Positions 1 to 64,000 of a DNA stretch of 64,000 bases are shown piece after piece (position 1 is the first letter of the stretch; every line of letters begins with the position of its first letter). A program made the translations under genes and the position numbers. The stretch is from assembly GCA_951394045.1 (NCBI GenBank), contig OX595985.1, positions 1 through 64,000 of the forward strand, read 5' to 3'. The notes below the pieces were generated by a model. That model did no database searches. It saw only the letters and a program-made list of their open reading frames with translations, and was not told the DNA's origin. Origin of the DNA: Nitzschia sp. DOCU1 (Eukaryota; Bacillariophyta; Bacillariophyceae; Bacillariales; Bacillariaceae).

Positions 1-1121
1 ACCCTAACCCTAACCCTAACCCTAACCCTAACCCTAACCCTAACCCTAACCCTAACCCTAACCCTAACCCTAACCCTAACCCTAACCCTAACCCTAACCC
101 TAACCCTAACCCTAACCCTAACCCTAACCCTAACCCTAACCCTAACCCTAACCCTAACCCTAACCCTAACCCTAACCCTAACCCTAACCCTAACCCTAAC
201 CCTAACCCTAACCCTAACCCTAACCCTAACCCTAACCCTAACCCTAACCCTAACCCTAACCCTAACCCTAACCCTAACCCTAACCCTAACCCTAACCCTA
301 ACCCTAACCCTAACCCTAACCCTAACCCTAACCCTAACCCTAACCCTAACCCTAACCCTAACCCTAACCCTAACCCTAACCCTAACCCTAACCCTAACCC
401 TAACCCTAACCCTAACCCTAACCCTAACCCTAACCCTAACCCTAACCCTAACCCTAACCCTAACCCTAACCCTAACCCTAACCCTAACCCTAACCCTAAC
501 CCTAACCCTAACCCTAACCCTAACCCTAACCCTAACCCTAACCCTAACCCTAACCCTAACCCTAACCCTAACCCTAACCCTAACCCTAACCCTAACCCTA
601 ACCCTAACCCTAACCCTAACCCTAACCCTAACCCTAACCCTAACCCTAACCCTAACCCTAACCCTAACCCTAACCCTAACCCTAACCCTAACCCTAACCC
701 TAACCCTAACCCTAACCCTAACCCTAACCCTAACCCTAACCCTAACCCTAACCCTAACCCTAACCCTAACCCTAACCCTAACCCTAACCCTAACCCTAAC
801 CCTAACCCTAACCCTAACCCTAACCCTAACCCTAACCCTAACCCTAACCCTAACCCTAACCCTAACCCTAACCCTAACCCTAACCCTAACCCTAACCCTA
901 ACCCTAACCCTAACCCTAACCCTAACCCTAACCCTAACCCTAACCCTAACCCTAACCCTAACCCTAACCCTAACCCTAACCCTAACCCTAACCCTAACCC
1001 TAACCCTAACCCTAACCCTAACCCTAACCCTAACCCTAACCCTAACCCTAACCCTAACCCTAACCCTAACCCTAACCCTAACCCTAACCCTAACCCTAAC
1101 CCTAACCCTAACCCTAACCCT
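1..1121. repeat. Telomere, (CCCTAA)n array
   Basis: About 187 uninterrupted copies of the C-rich telomeric hexamer, so the G-rich TTAGGG strand runs out of the left edge. This fixes the window as a left chromosome end. No variant repeats are seen. The array stops abruptly at 1120/1121 and continues straight into a coding fragment of a receiver domain, with no telomere-associated repeat between them. Confidence 0.99.
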
Positions 1122-2936
1122 TGAAAGTTCTTTATGCGGAAGACAATTTCTGAATCTCGGGAATGTTACGTATATCACCATTATTGACAATGGCCAACAG
1201 GCTGTCGATGTTTGTCTTACGCAAACGTTTGTTGACGTTATTTTCATGGATATGGTGATGCCTGTTTTGTCGCGGATGGAAGCTTCCAACAAAATCGTTG
1301 CCCATAATCCTCAAGACTGCACCGTATTTGTCACTACGCATACTCTGGAGGAATTCAAGTCTGCCGATGCTGCAGGAGCGACGAATGATATTACCAAGCC
1401 ATTCCGTTTGACTGATCTGGAGTCTTTGTTCGATCGTTTCAACTTGGTGAACCCCCGCTTGTCCAAGCCCCGTTCCTCGATTCCTGAAATCAGTGTTCGG
1501 CAGCGGGCATCTGTAGCCGCTCTACAACGATGGAATAGTTGGAAGCGGCCAAACTCGGATCATGGGGTGGGGGGTACGGCGTTGGCTACAAGTCATAGGA
1601 GTAGCAATGGGGACGATAGTGGGAGTGAGATTTTGGATGTAACTACAGAACCAGAAAATACTCTTCAACGCGACGAGGCGCTGGGCTCTCATCGAACGCC
1701 CATTGACCAGACAGACGCTCGCAAATTTATTACTACACATTGTCGGCGACCCTATTCCGGAGATGCAAGATATGCCATTAACCCGGACTCTCTTTTTCCA
1801 GGAATTCTCAATTTGAATCTGGAAACACGGATTCTATCCAGTTTGCCCCTATCACCCCAACGTAATCAAATTACGGGTCATTTCCAGCGGCGATCGATTC
1901 GATCCTTACTATTTTGTCATCTTGGATCGCCTCTATGATACTTTGGAAACAAAACTACAAAAGTGGAGAGATGTTCTCAGTGGAAGAATCGTGCCAAGGC
2001 AATCCCTGTTTCAATCATGTTTCAAGCCTTGTTGGAGTAGCGACCGACGAGATCGACAAGAAGCCGAGGCTATTTTGGAAAGTAGTCGGCATGATAATGT
2101 CTCGGCACAAGAACTCAAAGATTTGAAACGACGGCATCAACAGACGGTGGATCGACTATGGGCGGCCTTTGATTTGGCGTCGGCAGTAGCGCATTTGCAT
2201 AAGCATCACATTATGCATCGCGATTTGAAGCCGGATAATATTGGATTCGATATTGTGAGTACTATCGCTTTGGCAGAAACCATTTGGGGGCGAGTCTAAC
2301 TGTTTCTTGTTGCCTCGTGCGCTCGCTCCTTTCATATAATGTTCTTCTACTACCTAGCGTGATGACATCAGAATCTTTGATCTGGGCTTGGCCAAGGGAA
2401 TTCCACAAGACGGAACGGAGGGCCCTTGGAAATTGACAGCCATGTGTGGTTCGCCCCGATCTAGTAAGTGCCGAGGAGCCATGCGTGATGCTTGTGTATC
2501 AAATCCACGCCGTTCTTGAAATTAACTCTTGCCGGTGCTGTTGATTGAATTCTGCTATTTAGTGGCACCAGAAGTCGCAACAGACAAACTATATGACGCC
2601 AAATGCGATTGTTATTCTTTTGCCCTGCTATTTTGGGAAATACTGAATTTGAAAAAGCTTTTGAGGAGGGTGACGATGGACAAGTTACAGCGGCTGGTCT
2701 GGAATGATACGTATCAGCAGCGGCCCAAAATTCTAGTCGTTGCTAACAGCACCAGCAATTATGCACTTGTCGACGAACAATTGACTCTGTTTTTGACATC
2801 ACCCAAGGCTGCTTGGACAAAAGAATGGAAGGCCCTACCGGTAGTGGAATCTTCGTGGCATCATTATGCTTCTCGACGCCCAACCATAGAGCATGTGGAG
2901 CAAGAGCTTAAAAAAACGTCTGAAAAAGGGAATTGA
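1122..2936 (+). pseudogene. Receiver domain fused to Ser/Thr protein kinase, telomere-truncated copy
   Basis: The first part (about 1160-1440) is a response-regulator receiver domain: LYAEDN start, phosphoacceptor box FMDMVMP, and the KPF lysine. A stop and frame change right after AEDN show a small deletion. The same frame then runs through a linker into a kinase N-lobe. The kinase has HPN (near 1857), HRDLKPDN (near 2217), a DLG version of DFG, and an MAPEV activation-loop end. Introns at 2255-2357 and 2464-2562 restore the frame perfectly across HRD-DLG-APE. Defects: a frameshift near 1850, and the VAIK lysine is missing (AIN in its place), so it is probably dead. It is identical, but for one base, to 19740-21554. 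Confidence 0.8.
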
Positions 2937-2939
2937 AGT

Positions 2940-3199
2940 CATGGACAGCTTCATGGTGGACTTGATAAATTGCTTGAGAGCAAACGACTTTCACACAATG
3001 CCCGGAGATCGACCTTTGTCTATCATCCACCAGCTGCGAACAACAATGTGCGGGAACGAGACGCCCCGTCGATCTACAAGTGCAGAGGCCCGAGCTACTG
3101 TCTTGACTTGGTGGGGTAGCTCCACACGTCTATTCTCTGGCAGACATCAGGATGCTAAAAGACAAAGACGGAGTCAGTTGTTTGCAACGGACGCCTGAG
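2940..3199. other. No recognised gene
   Basis: Only a short unassigned reading frame (about 101 codons on +, 2893-3198) is open here. It overlaps the kinase 3' end and shows no motif I recognise. Confidence 0.5.
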
Positions 3200-3932
3200 C
3201 CGGCTCTGGCAAATGTGAGTGAAGATTCCTAGTGTCGAGTATTGCCAGCAAGATTCCCCGGCGTTCCAAAGGCCGAGCCAACTCGAATCTGCCAACATTC
3301 CGTCAAGAATCCCATCCATCCATGAATACCTTTGTCGATCAATCCAGCCCAGGCTCCCGACTTGAAGCTTACCCAGTTTTGCGCTGTAAACTTATCCAAT
3401 CTCAACTTGTGCAAGTTAAAGAAGGGGACCATGAGATAACAGGGATGTTCAATAGTCCATTGCGGGCTACCGTCGATCCTGTCGGTTATATTGATCATTG
3501 CGGCGGGCTACCGTCGATCCTGTCGATTTTTGGGTGCCCGACCGGTATTCGTCTCTCGCATTCCTTTGGAACAAGGAGCGGCCATGTTGCTGTGGTCCAG
3601 CTGGCCTTGGATTAGTCGACTGTACGGTGTCTCGGGCAATGATATCATGGCCCTTCTATTGTATACCACGCTGGATCTTGGTAATGCCTATTCTTTTGCA
3701 CCAAGAGGAGAATACACTGGGTTAGGAGACGGGGAAGCAAAGTTCGTTCGTTCTTGCCCGTGGCCTTTCGGTATATGATTCAAGTTTCTGAGGCGATGTA
3801 TCCACCCAATTGATTGCAATCCAAAGTACGACGACGAAGCGAACAAGCCGAACCTGACGACTAAGTAGAGAGTGATGTACATGATGCGCAAAAAGGAAGC
3901 GTCGCCGAGAACCGACCCTATCGGTAGCGTCC
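3200..3932 (+). repeat. Repeat block epsilon, copy 1
   Basis: A low-coding block found three times: here, at about 21818-22550, and (diverged, with an extra internal duplication) at about 54235-55250 just upstream of the ABCA gene. It contains a short direct repeat of the string GGGCTACCGTCGATCCTGTC at about 3463 and 3507. No open frame has recognisable motifs. The homology to the ABCA flank stops at about 3932, after a stretch reading RKKEASPRTDPIGS in one frame. Confidence 0.85.
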
Positions 3933-4173
3933 CCAGTTTTGGTCATTCGGCTACGCTTTCAATACGAATGGGCTAGTGGCATATATACTATTTGCTGGAT
4001 GCCGGAGTCGTCGTCTTTCCTGCGACCAAGCTGGCCAAACGGAGTTCAAGACCCTGTTGACGAGATTTGATCCTTCCGGAAGCCACCTTCCAGAATATCC
4101 ATCGCCCTCCGTGTTTGGCATTTCAGTCGACTCTGTGCGCTCCTTGCTAAAGTGCTTCGATATTCTGAAACGT

Positions 4174-4442
4174 CTTTGTCTCAGTGGAATGGATCCGGAT
4201 TATATCGACCGGACATTTTGCTTGGAGAATGCTCAGAATGGGACCATCCGGTTGTCATCACACTCGGGAACCGGTCCTTGCCTATCCCGATGATGTCTTA
4301 TTGCACCATTTGGCACGAGTCATTTCTACCAGAATATCCGTCGCCCTTTGTCTCAGCGGAATGGAACCGGATTATATCGACCGGAGATTTTGCTTGGAGA
4401 ATGCTCAGAATGGGACCATCCGGTTGTCATCACACTCGGGAA
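4174..4442 (+). repeat. Direct repeat pair, about 96 bp, offset 172 bp
   Basis: 4174-4269 and 4346-4442 are near-identical. In one frame both read LCLSGM-PDYIDR-FCLENAQNG, with a third-position and two second-position changes. The flanking CCAGAATATCC words are repeated as well. The block is duplicated again in the inner alpha copy (22792-23060). The reading frames differ between the two units, so it is probably non-coding at present. Confidence 0.75.
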
Positions 4443-4734
4443 GGGTCCTTGCCTACGTTCGAAGATTTACTTTCGTCGGACAGTGCGCAATAAGTCGACA
4501 AACCGGTCAATACTCGTGGTATCCTGACAACCGACGAAGATATAGCATTCCGGGGGATATTGGCGAGCTCCCACTACTGGCTCCCATGGGTAGTCGATAC
4601 GTTTGAGGACGACCCGAGAAAGCAGGTCATGTCGAACTATAAATCAATGATGGCTTTCCCTTCCCTCTGTTTAGAGCTCAATGAAACTCGCCACGTGGAA
4701 AAATCAAGCAATCTTCCCGTCCTGCCGACCCAAA

Positions 4735-5000
4735 TGCAGCCTCCGACACAGAAGCTACTATTGCCGACGACTCGGCCAAGAAAGCCGCTGCCCAGCAAAT
4801 ACGATATATCTTGGACGACGCCCGCGTGAGAGTCAAGAATCCTGACTCCGCTGAAGTACTTGACCATATAATGTTTCGATTCAAAGATTTCTCGAACGAC
4901 GATGGGCTGGCTAAAGTCATGTTGCGTCGTCCCGGAAGGCGCGCACCTTGCGTCTGCTGCCAAATCCAAGGGAGTGGCTTTTATTCTTGCCATGTGATGC
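4735..5000 (+). pseudogene. Unidentified coding fragment
   Basis: One frame gives an uninterrupted, amphipathic, charge-rich segment (AKKAAAQQIRYILDDARVRV, then VLDHIMFRFKDF) that looks like real protein. Its spacing of helix, acidic loop and IM-FK faintly resembles a paired amphipathic helix. I cannot name the family and no complete gene surrounds it. It lies upstream of the PHD remnant and may be part of the same broken gene. Confidence 0.35.
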
Positions 5001-5219
5001 GTGGCAATCCTGATTTTGATTTTATTGCGAACTGGCCGAATATGGCAGGTATTGATGGCCTGCTAGCACGTACAAAGATTCTCAGCTCGTTGATGTTAAC
5101 CCGACGTCAGCGCCCGACGAGAATCCAGCTGGGTAATCGTTGGAACAGAGACACGACGATGACAAGAACGAAATGGAGGAGACGCTACCATCGACCCATC
5201 TGAGCAACTGGAAACTGCT

Positions 5220-6535
5220 TGAAAGGCTCTTGAAAAAGCTAACTACCTCCACCAGCAAGCGGACGCTCTGGCATTTCAACCCGTGTGACTTGGAGCAAAG
5301 TTCATAAAGATGTGTTTCCGATTGACCCAACGGACGGTCGCTATATTTGGTTCACTATTTGCGGCTGAGCGGGGATGTTTTGTGCTGCGACGGCTGTTCC
5401 AACGTTGTGCATACAAAATGTGTCGGCCTGCCCGGGATCCCTGAAGAAGATTGGTATTGCGAAACGTGTGCGCCCATTGGTAAAGAAACACCATCGGTCG
5501 CCGGCCCCCGACCTGGCAGAGGGTCCTTCGGTTGCTGCCTGTGCCGAGGCTGGGACGTCGGCAGTCAAGGGCGGTTGTGACCATGAGGATACTACTAGAC
5601 CTCGGATTGAAGAGACGAAGGACGACGATCCAGCTCCATCTGCATACACGAACTCGACTGAAGATAGAGGCGGCGTTTTGAAAATGGTGGGATTGGACGG
5701 CCACGCCTGACACCATCAGTTACCGAGGCCGATAGAGAGGACGAGGTGTCCGATTCCAGAGCCTGGGGTGGCTTTTGTCACCTCAAATGTTGCGGCGTCG
5801 AACGACAACAATGTCGGTCCTATTAAACCTACTCCAGCTGCTCTCCCCCCAAAGCCCTTGATAAGCGACGACGAGTTTGAAGAGCAGGCTGACGATCTCG
5901 AACGTGTACGTGACGCCCTTCACAAGCTCATTTTTCTTCTGATCCCAACAAGCCCTCGTCGAACGACGCCACGTCCATCAAGAACTCCGCCAGACATTCG
6001 AGGACGCCACTTCCATCAAACTCGGAACTACCTTTTACAAGAACTTTGCCAAACACGGACTATTCAAGGGCAAAGTCATCCGATTGCCGACCGATGAGAC
6101 CCCTGTAGTACTGTGGTGTCGAGTATGTGGATGGCGACAACGAGGACTTGCAGCCTGACGAGCTTCTGGAGTTGATCCAAGCTGATGATGCCAAGGATGC
6201 GGCAGCAAAAGCCGGAGATGGCAATCATCATCAAAGCAGCGGAAAGACGATGGAGCATTCTGGACGACGCAAGAGTGCTCCGCCCCCGCGGTTCGTGGAG
6301 CAAGCGGATCGAATCTATGACACTGGACGCCGCAAGCGAGGACCCCCGCGAAAGCTTGATTCGTTTCTGGGTGCCATCCCCCAAAACAAGCGGTTGTATT
6401 TGGAGAGCAATGGTTTGATTTCTTCTACAGCCACAGAAAACGTGGCCGGCCTCGAAAGATTGATGCGGTTGACGACGAGTTGGACGCACCTCATTTCTCT
6501 CAAGACACAAAGAAACCAGTGCGCAACGGTGCCTC
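5220..6535 (+). pseudogene. PHD-finger / Tudor-like chromatin protein remnant, copy 1
   Basis: Three pieces in changing frames keep a recognisable order. (1) A helical stretch near 5225-5285 (KALEKANYLHQQADALAF). (2) A PHD finger at about 5345-5465, with LCCDGC, the metal-binding H of VVHTKC and the final WYCETC pair; its first cysteine pair is damaged and a frameshift lies at CG/LSGD. (3) Near 6020-6190, the diatom module GTTFYKNFAKHGLFKGKV followed by YVDGDNEDLQPDELLELI, a Tudor-like fold that follows PHD fingers in this group. A basic GRRKRGPPRK stretch follows. At least two frameshifts and several stops separate the pieces, so it is a pseudogene. The inner copy is 23838-25153 and a diverged relative is at 16380-16900. 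Confidence 0.7.
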
Positions 6536-6564
6536 GCCGTCTCCCAAGAGCCAAAAGGTTGAAT

Positions 6565-6954
6565 TGACGGGTGATACCTACCTATCTTCTGTCATCAACG
6601 ACCAGAATCCCATTGGTTACAATATTCACAAGAGTGCGACTTCACCGGCGGGAGTAACCCTTGCCGAACTCGCCGCCTTTGCGACCGTAGGGTTGAGGAT
6701 CCGAAAGATTGCGGAGTACATCGTAACTTCGTATGCCTCCAATATTTTCCGGGAGCGCCAGGATACCAAGGTCCGATAGGAAGTCAACTCGGAGGGTGTG
6801 AAGATTTCGAGTATCTTTGCCAGTTTGGAAGCGAACAAGGAACGTCTCCTTTTGGATGACTATGGAGTCAGTCAGACCTCTTTGGAACAAGTCTTCAACA
6901 TGCACGCTGCCGAAGCGGAGAAACTCAAATGAGGCACAAACGACCATTAATTTG
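6565..6954 (+). pseudogene. ABCA transporter C-terminal fragment, nonsense copy
   Basis: This encodes the regulatory tail of the ABCA transporter at 55293-57846, starting at LTGDTYLSSV. Two mutations are private to this copy: a TAG where the gene has TAC (near 6777), and a TGA where it has TTA near the end. The same fragment at 25183-25568 is open throughout, so this copy was inactivated after the duplication. There is no promoter or start of its own, and it is joined to the PHD remnant upstream. Confidence 0.85.
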
Positions 6955-7084
6955 ATAATGCCTGCTGAAGACGACGAGAGTGATCATCACCAATTCAAGC
7001 ACAAGAGTGCGGGACCACTGTTTGCGAAGAAAAATATGATACGCAAAACGGAAGCGTCGCCAAGAACCGATTTGAAATAATAGT

Positions 7085-9164
7085 AGGACTAGAACGTATT
7101 TTGTTCGGAGCAATAATATGTTATGTATCGTGCGAGAAACGATGCAACCTAGCTAGCTACTCCTCTACCGGTAGATTTATCATCTATCTATTCATCGAAC
7201 TTTTGGCTTCGTTTTTGTGTTCTCACACAAAAAGTTACTGAGCCCCACCGCTACGTCAAAGCAGTTCGATTTCGGAGGGGGTGGGCCACAGCTGCTCCGC
7301 CCGGTAGAGACAACAATCCACTTCACTCGACGGCGTAGCCGATTCCAATTCTCCACGCACCAGCACAGGTTACACTTAAACTCTCCGCGACGAGACACGT
7401 ACGCGAGTGGAGGACGTTTTAAAACCGGAACCACAAACCGGTTGCGTTGCTCTGGAAAATGTTGGTATTGTAGAACAACGCCAGACGCCTGCAAAATGAG
7501 GAAAGAACAAGGTGAGTAGCACTGCGGGAAAGAAATATGATCAAACGGCACCGTCAAGTCGCAAAAACGCAAGTTTGGAGTGCACGTACCGTTCCGAAGG
7601 GCGCCACCACATGAATCATTCCTCCGCCAACACCAACACAACAATCAAACATTTCATCCAACAACTTTCTTCCAGGGTCTGCTTCGGCTCCGTTTGCCTC
7701 AGGGAGCTAGCGTCATGGTTCAACCGAATCAGGAGGGCTCTCCAGAGACTGAGTCCACGTACACCCCCAATATTGGCTTCCTTCAGGACGAGTGTTCCAG
7801 GGCGGTCCGGCACAAACCGGACCTTCACCGTGGATTTCTCCTCCTTCAGGCTGTTATCTCGCTACAGCTGAGCCGCACCATCAAAATGATAGTGATCGCC
7901 GCAGTAGAGGTCTGTTCATAGCAGAGTGAAAAGAAAGTTGATGAAGAAAGCTGATCATCGTACGATGCGGATTGCTCCCTTCGCAAAAAAGTGAGGTCGA
8001 TTGAGTGAAAAAGTGATGCATTTGTTGGAAGGAATGCGGAGATCCGAGCCGAGCCGTTTCTGCTGTGGTTTGCGAGCAGTTTCGTGATTTTTCCCACGAT
8101 GAAGCAGTTTCGTGATTTTTCCCACGATGAAGCCCCACGGTGGCTGAAAGTAATCCACATTCAAATCCGCCAGTTCGCCAAATCCACAGAATATGGTTTC
8201 TGAGGCAAGGGCATAAGCTAGAAAACATTTGACGCTGTTTGTTAAACACGATTGATATGCCTTACGAATTCTGCTCGTCGACTAGACGGACTACATCAGA
8301 AAGATAGCAAGCTAGAGAAGTGGGCCGATCGCTGTCTAGCTGGATGCTACAATCATACCCAAGCTGTAAACAGCAAGCTATGGTTGATTTGAAGACGTTT
8401 GTAAAGTTTTTGTCAAATTACGATAGGTAGTTAGAAACTTAGTAGCCCTTTTTCAATGCCCTCATCGACACATAGAAAAAACGGTCGGCCACGCGGTCTA
8501 TCGCGAGTTCGTTTTTTAGATGACGCTAACTCACTCTGTGATCAAAAGAAGACCATAAAAATTTAATCTAGAGTCAATGTCAATATAAAGTACAATATTG
8601 TAAAGAGCGACCTTGCCAAAAAGTGTAAGCAAAGTTAGATTGTAATAGAGGGAAGATTGTCGCCCGCCGTGATTTCACTATAAATTTATGTGTAAGCAGT
8701 CGAGGTAATCAAAATCACTCAAGATCAATTTCCCTTTAAGTAAATGCATATGCCCTCTTGGAGGCAGCCGAGGGGATGCAATGCGATTTCCCGAGATTTC
8801 ACTACTCGCAATTTGGTGACGCAAGATTTTACAACAAGCGATTTCGCAACAACCGCTTTCGTACTGGGGGCACTTATCGAATCTCAATTCCCTCAGCGAC
8901 AAATAGAGCCGATAGTAGTGCAAAGCATTGCAGCAGAGTACGTAGATAGCTGGCTACTACGGTAGCTACGACTGCAGACTACTGCTAGCTCCCTTGTCTT
9001 ACTTTTGTTCTAGCTTCTGTGGTTACGTAAGCCAGACGACCGCAGCTTTCTCACTTCTACAAGCGACGGTATCACGATAATACGAGCATCCACGTGGGCT
9101 CTCGTTCTTTCTATCGGAGGGATAGTAAAGAACGTACTGTCAGCAGCAACAATCATGACTACTT
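7085..9164. other. Long gene-poor interval
   Basis: About 2 kb of A/T-leaning sequence with scattered short frames on both strands. None carries motifs or keeps its frame against the inner copy (25700-27854), where indels are frequent and not in threes. The first 100 bp (to about 7182) is the 3' flank of the ABCA gene, also seen at 58085. I see no RNA gene. Confidence 0.6.
8077..8132 (+). repeat. Tandem 28-bp duplication
   Basis: The 28-bp unit beginning CAGTTTCGTGATTTTTCCCA occurs twice in tandem. It is also present twice at 26760-26815, so it predates the alpha duplication. Confidence 0.9.
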
Positions 9165-11636
9165 TTAGCTAGTAACAACTATGTATTGTCTCATTCCCTG
9201 ATATTTGTTGTGGCGACACCGTCCTACCACTTGTTGATGTTGGCCGCGAATCGTTCCATTAGCTAGTAGTAGCGTAGGTCTGGGAACGGCCGCCCGACCG
9301 TTGCAGAGTTCGAGGAGAGAATCGTATCCAATGTTGCTGACTGATGATTCTCGTGGTCCCGCCATCAAGAACAAGTCGCAAGAGTGAGCCATAGGCGGAG
9401 GCTTTGCCAGGCCGGTAGCACTGCTACCACTTTGCCGCCGCCTGCTGTCCGATGACGGTAGAACAATGATAGGGGCTTGGGACAAAGAGGAGCTTGGGGG
9501 TAAACTACAAACAGGGGGAGGAGGCGCCATCATTGTCAATGCCATCATTGACGCTGTTGAAGAATCGAGACACATGTATTCCGTGACGAGGACTCGAACC
9601 AGATCGGCACCAGCATGACGTTTGCTACAACAGTATGCCCGATAACTGCTTTCCAGAGTTTCGAAGGTGTCCTTGTCCGGTTTGGAACGCAGTGAAACTG
9701 GCATTCCCAGGAAGTATTGCAGCGCCCGAATTCGCCTCGTTTCTTCGTCATCATCATGAAAAACGAATGTTGCACTCGTCGACGATAACGCTCGCCTGGT
9801 CTCATTCAACTGTCTTTCCAACAGCTCTATGATCTCCGCCTGTGTACTACCTTCATCATCAACGACGTTTGATGACGATGTTTCATCAGCCTTTAGGAGG
9901 TAGGTCCAGCGGGTTCTCAGATAGTCTCTTTGTCGTGGCGTCTGCTACTTGGGACTCCACAAGAGGCGTCATGGGATTCCATGGGAATGGGATTTGAGCC
10001 GTTCCTGAGCCTAGAGGCCCCACGGGATCCTTTTCTCCTAGCGCACAAGAGGCGTCATGGGATTCCATGGGAATGGGATTTGAGCCGTTCCTGAGCCTAG
10101 AGGCCCCACGGGGTCCTTTTCTCCTAGCGCCTTGGATATTTTGTCATCGAAAGGTGACGATGATTCTTCGTCTGTTTGTGTTGGCGCATTGATGTCAATA
10201 ACAAGATTCCATGCTGGCCTTGGAGCAAATCACGAAAGGTAACTCTTCATGCGGAAAAGCAACGAAACGTCCTTTTGGATGTTATTGGGGCTGTAAAGTG
10301 CAACGACCATTCGTCCCACACCCGCACAATCTATCGGTATAGCTGCCGCAGACTTGATACCGTTGGCGATCGCTCCCTCCACTTGCGGGTTGGACCACGA
10401 TTTGGCACAACCAAGGTCGTACTCCCATTGTGGCTTTCCGGACTCGTAGGTTCGGCCCGGAAGACCTCTGCCCGACTCAAAAGTTACATTGCCATTAAAC
10501 TCCCCAAAAGCCTCCATGGACATGAGTATTTCCCGAGGTGTGTCGGTCCTTGTCGTTGAACCGGCATGAATTAGCCGAATTTCTGTCCCGTTCTCATTGT
10601 CAACAAGGCCTTCGCCGGAACTCAAGGTATTTGGTTGTTCCACAGGTGCCCAGCAGTCGGCGTAGTGGAAGGGCATCTTGTTCTGTTGCAAATACAATGC
10701 GATAACTTCGAGAAAACTGGATGGCCTTGTCGCAGTGTATTGACGAGAAAAGTCGCACCCGCTGTGCCCATCCGTAATGGCATCGTCATCATCACTCGAA
10801 TCAGTAGCTAAACTGCTGCACTCGTGTTCGAACAGTACAGCGTTGGACATGGGAAGCCTCTGCGGATCAGGTTCTGCTGTGTCTGGATCCATAAGACCCT
10901 CTAAAGAAATATCATTCAACTCATCCGAGCATTCGCTTGAATCGTCGTCAAAGATATCTCGATTTCTTGCTACACCCGCCGTAGAGGCCTTATAATCCTG
11001 TGCAGATGTCTCTGAGCTTTTGGGGGTGCTATCGTCACCACGAAACGTAGACATAGTCGTCTTTGGCTTCTTATTGGACAGTGCGCCCACTTGACAACGA
11101 CGCTGAAGGTGTTTGAGGTTACCTTCTGCAGCTCTGGCTCTTCGCTCATTTTCCTCTAGACTACTGATCCAGTCGTCCGCTTGGAGCAGGGAGGCATTTC
11201 CCCCTTGCAAGAACAAATTCGAGATATGAGTCCTCCATTGCTTCGTGAAGTTGAAACGAAGTTCAAGTCGTTCACCCCTAGAGGGCAGGCTGGCCAGGAA
11301 GGTTTCTTCCAACGTAGAAAGCAACTTTGTATCGTTATGGGGGCCTTGAGGGGAGGGACGAGGACTAGAATTTCGTTCACACGATCTCATGCTCAATTTG
11401 GCATTCTTCATCCTCTTTGTTAGGCGACTGGGTTCGCACTACAAAAAATCGCCGAGGAACTGATTCAGTTTCGTGCCGTTTGGCAAAGGGAGGTTTCCTT
11501 TATCAAAAGCGCCGACTAAATAGTCAGTAAGAGCGATCTCGTCGTCCTTCCAGCGGCCAGTTCGTAACATATCTAGCGCCCCGCACTTGGAAGGCTGGAA
11601 AACCAGTCGAGAGTAAACATCAACTTCTGCTTGCAT
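9165..11636 (-). pseudogene. GAF-like diatom family protein, copy with both ends, inactivated
   Basis: Read from right to left, in order: a conserved module CGALDMLRTGRW / LNQFLGDFL / KMKNAKLS (about 11636-11380); an RLELRF-WRTH helical part and a charged EENERRARAAE coiled coil; an acidic linker; a GAF-like domain (SGRGLPGRTYESGKPQWEYD to IPIDCAGVGRM, about 10600-10290); then a Ser/Pro-rich tail to 9165. Lesions: in-frame TAG at 11439-11441; in-frame TGA at 10230-10232; an 86-bp tandem duplication (9958-10129) that creates another TAG; a 4-bp insertion near 9898. The first two stops are shared with the copy at 42133-44202. It is the only copy holding both N- and C-terminal parts. The family resembles GAF-type transcription regulators, which is inferred from the GLPGRxYxSGKPxW signature. 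Confidence 0.7.
9958..10129 (-). repeat. 86-bp tandem duplication
   Basis: 9958-10043 and 10044-10129 are near-identical. Copies at 28650 and 42605 have this segment once, so the duplication is private to the telomeric copy. Its length (86) is not a multiple of three and it puts a TAG at the unit boundary of the minus-strand reading frame. Confidence 0.93.
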
Positions 11637-11639
11637 AGC

Positions 11640-12050
11640 CTCGATCTGCGAAGTTTCTGCACTTGCCTACAGCCGCGTTGTACATGAGAAGCTTCTGCGG
11701 AGCAGATTCTGCTACCTCCTCGAGGATCATTCAATTCGCCCGCCGAGACCTTATAAACCTGTGCCGAGGCCTCTGAGCTTTTGGGGACGCTATCCTCACG
11801 ACGAAACGAAGAATTACTCGTCCTGCTTGAGCCCATCCCCGACGATCAAGGCGTCAAGTTCATTCTTGGTCGCGGCCCTTGTGGCTGTTACCCAGCCCAG
11901 AGATAGAAGCTTTAATTGGCGCGCTGAATCTTCCACTCAAGGAAGAATCGATGAATCTGATCGACAATTCTTTTGACTGCAGCTCGTTGATCAGCGAGAT
12001 GCCAAGAAGCTCAACGGCTAGCTCGAAGCCTAGCCTGCAGCCCATCGAGA
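11640..12050 (-). pseudogene. Second, decayed GAF-family fragment
   Basis: The minus strand near 11735-11830 repeats part of the linker of the neighbouring gene (VPKSSEASAQVYK against TPKSSETSAQDYK), so a tandem paralogue once lay upstream. Only the acidic linker is still recognisable. Farther right the strand becomes a short GLELG-type repeat. No open frame spans it. Confidence 0.5.
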
Positions 12051-12069
12051 TGCATCGATCCATAAGTTG

Positions 12070-13500
12070 AAAATCAAGCCGGATTTCCCTTGCTATCCGA
12101 ACGAGATTGCAAACGTTGGGAAAGAATTCTCAAATTCGTCTTTTGCACGTCGCCGTTTGGTCCGTTCTTCTTTAGTCATTCTCTCGAGCCCAACTTACTG
12201 TCTGAAACTGCCGTCTCGTCGCCTGAAAGTCTTGTTCCGATTCCAGTTCTTGGAGCGTTTGATCAACAATAGATAGTATAGTCCAAAGCAACAAATCGTA
12301 ACGACGCCATGGTTTCGCGGCTTGATCTCTCGAGCTGGATCTTTCCCTTTGATCCAATCGACTTGCACATGTGCAGTCAGTGCGCAATCATGACCTTTTG
12401 ACTCTTCGAAATCCAAATACCGACTTGACGCCACCTTGTATCATAGATCCAAAGTCGCAGCCCCGCCTACATTGGTACTATTGACAGCCATGTTGTTGTT
12501 GCTGCTGCCTCATCGAGAGAGAAGTCAACAAAAGTTGTGCAATAGATAGCAAAAGGCTCATCGTGTCGAAGGAATCTTTCTGTAGCGCGCGTTGGATCCG
12601 CGCGTTTCCATCTCACTACGTCACTAATATGGATTCATATGCTAGTAGGTGGTGTAGGAACCTATGAAGCTTTCTACCACCTTCAGTCATTCGACGATCG
12701 CACGCACGTCAGACCACTTTGGATCTTCGAAACTATGAGAATGAGAAATGACAGTTTCATTACCGCTCTCTTTGGATCATGAAATGAAATGACCATCAAA
12801 TGGCGGTTTGGGGAAAGGACTCGTCTTCTATCTCTCCCGCCAATTCCGGCTGCTTCGAGATTAGCATGCAGAATCTCCCAGATCCGTTAGCGTCGCTCGA
12901 TCTTGTCGTTCATTTATGTTTATTTATTTTATGGAGTGGATGAAATCTTTGCATCTTGGAGTACTTTGACTTTTAAAATGGTGGAACTACTATCATCTCC
13001 CCGTGGCTCGGACATTTTTTGTCGTGCAGGCAAAAGGCGGGGCGGCAGAGGCCATAGCAGCGACAATGCTCTACTATGCACTAGTGGGTACTGTACCTGG
13101 AAGGAAAAGACGACGACAGATCCGGCTTGGATTATGGATGCAGACAAGACAGACTGAAAGGCTCCTGTTCGTGTTGATTCCAGAAAAGGGAAACGGTCCT
13201 TGAGCAACTATGTCGGAACCATCCAGTATGCCTCGCGCAAGTCCTCGGCGCCGAGCAATTCCAAGATGTCATCCAGTATGTCGAGCAAAACACCGGTACC
13301 GACCAGCTCCAAGAATCCCTCTTTCCAACCTGCCGACGTTTCATTCGAGATGCCGAGCACTGTAAATGAAAGAGCAAATGCCTTGCCCGCTGCCTTTTTT
13401 GCTGACACGGATTGGTAGAATCTGCGGCCCCGTACGGTGCGGACAACGGCTCTCTATGCGGGGCTGCAGTCACACAAGATCTAATCCCGACGAGGATAGG
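12070..13500. other. Gene-poor interval
   Basis: About 1.4 kb with only short frames. A small inverted repeat (GCGCG...CGCGC around 12580-12602) is the only structure noted. The second copy, 33680-35110, has frame-breaking indels against it near 13200-13370, so protein coding is unlikely. Confidence 0.55.
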
Positions 13501-14124
13501 ATGGATTTGAAACGTATTGCCAAGCTAGCGACGAGGGAGAGGATTGTTAACTTATATAGGTCCACTCCTGGTCGAGTGGAGTCAGATCCTTATGTCATTG
13601 CCATTTCACCCACCGCCGAAGCAGCGGCAAGGAACGTGCCTCATCACCAGTCCCCACTCCAGCGCCTTTCGCTTCGGAACGTGCTCTCCGATCTCCCCGA
13701 GCATCTCCAAGGTCGACTTCTAGTAGCATTGCCGCTAAAAAGGCTACTCTAGCGACTACGGTGGAATGAGGAGACGCCAAGAGCGGCAAGAGTGAAGACC
13801 AAAACCATCGACGATGCAAGTCACAATTTAATTGGGCGGCAAATTGTTGGAACCCTTGCCCCCATCGACTCCCTCGCTTGCAAGTATTCCTTCTAGTCAT
13901 CGATCCAAAAGTGTAACAAAGGAAGACACCCCAGATCCAGCCCTCGTTCCTTCCTCTTTGCCGTTGATTGATTGGGTCATGATGGGGATACATTTTATTG
14001 CCAAGAAGTTTGTGGTGGTTTGTCTGTTGTGATGGGTGTCCACATGTCCATCATTGCGATTTTGTCCCCAAGGGATCAAGTCGAGACTCGCATGAAAAAA
14101 TGACGATCCCTGGTATTGTCCAGG

Positions 14125-15201
14125 ATGGTTTTCATCAAAGGCAAGAACTCCTTAAGCGGCGGTTGTACACAACTGCTACCAATCCAGCGTCGAGCAAGAA
14201 AAAATCGTCAACAAAAAGGGCAGGGACAGATCAAGTGGACGCAACAGAAGAAACCGAAGAAGAGACCAAACATCCTGCCAAGATCGAGAGCGTTTATTTT
14301 GAATGTAACGAAAAGAGACTTGATTTGCAGAAGTGTGAATCGCGTGACGGATGGATTCATTTTCCTTCCTGCCATCCGGATGGTGATGACTTTGAAGGGG
14401 ACGAATGAGGACGGCGATTCCAAACGCAAGCCAAAGAAAGTCATTGACCCAAGTCGTAGTCTTTGCCGTATTTGTCGAGTAGAAGAATTGGAAACGGCAT
14501 CTCATGGTTCTGCCCTGTCCAATCCATCCGTCAAAGCTCGTCGTCAAACCGGAAAGGAAAAGTCTGCCAAACGCAAACGCGATGGAGACGACGAAGAGGA
14601 CGAAGACGATGCTGCATCCAACGAAGACTCTCCTGGTAAAGACAAAGAAGGTGATGGGGATGACGACGACGAAAATGTCGAGTCGAATGCTAATGGGGAC
14701 CAGGATGAGCAAGATGAAAATGGCGACGAGGCGAGCAAAATGGATGTAGTCGATGAACTCCGGGGGTGTCTTGTAATTCCCGCCACCTCTCGACCGGAGT
14801 GTCTTTCCGAACTTCGGAATAGAGTTAAAGATTTTCGATCCAAAATCTTGATTGGTCGTCTACCCTCTTGGATCGAGACCACGACGATGCGATGTTGCCC
14901 TGCCAGCATGATTGGGGGCGGGCTTGATTCCAAAGAATACCAACTTTTGGTGCAAGCCCTCTTGCTGGTAGAACGACAAGACAACAACGAAATCTCCAAG
15001 GCGTTTTGTACGAGCATCCACACAGCACTCATGATGCAAGCTCAAAAGTCCTTTGGTGTGGTGTTGCTGAATCCGACCGACTCAGCTATGAACCAAGACG
15101 ATTCCAAGTATGACAAGGTGCTGTTGGCTCTAAGCACGAAAACCTACATGGATCTGCCAAAGAGGCGCGTTTGGATACGAAAGTTGGAGACTATGCTTTG
15201 A
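14125..15201 (+). CDS. Uncharacterised acidic nuclear-type protein, copy 1
   Basis: I do not recognise the family. From the first ATG (14125) the frame gives about 358 residues: a basic start, a CRICRVEE cysteine pair (near 14462), an RKRK-type basic patch followed by a long Asp/Glu-rich low-complexity stretch (about 14585-14735), then a well-ordered C-terminal part (CLSELRNRVKDF, LPSWIETTTM, KEYQLLVQALLLVERQ). Before about 14395 the better-looking protein lies in the other frame (ATEETEEETKHPAK to HPDGDDFEG), so a one-base slip in the GGGG run near 14398 probably splits an originally longer gene. The second copy (35734-36798) differs mostly by in-frame codon losses in the acidic run. Confidence 0.55.
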   Translation: MVFIKGKNSLSGGCTQLLPIQRRARKNRQQKGQGQIKWTQQKKPKKRPNILPRSRAFILNVTKRDLICRSVNRVTDGFIFLPAIRMVMTLKGTNEDGDSKRKPKKVIDPSRSLCRICRVEELETASHGSALSNPSVKARRQTGKEKSAKRKRDGDDEEDEDDAASNEDSPGKDKEGDGDDDDENVESNANGDQDEQDENGDEASKMDVVDELRGCLVIPATSRPECLSELRNRVKDFRSKILIGRLPSWIETTTMRCCPASMIGGGLDSKEYQLLVQALLLVERQDNNEISKAFCTSIHTALMMQAQKSFGVVLLNPTDSAMNQDDSKYDKVLLALSTKTYMDLPKRRVWIRKLETML

Positions 15202-15345
15202 TTTTGAGTCATCGAGGAATCTCTTACCGGCGATTTACCACAAGCTCTGTTGGCAGCTGACGAATGTTCGTTTCTTTATTCACATGGCACAATGAGCACG
15301 CCACAGATTCCTTGGGGTCCGAGTCCTACCCTGCGGTAATATATA

Positions 15346-16084
15346 ATGGTTATCTACAGCGAGGTTGAGGTGCGGCGAGCCTCGATCTGGAATACTTGCG
15401 TCAAGGTCCTGCAAGAGTGTTTGGAAGATTATCTGAAGTTTTCAGACAAGAAAAAGTTATTTCAAACGTCGGACAAAGGGCTGCAAGACGACTCAGCGCG
15501 GCACCAAGATTTGATCGGACTGGCGGACGTATTGGGATTGACGGAGCAAATTCTTTCTCTACGAAGCGGGTTTCTGGTGGATGCATCGGAGCAACTCACC
15601 AACGATGGGATTATACTGCGTGAAAAGCTTTTCGACGACATTCAAAAGAAGCACTTGCGTGCATACCGCGAGGACTGGTCTTTTGTTACCCTGCCCAAGA
15701 AGGAGCCCTTGTCGGACAAAGAAAATGCCGTGGAGTACATCAGGAAGGTAAGATCACCATTGCTTTCCTTTCGTCACGATCCAATTCGACATTATTCCTG
15801 ATCACTGTGTCGGTATCCTGTAGAAAATCGTGACCGAATTGGTCGCCATGGAGAACCGCTCTACGAAGAAGGTAATCCGAAGCTGGTTCAACCGCTTCTT
15901 CATTTGCCGTGGCAAAAAGATTGCTCTGGATGAAAACTCGTTGATCAACTTCCCGCAATTGATAGCAGCGTATCAACCCAATTCGAGTCCCACCTCGGCG
16001 CGTCTCCAGTGGTATCTCCTCTCATTCCCGCCTGCTTCATTGGCGATATCGTCGGGTGACTTTCGAAACTTATGCCATTACTGA
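15346..16084 (+). CDS. Uncharacterised helical protein, two exons
   Basis: Exon 1 is 15346-15747 (134 codons, ATG start), rich in Leu/Lys/Glu (WNTCVKVLQECLEDYLKF, GLADVLGLTEQILSLRSGF). A 76-nt GT-AG intron (15748-15823) follows. Exon 2, 15824-16084, continues KIVTELVAMENRSTKK and then IRSWFNRFFICRG to a TGA. The join is in phase 0 and the protein reads smoothly as a helix across it. No family is recognised. The exon 1 copy at 36943-37344 continues into a prolyl-hydroxylase frame instead. The exon 2 copy, inverted at 29440-29180, follows a different gene. This locus is thus either the unbroken original or a recombinant. Confidence 0.45.
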
Positions 16085-16605
16085 AACTGCTCCCACCCAT
16101 TGCCCAGGATGTCCATGAGGTGTTCTCCAACATTTCTGATCTTTATATGACTACAACCTTTTGGATTTGCTCTGGAAGCTGCAAGCACGAAAGGTTTCTT
16201 CTAGGACTACAACCTTCTGCGCCGACTCTTGACCCAGACACTATTGCAACGCCCCGTTCGAAGTAGCTCCTCTCAACTGCTTGGTTTTGGAAGGTGGTCG
16301 CCGTCTCAGCCCCGACGGCAAGTTGCTACGAGTTCGAATTTGCCGCCATTTATAGATGCTGAGCTTTGCTTGCCCCTCCCTTGCGAGCGGACAGAAATCG
16401 AGGTAGTTCGCGAGTTCATTCTTCTGATCCCATTAAGCCTTTGTCGAATCCCGCCCAACAAAACGACGATGCTACTTCCTTAGGCTTGGAACCACCTTTT
16501 ACAAGTCATCTGATTGCCGACCGAGGAGAGCCCATACTATACCGTCGAGGCATAGCGATAAAGAGGACTCGGAGCCTGACCAGCTGCTGGAGTTTATCCA
16601 AGCTG
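15748..16605 (+). repeat. Inverted duplication delta, telomeric copy
   Basis: The reverse complement of 28668-29511, with scattered substitutions and a private 5-bp insertion in the intron (near 15767). To the right of 16605 this copy continues naturally into the Tudor-like remnant, whereas the inverted copy is cut there. Confidence 0.93.
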
Positions 16606-17000
16606 ATGAAACCAAGGATATGTCAGCAAACGCTGGAGATGGCAATCATCATCAAAGCAGTGAAAATACGGCGGAACATTCTCAGAGCAAGCGGATTAAA
16701 TTCATGATATTGGCCGCCGCAAGCGAAAGAGTGATTCGTTTCTGGATGCCATTCCCCAAACCAAGCAGTTGCATTTGGAGAGCAGCCACAGAAAACGTGG
16801 CCGGCTTCGAAAGATTGAGGTGGAAGATTGAGATGGTAGACGACGCGTTGGACGCATCCCTCATTTTTCTCAAGAAGAAACCTGGCAGGCCTCGATAGAT
16901 TGAAGACGAGTTCGACGTACCCTAGTTTGTCTCAAGAAACAGAAGAAAGACTTACGACACGGTGCCTCGCCGTCTGCGAAGAACCAAAAGGGTGAAATCG
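16380..17000 (+). pseudogene. Tudor-like chromatin protein remnant, diverged paralogue
   Basis: Fragments in several frames match the 3' half of the PHD/Tudor-like remnant at 6000-6535: NDDATSLGL, SEPDQLLEFIQADETKD, AGDGNHHQSSENTAEHS, and an ENVAGFERL segment. The core of the module (FYK to GKV) is missing and frames change repeatedly. It is clearly older than the alpha copies. Confidence 0.6.
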
Positions 17001-17445
17001 ATCGTTCATCGCTGTCTGCGCCCAAGTTTCGGCGTGAACGTCCTAGAACCTATTTAGACAAATCCATTGCCTTGCCAGCAGCAAACCGCGGCGATCGTAT
17101 CACTGCCGTCGACATGGAATCGTCGAATAATCGACTAGAACAGGCAAGAAGGACGAAAAGACGCCGGGACGGTGAAACGTAGGGGCCGAACGAGTTTAGC
17201 AGCAGTTGATTCGTCGCCCAATCTCTTGACGACCGCATTGGCTAGCATCACCGAACTGTTGCAGGCGCCCACGACTGATTATCGCCAGGTTTCGCACCTT
17301 ACTAGCCATGCCGGCGTTGTCAATGTCAACAATACATCTCTTCCATTCGAAGTTGGCGTCCAAGGACAGCTCACCGGGACCTGCGTCGCCCACAATCTGA
17401 AGAGGGAAACGAACGATACATCCCTTTCCACTGGGACAATTGCTC

Positions 17446-18135
17446 ATGGTGGGATCGCAACTTCGATTGTCCGAACAAGATGGATTGGCTCCAATCATTC
17501 GCAAAGTGACGGGACCCTATGTCATGGCACAATGCTTTCAATCCCTCTGGACCGCATCCTTTCGACCAAAGTACAATCAAGGCTATTTCAAGTACATCTC
17601 GGCTCTCAACTTGACAGGAATTGCAATTTCGCTTTCACTTTGCCATGACGCATTTACTTCGGCGTCTGATACCATTTCTAACAAGGACTATTGGATGAAT
17701 TTCTTGCCCTTGACACTTCATTTTGGATGGACGACAGCCGCGTCCTTGGTCAATTTGAATGGCATGTATGCCTTGGATGATGACGTTTCCGCGAAATCAG
17801 TCGCTTGGATGGGTCATGTGTCCGTTGTAGCGGCAACAATCTTGGGCGTCATCACGACCGTCTTGCGCCGTGCACCCATCCATGGAAGTGTCATTGCCTG
17901 GGCCTTGTCGGCAGTGGCTTCGGGATTAGGGCAACGCATCGAGGAAACTCGTGAGGAAGATCCAAAGACAGTGGGCGTGTATGGTGCGCAACTCCAACAA
18001 ACGCTCAGTCTAGCCGGAGCGGCTCTTTGTGCGGCAACGAGCGGCAAGGTGGCGGGGAAAGATGAGCATCGGTTTATTCATCAGTACCGGGGTGGGCTTA
18101 AGCGTGCATCGAATAGGAGGCACGGTTGGACTTGA
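17446..18135 (+). CDS. TspO/MBR-like multi-pass membrane protein, 5' end uncertain
   Basis: About 229 residues from ATG 17446. At least four hydrophobic helices: around ISALNLTGIAISLSL, FLPLTLHFGWTTAASLVNL, VSVVAATILGVITTVL and VIAWALSAVASGL. The start QCFQSLWTASFRP and the HFGWTTAA-LVNLNG motif resemble the Trp-rich TspO/translocator-type proteins common in diatoms. The first one or two helices expected of the family are missing, so an upstream exon or a lost N-terminus is likely: the preceding 250 bp are in other frames. No copy exists elsewhere in the window. Family assignment is by appearance only. Confidence 0.5.
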   Translation: MVGSQLRLSEQDGLAPIIRKVTGPYVMAQCFQSLWTASFRPKYNQGYFKYISALNLTGIAISLSLCHDAFTSASDTISNKDYWMNFLPLTLHFGWTTAASLVNLNGMYALDDDVSAKSVAWMGHVSVVAATILGVITTVLRRAPIHGSVIAWALSAVASGLGQRIEETREEDPKTVGVYGAQLQQTLSLAGAALCAATSGKVAGKDEHRFIHQYRGGLKRASNRRHGWT

Positions 18136-18139
18136 TTCT

Positions 18140-19672
18140 TAGCCACGGAAGGTTACTGAGTTCACAGTTGACTTGCCTTTTATCGGTATACCCGTCAACG
18201 TGTTTGATGTAAAGAGGAAGCTTCAACCTGCAACCATTTTCGAATATTCGTTCTCGGACTATCCGAATCGGGCTGAACCTGCTCCGTTCAATGGCGAGGT
18301 TGCGAGAATCTTCGGATTGGACGCCTCTCGATGCTCCTCCATGGATCAAGCGTACGAGCTCGTCTGCAGCCGGAACTGGCCGGACGGAAAATCGCACTTT
18401 GATTTTTGGTGCACGAAAGTCTGTATGACTTTGAAGCGACTTCTAAATTGGACGCGACCATTGGGCGGTCAGGCGACAGGCCCAATCGGGAAAAAACGAG
18501 GCCAAGACCACGACCAAAACCACCAAGACCAAAACTATGTTTTGCCATCTGCGCAAGTGACGTCGGCTCAAGGTGGATTATTTTCATCCCTCGCGGTTGC
18601 AAAGGAAGAAGGATCGGGCGCTCCAGACAAAGCAGGAGCCGCCCCTGATGGATTGTTCGCCGCCCTATTGGTTCATAGAGATTCATTGGTAGACAAAAAG
18701 TGTACGGTCCAAGACGACAGCGATGAGTTGCCGACAAGTACGCGAACCCAGGCTACTCGTCCTCGCGAGCCCCCTTCGACAAGAGGTCTCTTTGCCTCGC
18801 TCTCCGGCACGAACATACTGGAAGACCAACCTGCTGCACCAAGACCAGCGGATATCAGTCCAAAACCAGGGACGGGTTGTTTGCGCCCTTGAAAAAGGCG
18901 GATGGTAGCGTCGTTGTACCGCCGTTAGCTCGGTCCGCCTCGGATCAAGGCGACACCCGTTCGAAAAGTCCCATTCCGACCCAGTGACTCCCTCCATCGA
19001 CTTGACTTCCTTGTTGGACGGAGGATTGAGTTTTGACGATCTTGATGATCATTTTAACAAGACGGCAACTTGTTCCAGGCGGGACCCGTTCGAAAAGTCC
19101 CATTCCGACCCCTCCAAAGGAAAAGCTCAGGCCACTTGGAATACAAGCATCGAAAATGAAGCTGGCACCTCCAAAGGGCGATCTCAAAGTTTTGTATGCC
19201 GGGGACAATTTGGTGAATCAAAAGGTATTGTCCAGAGTGTTGGGGTGGGCGGGCATTGACGGCATTACGATTGTGGACAATGGCCAGAAGGCAGTCGATA
19301 TTTGCGCAACGTCGACCTTCGCCTGCATATTCATGGATATGCAGGTCTCGATTATGGTCGGTATGGAAGCAATCAAGACAATCGTAGAGAGAGATCCCAC
19401 GGCTTTCGTGCTTTTGGTTTCAGCGCATGCTCTGGACGAATACACGACCCAAGCGGAAGCTGTCGGCGCCAAAGGTTTCTTCTCCAAACCCTTTTCGAAC
19501 CAGTGCCATTGAGGCCGTCTTGGAAGGTTTGAGTACGAGAAATCGTCGAAGCGCTGTGGATGCGGCTCCGGGCAAGGCGGTCGAATCCAATACGGTAGCA
19601 CGCGACGAGTCAGGTACAGCAGGCGAGGGAAAGAAGAGTTTCCTGGAACCTCAGAACGAATCCAGTACATAG
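18140..19672 (+). pseudogene. Hybrid histidine kinase remnant: ATPase end, GLFxxL linker, receiver domain 1
   Basis: Near 18152 VTEFTVDLPF is the closing strand of a histidine-kinase ATPase domain; the rest of the catalytic core is absent. A linker follows with four spaced GLFxxL motifs (about 18574, 18650, 18785 and 18868). The receiver domain (about 19170-19510) has the MDM phosphoacceptor (near 19334), the switch serine (LLVSAH) and the SKPF lysine, but its acidic pair is G-D instead of E-D. Frameshifts occur near 18865 and by one extra T near 19492, and a 27-bp repeat (18957-18983 and 19085-19111) brackets a 128-bp duplication. The gene was two-component signalling; it looks inactive now. 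Confidence 0.7.
18957..19111 (+). repeat. 27-bp direct repeat, 128 bp apart
   Basis: CCCGTTCGAAAAGTCCCATT and the next 7 bases occur at 18957 and 19085. In the first the frame runs into a TGA; the second continues into the receiver domain. Confidence 0.85.
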
Positions 19673-19739
19673 CCAAAGGATGCAAAGTCCACTGTTTCGC
19701 AGCACCAGCAGACCAAGGCAGTCGCAGTGGTGCGTAATT

Positions 19740-21554
19740 TGAAAGTTCTTTATGCGGAAGACAATTTCTGAATCTCGCGAATGTTACGTATATCACCATT
19801 ATTGACAATGGCCAACAGGCTGTCGATGTTTGTCTTACGCAAACGTTTGTTGACGTTATTTTCATGGATATGGTGATGCCTGTTTTGTCGCGGATGGAAG
19901 CTTCCAACAAAATCGTTGCCCATAATCCTCAAGACTGCACCGTATTTGTCACTACGCATACTCTGGAGGAATTCAAGTCTGCCGATGCTGCAGGAGCGAC
20001 GAATGATATTACCAAGCCATTCCGTTTGACTGATCTGGAGTCTTTGTTCGATCGTTTCAACTTGGTGAACCCCCGCTTGTCCAAGCCCCGTTCCTCGATT
20101 CCTGAAATCAGTGTTCGGCAGCGGGCATCTGTAGCCGCTCTACAACGATGGAATAGTTGGAAGCGGCCAAACTCGGATCATGGGGTGGGGGGTACGGCGT
20201 TGGCTACAAGTCATAGGAGTAGCAATGGGGACGATAGTGGGAGTGAGATTTTGGATGTAACTACAGAACCAGAAAATACTCTTCAACGCGACGAGGCGCT
20301 GGGCTCTCATCGAACGCCCATTGACCAGACAGACGCTCGCAAATTTATTACTACACATTGTCGGCGACCCTATTCCGGAGATGCAAGATATGCCATTAAC
20401 CCGGACTCTCTTTTTCCAGGAATTCTCAATTTGAATCTGGAAACACGGATTCTATCCAGTTTGCCCCTATCACCCCAACGTAATCAAATTACGGGTCATT
20501 TCCAGCGGCGATCGATTCGATCCTTACTATTTTGTCATCTTGGATCGCCTCTATGATACTTTGGAAACAAAACTACAAAAGTGGAGAGATGTTCTCAGTG
20601 GAAGAATCGTGCCAAGGCAATCCCTGTTTCAATCATGTTTCAAGCCTTGTTGGAGTAGCGACCGACGAGATCGACAAGAAGCCGAGGCTATTTTGGAAAG
20701 TAGTCGGCATGATAATGTCTCGGCACAAGAACTCAAAGATTTGAAACGACGGCATCAACAGACGGTGGATCGACTATGGGCGGCCTTTGATTTGGCGTCG
20801 GCAGTAGCGCATTTGCATAAGCATCACATTATGCATCGCGATTTGAAGCCGGATAATATTGGATTCGATATTGTGAGTACTATCGCTTTGGCAGAAACCA
20901 TTTGGGGGCGAGTCTAACTGTTTCTTGTTGCCTCGTGCGCTCGCTCCTTTCATATAATGTTCTTCTACTACCTAGCGTGATGACATCAGAATCTTTGATC
21001 TGGGCTTGGCCAAGGGAATTCCACAAGACGGAACGGAGGGCCCTTGGAAATTGACAGCCATGTGTGGTTCGCCCCGATCTAGTAAGTGCCGAGGAGCCAT
21101 GCGTGATGCTTGTGTATCAAATCCACGCCGTTCTTGAAATTAACTCTTGCCGGTGCTGTTGATTGAATTCTGCTATTTAGTGGCACCAGAAGTCGCAACA
21201 GACAAACTATATGACGCCAAATGCGATTGTTATTCTTTTGCCCTGCTATTTTGGGAAATACTGAATTTGAAAAAGCTTTTGAGGAGGGTGACGATGGACA
21301 AGTTACAGCGGCTGGTCTGGAATGATACGTATCAGCAGCGGCCCAAAATTCTAGTCGTTGCTAACAGCACCAGCAATTATGCACTTGTCGACGAACAATT
21401 GACTCTGTTTTTGACATCACCCAAGGCTGCTTGGACAAAAGAATGGAAGGCCCTACCGGTAGTGGAATCTTCGTGGCATCATTATGCTTCTCGACGCCCA
21501 ACCATAGAGCATGTGGAGCAAGAGCTTAAAAAAACGTCTGAAAAAGGGAATTGA
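19740..21554 (+). pseudogene. Receiver domain 2 fused to Ser/Thr kinase, inner copy
   Basis: Second receiver domain of the histidine-kinase locus, running on into a protein kinase. Receiver: LYAEDN then a stop and deletion, FMDMVMP near 19862, KPF near 20018. Kinase: LDRLYDTL near 20536, HRDLKPDN near 20836, intron 20873-20975, IFDLGLAK, intron 21082-21180, MAPEV, and a C-lobe with DCYSFALLFWEIL. The C-lobe is intact after splicing. The frameshift near 20468 and the missing VAIK lysine argue against catalysis. A receiver joined to a eukaryotic-type kinase is unusual and may be a real but decaying fusion. Confidence 0.78.
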
Positions 21555-21817
21555 AGTCATGGACAGCTTCATGGTGGACTTGATAAATTGCTTGAGAGCA
21601 AACGACTTTCACACAATGCCCGGAGATCGACCTTTGTCTATCATCCACCAGCTGCGAACAACAATGTGCGGGAACGAGACGCCCCGTCGATCTACAAGTG
21701 CAGAGGCCCGAGCTACTGTCTTGACTTGGTGGGGTAGCTCCACACGTCTATTCTCTGGCAGACATCAGGATGCTAAAAGACAAAGACGGAGTCAGTTGTT
21801 TGCAACGGACGCCTGAG

Positions 21818-22550
21818 CCGGCTCTGGCAAATGTGAGTGAAGATTCCTAGTGTCGAGTATTGCCAGCAAGATTCCCCGGCGTTCCAAAGGCCGAGCCAAC
21901 TCGAATCTGCCAACATTCCGTCAAGAATCCCATCCATCCATGAATACCTTTGTCGATCAATCCAGCCCAGGCTCCCGACTTGAAGCTTACCCAGTTTTGC
22001 GCTGTAAACTTATCCAATCTCAACTTGTGCAAGTTAAAGAAGGGGACCATGAGATAACAGGGATGTTCAATAGTCCATTGCGGGCTACCGTCGATCCTGT
22101 CGGTTATATTGATCATTGCGGCGGGCTACCGTCGATCCTGTCGATTTTTGGGTGCCCGACCGGTATTCGTCTCTCGCATTCCTTTGGAACAAGGAGCGGC
22201 CATGTTGCTGTGGTCCAGCTGGCCTTGGATTAGTCGACTGTACGGTGTCTCGGGCAATGATATCATGGCCCTTCTATTGTATACCACGCTGGATCTTGGT
22301 AATGCCTATTCTTTTGCACCAAGAGGAGAATACACTGGGTTAGGAGACGGGGAAGCAAAGTTCGTTCGTTCTTGCCCGTGGCCTTTCGGTATATGATTCA
22401 AGTTTCTGAGGCGATGTATCCACCCAATTGATTGCAATCCAAAGTACGACGACGAAGCGAACAAGCCGAACCTGACGACTAAGTAGAGAGTGATGTACAT
22501 GATGCGCAAAAAGGAAGCGTCGCCGAGAACCGACCCTATCGGTAGCGTCC
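21818..22550 (+). repeat. Repeat block epsilon, copy 2
   Basis: Identical to 3200-3932 as part of the alpha block; the diverged third copy is at 54235-55250. Confidence 0.85.
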
Positions 22551-23837
22551 CCAGTTTTGGTCATTCGGCTACGCTTTCAATACGAATGGGCTAGTGGCAT
22601 ATATACTATTTGCTGGATGCCGGAGTCGTCGTCTTTCCTGCGACCAAGCTGGCCAAACGGAGTTCAAGACCCTGTTGACGAGATTTGATCCTTCCGGAAG
22701 CCACCTTCCAGAATATCCATCGCCCTCCGTGTTTGGCATTTCAGTCGACTCTGTGCGCTCCTTGCTAAAGTGCTTCGATATTCTGAAACGTCTTTGTCTC
22801 AGTGGAATGGATCCGGATTATATCGACCGGACATTTTGCTTGGAGAATGCTCAGAATGGGACCATCCGGTTGTCATCACACTCGGGAACCGGTCCTTGCC
22901 TATCCCGATGATGTCTTATTGCACCATTTGGCACGAGTCATTTCTACCAGAATATCCGTCGCCCTTTGTCTCAGCGGAATGGAACCGGATTATATCGACC
23001 GGAGATTTTGCTTGGAGAATGCTCAGAATGGGACCATCCGGTTGTCATCACACTCGGGAAGGGTCCTTGCCTACGTTCGAAGATTTACTTTCGTCGGACA
23101 GTGCGCAATAAGTCGACAAACCGGTCAATACTCGTGGTATCCTGACAACCGACGAAGATATAGCATTCCGGGGGATATTGGCGAGCTCCCACTACTGGCT
23201 CCCATGGGTAGTCGATACGTTTGAGGACGACCCGAGAAAGCAGGTCATGTCGAACTATAAATCAATGATGGCTTTCCCTTCCCTCTGTTTAGAGCTCAAT
23301 GAAACTCGCCACGTGGAAAAATCAAGCAATCTTCCCGTCCTGCCGACCCAAATGCAGCCTCCGACACAGAAGCTACTATTGCCGACGACTCGGCCAAGAA
23401 AGCCGCTGCCCAGCAAATACGATATATCTTGGACGACGCCCGCGTGAGAGTCAAGAATCCTGACTCCGCTGAAGTACTTGACCATATAATGTTTCGATTC
23501 AAAGATTTCTCGAACGACGATGGGCTGGCTAAAGTCATGTTGCGTCGTCCCGGAAGGCGCGCACCTTGCGTCTGCTGCCAAATCCAAGGGAGTGGCTTTT
23601 ATTCTTGCCATGTGATGCGTGGCAATCCTGATTTTGATTTTATTGCGAACTGGCCGAATATGGCAGGTATTGATGGCCTGCTAGCACGTACAAAGATTCT
23701 CAGCTCGTTGATGTTAACCCGACGTCAGCGCCCGACGAGAATCCAGCTGGGTAATCGTTGGAACAGAGACACGACGATGACAAGAACGAAATGGAGGAGA
23801 CGCTACCATCGACCCATCTGAGCAACTGGAAACTGCT

Positions 23838-25153
23838 TGAAAGGCTCTTGAAAAAGCTAACTACCTCCACCAGCAAGCGGACGCTCTGGCATTTCAACCC
23901 GTGTGACTTGGAGCAAAGTTCATAAAGATGTGTTTCCGATTGACCCAACGGACGGTCGCTATATTTGGTTCACTATTTGCGGCTGAGCGGGGATGTTTTG
24001 TGCTGCGACGGCTGTTCCAACGTTGTGCATACAAAATGTGTCGGCCTGCCCGGGATCCCTGAAGAAGATTGGTATTGCGAAACGTGTGCGCCCATTGGTA
24101 AAGAAACACCATCGGTCGCCGGCCCCCGACCTGGCAGAGGGTCCTTCGGTTGCTGCCTGTGCCGAGGCTGGGACGTCGGCAGTCAAGGGCGGTTGTGACC
24201 ATGAGGATACTACTAGACCTCGGATTGAAGAGACGAAGGACGACGATCCAGCTCCATCTGCATACACGAACTCGACTGAAGATAGAGGCGGCGTTTTGAA
24301 AATGGTGGGATTGGACGGCCACGCCTGACACCATCAGTTACCGAGGCCGATAGAGAGGACGAGGTGTCCGATTCCAGAGCCTGGGGTGGCTTTTGTCACC
24401 TCAAATGTTGCGGCGTCGAACGACAACAATGTCGGTCCTATTAAACCTACTCCAGCTGCTCTCCCCCCAAAGCCCTTGATAAGCGACGACGAGTTTGAAG
24501 AGCAGGCTGACGATCTCGAACGTGTACGTGACGCCCTTCACAAGCTCATTTTTCTTCTGATCCCAACAAGCCCTCGTCGAACGACGCCACGTCCATCAAG
24601 AACTCCGCCAGACATTCGAGGACGCCACTTCCATCAAACTCGGAACTACCTTTTACAAGAACTTTGCCAAACACGGACTATTCAAGGGCAAAGTCATCCG
24701 ATTGCCGACCGATGAGACCCCTGTAGTACTGTGGTGTCGAGTATGTGGATGGCGACAACGAGGACTTGCAGCCTGACGAGCTTCTGGAGTTGATCCAAGC
24801 TGATGATGCCAAGGATGCGGCAGCAAAAGCCGGAGATGGCAATCATCATCAAAGCAGCGGAAAGACGATGGAGCATTCTGGACGACGCAAGAGTGCTCCG
24901 CCCCCGCGGTTCGTGGAGCAAGCGGATCGAATCTATGACACTGGACGCCGCAAGCGAGGACCCCCGCGAAAGCTTGATTCGTTTCTGGGTGCCATCCCCC
25001 AAAACAAGCGGTTGTATTTGGAGAGCAATGGTTTGATTTCTTCTACAGCCACAGAAAACGTGGCCGGCCTCGAAAGATTGATGCGGTTGACGACGAGTTG
25101 GACGCACCTCATTTCTCTCAAGACACAAAGAAACCAGTGCGCAACGGTGCCTC
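23838..25153 (+). pseudogene. PHD-finger / Tudor-like remnant, copy 2
   Basis: Same broken gene as at 5220-6535, with the same frameshifts, so the damage predates the last copying of this segment. The PHD part is at about 23965-24085 and the Tudor-like module at about 24640-24805. Confidence 0.7.
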
Positions 25154-25182
25154 GCCGTCTCCCAAGAGCCAAAAGGTTGAAT

Positions 25183-25568
25183 TGACGGGTGATACCTACC
25201 TATCTTCTGTCATCAACGACCAGAATCCCATTGGTTACAATATTCACAAGAGTGCGACTTCACCGATGGGAGTAACCCTTGCCGAACTCGCCGCCTTTGC
25301 GACCGTAGAGTTGAGGATCCGAAAGATTGCGGAGTACATCGTAACTTCGTATGCCTCCAATATTTTCCGGGAGCGCCAGGATACCAAGGTCCGATACGAA
25401 GTCAACTCGGAGGATGTGAAGATTTCGAGTATCTTTGCCAGTTTGGAAGCGAACAAGGAACGTCTCCTTTTGGATGACTATGGAGTCAGTCAGACCTCTT
25501 TGGAACAAGTCTTCAACATGCATGCTGCCGAAGCGGAGAAACTCAAATTAGGCACAAACGACCATTAA
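25183..25568 (+). pseudogene. ABCA C-terminal fragment, open copy
   Basis: This matches the last roughly 129 codons of the ABCA gene (57459-57846) and is open to the same terminal TNDH and TAA. It is in frame with a short upstream stretch (from 25098) of the PHD remnant. It differs from the gene by a few substitutions (for example GAT for GGT at the ED-VK site). No transporter part is attached, so no transport function is expected. Confidence 0.8.
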
Positions 25569-25699
25569 TTTGATAATGCCTGCTGAAGACGACGAGAGTG
25601 ATCATCACCAATTCAAGCACAAGGGTGCGGGACCACTGTTTGCGAAGAAAAATATGATACGCAAAACGGAAGCGTCGCCAAGAACCGATTTGAAATAAT

Positions 25700-27854
25700 A
25701 GTAGGACTAGAACGTATTTTGTTCGGAGCAATAATATGTTATGTATCGTGCGAGAAACGATGCAACCTAGCTAGCTACTTCTCTACCGGTAGATTTATCA
25801 TCTATCTATTCATCGAACTTTTGGCTTCGTTTTTGTGTTCTCACACAAAAAGTTACTGAGCCCCACCGCTACGTCAAAGCAGTTCGATTTCGGAGGGGGT
25901 GGGCCACAGCTGCTCCGCCCGGTAGAGACAACAATCCACTTCACTCGACGGCGCAGCCGATTCCAATTCCAATTCTCCACGCACCAGCACAGGTTACACT
26001 TAAACTCTCCGCGACGAGACACGTACGCGAGTGGAGGACGTTTTAAAACCGGAACCACAAACCGGTTGCGTTGATCAGGCTGTTTGTGTGCGGGGAGAAT
26101 CGGAATCGGGGTCGAGATCACGGATCAGGATCGTTGCTCTGGAAAATGTTGGTATTGTAGAACAACGCCAGACGCCTGCAAATGGAGGAAAGAACAAGGT
26201 GAGTAGCACTGCGGGAAAGAAATATGATCAAACGGCACCGTCAAGTCGCAAAAACGCAAGTTTGGAGTGCACGTACCGTTCCGAAGGGCGCCACCACATG
26301 AATCATTCCTCCGCCAACACCAACACAACAATCAAACATTTCATCAAACAACTTTCTTCCAGGGTCTGCTTCGGCTCCGTTTGCCTCAGGGAGCTAGCGT
26401 CATGGTTCAACCGAATCCGGAGGGCTCTCCAGAGACTGAGTCCACGTACACCCCCAATATTGGCTTCCTTCAGGACGAGTGTTCCAGGGCGGTCCGGCAC
26501 AAACCGAACCTTCACCGTGGATTTCTCCTCCTTCAGGCTGTTATCTCCCTACAGCTGAGCCGCACCATCAAAATGATAGTGATCGCCGCAGTAGAGGTCT
26601 GTTCATAGCAGAGTGGAAAGAAAGTTGATGAAGAAAGCTGATCATCGTTACGATGCGGATTGCTCCCTTCGCAAAAAAGTGAGGTCGATTGAGTGAAAAA
26701 GTGATGCATTTGTTGGAAGGAATGCGGAGATCCGAGCCGTTTCTGCTGTGGTTTGCGAGCAGTTTCGTGATTTTTCCCACGATGAAGCAGTTTCGTGATT
26801 TTTCCCACGATGAAGCCCCACGGTGGCTGAAAGTAATCCACATTCATCAACGGCCAGTTCGCCAAATCCACAGAATATGGTTTCTGAGGCAAGGGCATAA
26901 GCTAGAAAACATTTGACGCTGTTTGTTAAACACGATTGATATGCCTTACGAATTCTGCTCGTCGACTAGACGGACTACATCAGAAAGATAGCAAGCTAGA
27001 GAAGTGGGCCGATCGCTGTCTAGCTGGATGCTACAATCACACCCAAGCTGTAAACGGCAAGCTATGGTTGATTTGAAGACGTTTGTAAAGTTTTTGTCAA
27101 CTTACGATAGGTAGTTAGAAACTTAGTAGCCCTTTTTCAAAGCCCTCATCGACCCATGGGAAAAACGGTCGGCCACGCGGTCTATCGTGAGTTCGTTTTT
27201 TAGATGACGCTAACTCACTCTGTGATCAAAAGGAGACCATGAAAATTTAAACTAGAGTCAATGTCAATATAAAGTACAATATTGTAAAGAGCGACCTTGC
27301 CAGAAAGGGTAAGCAAAGTTAGATTGTAATAGAGGGAAGATTGTCGCCCGCCGTGATTTCACTATAAATTTATGTGTAAGCAGTCGAGGTAATCAAAATC
27401 TCTCAAGATCAATTTCCCTTTAAGTAAATGCATATGCCCTCTTGGAGGCAGCCGAGGGGATGCAATGCAATTTCCCGAGATTTCACTACTCGCAATTTGG
27501 TGACGCAAGATTTTACAACAAGCGATTTCGCAACAACCGCTTTCGTACTGGGGGCACTTATCGAATCTCAATTCCCTCAGCGACAAATAGAGCCGAGAGT
27601 AGTGCAAAGCATTGCAGCAGAGTACGTACCGGTAGATAGCTGGCTACTACGGTAGCTACGACTGCAGACTACTGCTAGCTCCCTTGTCTTACTTTTGTTC
27701 TAGCTTCTGTGGTTACGTAAGCTAGACGACCGCAGCTTTCTCACTTCTACAAACGACGGTATCACGATAATACGAGCATCCACGTGGGCTCTCGTTCTTT
27801 CTATCGGAGGGATAGTAAAGAACGTACTGTCAGCAGCAACAATCATGACTACTA
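25700..27854. other. Gene-poor interval, inner alpha copy
   Basis: Counterpart of 7085-9164. It carries about 63 bp (near 26070-26130) that the outer copy lacks, and the 28-bp tandem pair at 26760-26815. No supported gene. Confidence 0.55.
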
Positions 27855-28662
27855 TTAGCTAGTAACAACTATGTATTGTCTCATTCCCTGATATTTGTTG
27901 TGGCGACACCGTCCTACCACTTGTTGATGTTGGCCGCGAATCGTTCCATTAGCTAGTAGTAGCGTAGGTCTGGGAACGGCCGCCCGACCGTTGCAGAGTT
28001 CGAGGAGAGAATCGTATCCAATGTTGCTGACTGATGATCCTCGTGGTCCCGCCATCAGGAACAAGTCGCAAGAGTGAGCCATAGGCGGAGGCTTTGCCAG
28101 GCCGGTAGCACTGCTACCACTTTGCCGCCGCCTGCTGTCCGACGACGGTAGAACAATGATAGGGGCTTGGGACAAAGAGGAGCTTGGGGGTAAACTACAA
28201 ACAGGGGGAGGAGGCGCCATCATTGTCAATGCCATCATTGACGCTGTTGAAGAATCGAGACACATGTATTCCGTGACGAGGAGTCGAACCAGATCGGCAC
28301 CAGCATGACGTTTGCTACAACAGTATGCCCGATAACTGCTTTCCAGAGTTTCGAAGGTGTCCTTGTCCGGTTTGGAACGCAGTGAAACTGGCATTCCCAG
28401 GAAGTATTGCAGCGCCCGAATTCGCCTCGTTTCTTCGTCATCGTCATGAAAAAGGAATGTTGCACTCGTCGACGATAACGCTCGCCTGGTCTCATTCAAC
28501 TGTCTTTCCAACAGCTCTATGATCTCCGCCTGTGTACTACCTTCATCATCAACGATGTTTGATGACGATGTTTCATCAGCCTTTAGGAGGTCCAGCGGGT
28601 TCTCAGATAGTCTCTTTGTCGTGGCGTCTGCTACTTGGGACTCCACAAGAGGCGTCATGGGA
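27855..28662 (-). pseudogene. GAF-family protein, C-terminal part, truncated
   Basis: About 268 codons of the C-terminal tail (SENPLDLLKADE, LERQLNETRR, then the Ser/Pro-rich region ending IVVTS). The N-terminal part, including the GAF-like domain, is missing: at 28662 the frame runs into inverted delta, giving a chance chimera with an open frame of 347 codons up to 28898. It lacks the 4-bp insertion and 86-bp duplication of the outer copy. Confidence 0.75.
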
Positions 28663-28667
28663 TTGGA

Positions 28668-29511
28668 TAAACTCCAGCAGCTGGTCAGGCTCCAAGTCCT
28701 CTTTATCGCTATCCCTCGACGCCATAGTATGGGCTCTCCTCGGTCGGCAATCAGATGACTTGTAAAAGGTGGTTCCAAGCTTAAGGAAGTAGCATCGTCG
28801 TTTTGTTGGGCGGGATTCGACAAAGGCTTAATGGGATCAGAAGAATGAACTCGCGAACTACCTCGATTTCTGTCCGCTCGCAAGGGAGGGGCAAGCAAAG
28901 CTCAGCATCTGTAAATGGCGGCAAATTCAAACTCGTAGCAACTTGCCGTCGGGGCTGAGACGGCGACCACCTTCCAAAACCAAGCAGTTGAGAGGAGCTA
29001 CTTCGAGCGGGGCGTTGCAATAGTGTCTGGGTCAAGAGTCGGCGCAGAAGGTTGTAGTCCTAGAAGAAACTTTTCGTGCTTGCAGCTTCCAGAGCAAATC
29101 CAAAAGGTTGTAGGCATATAAAGATCAGAAATGTTGGAGAACACCTCATAGACTTCCTGGGCAATGGGTGGGAGCAGTTTCAGTAATGGCATAAGTTTCG
29201 AAAGTCACCCGACGATATCGCCAATGAAGCAGGCGGGAATGAGAGGAGATACCACTGGAGACGCGCCGAGGTGGGACTCGAATTGGGTTGATACGCTGCT
29301 ATCAATTGCGGGAAGTTGATCAACGAGTTTTCATCCAGAGCAATCTTTTTGCCACGGCAAATGAAGAAGCGGTTGAACCAGCTTCGGATTTCCTTCTTCG
29401 TAGAGCGGTTCTCCATGGCGACCAATTCGGTCACGATTTTCTACAGGATACCGACACAGTGAACAGGAATAATGTCGAATTGGATCGTGACGAAAGCAAT
29501 GGTGATCTTAC
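28668..29511 (-). repeat. Inverted duplication delta, inner copy
   Basis: The reverse complement of 15748-16605. It carries exon 2 of the helical protein (29440-29180 on the minus strand) and the truncated Tudor-like start. It is cut at 28668 in the middle of the DQLLEFIQ codons, which continue in the outer copy, so this copy is truncated. Confidence 0.93.
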
Positions 29512-32500
29512 TGGCGATCTCATCGCAAATGCATGAGGGGCTTTCTTGAAGGTGGCGAGAATTTCGACCTTTAGGGGAAATGTCCCAGCCTCGTTCTGGA
29601 CGAGCGCTCAATTTCCGCGAACTGCTAACGCCGAACAATGGAATCGGGCTCCCCAGATCTTGACAACCACGACACAGGCCATCCACTCGGAATGTAGCAA
29701 TGTAGTTGTAACATCCAATTTGCAGATCGCGTCCGTGTCTTGCGGACCCGTCGTTGGATATCAATTCAAGAGTCCCCGGAACATAGGTCAAGGTGACGAA
29801 ATTCCGAAAGGACGGATCGCAATGTTTCGGGACCAAATTGTTGTACGCCTGGGCTATCTGATTGCCAACCACTTGAACATCATTCATGTTGTAAATGATC
29901 CATTGAAAAGCTGAAAATTCGAATGTGATGGACGTAGTGAAAGTACTTTCGGCCGAGCATTCAATTTGAGTCATAATTTGACTCCCGATGACGGTGACAT
30001 CCCCGCCCAGCTGCCGCGCCGTATCTATAATGTCTTGAACGAACGCGGCTCGGTCAAACACAAAAGAAGATGATGCTATTACCACAGACGATAGTGGACA
30101 GTAGCAATCCGACTCGGGGCGGCTCTCCCCACTTGTATTGTTGCTGCAGGTTGAAGAATCTTCGGCGGCTGAAGTGCTGTCACCATCTTGCAAGAAACGG
30201 TATTCGTAGGCATCCGTGATTTGACCGTCGTTGAGGTCCCCAAGAGTTTCCAAAGCTCGTCGGGCACTTACTTGGTTTCCATTAAGCAAATCGCTCGGGC
30301 AACCGTTGCAAACACCTGATGAAGACAACAGAATAAGCGAAGAATCAATCGTAGGCGAAGCTGACGGAGCGTCGGAAACGTTGAAGGTCGAGTTGGCATC
30401 GACAATCCCATCGAAGAATTGCAGATCTCTTCTGGTTGCAGAACCCGCAGTCGCGTCGGAGGATCCCTGTCCCATGCTGTTGTACACAAAGTCCAGCGAG
30501 AAATCCGCATCTGTCAAATAACCGGCAACCTGGTTGCATTGGTATGGATTATCGCAGTTGATAGCGCCTGTCAAGACCGTGGTAAAGGCTTCAAGTAGAA
30601 TTACTCCCGATGCTTCCTGATCAAGTCTCGCACCTAGCTGAATCTCAAAGAGAATGTTCGCACCGAATCCAGAGCCGAACTGGCATTCCGTGGTATTTCC
30701 GATGCATGGTAATCCCAAGCCTTGCAACGCTGGACTCATGGCTGCCGTCACCTCGGCCTCGAGTGGAGCCCTTCTTGGAAGGAGAGCACTACAAGTGCAC
30801 GTTCCCTCTTGTGCCCGGCGGGTTCCCGGTGGTACATATTGAAGCTTTTCGTCAAGAGACAAAAGATCTCCCCGAGACGTTGTTGTCGGTGCGTACGGCG
30901 AGCCATCGTCGGAGGGAAACCCGTAGAGGTTAGTCGAGCTGACATCGCACCCGTTGCATAGGACAGTCAAAGAAAGTTGGAGGGGAAGACTAGAAGTGCC
31001 GTTCCGAAAATTGCCGACTTCGATCACGCGAGCAGAATCAACTCGTATGTTGAATGGATCACACAAATAGGCTTTCAAAGAGTTGTAGGTCTGTTTGAAT
31101 GTATCCGCAATCGAAGCCTTCACCTCGTTGGAGAGTTCTGGGGCGTTTGAGGTCCCGCAAGTGTATTGGATCTCAAGACTGACGTTCTTGCCGAACCATG
31201 TAACATTTTCTGTACATGGATAGGTGAAAACCAAAGCATCGTAGTCGACCTGAGTTATTCCCGTAATCTCAAGCTGCGGGAGTCGCTCTTGCAATTTAGC
31301 CTGAAAATCCGAAATAGTTGGGACCCTGTCAACGACGGTCGCGTTCAACCCACAAAAGCAATTTGAGGTTGCGACAATACTACCGGCTTGTCGATGCCGA
31401 GAACCCGTTCTTTGCCCGACCAAGCCTCGAAGATGTTCCAACGATCGGCTATTCGAAACCTGATCGGAAGGAAAGAGCTCATTGCTGCAGCCAGCGCATG
31501 CGCCCGAAACAACCAAAAGCCCTACAGTCGAACTGGCAGTGCTGTTCATGGTGCTGTTCGACGGTGTCGAACCAAAAAGGGAGGTCGGACTCGACGATGG
31601 CTGTAATGAAGTCAACAATGCGGTATCGTCTTGAAGGCTTCGTGCCACGAATCGGGCACTCGAGACATCCTCGTTAAGTCGTCGTCGCATAGAATCCGTA
31701 AATGCAACCTGAACTCCTTCAAAGACTTGAAAGTTCTTGTTACAAATCGACGGATCGTCAGGCGAGAAAACCGAATTGAGAGCATCCAATGCGGCCGGCC
31801 CAATGATTTCCGAGTTTTCTTGAGCAGCCATTGGATCCGCAAAGGTACTTTCAAGCACTGAATCAAACAAGCTTCCAAACGCACAGTCACCCACGACGCT
31901 GACATCGGGACAATCCAAAGTAGCAGCTATCGCTGCGACCTGCACCTCAAACTCAGCGAGGAACTCGCTTTCCAAAATTCCTCGATCCACAGTTGCATCA
32001 GCCGAGCAGCTGCACACGTCTTGTTCTTGGAGGTTGCGTCCTCGTCGCTGCCTGTTTCGTGTTTGGTCAACCAAAAGGGTTCCGGACGGCAAATCAAATA
32101 GCCCAATCTCATCCACAGTGCAATCAGGATCGGTACAGCGAAGCATTCCTGTCACCTCCACCTCCACGCCAAGTTTACCTCCTGCGGTGGTGACTCCCTC
32201 TCGAACAATTGTCGCGTTTTCGAGAACCCGAAAGTACGGATCACAATAGTTCCGGGAAGCCAACTGATTGTAAGACGTCACGTATGCTATTCCAATGTTT
32301 TGCGCGTCGTTCGGGGATAGGCCCGACGAAGCACACGTTTGGTTGAACTCAACGATGCTTCGAAACGTAAACGGGACTTGGTGCAAGCCACAAGTGGTTG
32401 TGACTGCCGGATGGATCGACACTAAAGCCACAGAACCCGTAGCCCCCGACAGCCTTGTGGAGAACGATTCAAAGAGCTCATCCGTAGATACCAAACGTTG

Positions 32501-33670
32501 AGTAACGTTTGTTTCACACGTACAGCCGCTTCCCCCAGAATAATTGAACGATGTTGGGACTTGGATCAAAGCATCAGGAGAGGCTTGAAACAACACATCC
32601 TGACTTTGGCACGCCTGACAGATTCCGCGAGGTCGGAGTTGAACTCGTTTATAGTTCGAGTCCAGAGCCAGTATTTCGTCCGTAGCGATAGTAATGTTGA
32701 GGATTTCGCGAAAATAGGGATCGCAAAAGGCAGGATTTCCTTCGACTGGGGCGGTTACCTCCTTATGGGAAGAGCGAAAGGCGTCCCCGATCGCATCCAT
32801 TTGCTCCTGGGTCAAATTCATGCCACCTGTATCAACGATCGCCCAAACGATGCTTTCGAATTGAGATTCCGGTACCCGCTGGGCGCAGCCTTCTTGGAGA
32901 GACCGCTTCTCGTCCTCTAAACTTGGAGTCCCTCCCTGCTCGATGATCTTCGTTTCTTCTGCTTCCGGAGAGTCTGACAACATGGGGGGCTCTTCAAAAT
33001 CAGTCACCACAACCACCTTTAGGCTTTCATCGTCGTTTAGTGCCCTTTGAAGCTCTTTTTGCACAAAATCCGATAGCAATCTTGCGCTGCCGGTGCAGTC
33101 TCCGCAAGAATATCCAGTGACACGAACGAAAACTTCCTCGTTTCGGACTAGTGGCTCCGAGGCGTGATGAATAACGCGCCTGCAATCCTCGCTCTCGGTT
33201 TCGTCCATATACGACTTTGCGTCGGCGTCTTCATCGTTGTATTCTTTCTTCGAGAACATCGGCAAGAACATGGATTCGATTTCTTCTTTCGGCCCGTCCT
33301 CCGAGGCCTTCTTGACCTTCGTGACTAGAAAGGTTTTATCAAAAGGACGAGTCTCGTCTTGTGTGCAAGCGATCGTTGAAACCGCCGATGACATTGAAGA
33401 AGCCGATAGTACTTCCGCAAGTTTTCCTACGTTTTCTTCGCCGTGGACGACAGTAGGACTCTCAAGCCGATGGCGAAGATGGGGTGGTTGTTGATGCACC
33501 GCTCGGGCGGCGCTGTCGTCAGATTCCACACCGGCACCATTTGCTATTTGGACGAGCAGAGCATGCAACAACGTTTTCTCTGAGAAACCTGCCAAGATCT
33601 TCTTTGCCGAGTTTCTGCAAAACTGTAAGGTTGCATTGGTCGCTAAGTTGCATCGATCCATAAGTTGCAA
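29441..33670 (-). CDS. Giant CxxC-repeat extracellular-type protein
   Basis: One frame of 1,409 codons without introns. Six or seven tandem units of roughly 150-220 residues share three signposts: a G-C-x2-C site (GYSCGDC, GICQAC, GACAGC, LCNGC, GVCNGC, GLCRGC), a CxC site (CTCETN, CSCSAD, CFCGLN, CTCSAL, CYCPLS, CICDEI) and a CDPxFR site. There are many NxS/T sequons and short acidic linkers. This suggests a disulfide-rich secreted or cell-surface protein of a diatom-specific kind; its function is unknown. The first dozen codons lie in block gamma and the last 23 in block delta, where the stop TAG coincides with the acceptor of a shared intron, so both termini are uncertain. No clear signal peptide remains; a hydrophobic TLLHALLVQIANGAG stretch near residue 33 may be a relic of one. 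Confidence 0.7.
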   Translation of the reverse strand: MQLMDRCNLATNATLQFCRNSAKKILAGFSEKTLLHALLVQIANGAGVESDDSAARAVHQQPPHLRHRLESPTVVHGEENVGKLAEVLSASSMSSAVSTIACTQDETRPFDKTFLVTKVKKASEDGPKEEIESMFLPMFSKKEYNDEDADAKSYMDETESEDCRRVIHHASEPLVRNEEVFVRVTGYSCGDCTGSARLLSDFVQKELQRALNDDESLKVVVVTDFEEPPMLSDSPEAEETKIIEQGGTPSLEDEKRSLQEGCAQRVPESQFESIVWAIVDTGGMNLTQEQMDAIGDAFRSSHKEVTAPVEGNPAFCDPYFREILNITIATDEILALDSNYKRVQLRPRGICQACQSQDVLFQASPDALIQVPTSFNYSGGSGCTCETNVTQRLVSTDELFESFSTRLSGATGSVALVSIHPAVTTTCGLHQVPFTFRSIVEFNQTCASSGLSPNDAQNIGIAYVTSYNQLASRNYCDPYFRVLENATIVREGVTTAGGKLGVEVEVTGMLRCTDPDCTVDEIGLFDLPSGTLLVDQTRNRQRRGRNLQEQDVCSCSADATVDRGILESEFLAEFEVQVAAIAATLDCPDVSVVGDCAFGSLFDSVLESTFADPMAAQENSEIIGPAALDALNSVFSPDDPSICNKNFQVFEGVQVAFTDSMRRRLNEDVSSARFVARSLQDDTALLTSLQPSSSPTSLFGSTPSNSTMNSTASSTVGLLVVSGACAGCSNELFPSDQVSNSRSLEHLRGLVGQRTGSRHRQAGSIVATSNCFCGLNATVVDRVPTISDFQAKLQERLPQLEITGITQVDYDALVFTYPCTENVTWFGKNVSLEIQYTCGTSNAPELSNEVKASIADTFKQTYNSLKAYLCDPFNIRVDSARVIEVGNFRNGTSSLPLQLSLTVLCNGCDVSSTNLYGFPSDDGSPYAPTTTSRGDLLSLDEKLQYVPPGTRRAQEGTCTCSALLPRRAPLEAEVTAAMSPALQGLGLPCIGNTTECQFGSGFGANILFEIQLGARLDQEASGVILLEAFTTVLTGAINCDNPYQCNQVAGYLTDADFSLDFVYNSMGQGSSDATAGSATRRDLQFFDGIVDANSTFNVSDAPSASPTIDSSLILLSSSGVCNGCPSDLLNGNQVSARRALETLGDLNDGQITDAYEYRFLQDGDSTSAAEDSSTCSNNTSGESRPESDCYCPLSSVVIASSSFVFDRAAFVQDIIDTARQLGGDVTVIGSQIMTQIECSAESTFTTSITFEFSAFQWIIYNMNDVQVVGNQIAQAYNNLVPKHCDPSFRNFVTLTYVPGTLELISNDGSARHGRDLQIGCYNYIATFRVDGLCRGCQDLGSPIPLFGVSSSRKLSARPERGWDISPKGRNSRHLQESPSCICDEIASKITIAFVTIQFDIIPVHCVGIL

Positions 33671-33699
33671 ATCAAGCCGGATTTCCCTTGCTATCCGAA

Positions 33700-35113
33700 C
33701 TAGATTGCAAACGTTGGGAAAGAATTCTCAAATTCGTCTGTCTTTTGCACGTCGCCGTTTGGTCCGTTCTTCTTTAGTCATTCTCTCGAGCCCAACTTAC
33801 TGTCTGAAACTGCCGTCTCGTCGCCTGAAAGTCTTGTTCCGATTCCAGTTCTTGGAGCGTTTGATCAACAATAGATAGTATAGTCCAAAGCAACAAATCG
33901 TAACGACGCCATGGTTTCGCGGCTTGATCTCTCGAGCTGGATCTTTCCCTTTGATCCAATCGACTTGCACATGTGCAGTCAGTGCGCAATCATGACCTTT
34001 TGACTCTTCGAAATCCAAATACCGACTTGACGCCACCTTGTATCATAGATCCAAAGTCGCAGCCCCGCCTACATTGGTACTATTGACAGCCATGTTGTTG
34101 TTGCTGCTGCCTCATCGAGAGAGAAGTCAACAAAAGTTGTGCAATAGATAGCAAAAGGCTCATCGTGTCGAAGGAATCTTTCTGTAGCGCGCGTTGGATC
34201 CGCGCGTTTCCATCTCACTACGTCACTAATATGGATTCATATGCTAGTAGGTGGTGTAGGAACCTATGAAGCTTTCTACCACCTTCAGTCATTCGACGAT
34301 CGCACGCACGTCAGACCACTTTGGATCTTCGAAACTATGAGAATGAGAAATGACAGTTTCATTACCGCTCTCTTTGGATCATGAAATGAAATGACCATCA
34401 AATGGCGGTTTGGGGAAAGGACTCGTCTTCTATCTCTCCCGCCAATTCCGGCTGCTTCGAGATTAGCATGCAGAATCTCCCAGATCCGTTAGCGTCGCTC
34501 GATCTTGTCGTTCATTTATGTTTATTTATTTTATGGAGTGGATGAAATCTTTGCATCTTGGAGTACTTTGACTTTTAAAATGGTGGAACTACTATCATCT
34601 CCCCGTGGCTCGGACATTTTTTGTCGTGCAGGCAAAAGGCGGGGCGGCAGAGGCCATAGCAGCGACAATGCTCTACTATGAACTAGTGGGTACTGTACCT
34701 GGAAGGAAAAGACGACGACAGATCCGGCTTGGATTTATATATGGATGCAGACAAGACAGACTGAAAGGCTCCTGTTCGTGTTGATTCCAGAAAAGGGAAA
34801 CGGTCCTCGAGCAACTATGTCGGAACCATCCAGTATGCCTCGCGCAAGTCCTCGGCGCCGAGCAATTCCAAGATGTCATCCAGTATGTCGAGCAAAACAC
34901 CGGTACCGACCAGCTCCAAGAATGAATCCCTCTTTTCAACCTTTTGACATTTTTCATTCGAGATGCCGAGCACCTGTAAATGAAAGAGCAAATGCCTTGC
35001 CCGCTGCCTTTTTTGCTGACACGGATTGGTAGAATCTACGGCCCCGTACGGTGCGGACAACGGCTCTCTAGGCGGGGCTGCAGTCACACAAGATCTAATC
35101 CCGACAGGATAGG
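33700..35113. other. Gene-poor interval, inner gamma copy
   Basis: Same content as 12070-13500. No coding frame is conserved between the two copies. Confidence 0.5.
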
Positions 35114-35733
35114 ATGGATTTGAAACGTATTGCCAAGCTAGCGATGAGGGAGAGGATTGTCAACTTATATAGGTCCACTCCTGGTCGAGTGGAGTCAGAT
35201 CCTTATGTCATTGCCATTTCACCCACCGCCGAAGCAGCGGCAAGGAACGTGCCTCATCACCAGTCCCCACTCCAGCGCCTTTCGCTTCGGAACGTGCTCT
35301 CCGATCTCCCCGAGCATCTCCAAGGTCGACTTCTAGTAGCATTGCCGCTAAAAAGGCTACTCTAGCGACTACGGTGGAATGAGGAGACGCCAAGAGCGGC
35401 AAGAGTGAAGACCAAAACCATCGACGATGCAAGTCACAATTTAGTTGGGCGGCAAATTGTTGGAACCCTTGCCCCCATCGACTCCCTCGCTTGCAAGTAT
35501 TCCTTCTCATCATCGATCCAAAAGTGTAACAAAGGAAGACACCCCAGATCCAGCCCTCGTTCCTTCCTCTTTGCCGTTGATTGGGTCATGATGGGGATAC
35601 ATTTTATTGCCAAGAAGTTTGTGGTGGTTTGTCTGTTGTGATGGGTGTCCACATGTCCATCATTGCGAATTTGTCCCCAAGGGATCAAGTCGAGACTCGC
35701 TTGAAAAAATGACGATCCCTGGTATTGTCCAGG

Positions 35734-36798
35734 ATGGTTTTCATCAAAGGCAAGAACTCCTTAAGCGGCGGTTGTACACAACTGCTACCAATCCAGCGTC
35801 GTGCAAGAAAAAATCGTCAACAAAAAGGGCAGGCACAGATCAAGTGGACGCAACAGAAGAAACCGAAGAAGCGACCAAACATCCTGCCAAGATCGAGAGC
35901 GTTTATTTTGAATGTAACGAAAAGAGACTTGATTTGCAGAAGTGTGAATCGCGTGACGGATGGATTCATTTTCCTTCCTGCCATCCGGATGGTGATGACT
36001 TTGAAGGGGACGAATGAGGACGGCGATTCCAAACGCAAGCCAAAGAAAGTCATTGACCCAAGTCGTAGTCTTTGCCGTATTTGTCGAGTAGAAGAATTGG
36101 AAACGGCATCTCATGGTTCTGCCCTGTCCAATCCATCCGTCAAAGCTCGTCGTCAAACCGGAAAGGAAAAGTCTGCCAAACGCAAACGCGATGGAGACGA
36201 CGAAGACGATGCTGCATCCAACGAAGACTCTCCGGGTAAAGACGAAGAAGGTGATGGGGACGACGACGAAAATGTCGAGTCGAAGGCTAATGGGGACCAT
36301 GATGAGCAAGACGAAGATGATGACGAGGCGAGCAAAATGGATGTAATCGATGAACTCCGGGGGTGTCTTGTAATACCCGCCACCTCTCGACCGGAGTGTC
36401 TTTCCGAACTTCGGAATAGAGTTAAAGATTTTCGATCCAAAATCTTGATTGGTCGTCTACCCTCTTGGATCGAGACCACGACGATGCGATGTTACGCTGC
36501 CAGCATGATTGGGGGCGGGCTTGATTCCAAAGAATACCAACTTTTGGTGCAAGCCCTCTTGCTGGTAGAACGACAAGACAACAACGAAATCTCCAAGGCG
36601 TTTTGTACGAGCATCCACACAGCACTCATGATGCAAGCTCAAAAGTCCTTTGGTGTGGTGTTGCTGAATCCGACCGACTCAGCTATGAACCAAGACGATT
36701 CCAAGTATGACAAGGTGATGTTGGCTCTAAGCACGAAAACCTACATGGATCTGCCAAAGAGGCGCGTTTGGATACGAAAGTTGGAGACTATGCTTTGA
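35734..36798 (+). CDS. Uncharacterised acidic nuclear-type protein, copy 2
   Basis: Paralogue of 14125-15201, four codons shorter (about 354 residues from this ATG). It has the same CRIC motif, basic patch, acidic run and C-terminal helices. Length differences fall in the acidic run and are whole codons, and several substitutions are conservative (for example CCPASM to CYAASM, V to I in MDVVDEL). The upstream reading frame (35607-36017) again fits better before the GGGG run near 36005, so both copies share the probable one-base slip. Confidence 0.55.
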   Translation: MVFIKGKNSLSGGCTQLLPIQRRARKNRQQKGQAQIKWTQQKKPKKRPNILPRSRAFILNVTKRDLICRSVNRVTDGFIFLPAIRMVMTLKGTNEDGDSKRKPKKVIDPSRSLCRICRVEELETASHGSALSNPSVKARRQTGKEKSAKRKRDGDDEDDAASNEDSPGKDEEGDGDDDENVESKANGDHDEQDEDDDEASKMDVIDELRGCLVIPATSRPECLSELRNRVKDFRSKILIGRLPSWIETTTMRCYAASMIGGGLDSKEYQLLVQALLLVERQDNNEISKAFCTSIHTALMMQAQKSFGVVLLNPTDSAMNQDDSKYDKVMLALSTKTYMDLPKRRVWIRKLETML

Positions 36799-36942
36799 TT
36801 TTGAGTCATCGAGGAATCTCTTACCGGCGATTTACCACAAGCTCTGTTGGCAGCTGACGAATGTTCGTTTCTTTATTCACATGGCACAATGAGCACGCCA
36901 CAGATTCCTTGGGGTCCGAGTCCTACGCTGCGGTAATATATA

Positions 36943-37415
36943 ATGGTTATCTACAGCGAGGTTGAGGTGCGGCGAGCCTCGATCTGGAATACTTGCGTCA
37001 AGGTCCTGCAAGAGTGTTTGGAAGATTATCTGAAGTTTTCAGACAAGAAAAAGTTATTTCAAACGTCGGACAAAGGGCTGCACGACGACTCAGCGCGGCA
37101 CCAAGATTTGATCGGACTGGCGGACGTATTGGGATTGACGGAGCAAATTCTTTCTCTACGAAGCGGTTTTCTGGTGGATGCATCGGAGCAACTCACCAAC
37201 GATGGGATTATGCTGCGTGAAAAGCTTTTCGACGACATTCAAAAGAAGCACTTGCGTGCATACCGCGAGGACTGGTCTTTTGTTACCCTGCCCAAGAAGG
37301 AGCCCTTGTCGGACAAAGAAAATGCCGTGGAGTACATCAGGAAGGTAAGATCACCATTGCTTTCGTCACGATCCAATTCGACATTATTCCTGATCACTGT
37401 GTCGGTATCCTGTAG
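36943..37415 (+). CDS. Helical protein exon 1 plus intron, copy 2
   Basis: Exon 36943-37344 (134 codons) is nearly identical to 15346-15747. The intron 37345-37415 (71 nt) ends in TGTAG. If spliced, it joins in phase 0 to KIVTELVAMENRSTKK and runs on without a stop into the prolyl-hydroxylase frame below, giving a possible 556-residue fusion. Whether that transcript exists cannot be told from sequence. Confidence 0.4.
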
Positions 37416-37439
37416 AAAATCGTGACCGAATTGGTCGCC

Positions 37440-38849
37440 ATGGAGAACCGCTCTACGAAGAAAACCAGGGGCAAGGGGGGTGCCAAAAAATCCAAAGGGC
37501 AGAAAAATGAAAACGCGACATCAGGCAATAGTGTCCCGCCAAAGGAAGAAGAGAAAGTCTTGGAAATTCATTTCATGGCGAATCTGCTAGCTCTGGTGGG
37601 TGCAGTTGTGACCATGACATATCTTATCGTAATGACAAGTCCCGACAATTACTACACCACTAATGGTGTCTTCCAGGCTCCATTGTTGACCCGCGACGAA
37701 TGCCAATACATTTTACAAATGGCTGACAAAGCCGCCGCCTCCAATTTTGCGACTGCTTCCGAAATTCAATCCACCATGGTACTAGCAGGGGGAGAATCGA
37801 ATGAAACGATACAGCACTTGTTGAAAGAACCAAGAGGATGGAACAAACTGCGACACAAAGAGTATCCAACGACAGACCTCAACCTGGTCACCGACCCATT
37901 TACCAAAGAACATAGGGAATGGCTCCGGAAGAAAATGGATGCTCGACTGGCGCCGATTCTGCAGCGAATCTGGGGGATCCCTCCAAAATCTATTCGAGCA
38001 AACGATGTGCGTAAAAGTGGAATATATGTTGGTGAAGAAACCGGAAAATCTATCCTGCTGAACTTTGTTCGTTGTTTTGTTTCATCGACAGATGTTTGTG
38101 GCCCGATATGACGAAAACAAACAGACGCGTCTTGTCAATCATACAGATACTGCCTTTATTAGTATTAATATCTTGTTGGATGATCAATTTGAAGGTGGTG
38201 GCACGCGCTTCTGGGACCGTGCCACCAAAATGCACTTTGCGCATATTCAACCGACGCATGTGGGCCAGGTCTTGATGCACAGTGCCCTTTTGAATCACGA
38301 AGGAATTCACGTAGAGAAGGGCCGACGAACTATCTTTGTAGGCTTCCTGGACGTGGATCGCGTCGATCCGTTTGCAAAGGGCACCCTCCAGACTGGTATT
38401 TCATGTTATGCGTCGTGGGGGTCCTTGTTTTGTCTGGCGGTAAGCAGAATGGCTCGACGCGCTGGAGTTGTGCCCCTCTTCTTGCGCATATCAGCTGACG
38501 CTTCTCTCTTCGCCTTTAGAACAAGCTGAAACAGGGATATCATGCGGCACACCATCGCCTTAACTTCAGGCAGTCGCACTGGAGAAACAATGTGTACATT
38601 CGATCGTTCATGGGGACTGCCAAAATGTATCTCATGGAATTCACGGATAGGTATTTTGTTCCTAAAGTTCACAACTTGGTTGAAGACAAGGACCGCAACG
38701 CTTTCCTTTGTGCCTTGGATGATGCTTATAATGGAAAGGGCGAAGCGAGCTGGTTTGAAGGGCAACAAGTGGACATTGACATTACGGGGGAGGTCATCTA
38801 CGAATGGAGTACGCGCACTCGTAATAGTCATCGATTCAGTGAACTATAG
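37440..38849 (+). CDS. Prolyl 4-hydroxylase-like 2-oxoglutarate/Fe(II) dioxygenase, type II membrane protein
   Basis: Three exons: 37440-38006, 38092-38439, 38520-38849 (414 residues from this ATG). A basic N-terminus (TRGKGGAKKSKGQK) and a membrane helix at about residues 46-65 suggest a single-pass ER/Golgi protein with a lumenal catalytic domain. The dioxygenase core is clear: NHTD supplies His206 and Asp208 for iron, NHEG supplies the distal His258, and GRR (about Arg268) binds 2-oxoglutarate; FEGGGTRFW is the family's double-strand turn. Such enzymes hydroxylate prolines of wall or collagen-like proteins. The start is set at MENRSTKK, but these codons lie in a duplicated segment, so an upstream start is possible. 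The last 110 residues are not typical of the family. It converges on NCA2. Confidence 0.8.
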
Positions 38850-39132
38850 ATAATCCTTCCAATAAATATGCGTTGCTATCGATATTCGAACATTCGATGG
38901 TCGGTTGGTTGCAGAAAGGGATAGGTTCGGCACATGGCGAAGCGAGCTGGTTTGAAGGGCAACAAGTGGACATTGACATTACGGGGAAGGTCATCTACGA
39001 ATGGAGTACGCGCACTCGTAATAGTCATCGATTCAGTGAACTATAGATAATCCTTCCAATAAATATGCGTTGCTATCGATATTCGAACATTCGATGGTCG
39101 GTTGGTTGCAGAAAGGGATAGGTTCGGCACAT
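38739..39132 (+). repeat. 197-bp tandem duplication at convergent gene ends
   Basis: 38739-38935 and 38936-39132 are the same 197 bp, with one substitution seen. The unit covers the last 37 codons of the hydroxylase plus the last 20 codons of NCA2. The hydroxylase stops in unit 1 (38849) and NCA2 stops in unit 2 (39073), so both proteins survive. Before duplication the two stops were only 26 bp apart. Confidence 0.95.
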
Positions 39133-41846
39133 TCTTCCAATGATTTGCAGTTGCTGACGGACGCTTACCGCTCCTCGTTCACCGGCCAACTCCGCAAGGT
39201 CTTCCGCTACACTGCGGATGATATTCCCGGAGAAGCGTCTTCGATCTTCCCAAAGAACTGTGCGTAGCTCATGAATATGCAACATGAGCATACCAAGATC
39301 GTCCGCGTTCAAAATGCTATCTCCCATGGTAGCATGCGATGCAACATCCAGAACAACCTGTCGATGAATGGGTGGTGCCGGCGGGTTATCTCGCATAACG
39401 AGGAGGCGCTCCATTTCCGTAAGCGTATGAAAGAAAGATCCATACGTTTCTTCACGACTCTTTCCCATTCGCAGCATGGCATAGTAGACGAATTTGAAGG
39501 TTCGTTGCGTTGCCCATACCAGCAAGACAAATGGAGTGACGGCAGCCAAGTTCATATTGAAGTTAGTCGAAGCTCGCATTTCATCCATAGCCAAGAGGGC
39601 ATTCATCATTTCCTGGAGTTTGGGTGTTAGAAATAGTGCCACGCAGAAGTTTCTTGAAAAGTCACTGAACGCACCTTTTTCAAAAATTGCGCTTCAATAA
39701 AGCTCATTCGGATGACACTGTTGATATTGTAGATGGTCTTCATACTCTCTTCCTTTTCAGCTTCTATCAGGGAAATGTCCATTGCTTTGGCCATGCGTTT
39801 GCGTTCCTTGACCGGCATGTCCGGGTGTGTCTCATCCAGCCAACTTCGAATCATCTTGCGCAAATTTTGAATGGCAACGTTCCGAGCCTCTCGATCACTG
39901 ATATCTTCCGTTCCTTTGGTGAATTCTTGGTACATTCCTAAAAACGGATCCACCACGTGCTCCCGGAAAAAGTGCGCAAATTGTCTAGCCGTATTTTGCA
40001 AAAACGGAACACCGAACCCATTATAGGACGCCTTGTACGTTAGGTAGAGTACAGGTGGAATAGCCAAGGCTCCAATATACCAATTACGCTTCCACCACTT
40101 TTGAGGCTTGAGTTTCTCGAGACGCCGTGCCCGTTGCAGTTGCATGACAGAATCCATAATATCCAACAACTCGGAAACTTCATTGACCAACAATGGCAAA
40201 TCTGAGATCTGAATGCGGTTATGCAATTCAATTTCTTCCTCACCCCCAGCATGATGGCTTCCAGCAGCAGTCACTTCTTCGTCTTCGCTCGCCACCCGCA
40301 CGCTTGCCCACAATGGAAGTTTGCTACCCGCCACAGTTTCATCCGTAGCTGTTGTTTCTCCTTCAATCATGAATGATCCTGCTGCATCATAGGATAGTCT
40401 AGATTGATTGTCTCCTTCGGCCCAATTTTCTGAATATGGAAGCAAGACTTGTCCATTGGCCGCGCGAAACAACTGCCGTCGTACAAGTGACATGGCATCG
40501 ATGGACCACTCCGCCAATGCTGGATCATCAATCATGATGTGACCTCCGTCATTGTGTTTTACAAAGACATTGGTATAGTATAATTGATTGTGTCGAGATT
40601 GCTGCGGAAGTTGACTGATACCGGAAGATGGTTCCCTGCGGGGCAACGTAGGTCGACCTGGAGGGGGGATATCGTCAATCATTTCACTTGATATTCGCCA
40701 AATGGAATAACCAGGTGGAGGTGGAACAAGAGGCGGCTGGTGAAACGTTTTGGTGGAAGTCGTTGTTGCGGAGGTTATTCCATCACCCATGCGACCATCG
40801 CCGCCTGCCACCGTTGCCCATTCTCCACCCGCCCCTAAAACACCCCACTGCGCCACTCCCCGTTGCCAGCCTGCCCTTAAAAGGTGCGATTGCAAGTCCC
40901 CAATGGCCGCACAGCGCCGTGCTAATACAGCTTGAATCTGGGACACTTTTTGCCCAATGAGTTGATGCTGATAGCCTTCGTCAGAAAACCAGAAGGTCGG
41001 GCCAGCCTCCAACCACGACAGTAGTGGTCGTTCCCATCGATACGACCAGTACCGCAGTGCCTGATGCAGTTCCACAGCTTCATCAAGTGCAATATCTCGA
41101 AAGGCTCTGAGTGTACCTTCTGCTAGCTGGGACGCCGTTTCAGAAGCGGATGATTGCCGGGCAACACTTGTGGGTTGATATTGTTCCGCTAGATTTCTGG
41201 ACGACGGAAATAGCCCATGAGAACTACTCGTTCCGCCGCCCCCCAGGGATGACTCATTGTGATTGTGCATGGACGACGATGCCTCCGAATACGCAAAGTC
41301 TGCAATTTCAAAGGCTGGTACGGCATTTATCAGTGATCGAATCGCATCCATGGACGACGCTGGACGAGGTGCGAGATGTTCGCCACCGCCCCGTACGGCC
41401 ACGTAGGGATTGTGAAATAAATTTAAAACGGCGGGGGATGTCAAAATGGAAGAGGGGGTGTTGTTGCGTCGCGTATTTGGCATATTCTCTAGTATCATGG
41501 GTTCCATGGGGGAAGTATCGCTGTTGGTATCAGACACGCTGGCACCTGATGCACTTCCTGTCCATCCAATAGAAGGAATATAACCCGACAAGGTCGAGTA
41601 GGTTTGTTCGACTGTACTCTGAGCATATTCCATCAATTTCGAAGGAGTGGATGAAGACGGCGTAGATGGAGCTATCACTATTTGCGAAGAGGAAGCGGAT
41701 CCTGCTCGTTTCGGTGTTGAGGGCGGTGGGGCGGATGTGCCACTGGTATTCACATCCGACAAAGATCCGCCGTCCACCGATGACGTAGGTCCACTGAACC
41801 ACCCCCACCCCTTTCCTGCTACCTCGGAAAGCTTGGTAGCTACCAT
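39073..41846 (-). CDS. NCA2: NCA2-like mitochondrial protein (ATP synthase regulation)
   Basis: Two exons: 41846-39675 (724 codons) and 39612-39073; intron 39613-39674 (62 nt); 903 residues in total. The N-terminal half is Ser/Thr/Pro-rich and low in complexity, with a Trp-rich part (LRYWSYRWERPLLSWLEAGP). The C-terminal third carries the NCA2 domain: LPLLVNEVSELLDIMDSV, a membrane helix YIGALAIPPVLYLTY, IRSWLDETHP, ISLIEAEKEESMKTIYNI, a second helix FVLLVWATQRTFKFVYY, then ELRTVLWE and AVSVRQQLQIIGRMCRTYPF. In yeast NCA2 acts in the mitochondrial membrane on expression of ATP synthase subunits 6 and 8; the diatom role is inferred. Its 3' end overlaps the tandem duplication shared with the hydroxylase. 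Confidence 0.85.
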
Positions 41847-42132
41847 AATACCTTATGGAGAAGTTGCTCTCAAGCAGTGGCGAAGATGATATGTCGTTGG
41901 CATCTGCATTTGCCACGAGAGAATGTAAGTTCGTGTTGAGATGAAATTGATGAAGGGCCGGTGATGTGAAGTCATCGTGGTCATCAGAAAACAAAGAGTG
42001 GAAAGTCGGAAGATCTGGCGAAGTTGTTGTCCTCTTAGGTATTTAACTAGCATAGCTATATTGCTATCCAACTCAGCAAATCGGAAGTCTCCCGTCGCGC
42101 CCGTCTGGCCTTTCAACGCACGACCTGGGAAC

Positions 42133-44202
42133 CTAGGCTCGAGTCGGCACATTATTCGAATGTGCCATCCCGATCGCCATCATTGTCAATGCCATCATTG
42201 ACGCTGTTGAAGAATCGAGACACATGTATTCCGTGACGAGGAGTCGAACCAGATCGGCACCAGCATGACGTTTGCTACAACAGTATGCCCGATAACTGCT
42301 TTCCAGAGTTTCGAAGGTGTCCTTGTCCGATTTGGAACGCAGTGAAACTGGCATTCCCAGGAAGTATTGCAGCGCCCGAATTCGCCTCGTTTCTTCGTCA
42401 TCGTCATGAAAAACGAATGTTGCACTCGTCGACGATAACGCTCGCCTGGTCTCATTCAACTGTCTTTCCAACAGCTCTATGATCTCCCCCTGTGTACTAC
42501 CTTCATCATCAACGACGTTTGATGACGATGTTTCATCAGCCTTTAGGAGGTCCAGCGGGTTCTCAGATAGTCTCTTTGTCGTGGCGTCTGCTACTTGGGA
42601 CTCCACAAGAGGCGTCATGGGATTCCATGGGAATGGGATTTGAGCCGTTCCTGAGCCTAGAGGCCCCACGGGGTCCTTTTCTCCTAGCGCCTTGGATATT
42701 TTGTCATCGAAAGGTGACGATGATTCTTCGTCTGTTTGTGTTGGCGCATTGATGTCGATAACAAGATTCCATGCTGGCCTTGGAGCAAATCACGAAAGGT
42801 AACTCTTCATGCGGTAAAGCAACGAAACGTCCTTTTGGATGTTATTGGGGCTGTAAAGTGCAACGACCATTCGTCCCACACCCGCACAATCTATCGGTAT
42901 AGCTGCCGCAGACTTGATACCGTTGGCGATCGCTCCCTCCACTTGCGGGTTGGACCACGATTTGGCACAACCAAGGTCGTACTCCCATTGTGGCTTTCCG
43001 GACTCGTAGGTTCGGCCCGGAAGACCTCTGCCCGACTCAAAAGTTACATTGCCATTAAACTCCCCAAAAGCCTCCATGGACATGAGTATTTCCCGAGGTG
43101 TGTCGGTCCTTGTCGTTGAACCGGCATGAATTAGCCGAATTTCTGTCCCGTTCTCATTGTCAACAAGGCCTTCGCCGGAACTCAAGGTATTTGGTTGTTC
43201 CACAGGTGCCCAGCAGTCGGCGTAGTGGAAGGGCATCTTGTTCTGTTGCAAATACAATGCGATAACTTCGAGAAAACTGGATGGCCTTGTCGCAGTGTAT
43301 TGACGAGAAAAGTCGCACCCGCTGTGCCCATCCGTAATGGCATCGTCATCGTCATCGTCACTCGAATCAGTAGCTAAACTGCTGCACTCGTGTTCGAACA
43401 GTACAGCGTTGGACATGGGAAGCCTCTGCGGATCAGGTTCTGCTGTGTCTGGATCCATAAGACCCTCTAAAGAAATATCATTCAACTCATCCGAGCATTC
43501 GCTTGAATCGTCGTCAAAGATATCTCGATTTCTTGCTACACCCGCCGTAGAGGCCTTATAATCCTGTGCAGATGTCTCTGAGCTTTTGGGGGTGCTATCG
43601 TCACCACGAAACGTAGACATAGTCGTCCTTGGCTTCTTATTGGACAGTGCGCCCACTTGACAACGACGCTGAAGGTGTTTGAGGTTACCTTCTGCAGCTC
43701 TGGCTCTTCGCTCATTTTCCTCTAGACTACTGATCCAGTCGTCCGCTTGGAGCAGGGAGGCATTTCCCCCTTGCAAGAACAAATTCGAGATATGAGTCCT
43801 CCATTGCTTCGTCAAGCTGAAACGAAGTTCAAGTCGTTCACCCCTAGAGGGCAGGCTGGCCAGGAAGGTTTCTTCCAACGTAGAAAGCAACTTTGTATCG
43901 TTATGGGGGCCTTGAGGGGAGGGACGAGGACTAGAATTTCGTTCATACGATCTCATGCTCAATTTGGCATTCTTCATCTTCTTTGTTAGGCGACTGGGTT
44001 CGCACTACAAAAAATCGCCGAGGAACTGATTCAGTTTCGTGCCGTTTGGCAAAGGGAGGTTTCCTTTATCAAAAGCGCCGACTAAATAGTCAGTAAGAGC
44101 GATCTCGTCGTCCTTCCAGCGGCCAGTTCGTAACATATCTAGCGCCCCGCACTTGGAAGGCTGGAAAACCAGTCGAGAGTAAACATCAACTTCTGCTTGC
44201 AT
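42133..44202 (-). pseudogene. GAF-like diatom family protein, inner copy with two in-frame stops
   Basis: A single frame of 690 codons runs from 44202 to 42133, interrupted only by TAG at 44005-44007 and TGA at 42790-42792. Order: CGALDMLRTGRWKDDEIA module, LNQFLGDFL, (TAG), TKKMKNAKLS, EENERRARAAE coiled coil, acidic linker, GAF-like domain (about 43160-42830), (TGA), FAPRPAWNLVIDIN, LERQLNETRR. The C-terminal Ser/Pro tail is lost: at 42176 the copy is cut and ends in unrelated codons. Between the stops there is a 395-codon open frame from ATG 43977. Both stops are shared with the outer copy, so they arose before the duplication. The absence of frameshifts is notable. Confidence 0.7.
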
Positions 44203-44697
44203 AGCCTCGATCTGCGAAGTTTCTGCACTTGCCTACAGCCGCGTTGTACATGAGAAGCTTCTGCGGAGCAGATTCTGCTACCTCCTCGAGGATCATTCAA
44301 TTCGCTCGCATCGTCGTCATAAATATAACGCTTTGCTACACCCGCCGAGACCTTATAAACCTGTGCCGAGGCCTCTGAGCTTTTGGGGACGCTATCCTCA
44401 CGACGAAACGAAGAATTACTCGTCCTTGCTGGCTCCTTATTGGATAGTGTCCCACGTTACAACGACTCTGAAGTTGAGCCCATCCCATCCCCGACGATCA
44501 AGGCGTCAAGTTCATTCTTGGTCGCGGCCCTTGTGGCTGTTACCCAGCCCAGAGATAGAAGCTTAAATTGGCGCGCTGAATCTTCCACTCAAGGAAGAAT
44601 CGAAGAATCTGATCGACAATTCTTTTGACTGCAGCTCGTTGATCAGCGAGATGCCAAGAAGCTCAACGGCTAGCTCGAAGCCTAGCCTGCAGCCCAT
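42176..44697 (+). repeat. Segmental duplication beta, inner copy
   Basis: Counterpart of about 9526-12050. The left edge abuts the upstream flank of NCA2; the right edge passes into a minisatellite not found in the outer copy. Confidence 0.92.
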
Positions 44698-44800
44698 CAA
44701 GATACCAAGCTCAAATACTAGCTTAAAGCCCAGCTTGCCACCCACCAGCTGGTAGCAACCTAGCTCGAAGCCTAGCTTGCAGCCAACCAGAACGAAGATG
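44660..44800 (-). repeat. Degenerate minisatellite of AGCTCGAAGCCTAGC type
   Basis: Several imperfect 25-30 bp units. On the minus strand they read as GCKLGFELG-type peptide repeats inside an open frame (44901-44563, 112 codons). The regular period and low complexity suggest a repeat array that happens to stay open rather than a gene. Confidence 0.6.
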
Positions 44801-45053
44801 CCCAGCACACTATCCACGTCGCAGCCCAGTTCGGTTCCCACCGACTCTTTTGTCGATTGCAATGGTGATATCGTGCTGTAGAAGCAACCATCGCTTTCCA
44901 CAAGATCGTCGCCAGGAGCACGGGCTGCGAACTGGCTTTGGTGATAAATATGTACATGATGTATGACTGGATCGACGGCGCGGGCTTCGTGATCGGGATC
45001 GAGGGTAGTGTTAGAAGCACCTCACAAAATGGAAGAGTCCTCTTGGACGGAGA

Positions 45054-45293
45054 ATGAGTCAATCTTCAGCCGTCGTTCGCTCTGTGGTCTTAACCCCAGA
45101 TTCCCAAGTTTGTGCTGCGTCGTCGGCCGAAGAAGTCAACACAGGGTGCGACTTCTTTAAATACACAGGCGATGAATGCTGCAAAGATGATCCCAGCTAT
45201 CCCAACCAGCTAGCTTGTTCCTGGTGTGAAGAGGCCACTGTCGCCATCTTCAAAGGAGCATGTAATGGCGGGCCTGTCTATTGCTTCTGCTAG
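45054..45293 (+). CDS. Small cysteine-rich protein or 3' exon
   Basis: 79 codons with ten cysteines concentrated in the last 60 residues (CDFFKYTGDECC, LACSWCEE, CNGGPVYCFC). No signal peptide starts at this ATG, so it may be the last exon of a secreted cysteine-rich protein whose 5' part was displaced by the beta duplication. Family not recognised. Confidence 0.4.
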   Translation: MSQSSAVVRSVVLTPDSQVCAASSAEEVNTGCDFFKYTGDECCKDDPSYPNQLACSWCEEATVAIFKGACNGGPVYCFC

Positions 45294-45518
45294 AGGCGAA
45301 TCCGTTTCAGTAGCAAGTCGTTCTTGAAACAGCTTGCTGCTGTTACTTATGCATTGTACCGAAAGGATGGAATGCCATATTGAATGCTCGAATGAGTCAA
45401 TCGCATTGAAGTACGACTCCTGGCGGCGTCCAGACCCTCAGAGGGCGTTCCATTCGCGAAGAACTCCATTGAGTCGAAAAAGGCCCAAAGCGAAATGACT
45501 TTTACCATCCATATCCTA
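45294..45518. other. Left flank of the retroelement
   Basis: 225 bp without a gene, ending in the insertion point CCTA/CCGCC of the element. No target duplication is evident. Confidence 0.5.
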
Positions 45519-45701
45519 CCGCCGGCCGGGCAGCGAACGTCAGGAAACGGCCGAGTGACAGGCGGGAATGACTTGACAACGTGTCGGTCATCATTCCCAG
45601 CCTCTAGAGACGACAGCGACGAAACAGCAGCGACAATGAGCCTCTGCTCATATTGCTCGCTATTCCATCGCTGTTAGCTCATACGCTAGTAGTTAAATAA
45701 T
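45519..45701 (+). repeat. Terminal repeat A1
   Basis: 183 bp at the left end of the element, repeated as A2 at 51402-51586. It begins CCGCCGGCCGGG, a GC-rich potential hairpin, and ends TTAAATAAT 16 bp before the ORF1 ATG. It should hold the promoter/leader of the element, since the ORFs start just downstream. Confidence 0.93.
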
Positions 45702-45717
45702 AAGCAATCCCAACGCC

Positions 45718-46980
45718 ATGAATGTCGTTGGTGGCCCTGCAGTAGCTGCAGGACAGCAAGGGGGCGGCGCCCCGGTAGCTGGGCAGCCCCCTCAGGCTCC
45801 CCTCGGCCCCTTGCAACCTTACCAAGCATTATACAACAACGTCGCAGTCTGTCCTTTCGGCAACAACTACGCGAACATCTATGCCGAATGGGCGACGCCC
45901 GAAGGCGGTAATATTCCCAATACACCTGGACAGCTCCGTAATAAGCTGTACAGTAGTGCTATGGGAGTCCAAGGCGTGAAACTGGCTCATGTATTGCTGG
46001 TCCGGCCCACTAACGCCGGTGCAGACAACCCCGGGCTAATCCAAGGGTATCACCGCCTGGCCCAGTATCACCCACTCATTGGCGAAGCAACTAGCATGGA
46101 CAATGTCGGATACTCTTTTCTGGGCGACGTGTACGAGGGCAACGCCCCTGAGTCCTATTTTAATCGCGTCCAAACGACAAGGGTATTGACTGCCGCCGCT
46201 ATCGATCAACACTTTGCTGCGAATCCGGCCGATGAGCTCTTGGGCCCCTTTGTGGCAGGCGATCCCGACACTGAGCCGATTGGGACCCGAGTCTGCATGT
46301 TCATACCTAATAAGTATGTCACCTTGGTTATGAACCAAGGTATGTCACCAAAGAATGCTTGGCTCCGCATTCGAGCCACTATTGCCAATGCAGGAGAAGA
46401 AGCGGCAATGGAGCCGCTAATTAACTGGTTTCGAGTGGCGCTTACTCGTCCAACGGCAGGAGCGCTACCTAGACAAGCCGTGCCGCCGCCAGCATCACAA
46501 ACCTTTGTAGGAGGATGGGAGGCAGCCAAGTTCAATGCCTTTCGACAAGGACTTATTCAGCTGGACCTCCCACAGCTGAGCAATAACGCACTCACGGCCG
46601 GGGCGAACCAGATTGCGCTCGGCCTCAACCAGCTCGTCACGGAACAACGAGATGCTAGAGCTGAAGATGAGGCCCGTCGTCGCCGGGACAAGCACAAGAC
46701 CCCCGTTGATTTGTACGGCGAAGGGGGTATTTTAAAGCTACTCCGGTGGTGTGGAGTGCCTAGCGAGGCCGACTTGCCCGCCGTGCACTTGGCACTTGCA
46801 AATGCCGGACGTGGCAAGAGTGGCGGCATGACGCATCGGAGAGCGCTGCAGATAGCCGTAGACATGGAGGCGGAGGCGCTGGGCTTCAGCGACGTCGATC
46901 TCCAAATCACGTCCAGCGTTGCCACGAGAGTGGTAAACCTGGCGTGGACCTCCAGCACTCCAGACAACTTTGGCGTCTGA
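45718..46980 (+). CDS. Retrotransposon ORF1, Gag-like N-terminal part
   Basis: 420 codons from the ATG right after A1. A Gly/Ala/Pro/Gln-rich start is followed by an ordered domain (LRNKLYSSAMGVQGVKLAH, PLINWFRVALTRP, GGWEAAKFNAFRQGLIQLDL) and an Arg/Asp-rich coiled stretch (EQRDARAEDEARRRRDKHK). No enzymatic motif; its position before RT marks it as structural (Gag). It ends in TGA (46978-46980), after which the same frame stays open into ORF2, so ORF1 and ORF2 may be one protein split by a nonsense change or joined by readthrough. Confidence 0.75.
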   Translation: MNVVGGPAVAAGQQGGGAPVAGQPPQAPLGPLQPYQALYNNVAVCPFGNNYANIYAEWATPEGGNIPNTPGQLRNKLYSSAMGVQGVKLAHVLLVRPTNAGADNPGLIQGYHRLAQYHPLIGEATSMDNVGYSFLGDVYEGNAPESYFNRVQTTRVLTAAAIDQHFAANPADELLGPFVAGDPDTEPIGTRVCMFIPNKYVTLVMNQGMSPKNAWLRIRATIANAGEEAAMEPLINWFRVALTRPTAGALPRQAVPPPASQTFVGGWEAAKFNAFRQGLIQLDLPQLSNNALTAGANQIALGLNQLVTEQRDARAEDEARRRRDKHKTPVDLYGEGGILKLLRWCGVPSEADLPAVHLALANAGRGKSGGMTHRRALQIAVDMEAEALGFSDVDLQITSSVATRVVNLAWTSSTPDNFGV

Positions 46981-47004
46981 CTCCACCCCTTCGCGGTGGG
47001 ATTT

Positions 47005-47895
47005 ATGACGCGAGAGGACACTGAGCTCCAACGCACCCTCAACGAAGAAGCCGACTTGTTGTACAGCGGAGACACGGCGCCAAGCCTTCGCGATGCCCAA
47101 TCGGTAGTCAGCGCCGAAAAGGACATTCACATCCCTAAAACTTTCGCCCAAGGGCGAGAGACCATCAAGCGGACGTATCTCCTGTTCTTGGTCCTCCTTG
47201 GGAATGGGCACCGAGTAGTGGAGCACATGCGGCGTTATTTGGCCATGTACAACGATAGGGAGACGTCATTGGAGACGTCCAAGCCCCGGAACCCTCGGCA
47301 CTATTCCGTTGTACCAGCGTTGCTGATGCGGCGATTTCAGCTCGAGCTCAACGAGTGGATGAAGACGCAAGCGATCACACCGGGACTGGTCCCCATGCTG
47401 GATATCACCTTGGTTTTCCAGGAGATTGCTCTGCAGCGGGACTGGGCGCCGGAGTTCCCCGAAAAATACTTGAGCGCAGCAAGGTCGGCTAGCAGCACGG
47501 ACGAAGGTACCGTGGTGTCGGATGTCACCACTCCCACCATTGCAACGGGCACGACCAGTGGTACTCGCGCATCGTCGTGGGGCCGCAGTACTACAACTGC
47601 CACCACAACTACCCAAGGTGGAGGCGGTCAGCCGCAGCACAACCCGGCCTTTAACGGCGCAACTTTCGAGTCGTTCCGGGCCAAGAATCTGGTTACCAAG
47701 CGGGTGAAGGCCTACTGCTTGGCAAATAGCATTTCCTTGCCACTCAATCGAGATAACAAGGTTATGTGCCTAGCATGGCACCTCAAAGGTCATTGCAGCG
47801 ACGGATGCGGCAGCAAGTATGACCATCGGCCACATGACGCAGCCGAGGATCAAACATTGGTGGCCTGGGCTCAGGCCAACTACCGCACCAGCTGA
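47005..47895 (+). CDS. Retrotransposon ORF2, Gag-like with zinc knuckle-like motif
   Basis: About 296 codons from ATG 47005, in the same frame as ORF1 and open from the codon after its stop. It has helical N-terminal sequence (RTYLLFLVLLGNGHRVVEHM), a Thr/Gly-rich linker, and near the C-terminus a Cys/His cluster CLAWHLKGHCSDGCGSKYDH (C-x8-C-x3-C-x5-H), like the single zinc finger at the end of DIRS-type Gag. It ends in TGA (47893-47895), in frame with ORF3 45 nt downstream. Confidence 0.75.
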   Translation: MTREDTELQRTLNEEADLLYSGDTAPSLRDAQSVVSAEKDIHIPKTFAQGRETIKRTYLLFLVLLGNGHRVVEHMRRYLAMYNDRETSLETSKPRNPRHYSVVPALLMRRFQLELNEWMKTQAITPGLVPMLDITLVFQEIALQRDWAPEFPEKYLSAARSASSTDEGTVVSDVTTPTIATGTTSGTRASSWGRSTTTATTTTQGGGGQPQHNPAFNGATFESFRAKNLVTKRVKAYCLANSISLPLNRDNKVMCLAWHLKGHCSDGCGSKYDHRPHDAAEDQTLVAWAQANYRTS

Positions 47896-47940
47896 TTCAC
47901 CGGCGGGAGCAACGTTGATACTACATATTCTTTCCATGTT

Positions 47941-50409
47941 ATGCAATCTCATACGGACGCTCTGATGCCATCAGCTGCCATCTGCAAACCACCCGCCCCA
48001 ACCAGACCAGTGATTTCAAGGTCGGCCGCTAAGCGGCCCAAGTTGTCCTCATCCTTCGATGAATTAGGTAAGCAGGTCGTAATTGATAGTCAAGCGATTA
48101 CCAACGACATCTATCACTTGTTCCGGGAGCGCCAGGGGCAGGGAAATTTCACGAACTTGAGGAAGTACAAGAATCATCCGGCATACCCCTTGCTGCGGCT
48201 ATTACGCAGAAAGGGGGCACCGGTGGTAACGTCCACTCCACCGTGGACACTTGAGCAGAAAGACCGGGCGGTAGAGCGAGGAGCCCACCATTCGGCGACA
48301 GAATACTTGGAATTTTTGAGGGAGGAAATGTTGGACATGGTGCACAAGGCCTTTTGGATCGTCCTCCCGTATTCCAAGATCCGGCATCTCAAGAACCTCC
48401 GCGTCTCTCTGATTGGGGTGGTTCCCCAACACGAGAGGCGCCCAAGAACAATTGTCGACTACACCTTCAATGGGGTGAACGACGAAACCGTGAGGCTCTC
48501 ACCCCGCGAGGCAATGCAATTCGGCCGGGCCCTGGAAAGGATCATAACCGACGTCGTCAGAGCAGACCCCCAATATGGACCTGTCAAGTTTATCAAAATT
48601 GATATTGCAGACGGCTTCTACCGCGTCTGGGTCAGAGCAGAGGATATACCAAAGCTTGGCGTTGCCTTTCCTACGTTGGATGGAGAAGAGCCTCTCATTG
48701 CGCTACCGCTATCACTCCCCATGGGCTGGACAGAATTGCCGCCCTATTTCTGTGCAGTCACCGAAACGATTCCGGATGAAGCCAACCAACGAATTTTGCG
48801 GTGGAGACATCCAAGCCAGCACCGACTAGAAAAGTTGGCGGAGTCCCCACCACTGCCAACCTTTACAACACCACAATTCGCGCCGACCACTACGCCACTG
48901 CCCGAGCACGAGAATCCAATGCTGCCCACCCGACAACGCATGCTGGCCAAAATTGACGTATTTGTTGACGACTTCATTGGAGCCGCCCAGGGGAGCAACA
49001 GGCGACTTAGGAAGATTCGGAACATCCTCATGGACTCCATCGACGACATGTGGCGCCCCCTTTCAAGCACCGACGGCGCCCACCGCACCGAGCCGATATC
49101 CGTAAAGAAATTAAAACAAGGCGACGCGCGTTGGAGTACAGTTAAAAAGGTGCTGGGATGGGTGATCGATTCGGAGGCCATGACGATCACCTTGCCTCAG
49201 CGTCGCCTCGATCGACTGGCCGAATTATTGGCCTCTGTGCACCCCAAGCAGCGCCGGATGGAGATCAGCAAATGGCATCAAATGCTGGGCGAGCTACGAT
49301 CAATGGCCCTAGCTATACCTGGTGCCCGCGGCCTCTTCAGCCATCTTCAGCACGCCGCGAAGACGGAATACAAAGGGCGCCTGAAACTGCGTAAAGGATT
49401 TCACAGCGCCATTCAGGATTTTAAATGGCTCCATCGGGACCTTGATAGCCGCCCCACTCGGCTCTACGAATTGGTACCCACGGACCCTTCGGTTGTTGGT
49501 AGCCACGACGCTTCCGGCCTAGGAGCAGGCGGCGTTGTCCTGCCGCATCCCACCGTACAGGGGCGCCAGACCAAGCTCCTGGCTGTCAAGGAAGGATTAC
49601 TCCTACCGGCGCATCCAACTACTGCGGTGCCCATAGTGTGGCGCCACCAATTCTCCCCTACGATCACCTCGCGGCTGGTTACGTTCCGCAACCCCAACGG
49701 TGACATCAATAATTCGGAGCTCGAACTAGCCGGCAGCATCATCCATCATGAGGCCGTCGTTCAGTGCTACGATGTGCGCGAACGCACCTGCAAGTCCGAC
49801 ACTGACAACCTGGCAGCATTGTATTGGCAGCGCAAAGGTTCCGTCACGACTGCTTCTCCCACCGCGCACCTTCTCCGTATGCGAGCGCTGCACCAACGGC
49901 ACCATCGATATGTTTCCCTCAACGATTACCTGCCCGGGAGCCAAAACGAGATGGCGGACGACGCTTCTCGGTTGCATCATTTGTCTGACCTTGCCTTTTT
50001 AAATTATTTCAATTCTAAATATCCACAGACACTGTCCTGGCATCTGTGGACACCCCCGCAGCAGTTCATTTCCGCCGTGACCTCGGCCTTGCACAAGCGG
50101 ACGTGCAAGCCGGAGTCGTTCCTTCGCGTGCCCGAGCTGCCGATGCCCATTGGCACATATGGGAGGAGTTTTGCCAAGAACTCCATCTCGATCCTTCCCT
50201 TCAAGGGGTCCAAGATCCCGTCCCCTTCCTCCAAGTCTACGCCCGCCGCTACCGGACCGGAGAAATTGCCCCCCGTCAAAACCCGGTCCGCTCTAGAACA
50301 GTGGAAGATGCCCTACGAAGCATTGGGCAAACGTTCTCGAGTGTGGGGGCCCCGGACCCACGCCTCACCATCCAAGGCAAAATGGACTTTCGCCTCCAGC
50401 GCCAGCTAG
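47941..50409 (+). CDS. Retrotransposon reverse transcriptase - RNase H
   Basis: 822 codons. RT: motif A KIDIADGF (about residue 221), LPMGW (motif B region, about 260), then an insertion of roughly 70 residues rich in Pro/Thr before the FVDD catalytic box (about 341-344), and the GW primer-grip region VLGWVID (about 404). RNase H of Gypsy/DIRS type: Asp in SHDAS (523), Glu in NNSELELAG (about 595), Asp in KSDTDN (about 625), Asp in NEMADDASR (about 675). All catalytic residues are present. The last 120 codons overlap the recombinase frame and are Lys/Pro/Ser-rich without motifs, as expected when the other frame is the constrained one. It probably primes on an open or nicked RNA as a free protein; no protease or integrase is present. 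Confidence 0.95.
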   Translation: MQSHTDALMPSAAICKPPAPTRPVISRSAAKRPKLSSSFDELGKQVVIDSQAITNDIYHLFRERQGQGNFTNLRKYKNHPAYPLLRLLRRKGAPVVTSTPPWTLEQKDRAVERGAHHSATEYLEFLREEMLDMVHKAFWIVLPYSKIRHLKNLRVSLIGVVPQHERRPRTIVDYTFNGVNDETVRLSPREAMQFGRALERIITDVVRADPQYGPVKFIKIDIADGFYRVWVRAEDIPKLGVAFPTLDGEEPLIALPLSLPMGWTELPPYFCAVTETIPDEANQRILRWRHPSQHRLEKLAESPPLPTFTTPQFAPTTTPLPEHENPMLPTRQRMLAKIDVFVDDFIGAAQGSNRRLRKIRNILMDSIDDMWRPLSSTDGAHRTEPISVKKLKQGDARWSTVKKVLGWVIDSEAMTITLPQRRLDRLAELLASVHPKQRRMEISKWHQMLGELRSMALAIPGARGLFSHLQHAAKTEYKGRLKLRKGFHSAIQDFKWLHRDLDSRPTRLYELVPTDPSVVGSHDASGLGAGGVVLPHPTVQGRQTKLLAVKEGLLLPAHPTTAVPIVWRHQFSPTITSRLVTFRNPNGDINNSELELAGSIIHHEAVVQCYDVRERTCKSDTDNLAALYWQRKGSVTTASPTAHLLRMRALHQRHHRYVSLNDYLPGSQNEMADDASRLHHLSDLAFLNYFNSKYPQTLSWHLWTPPQQFISAVTSALHKRTCKPESFLRVPELPMPIGTYGRSFAKNSISILPFKGSKIPSPSSKSTPAATGPEKLPPVKTRSALEQWKMPYEALGKRSRVWGPRTHASPSKAKWTFASSAS

Positions 50410-51176
50410 CTAGCTATTCCAAGAAGGATCCTCCCCCACACCGGGTCAAACCTATACCGGTACCCATTCTTCAGCAAATCATGGCGGGCGCTATTTTATC
50501 CAACAATGTCGGCTCCCTGGCGGTCGCCGATATGATAGCCCTTGCTTTCTTCTTTCTCCTGCGCCCAGGTGAATACAGTGGCACCCCTTCCGACACCACG
50601 CCCTTTCGTTTGTGTGATGTCGGCTTGTTTATTGGTCTAGTCCGACTAGACCCCCTCACTGCCACCGACCAAGAAATTTCCACTGCCACTTTCGCCACGC
50701 TGGAATTCACCACTCAGAAGAACGGCGTTCGTGGTGAAGTCATTGGCCTTGGCCGCAGTGGTGACCCTCATTTCTGTCCTGTCTCCGCCCTGATTCAACG
50801 AGTCCTTTACCTTCGCCATCACCAGGCTCCACCTACTACATGCCTGGCTCAGTACCTTCGCAACGGCACCTGGCAACCAGTGAGACCGACAGACATCACC
50901 GATGCCCTGCGCACAGCCACCTATGCCCTAGGTCCCACCTACGGCTTCTTGCCCAAAGATATCTCTGCTCGTTCCCTTCGCGCTTCAGGTGCCATGGCCC
51001 TCCTTTGCGCCAAAATCGACACCGACCTCATCCGCCTTATTGGTCGGTGGCGCTCCGACGAAATGCTTCGATACCTACATGTTCAAGCCGCCCCTGTTAT
51101 GCAACAATTTTCTTCCCGCATGCTCCGCGATGGCGCCTTCACGCTCCACCCCAACCATGAAGTCCCCCTCTACTAA
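50019..51176 (+). CDS. Retrotransposon tyrosine recombinase
   Basis: Open from 50019 (after a TAA) to 51176, in the -1 frame relative to ORF3 and overlapping it by 391 nt. Counting from codon 50046, box I is FLLRPGEYSG (Arg173), box II ARSLRASGA (Arg312, with Ser in the place of the usual His), then GRWRSDEMLRYLHV with Trp335 and the nucleophile Tyr343. An N-terminal SAM-like helical part (HWHIWEEFCQELHLDP) precedes. It would integrate the circular cDNA at short matching sites. The first in-frame ATG is at 50382, inside the N-terminal domain, so the way translation starts (frameshift, reinitiation or splice) is unclear. Confidence 0.92.
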   Translation: MSTDTVLASVDTPAAVHFRRDLGLAQADVQAGVVPSRARAADAHWHIWEEFCQELHLDPSLQGVQDPVPFLQVYARRYRTGEIAPRQNPVRSRTVEDALRSIGQTFSSVGAPDPRLTIQGKMDFRLQRQLASYSKKDPPPHRVKPIPVPILQQIMAGAILSNNVGSLAVADMIALAFFFLLRPGEYSGTPSDTTPFRLCDVGLFIGLVRLDPLTATDQEISTATFATLEFTTQKNGVRGEVIGLGRSGDPHFCPVSALIQRVLYLRHHQAPPTTCLAQYLRNGTWQPVRPTDITDALRTATYALGPTYGFLPKDISARSLRASGAMALLCAKIDTDLIRLIGRWRSDEMLRYLHVQAAPVMQQFSSRMLRDGAFTLHPNHEVPLY

Positions 51177-51240
51177 CCTGCACCCACGCGCTGCTCCCAC
51201 CCAACTTTCCTCCGGCCCCAACGACGTGTCCGTATTCGTG

Positions 51241-51401
51241 GCTGACCGACTAGATCCATGGTCTACCGGCGTGGTGTGGGCCCCAGCTACTGCCCAGTAA
51301 CTAGGTCGCCAAACCACCAACAGCTACTACTACCTTATTATCAAATTATTATCAAATTTACAGTGCCCGAGAGTGAGCGACTGGCCAAAGCGGCGCAGCC
51401 G
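51241..51401 (+). repeat. Internal repeat B1
   Basis: 161 bp, matching B2 (51602-51751) apart from an 11-bp ATTATCAAATT duplication. It starts GCTGACCGACTAG 64 bp after the recombinase stop and abuts A2 with the shared word CCG. Confidence 0.92.
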
Positions 51402-51586
51402 CCGCCGGCCGGGCAGCGAACGTCAGGAAACGGCCGAGTGACAGGCGGGAATGACTTGACAACGTGTCGGTCATCATTCCCAGCCTCTCTAGAGACGACA
51501 GCGACGAAACAGCAGCGACAATGAGCCTCTGCTCATATTGCTCGCTATTCCATCGCTGTTAGCTCATACGCTAGTAGTTAAATAAT
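51402..51586 (+). repeat. Internal repeat A2
   Basis: 185 bp, same as A1 apart from one CT insertion. It lies between B1 and B2, the arrangement needed for circle formation in split-repeat elements. Confidence 0.93.
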
Positions 51587-51601
51587 CCCGCCCACCCGCC
51601 C

Positions 51602-51751
51602 GCTGACCGACTAGATCCATGGTCTACCGGCGTGGTGTGGGCCCCAGCTACTGCCCAGTAACTAGGTCGCCAAACCACCAACAGCTACTACTACCTTATT
51701 ATCAAATTTACAGTGCCCGAGAGTGAGCGACTGGCCAAAGCGGCGCAGCCG
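51602..51751 (+). repeat. Terminal repeat B2
   Basis: 150 bp right end of the element. It ends GCGCAGCCG before flanking DNA that begins CGAAATCAGCG. The CCG here, at the B1/A2 joint and at the start of A1 could be the recombination core. Confidence 0.9.
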
Positions 51752-52329
51752 CGAAATCAGCGATTTTCGACCCCCCACCAAAGAACGACCATGGCACTAT
51801 TTTGGAAGCAAGCCTGTGACAGCCCTTATTGCTTTCAGGCTCTGATTCGTTGCCCCCCGGGTGCTTTGAAGCCTCCCTGAATAGACTTGAGCGAATGGCA
51901 TCGTCTAGATCCGCCTACAGCAGTTGCCCTCGCTTCGTGAAATTTACGGTTTGTCGATTTCAGGACCTCCTAAATCGAGCCCGAAAAGAGCCCTAAAATC
52001 GGACCTTTTCTGGCTTTTCTCAACTCACAAGCCGTCTAGCTTAAATGATCGGGTGCTCTCGTAAACTTTGACTCATGGAAGTGGTGGGGTTATAGTTGCA
52101 GGCGTTGTAGCCGCCTTCCCACACCTACGGTCAGGTTCTTCCGTTTTTGCGCTAATCGGCCCATGAACCGACTCGCTCTTTTGGCAGTTTCGTTGGCTGC
52201 AGCAATCTTGCCGACTTGCCAAGCATAGATTCATCATGCTGGTGATTTATGCAAAATTACTGACAAAATTACTGAGGTAAAAAGATTCCAGAATACGAGA
52301 TGCGAAAATATCGCGTGCTTTCTCCTGTT
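51752..52329. other. Right flank of the retroelement, no gene seen
   Basis: About 580 bp without a convincing frame or motif. Confidence 0.5.
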
Positions 52330-52576
52330 ACTGGGACTACTACCTTGGACCTGGACTTGGACAAGCGGCGGTTCATCTCCGCGATGATGAATAAGACCCT
52401 TACCCGTGCCTTACTGGAACTACTTAGTACCTTGGACCTGGACTTTGAGGTGGTTCATCTCCGATGATGAATAAGACGCTTACCCGTGCCCTTACTGGAA
52501 CTACTTAGTACCTTGGACCTGGACGTGGACAAGCGGGGGCTCATCTCCGCAATGGTGAATAAGACGCTTACCCATG
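52330..52576 (+). repeat. Minisatellite, three units of about 82 bp
   Basis: Units start at about 52330, 52413 and 52494 with ACTGG(G)ACTAC-TA and share ACCTTGGACCTGGAC and GATGAATAAGAC-CTTACCC. The middle unit lacks GACAAGCGG. Confidence 0.85.
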
Positions 52577-52930
52577 CAATGAAGTCAAAGGTCAAGCTCC
52601 CGACAAACTATTCAATTCCGACTTGCTGAACTTCCGGTCTCATTTTACCTAGTGGGCGACAACAGCAAGGGCAGAAGGGCAATACTTCTTTACACCAGCA
52701 GTGCTGGTATCTCTACTCATATCTTTCACTGCCATTACTGCCCCAATATTCCTTGTGGGCTGCATTGGGTTCATGTTCCGCCTTGGAAAGCGAGTTGCAG
52801 TTACATTCTCGTTTGGTGGATGTGGGAAGTGTCTTCTACTATAAGAAGAAGAACCGCCGCGGCGAAGAATAAATCATCGTCACCGGAGCAAGTACCAAGG
52901 AAAATCGGGGCGAAGGGCATCGCTGGACAT

Positions 52931-53182
52931 TTTTCTGTCGTAGTGGCTTTATCCAAGATTGCGGCTTTGTGGTTTGAGTCTACGTTCCCTTCGCTACGAA
53001 TGTACTCTTAAGTTTCGACTACGATCTACCGCCGGAGATCCGTTTGGCCAAGACGACTACGACCGTCAACACCAAAGTTGCGTTCTATTATACCGGACAG
53101 TTTGCTGTCGTAGTGGTATAATCCGAGATTGTGGCTTTGTGGTTTGAGTCTACGTTCCCTCTGCTATGAATGTACTCTTAAG
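52931..53182 (+). repeat. 83-bp direct repeat pair, 169 bp apart
   Basis: 52931-53013 and 53100-53182 match with about ten differences. Both contain GGCTTTGTGGTTTGAGTCTA. No gene between them is recognised. Confidence 0.8.
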
Positions 53183-53263
53183 GTGCAGGGCTTCGATGAT
53201 AGCCTTAGCTGCTGTTGATTCTGCATTCCAAGTCCCCTTGTTGCTGAAGCTGCAGCCCTGGTT

Positions 53264-53746
53264 TTGGTACAGTTTGATTTTTGTATCTATTTTGATGCTG
53301 GGATCATTTTAATCGAGGTTCAAGATACGGGCACAGGCATGTCGCCATTACAACTCGAGACGTTCTCCTGGGATGGCATTCAATTCATAGTAAATATGTT
53401 TCAAGTTGGTCAAGGAACAGGGCGCGGGTTGTTCATTTCCAAAGGAGTCGTCGAGCATCACCATGGAAGTCAGATAGCTACATCCAAAGGCATTGGAAAG
53501 GGAACTACCTTTACCGTGCCCCTTCCCTTACAGCATGCTCTAGTGGTGGAAGACGATGCTGACAAGGAATACGAACACTGCCCAGAAAGTTTACTTAGTA
53601 ACGAAGAGCCTGCAGATGCGTCGGGGGGTACACCGTCGTCCACCGTGAGTGAACGTTCTCGTGATGGACGGCGGTCGGGGCGCGAATGCAACAAGCCAGC
53701 AGAAAATGGGGAAATCGCATTGGCTATGGTGGTGGTTGACACTTGA
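53264..53746 (+). pseudogene. Hybrid histidine kinase remnant: ATPase C-terminal half and broken receiver
   Basis: 160 codons. The histidine-kinase ATPase G1 box DTGTGM (near 53329), the G2 box GQGTGRGLFISKGVVEHHHG (near 53412) and the closing TTFTVPLPL are all clear. Dimerisation helix and N box are missing. Downstream, receiver pieces appear in two frames (NVLVMDGGRG near 53650 and ENGEIALAMV near 53705), so the receiver has frameshifts. It is unrelated at sequence level to the remnant at 18140-19672 but of the same kind. Confidence 0.7.
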
Positions 53747-54234
53747 CTTGTCTCAAACTAATCCTAGCCGCTGGATCGGATCCTTACATTTTTGGCGTTG
53801 CAGGAATTGTATTTCCAGAAGATCTTTGGCATAGCTACTCCAAGACGTTCCCTACGACCCCAATTAGCATCAACTCTTCTTTGGAGAGGAGTTGAGTCTA
53901 GCGGTCCGATTCTATACCTGTGGCTACGACGGCTATGCTCCAGCCGAACCATTTTGCTACCACTTGAGCAGTCGAGCGCACCGGCAGACTCAATAACCGA
54001 TGTCGGCGCGTGAAAAGGTACAACGAAAAGCATCGATGGATGTTGCACGTAAACAACTACAGGGTCAAGAAACACCTTTTCAAATTTGCGCTATGGGCTT
54101 GGATCTTGTTGGACGGTACAGGAATCTGCGGTAACCTTGCAAGTCGATTTCGGGGAACGACGTTTCCTGCGAGACGACGTCGCGAATGGGGCCCTTTGCA
54201 GCGATGACTTTGTACAGTCGCTGGTTTTGAGCCG
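53747..54234. other. Unassigned interval
   Basis: A frame near 54110-54240 (VDFGERRFLRDDVANGALCS) looks protein-like and may belong to the histidine-kinase gene, but no motif is decisive. Confidence 0.3.
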
Positions 54235-55250
54235 GCTCTGGCAAATGTGAGTGAAGATTCCTAGTGTCGAGTATTGCCAGCAAGATTTCCCAGCGTTCCA
54301 AAGGCCGAGCCAACTCGAATCTGCCAACATTCCGTCAAGAATCCCATCCATCCATGAATACGTTTGTCGATCAATCCAGCCCAGGCTCCCGACTTGAAGG
54401 TTACCCAGTTTTGCGCTGTAAACTTATCTATCTCAACTTGTGCAAGTTAAAGAAGGGGACCATGAGATAACAGGGATGTTCAATAGTCCATTGCGGGCTT
54501 ACGTCGATCCTGTCGATTATATTGATCATTGCGGCGGGCTACCGTCGATCCTGTCGATTATTGGGTGCCCGACCGGTATCCGTCTCTCGCATTCCTTTGG
54601 AACAAGGAGCGGCCATGTTGCTGTGGTCCAGCTGACCTTGGATTAGTCGACTGTACGGTGTCTCGGGCAAAAACATCATGCCCCCTCTATTGTATACCAC
54701 GCTGGATCTTGGTAATGTCTATTCTTTTGCACCACGAGGAGAATACACGGGGTTAGGAGACGTGGAAAAAAAGTTCGTTCGTTCGTTCTTGCCCGTCGCC
54801 TTTCGGTATATGATTCAAGTTTCCGAGGAGATGTATCTACAGTCGATCCTGTCGATTATTGGGAGACCGACCGGTATCCGTCTCTCGCATTCCTTTGGAA
54901 CAAGGAGCGGCCATGTTGCTGTGGTCCAGCTGACCTTGGATTAGTCGACTGTACGGTGTCTCGGGCAATGACATCATAGCCCCTCTATTGTATACCACGC
55001 TGGATCTTGGTAATGTCTATTCTTTTGCACCACGAGGAGAATACACGGGGTTAGGAGACGGGGAAGCAAAGTTCGTTCGTTCTTGCACGTCGCCTTTCGG
55101 TATATGATTCAAGTTTCCGAGGAGATGTATCCACCCAATTGATTGCAATCCAAAGTACGACGACGAAGCGAACAAGCCGAACCTGACAACAAAGTAGAGA
55201 GTGATGTACATGATGCGCAAAAAGGAAGTTTCGCCGAGAACTGACCCAAT
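54235..55250 (+). repeat. Repeat block epsilon, copy 3, with 298-bp internal tandem duplication
   Basis: Diverged copy of 3200-3932. Units 54544-54841 and 54842-55139 are a tandem duplication absent from the other two copies. It directly precedes the ABCA gene. Confidence 0.88.
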
Positions 55251-55292
55251 CGGTAGCGATCCAAAGTATGACGATGACGCCAAGGCAAATGA

Positions 55293-57846
55293 GCTGAGCC
55301 TGCTGAAGACGACGAGAGTGATCATCACCAATTCAACGATTCTACAAGCATCCTTGGGGATGGTAGCTCGTTCGACGAAATCGTGCTCGCAAATTGTACT
55401 AGCGTTGGCGAGCTCGCAGAATCGTTTGGCCAGACTTTGTTGAACAATGCGAGTGACTGCCCAGCTGATACTGGGTTGGGCTATCTCATTCAATACAACT
55501 TTACGGCATTGCACGTCACACCGACCTACATGTCCTTGGCTACCGAGGGTATCGCACGAGCTGCTTTGGGTACGGACGACTTCACAATCCAAACCACTAT
55601 CCACCCGTTGCCGCTTACCGACTTTGAGAAATCCATCGCAAAGACGGAAGATGCCTTCACGGCATGGTTTTTGCTAGTTTTGAGTTTCCCATTTATTGCC
55701 GGAAGCTTTGGAACATTCATCGTGGCGGAACGCGAATCCAAGGCCAAGCACTTGCAGACTGTGACGGGAGTCAAGCCTTCGGGATATTGGGTTTCGACGT
55801 ACCTATGGGACATTGTCAACTACCAGTTTCCTCTTTGGATCGTCGTGGCGATGTTTTTCATCTTCAAGGTTGATGCTTTCACGACGACCGAGTTTGGAGT
55901 CCTTGGCGGGGTGATTTCTGCCATGGTTCTTTACGGGCCCGCTGCCGCTGGATACACGTACTGCCTGACCTATCTCTTCAAATCGCCGGCCCTCTGTAAC
56001 GTCATCTCGATTATCTCTGGATTTTTTATCGGAATGGGCGGGCCGGTCACAGTCATTATTCTCACCTTGATCGGGGGAGACCCATACGAACCCAAGCAAA
56101 ATCTGGTGGATATTGCCAACATCCTGTCTTGGATTCTGCGCTTCCATCCTTGCTTCTGCCTCGGACACGCTCTCTACTTTGCTCTCAACATCGACTTTGT
56201 GAAGTTCTTGTACCCCGGCTTGACGACCGTTTGGAGCAAGGAAGTGTTGCTGTACGACGTGGTCTTTTTGGGGTGGGAGTCGGTGGTTTACGTCATTCTT
56301 GCTATCCAGATCGATATCTGGAGCACTAATCCAAGTATTGTTTCGGCCTGGAAGAAGTTCACTTGGTGCCTGACGTGCTCGTGGCCGAAATCGTCGGATC
56401 GTGACATCACGACGGAACTAGCTGAGGACAGCGACGTATTGGCGGAGGAGGAGCGTGTTGGCAGCGGCGGCGCCAATAACGACATTATTGTGTGCGACAA
56501 ATTGTCGAAGACGTACGACAACGGAAAGAAGGCAGTCAATAATTTATCTCTGGGTATCCCGCCTGGCCAAGTTTTTGGCTTACTGGGCGTGAACGGGGCG
56601 TAAGTTTTGAAGTCTCGGTTTTTGGCTCGAGGCACCATGAGTCTCTGTCTCTCACCCTTTACAATCTTGCGTTCGTGTTTGCAGTGGAAAGACGACGACT
56701 ATGCAGATGCTGACCGCCGACTTTCCCGCCACTTCTGGCGACGCGACCCTGGCGGGCTACAGCGTATCAAGGGAGCCTGAAAAGACCCGTCGTCGGGTCG
56801 GATACTGTCCTCAGTTCGATGCGCACTTTGCCAACATGACCGGGAGAGAGCATGTCGAGCTTTACGCTACGATCAAGGGGATTCCCAGGGAATTCGTCAA
56901 GGAGGCGACTTCTGCCAAGCTTGCCCAAGTAGGTCTTTCGGAATCCGACAGCGATCGCTTGGCCGCAAACTACAGTGGAGGAATGAAGCGTCGTTTGAGT
57001 CTTGCATGTGCTACCATTGGTGATCCTCAAATCGTCTTTTTGGATGAGTGCTCGACCGGAGTGGACCCCGTGGCTCGACGCGAGATTTGGGAAATGGTAA
57101 GCAACATGGTTGCCGGGAGAAACGTCGCTCCTGAAGAACGCACCAGCATCATTTTGACGACGCACAGCATGGAAGAATGCGAGGCCTTGTGTCCTCGAAT
57201 CGGCATCATGGCCAATGGGCGGCTCCGGTCTCTGGGATCGGCACAGCATCTCAAGAACAAATTCGGCAAAGGATACCAGATAGAGATGAAGTGTAAGCTC
57301 GTGGAACGGTCGGATCCTGACTATGTCGAGGTAGTTTCGAAGCTCGGTCAAGGGCGTTTGAATAGCTCCGGGGCGCAAACAGCAGAAGAAGGGGGCGTCG
57401 TGCCAGAGACGGAAGACATTTTCTTCAATCTGGATCAGACGGTTGCGGCCCTGCAGGAATTGACGGGTGATACCTACCTATCTTCTGTCATCAACGACCA
57501 GAATCCCATTGGTTACAATATTCACAAGAGTGCGACTTCACCGACGGGAGTAACCTTTGCCGAACTCGCCGCCTTTGCGACCGTAGAGTTGAGGATCCGA
57601 AAGATTGCGGAGTACATCGTAACTTCGTATGCCTCCAATATTTTCCGGGAGCGCCAGGATACCAAGGTCCGATACGAAGTCAACTCGGAGGGTGTGAAGA
57701 TTTCGAGTATCTTTGCCAGTTTGGAAGCGAACAAGGAACGTCTCCTTTTGGATGACTATGGAGTCAGTCAGACCTCTTTGGAACAAGTTTTCAACATGCA
57801 TGCTGCCGAAGCGGAGAAACTCAAATTAGGCACAAACGACCATTAA
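55293..57846 (+). CDS. ABCA-type half-size ABC transporter, 5' end incomplete
   Basis: Two exons: up to 56599 and 56685-57846; the 85-nt intron splits Walker A (GVNGA/GKTTT). From the first open codon (55293) it gives 822 residues, but no in-frame ATG precedes about 55527, so a first exon is missing or was lost. It matches the second half of a full ABCA: a short lumenal part, six predicted membrane segments (about residues 120-370), then one nucleotide-binding domain with Walker A (about 431), signature YSGGMKRRLSLA (about 530), Walker B IVFLDECSTGVDP (about 550) and H-loop LTTHSMEECEAL. The C-terminal ABCA regulatory tail ends in VSQTSLEQVFNMHA. All catalytic residues are present. ABCA proteins export or flip lipids; the substrate is unknown. 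Tail copies are at 6565 and 25183. Confidence 0.85.
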
Positions 57847-57894
57847 TTTGATAATGCCTGCTGAAGACGACGAGAGTGATCATCACCAATTCAA
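55299..57894 (+). repeat. 38-bp direct repeats flanking the ABCA coding region
   Basis: The 38-bp word starting CCTGCTGAAGACGACGAGAG is at 55299-55336 and at 57857-57894. It also appears in both alpha copies after the ABCA tail. Further similarity (RKTEASPRTD against RKKEVSPRTD codons) surrounds both. Confidence 0.88.
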
Positions 57895-58115
57895 GCACAA
57901 GAGTGCGGGACCACTGTTTGCGAAGAAAAATATGATACGCAAAACGGAAGCGTCGCCAAGAACCGATTTGAAATAAATAATAGTAGGACTAGAACGTATT
58001 TTGTTCGGAGCAATAATATGTTATGTATCGTGCGAGAAACGATGCAACCTAGCTAGCTACTTCTCTACCGGTAGATTTATCATTTACCTGGCTATGGATT
58101 CTGATTGATGAGTCC

Positions 58116-60757
58116 TTATGATTCTTTCACCAACCCCAGCTGATCTAGCAAGAATGAGTAGTCAATGGAGAGTTCCTTTAGATACTTGTACCGATCACTG
58201 GCAGAAAAGTGACCCGCGCTCATGTCCATCTTTACGCAAATGGGGTTCTTGCTTTCAGGATTTGCATGACGAAGTGTGGCGACGAATTTCGCTGGTTCCC
58301 TACGTTGCGGACGATGCAGTCAAGGCAGTTAGCGACAGTCAGGCTTGGTGCTTTTGAGGATACGCATACAAAACTTACCAATATTGAACACGAGGATCGT
58401 GCAAGCCCCCGGTCAACCAACAACTTGGGTACTGGGCGCCAGTCTTGACGTTGTTCATGGGGCTATACTCCATCATGTATTGAAAATACTTTTCTTCGTT
58501 TGGATTGCCCCACTCGACCCACTCACCCGCAGTCAAGGGGATAGAAGCATCAAGCATGGTAGAAACGACGTCCACAAATGGGACGCCCAAAATCGCCACT
58601 CGAAAGAGTTCGGGTTCCAAGTTGATGCTGGCTCCAATCAGCAGTCCTCCAGCGCTGCGGCCCTCACACGATAGCATTTTGGGAGTCGTCCAGTTTTCAC
58701 AAAGATATTTCGCCACATCGCAAAAGTCAAAGAATGTGTTCTTCTTGCACAAATACTTTGCTCCATTGGGTTCTTCGTACCAGGCTCGTCCCATCTCACC
58801 CCCACCCCGAATGTGGGCAATAACATATATCATCCCGCGCTCCAATAGGGGCAACCGCGTAGACCTAAAGTCAGCTTCACAACAAGATCCGTAGCTTCCG
58901 TATCCGTAAAGGTGCGTTGGTGCTTTTCCGCCTGCTTTGACCTTTTCCATGACATCCTTGCGATAGACGACGCTAATTGGAATATCGGTTTTGCCATCTC
59001 TCGACCGGACAACAAGACGATCGCATCCGTAAAGCTCTTTATTGTAGCCAGGAACTTGTTTCGATTTCAGCACCTTGCGACCTTCCGATGGCGAGGCCAG
59101 AGGGATCTCGATGGTCTGCGGCGGTGTTACCAGCGAATCGTATCCAACTGCAATACTTGACGTTTCATATTCGTATTGCGCCGCCATTCCAACATCGTGT
59201 GCTGGTTCATCGAACTCGAGGCGCTCTAGCTTCTTACTCTCAATATCGTAAACCCAAATGCGAGGAATGCCGCCCTGTCGACCTTCGACAACAACGTGCG
59301 TTTGGAGGGTAGTCACCGAGTCCAGCGCTGTTTCCATGTTTCCATCAAAGGCCGGCTTGCCATCTGCATCCAACACTAGCTCCCATTCGGAGGCACAATC
59401 AGCGTTGGCAGGGGCTTTCATTAATTTCATGTTGGGAGAACTGTCCACATTCGTCCAAATCCACCAATCTCCGTGTCCGTGTTCAACTTCATACAACACT
59501 TTGGTACGACGAGGGGCAATGCACTGCATGTCCGAAATAGTATCACCCTCGAGCTTCATGAACCAAACTTCCGATGTCTCCGAGCTTGCAGTTTCAAAGA
59601 AGAGGTATTGACCATCAAGTGATTTGTGGGCATGAGCCCAGTAGACATCGTCCAACTCCTCCTTGAGAAGTTTGTCATCAGGAGCGTCGCCTTGCCAATT
59701 TTGACGACTATAAAGGCAATACGGGCGGTGTGTCTCGTCCATGGTCATGTAAAACAAAGTGGATTCGTCTTTGCCCCAGACAACCGTTCCACTGGTTTCG
59801 AGAAGTTTGTTTTCACCCACAGCGTTGAGAGGATATTCCTTTCCAGTCTCCAAGTCCTTGACATGAACTTCGTACGTCTCGTCGCCTTTGTAATCTACGG
59901 AATACGCCAAGAACTTTTGCGATGGCGACACTCGGGCAGCACCAATCGAACAATAGGACTTTCCTTCCGCCAAAACATTCACGTCCAAGTACACTTCTTC
60001 GCCGGGTAGGATGGGCGTGTCCTTGCTGCCGTCCCAGTCTACTTGAAAAGTTTCACTCGATTTGGGAGCCCGGCAGTATTGTGTGTAGGACTTGCCTTCA
60101 AATGTTCTAGTATAGTACCAATAATCACCCCGTGGTCTCGGAGTCGTATAGTCCGTCTAGGGATGATGAGCAGTGAAGATATTGCGTGAGTCAACCGTGA
60201 CGTGGATACAGGCTACAGTGCCAATCACAGCGTAGCATACGCACCTCTTGGATCGAGCTTAAAAACTCTTCATACAGTTGCTTTTGGAGAGGTTCCAAAT
60301 GCTGAATCACACTCTGTGTGTACTCATTCTCGGCCTTCAAATGATCCAAGATCTCGGGATTCTCTCGTTTCATATCGCGCATCCAACCATACGGATCCGA
60401 AATGGCAACGGGAGGATCCAGGAGTTTCTCTGTCGACTCCTCGGACTGCCGCGGAACCTTGAGATCCCATCCAGGAGGAGCAACTCCGGCATAGACAACA
60501 CGGTCTTCTTCTCGACGGGGAACAGGATAGCTCGTCATGGCCAAGGCGGAAAATCGGCTTCGACTTGTAGTTGCTGCGAGCCACCCGTTTTGGGATGTGA
60601 TGCGAGATGCCCTGGTCGGAGAAAGGGCAGACGAAAGCCAGTGACTCAAAGAGCTACTCCGAAAGGCAGTAGCTGAACGACTAGAGAACAACGTGATGAA
60701 TGCACAGAATGACAAGATGGATCTCAAACAACAAGGCCCCTTGAAGATGCGGGTCAT
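58116..60757 (-). CDS. Oligopeptidase B-like S9A serine peptidase with plastid-type leader
   Basis: Three exons: 60757-60245, 60156-58379, 58299-58116; introns of 88 and 79 nt; 824 residues. The order is a leader, an N-terminal helix region (DPYGWMRD), a seven-bladed propeller and an alpha/beta-hydrolase domain. The triad is Ser672 in GRSAGGLL, Asp758 in LHDPRV and His794 in AGHFSASDRY. YGYGSYG and HIRGGGEMGRAWYEEG-type motifs are those of oligopeptidase B, which cuts after Arg/Lys in short peptides. The leader has a hydrophobic core (ILSFCAFITLFS) followed by SATAF and a Ser/Arg-rich stretch, like the diatom ASAFAP bipartite plastid signal, so a plastid location is inferred. The final exon is needed for the histidine. 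Divergent from the sirtuin. Confidence 0.92.
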
Positions 60758-61136
60758 GGTCGAATCAGCAGCAAAATGAGAAAATTGAGAAATGACACAA
60801 CCGTCCGATGGCGACGGCAGAGGATGAAAAGAGATCGGCGAAGTCCGATGTCACGGAAGTGCTGGATGGCGGTCGGACGCCTATGCACGCTCGCAGAGCG
60901 AAGGCAGGCGTGACGTGCTGGGCTCGGCACGCGCGGACGAAGATTTCACGACGAAACGAATAATCCGATTCACGTCATGGCACGAACCAAAAAGTTCGAG
61001 AGGGTTAATAAGAGGGATGTGGTGTTGCACTAGTGAGACCCGCATCAAAGTCTTATTCATAACGCAGGGTTGCCTCCTTTTCTGGTAGGACTACTACGTG
61101 CAATTCCTTTTCGGATAGGCAGCCACGGTTGCCTCC
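60758..61136. promoter_or_regulatory. Shared intergenic region between divergent peptidase and sirtuin genes
   Basis: 379 bp between the two start codons, so promoters of both must lie here or overlap the leaders. No TATA box or other named element is convincing. Confidence 0.4.
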
Positions 61137-62396
61137 ATGCTGAGAGAAAGCTTACGTTGTTCTTTGGGAATCGCCGCACAATTTCGAGTATTATTCCACT
61201 ATCAGAATTTTCATCGCAGTCGCTCCAAACGATTCATGGGAAATATGGGCAGTGAGGAAGAAATTGACGCACTTGCCAAGCAGGTAAGGCTTACGTATGC
61301 ATTACCGTTTCTTTTCACAAGTTGTAGTTACCAACCCGGAAAAATGATTCGTTCTCTCTTTTTTAGATTGGAGAGTCGCTCAATGTCAAGGAGGAGGAGA
61401 AACATGGTCTTGACCTTGTAGCCGAACTGATCCAGAAAGCGCCAAAGAAATCGATACTCGTCCTTTGTGGAGCAGGTGTATCAGTCAGTGCAGGAATTCC
61501 AGATTTCAGATCACCTGGGACTGGATTATACGACAACTTGCAAAAATATGGGCTGCCGTACCCCGAAGCCATTTTCGATGTAGGATTTTACCGAAAAAAG
61601 CCGCAACCCTTTGTGACTTTGGCTCAGGCTCTCTGGCCTGGATTGACTCATTCTCCGACATTGACGCACTCGTTCTTAAAACTGTTGTCTGACAAGGGTC
61701 TACTTTTGAGAAACTATTCCCAAGTAAGTGTGATTGCTGAGATTCGAGATCCATTGTTCATCGTGAATCGCCCGCCTGACGCATACATGCCAAAAAGAAC
61801 ATTGATGGGTTGGAGCATCTAGCAGGGATGCCCGAAGACGACCTTGTGGAGTGCCATGGGCATTTTCGGACCGCGTCGTGTATTGAATGTCACAAAGCTG
61901 CAGACTCAGCAAAGGTGAAAGAGATCATTGTCGAGGAGGGAGTAGTTCCAAAATGTCAAAAGTGTGGTGGCAATGTCAAGCCCGACATTGTCTTCTTTGG
62001 TGAAAATTTACCGGCTCGATTCCACAATTTGCTTCGAACTGATGTTCGTAAGGCAGAATTGATGTTGATCTTGGGGACAAGTCTACAGGTGAGTCAGTAA
62101 CTGTATGTTAGGGTTTTACCGCATCTTGAAAATGCACACGCTAACGCATGTCACCAAAGGTCGCCCCCGTCTCTGCCATTCCCGACATGGTCAAATGTCC
62201 TCGTATCCTTTTTAATAGAGACTTGGTATTGCACTTGTGGAGAGAAGATGTCTTTGTTGAGGGTGATTGCGACGAGAATATTACTGAACTTTGCTCGATC
62301 CTTGGTTGGAAAGATGAGCTGCTTAAGCAAAACAAAATGACAAGGATAAAAAAGGATAAAACCAAGGAAGATGAAACTGGGAAGAACACTAAATAG
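61137..62396 (+). CDS. Sirtuin (NAD-dependent protein deacylase, Sir2/SIRT2-like)
   Basis: Four exons: 61137-61283, 61367-61723, 61798-62088, 62160-62396; 343 residues, all joins in phase 0. Motifs in order: NAD-binding GAGVSVSAGIPDFRSPG (84-100), SQNIDGLE (about 167-174), catalytic His188 in ECHGHF, zinc cysteines 196/199 and 221/224 (C-x2-C ... C-x2-C), DIVFFGE, LGTSLQVAPVS, and the final LFNRD adenine contact. The Lys-rich tail is low in complexity. The layout is that of class I sirtuins such as SIRT2/Hst2, which remove acyl groups from lysines. An Arg-rich N-terminus from ATG 61137 could target mitochondria; a start at MGNMG (61236) would give a cytosolic/nuclear form. The acceptor at 61796 has a weak pyrimidine tract. 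Confidence 0.9.
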
Positions 62397-62473
62397 ACAT
62401 AGTGTTTCAATTGTAAAGCTGTCTGTATCCTATAAGACTTCTTCTAGGAAGGAATGTTGCGGTCTAATGTTTT

Positions 62474-64000
62474 TCATATTTCTTCACTGGGATCGGGTGA
62501 ATCGACTTCGTGATATTTCTGCTTGTACACCTCCGACAACACGTGCTGTACAGAGGAGACATTTACATCTTGTACTTTCAATGTCGGACAAAACCCTGTT
62601 TCATGATTCGTTTCGAGGTCCAAAAGCCCAGCCACGGCAACGCCCGCAGCGGAACCTAGATCCATGAACATGTTTTCTATCCTCGTGGACGAGTATGCCA
62701 CCGAGGATGCGGATATACACACCGGTACGATCAGATTAGCGGCTTGCTTCGCATTTGCTGGGACCATGACTCCAAAGGGAACATCGTAGAAGGCAAAGGT
62801 TCCACGCATTTTGCTGCATTTCGAGCTTTCACTGCACCTCCGTCCGCTACCAATGTGAGCCCGAAAAAAACCTTCATTTCGTACAGCAGGTTGTCCTAAC
62901 TCATCGCTTACAATGTGTCGACCAACTGTATGTTGATCGCTGTGATGAAGTGTGAGACGGCAAGAGTGCACCACAAAACGCGACGCGCACGAATACTCAC
63001 AATGGCCAACATCCCATGGCAACGCCGTCCGCCTTCACACGAGGATTGACAATATTTCTCTGGGTGAGAATTTTCTGCCCCAAGAGTCGATTACTAATTC
63101 GCACGTACAACTGCGGAGGAAAGTTCCCGAAATCAGAGTATTCATCCTTGCAGTAACCATACTTCTGTGCATCGCTCCTTGTAAAGTTGGGCACCCGCGG
63201 ATCATTGGCCAGAAAGAACAGGGAGCCCTTGATATAGTACTTGTAGTCGTCGGCAAGCTTCTTCCTAGTCTTGTAGTCACTCGTCGCCCAGCCACGGTTG
63301 AGATCAGGTTGGTCCGAGTTCACCGGTCCCCTCCCGCAGCAGAAGAGGCAGTCAGTATTTCCGGTAAAGTTTTTAACAATTGGATCATAGCATTGGACAT
63401 CTCCAAAGTAAGCGAGTGGAGGCCCTGCTGGGTACTGTCCATTCGCGACTAAATCCTGCGTTTGTCTCAAAAGCAAAATAAAGTCGTCGGGGTCGTATCT
63501 AGGAGGTGTAGAGAAAGGTACTTGGTTTCCGGTGGTTGTCGATAGGCATACGAAATACTCAAAGGACATCAATTTGTCATCGCCGCTACCATCAGGCCCT
63601 AAATCGCTCGAGTCGATGTACTTCAGGATGGATCCATTGGCGTAAAATGGACTGATGGAAAGGTTTTGGAGCAAAAAGGATTCTTCTGCGCTGTATTCCC
63701 GTCGCTGGACACCCGCTAGGCTCTCCTTGTACTTATTTCTCGCTTCTCGTCCATGGGTATGATCAACACCAGCCAATACCATGATATCACCATCATAGGA
63801 TGCGTCGATAACATAGGTCGCCTGCACCTTGAATGAATCTCCTCTATCGTCTTCAAACCCCACCTCTCCAATACAACCCGGCTGAGGAACCGACACATTC
63901 ACGACGTGATATCCGACCGTTGTGTCTATGCTACTCGATGAGTTCAAGAGCACCCAAAAGGCCATTTCACTTTCTTTCATTCTTGGGAACGTCACGCCAC
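62474..64000 (-). CDS. FAD-dependent oxidoreductase, 5' part beyond the window
   Basis: The last two exons: from the right edge to 63001, and 62939-62474, with a 61-nt intron (62940-63000). The spliced join gives GCWPFDQHTVGRHIVSD, a hallmark of the FAD_oxidored family, followed by VRNEGFF. Upstream, VIDASYDGDIMVLAGVDHTHGRE is split by nothing and is the family's FAD-linked motif; NRLLGQ and VPANAKQAANLIVPVC-type segments near the end are also typical. About 490 residues are visible; the Rossmann GxGxxG start is outside. Many NxT/S sites suggest a secreted or lumenal enzyme. The substrate is unknown. It converges on the sirtuin with 77 bp between stops. Confidence 0.8.

Follow-up and report, generated by a model that had tools for sequence, protein, structure and literature searches.

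Structure and insertion of the element

The analysed window (64,000 nt, the start of contig OX595985.1 of the diatom Nitzschia sp. DOCU1) contains an approximately 6.2-kb subtelomeric element (positions 45519-51752), whose features are listed in Table 1. We consider it highly likely that this element, a member of a family designated alpha, represents a recently inserted retrotransposon of the tyrosine-recombinase (YR) class and of Ngaro-like type; this judgement covers the whole explanation, including the transposition cycle and mode of expression proposed below.

Table 1. Features of the retrotransposon and of its surroundings in the window
Feature	Position	Strand	Remarks
Telomere, (ACCCTA)n	1..1121	.	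end of the contig (C1)
Left flank, repeated sequence	44319..45518	.	44 matches
A1 repeat (left terminus)	45519..45701	+	first C common to the target site
Gag, single reading frame	45718..47895	+	ends with the TGA at 47893-47895; broken by a stop at 46978-46980
Stop within the Gag frame	46978..46980	+	sense codon in 5/5 other alpha copies read
Gag C-terminal zinc finger, C-x8-C-x3-C-x5-H	47767..47826	+	C684 to H703
In-frame TGA between Gag and RT	47893..47895	+	proposed readthrough codon
RT-RNase H ORF, 822 aa	47941..50409	+	frame (that of Gag) open from 47896; first ATG after 15 codons
Zone where constraint passes from the RT frame to that of YR (-1)	50032..50103	+	codon-position profile
YR ORF, 376 aa	50046..51176	+	frame opens at 50019; first in-frame ATG is codon 122, at 50382
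B1 repeat	51241..51402	+	11 nt longer than B2
A2 repeat	51402..51586	+	
B2 repeat (right terminus)	51602..51752	+	
Right flank, repeated sequence	51753..52952	.	48 matches

The element carries split direct repeats in the order A1-ORFs-B1-A2-B2. This order had been recognized in the sequence-only reading, whose right end (51751) is here corrected to 51752, and it recurs in alpha copies 2, 3, 5 and 6. A1 and A2 differ by no substitutions and two gap columns, B1 and B2 by no substitutions and 11 gap columns, and the B1/A2 joint is identical to that expected of a circle. A search of positions 44500-53000 revealed no pair of inverted repeats 20 nt or longer, and neither the inverted terminal repeats nor the internal complementary region of DIRS1-like elements were found there.

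Comparison of filled and empty sites of the same genome showed that the element was inserted exactly into a telomere-proximal repeated sequence, sharing a single C with it and, as for YR retrotransposons, producing no target-site duplication. The earlier description of a subtelomeric diatom retrotransposon with a YR and split direct repeats is upheld; its young age is supported by the empty sites and by the lack of substitutions between the repeat pairs. Its presumed ability to move is less certain, because its Gag frame contains a stop where the other alpha copies read have a sense codon. The copy is therefore probably not autonomous and depends on other copies, with whose help it may still be mobilized.

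Encoded proteins and classification

The Gag region is occupied by two ORFs of the same frame (45718-46980 and 46996-47895). They were initially candidates for two intact Gag genes, an option rejected since the other alpha copies have sense at the intervening stop and the window Gag, read through it, is colinear with the protein P0241 (726 aa, 36-38% identity); the ORFs thus constitute one gene with a stop inside. The zinc finger of its product, already noticed from the sequence, has counterparts of the same kind in P0241 and in the Gag proteins of three further families of this genome (beta, gamma and delta). Only one Gag relative was found among 8,000 candidates. The predicted fold of Gag (mean pLDDT 36) was unusable.

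The RT alignment (21 rows: the window protein plus 20 of the best 120 listed relatives) contains seven invariant acidic residues (D343, D344, D523, E595, D622, D673 and D674), so that both the FVDD motif and the RNase H residues reported earlier are present and conserved. The Pfam domain RVT_1 was recognized in 14 of the 21 members (best value 5.1e-7), with a value of only 0.22 for the window protein itself. Related RTs are encoded at 47 loci of the host genome. In a tree comprising only own-genome and unnamed RT rows, gamma and delta lie on very long branches, and for this reason their placement was not used.

The third protein shows a Cre-like fold, a tyrosine recombinase taking the place of a DDE integrase. 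Within the YR alignment (50 rows: the window plus 49 of the best 120 listed relatives) R173 and W335 are invariant, while R312 and Y343 are conserved in at least 90% of the rows; the residues R173, R312 and Y343 named previously are thus in place. PDB searches with the YR sequence or profile yielded no credible match. The GTG start of this ORF is solely the choice of the ORF-finding tool.

The sequence-only reading had assigned the element to a joint Ngaro/PAT type. The Ngaro part of this assignment is favoured because no methyltransferase domain, a trait of PAT elements, was detected in the four ORFs (Pfam, E≤1). Membership of the PAT or VIPER type would have some basis in the A1-B1-A2-B2 layout, which in the accessible text of two reports is common to PAT, Ngaro and VIPER (PMC6681497, PMC4157794), one of them describing such structural features as homoplasious (PMC4157794). 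It would also have some basis in the 391-nt overlap of the RT and YR frames, whereas Ngaro and VIPER are described as usually free of ORF overlaps (PMC3266345, in the part available); this trait is usual rather than defining. The lack of a methyltransferase argues against PAT, and VIPER has been described from kinetoplastids, which makes either assignment improbable. The statement that such elements are rarer than copia elements in diatoms agrees with the available table for Phaeodactylum tricornutum (14 DIRS vs 1,434 copia entries; PMC5859163).

The Gag/RT junction and expression of the element

In four divergent families Gag and RT lie in a common frame that is interrupted between them by one TGA. 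The TGA was found in 5 of the 6 alpha copies with sequence at this position (copy 3 has a sense codon and copy 4 is deleted there), in all 19 beta loci, in both gamma copies and in all four delta copies. The comparison covers the four families of one genome that were readable at this junction, beyond which there are further RT groups at 22-25% identity, and the families are not independent tests because of their shared ancestry. The junction stop is TGA in every family, while the RT and YR stops vary.

The retention of one in-frame stop between the first two genes, in this element and its relatives, suggests readthrough, which is the best explanation of the conserved Gag-TGA-RT arrangement, as judged from sequence comparison. 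Gag would be translated from the first frame, Pol would be produced when ribosomes read through the UGA, and YR would be reached in the -1 frame by frameshifting or internal initiation. This scheme, taken jointly, is rather more probable than not. The accompanying cycle would follow what is known of this order: the element's own RT-RNase H would copy the RNA, the ends would be rebuilt with the aid of the A and B repeats via circular DNA with a joint like B1/A2, and the Cre-like recombinase would insert the circle at a site sharing the single C.

It is also conceivable that Gag simply ends at the UGA and that RT is synthesized on its own, through reinitiation or from another mRNA, in which case the common frame would be an accident of inheritance. 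Reinitiation could operate in alpha, because an ATG follows the TGA after 15 (window) or 36 codons (copy 5), and an early ATG (after 9 codons) occurs at beta loci L018 and L028. Furthermore, the junction of Candida Tca2 (Gag-UGA-Pol) alone gave no readthrough in Saccharomyces cerevisiae and held a minor promoter, according to the accessible text (PMC2194720). At the other beta loci read, however, the first ATG lies 62 codons downstream of the TGA (55 in L025), and the codons 3' of the TGA, mostly ahead of any ATG, are under purifying selection in the RT frame; such constraint refers to beta only, alpha, gamma and delta contributing the stop and the frame. In delta the frame is open for about 300 codons before the first ATG, and the uniformity of the junction stop, set against the variable RT and YR stops, also speaks against separate synthesis. 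We regard separate synthesis as unlikely.

Short introns are present in diatoms, and removal of the UGA with an in-frame intron would also yield Gag-Pol, from a spliced mRNA. The constraint in beta argues against this, as does the retention of the in-frame TGA at all 19 beta loci, since splicing would leave no need to keep this codon; we regard splicing as very unlikely. Decoding of the UGA as selenocysteine, although some diatoms make selenoproteins, is barely credible, the residues flanking the UGA differing between families (a weak argument).

Readthrough of the junction UGA may be assisted by RNA structure in one family. Beta possesses a covarying hairpin after the TGA, with two of five covariation measures not exceeding shuffles; alpha, the family of the element described here, has no hairpin of this sort. 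The local structure at 60 nt is not unusual in alpha, gamma or delta. At greater lengths gamma is conspicuous at 90 nt (as is one of the two gamma copies at 105-120 nt), alpha copies 2 and 5 reach z about -2 at 75 nt only, the z values of the alpha copy in the window range from -1.3 to +0.6 over 60-120 nt, and delta shows nothing unusual at 60-105 nt and -1.65 at 120 nt. The stop inside Gag was considered as a second readthrough site and rejected for alpha, given the sense codons of the other copies; an additional in-Gag stop, that of delta C10, likewise occurs in just 1 of the 4 delta copies.

A scan of 12 sequences for a slippery heptamer between RT and YR gave no conserved candidate, only single C-runs in alpha copy 2 and in one delta sequence; it covered the 235 nt flanking the point at which the YR frame opens, and the gamma switch probably lies outside this stretch.

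Relatives and significance

Among 8,000 scored candidates each from a public protein set there were 1,053 RT and 2,127 YR relatives, and because of these numbers the clade is probably widespread. No relatives were found in the viral_contigs and genome_contigs collections.

Several systems are comparable, each as far as the accessible text of its report goes. Ngaro elements of the bicosoecid stramenopile Cafeteria burkhardae are alike in size (about 6 kb), A1-[ORFs]-B1A2B2 layout, Gag-like ORF, RT-RH and YR, but an in-frame Gag-UGA-RT is not mentioned, and many of them reside in virophage-like elements rather than in a repeat near a telomere (PMC8547959). Fungal Ngaro share RT-RH and YR, the latter in frame with RT or frameshifted, again with no mention of an in-frame Gag/Pol stop (PMC3783388). 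DIRS-order elements are likewise known from a diatom, P. tricornutum (18,118 bp in total; PMC5859163), and DIRS/Ngaro-like YR retrotransposons from another stramenopile, Ectocarpus (PMC3145265), in both cases with no structure given.

Single in-frame stops between Gag and Pol also occur outside this order. The unrelated murine leukaemia virus has a UAG with a downstream pseudoknot, and Tca2 of C. albicans, an LTR retrotransposon (Ty1/copia), belongs to a different order. Tca2 has one UGA at this place, with a possible 3' RNA pseudoknot (PMC2194720). The literature searched, which mostly excluded subscription papers, contained no report of readthrough in Ngaro, DIRS or other YR retrotransposons.

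A more far-reaching interpretation, which we advance tentatively, is that these elements belong to an abundant diatom or wider marine clade with ancestral double recoding (Gag-UGA-Pol readthrough, then -1 into YR), one branch of which evolved a compact covarying hairpin as a new stimulator. This could explain how DIRS-order elements with frame-separated ORFs produce their enzymes. The available parts of the literature compared do not explain how Pol and YR are expressed from stopped, overlapping or out-of-frame ORFs. The empty sites provide a base-exact view of YR-type insertion, with its one shared nucleotide, and the in-frame UGA, maintained by four divergent families within one genome, together with the constraint behind it and the hairpin (both in beta), makes the proposed readthrough testable in a diatom.

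Structure and insertion site of the element

The host genome (52.08 Mb in 63 contigs) yielded 18 matches over the cut-off to the silicon-transporter family PF03842 in a family profile search, while none of the 14 control genomes did so (one had a match below the cut-off), which identifies the host as a diatom. The window, the left end of contig C1, starts with a telomere. A 28-nt unit (2.1 copies, 100%) is present at both 8075-8133 and 26758-26816, with 18.7 kb between, which suggests a possible duplication of a segment of this subtelomere.

Coordinates of the telomere and of the repeats of the element
Feature	Position in the window	Length	Location
Telomere (ACCCTA)n	from 1	1,121 bp	C1 left end
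A1 repeat	45519-45701		
B1 repeat	51241-51402		
A2 repeat	51402-51586		
B2 repeat	51602-51752		

The identification of a Ngaro/PAT-like tyrosine-recombinase (YR) retrotransposon in the sequence-only reading was correct in substance. The split repeats (A1 - ORFs - B1 - A2 - B2) were borne out by their coordinates, as was the near-identity of each pair: alignment of A1 with A2 and of B1 with B2 revealed no substitutions, with 2 and 11 gap columns, respectively. A single C is both the end of B1 and the start of A2. A search of the region 44500-53000 revealed no inverted repeats 20 nt or longer.

The search for further copies and empty sites proposed in that reading yielded both in the host genome (RT loci, and empty sites in contigs C1 and C5). 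Both flanks of the element occur repeatedly in the genome (left, 44 matches; right, 48 matches). At the empty site C1:2431456-2431656 the flanks adjoin with exactly one C between them, and alignment of the joined flanks of the window, including this C, with that site shows 2 substitutions in 201 and no gaps. The element is likewise absent from two places in C5 (3 and 4 substitutions, 18 gap columns each) and from C1:65640-65840, which contains 4 extra nt exactly at the insertion site. The element therefore extends from 45519/45520 to 51752, and it was inserted with one shared nucleotide and without target duplication. In alpha, the window's own family, an A precedes the shared left C in all five resolved insertions (window, copy2, copy3, copy5 and copy6, whose flanks all differ; copy4, which starts a few bases later, is outside this set), and a target preference for AC is possible.

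A nearly palindromic 20-bp stretch of the target repeat (CGAAATCAGCGATTTTCG) also hosts other insertions, with apparent target duplications, at C3:137410, C1:360817 and C1:65740 (loci L073, L071 and L067). The 4 extra nt at C1:65740 (TGTA) are footprint-like in appearance.

Families in the genome and condition of the alpha copies

The RT search of the host genome gave 65 matches, merged into 47 loci that fall into several divergent groups. Identity to the window RT is 66-100% in alpha, about 38-42% in beta and 33-34% in gamma; one group (delta) was read from a further set at 22-27%. Four of the six beta loci tested, as well as gamma and delta, contain B-type repeat pairs of 132-223 bp with 97.8-100% identity; the other two beta loci gave none. 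A 2.65-Mb region of the host genome (G000 C1:3.2-5.86 Mb) carries 18 of the 47 loci, where its length would predict about 2.4 (binomial 6e-12); this TE-rich compartment might be non-recombining or centromeric. The alpha copies C13:144907-147322 and C13:161724-164139 (16.8 kb apart, identical scores and offsets) apparently represent a duplication carrying the element.

Both upstream ORFs of the window element share one reading frame. The position of the stop within its Gag (46978-46980) is a sense codon in all five other alpha copies read, and P0241, the sole Gag relative found, consists of one 726-aa ORF that aligns colinearly with the read-through of the window Gag. This indicates that Gag is one gene, not two ORFs, with a nonsense codon in the window copy, which is probably not autonomous. 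Of the proposal of a young, possibly mobile copy, the age holds; mobility is less likely, with Gag broken by this in-frame stop. Among the other alpha copies, copy2 (G000 C1:5154655-5160402) has a stop after RNase H, copy3 has frameshifts and copy4 a deletion around the Gag/RT junction. In copy2, A2 is separated from B2 by approximately 5.7 kb of foreign DNA, perhaps an LTR element. All three frames are open in at least one copy of a more distant alpha subfamily.

The Gag-RT and RT-YR junctions

The window copy's Gag ends at a TGA (47893-47895), immediately beyond which the RT frame opens, without any shift relative to Gag. Among the seven alpha copies examined, this TGA occurs in the window, copy2, copy5, copy6 and the twin of copy6 on C13, the exceptions being copy3 (sense codon) and copy4 (deleted). 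In beta, TGA is followed by GAR in 17 of the 19 loci examined directly, the other two being without the anchor motif used. A genome search with TGA read through revealed an in-frame TGA in all 19 beta rows spanning the junction (one with a second TGA, one also with TAG) and in 22 of all 23 spanning rows, the exception being alpha copy3. The arrangement Gag-TGA-RT was present in both gamma cases, and TGA in all four delta rows spanning the junction. Unlike this TGA, the RT and YR stops differ between families.

The first ATG of most beta loci lies 62 codons past the TGA (55 codons in L025, which has a deletion, and 9 in L018 and L028), and in delta the first ATG is preceded by an open frame of about 300 codons. 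Comparison of four representative beta loci of 17, L018 among them, gave, for these 62 codons in the RT frame, dS of 0.45-0.73 and dN of 0.085-0.25, with no stops and with dS exceeding dN in 6/6 pairs. The +1 frame (dS 0.19-0.42, dN 0.18-0.30) and the +2 frame (dS 0.03-0.31, dN 0.24-0.31) both contain stops. Such constraint, compared with the other two frames, indicates that translation of this beta stretch proceeds in the Gag frame.

A nested hairpin is located 3' of the TGA in beta. In the covariation analysis (15 of 17 loci, 14 distinct; 500 shuffles), 97.3% of cells pair and 13 cells are changed on both sides; neither value, nor the covariation score, was reached by any shuffle. The pairs with a double change and the further pair types were not unusual (reached by 98 and 499 of 500 shuffles, respectively). 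With the partner slid, pairing falls to 27.7-55.8%. The folding energy of 12 beta loci is 2.25-5.69 SD below that of dinucleotide shuffles, and 0-5 of 70 sequence windows are equally stable. No unusual folding was found in alpha, gamma or delta at 60 nt; z was -2.1 and -3.6 in the two gamma copies at 90 nt, and between -1.3 and +0.6 in the window element at 60-120 nt.

The YR lies in the -1 frame of RT in all four families, with some damaged copies (L014, L016, L017 and alpha copy3) departing from this arrangement; the gamma YR contains an internal stop. In alpha the constrained frame switches within about 50032-50103, and in beta it does so near positions 3460-3600 of L011; no slippery heptamer conserved at the switch was found. 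None of the best 120 of 1,053 RT relatives is longer than 984 aa, and there is therefore no RT-YR fusion among those 120. The window YR frame opens at 50019, with its first ATG at codon 122; the initial Met of P0191, one of the relatives, lies near the same place, and internal initiation of YR is thereby possible in some relatives.

Relation to known elements

The stramenopile Cafeteria is known to carry Ngaro elements of this layout (PMC8547959). DIRS/Ngaro-like elements are on record for Ectocarpus (PMC3145265) and DIRS elements for Phaeodactylum (PMC5859163), and the window element as such is therefore a further member of an already known kind. We found no report, in the open-licence literature, of Gag-UGA-Pol in Ngaro/DIRS-type elements. 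The nearest analogue found is Tca2, for which UGA bypass is described as required, yet the junction alone as insufficient in yeast (PMC2194720). The part that merits specialist attention is the in-frame UGA common to four families.
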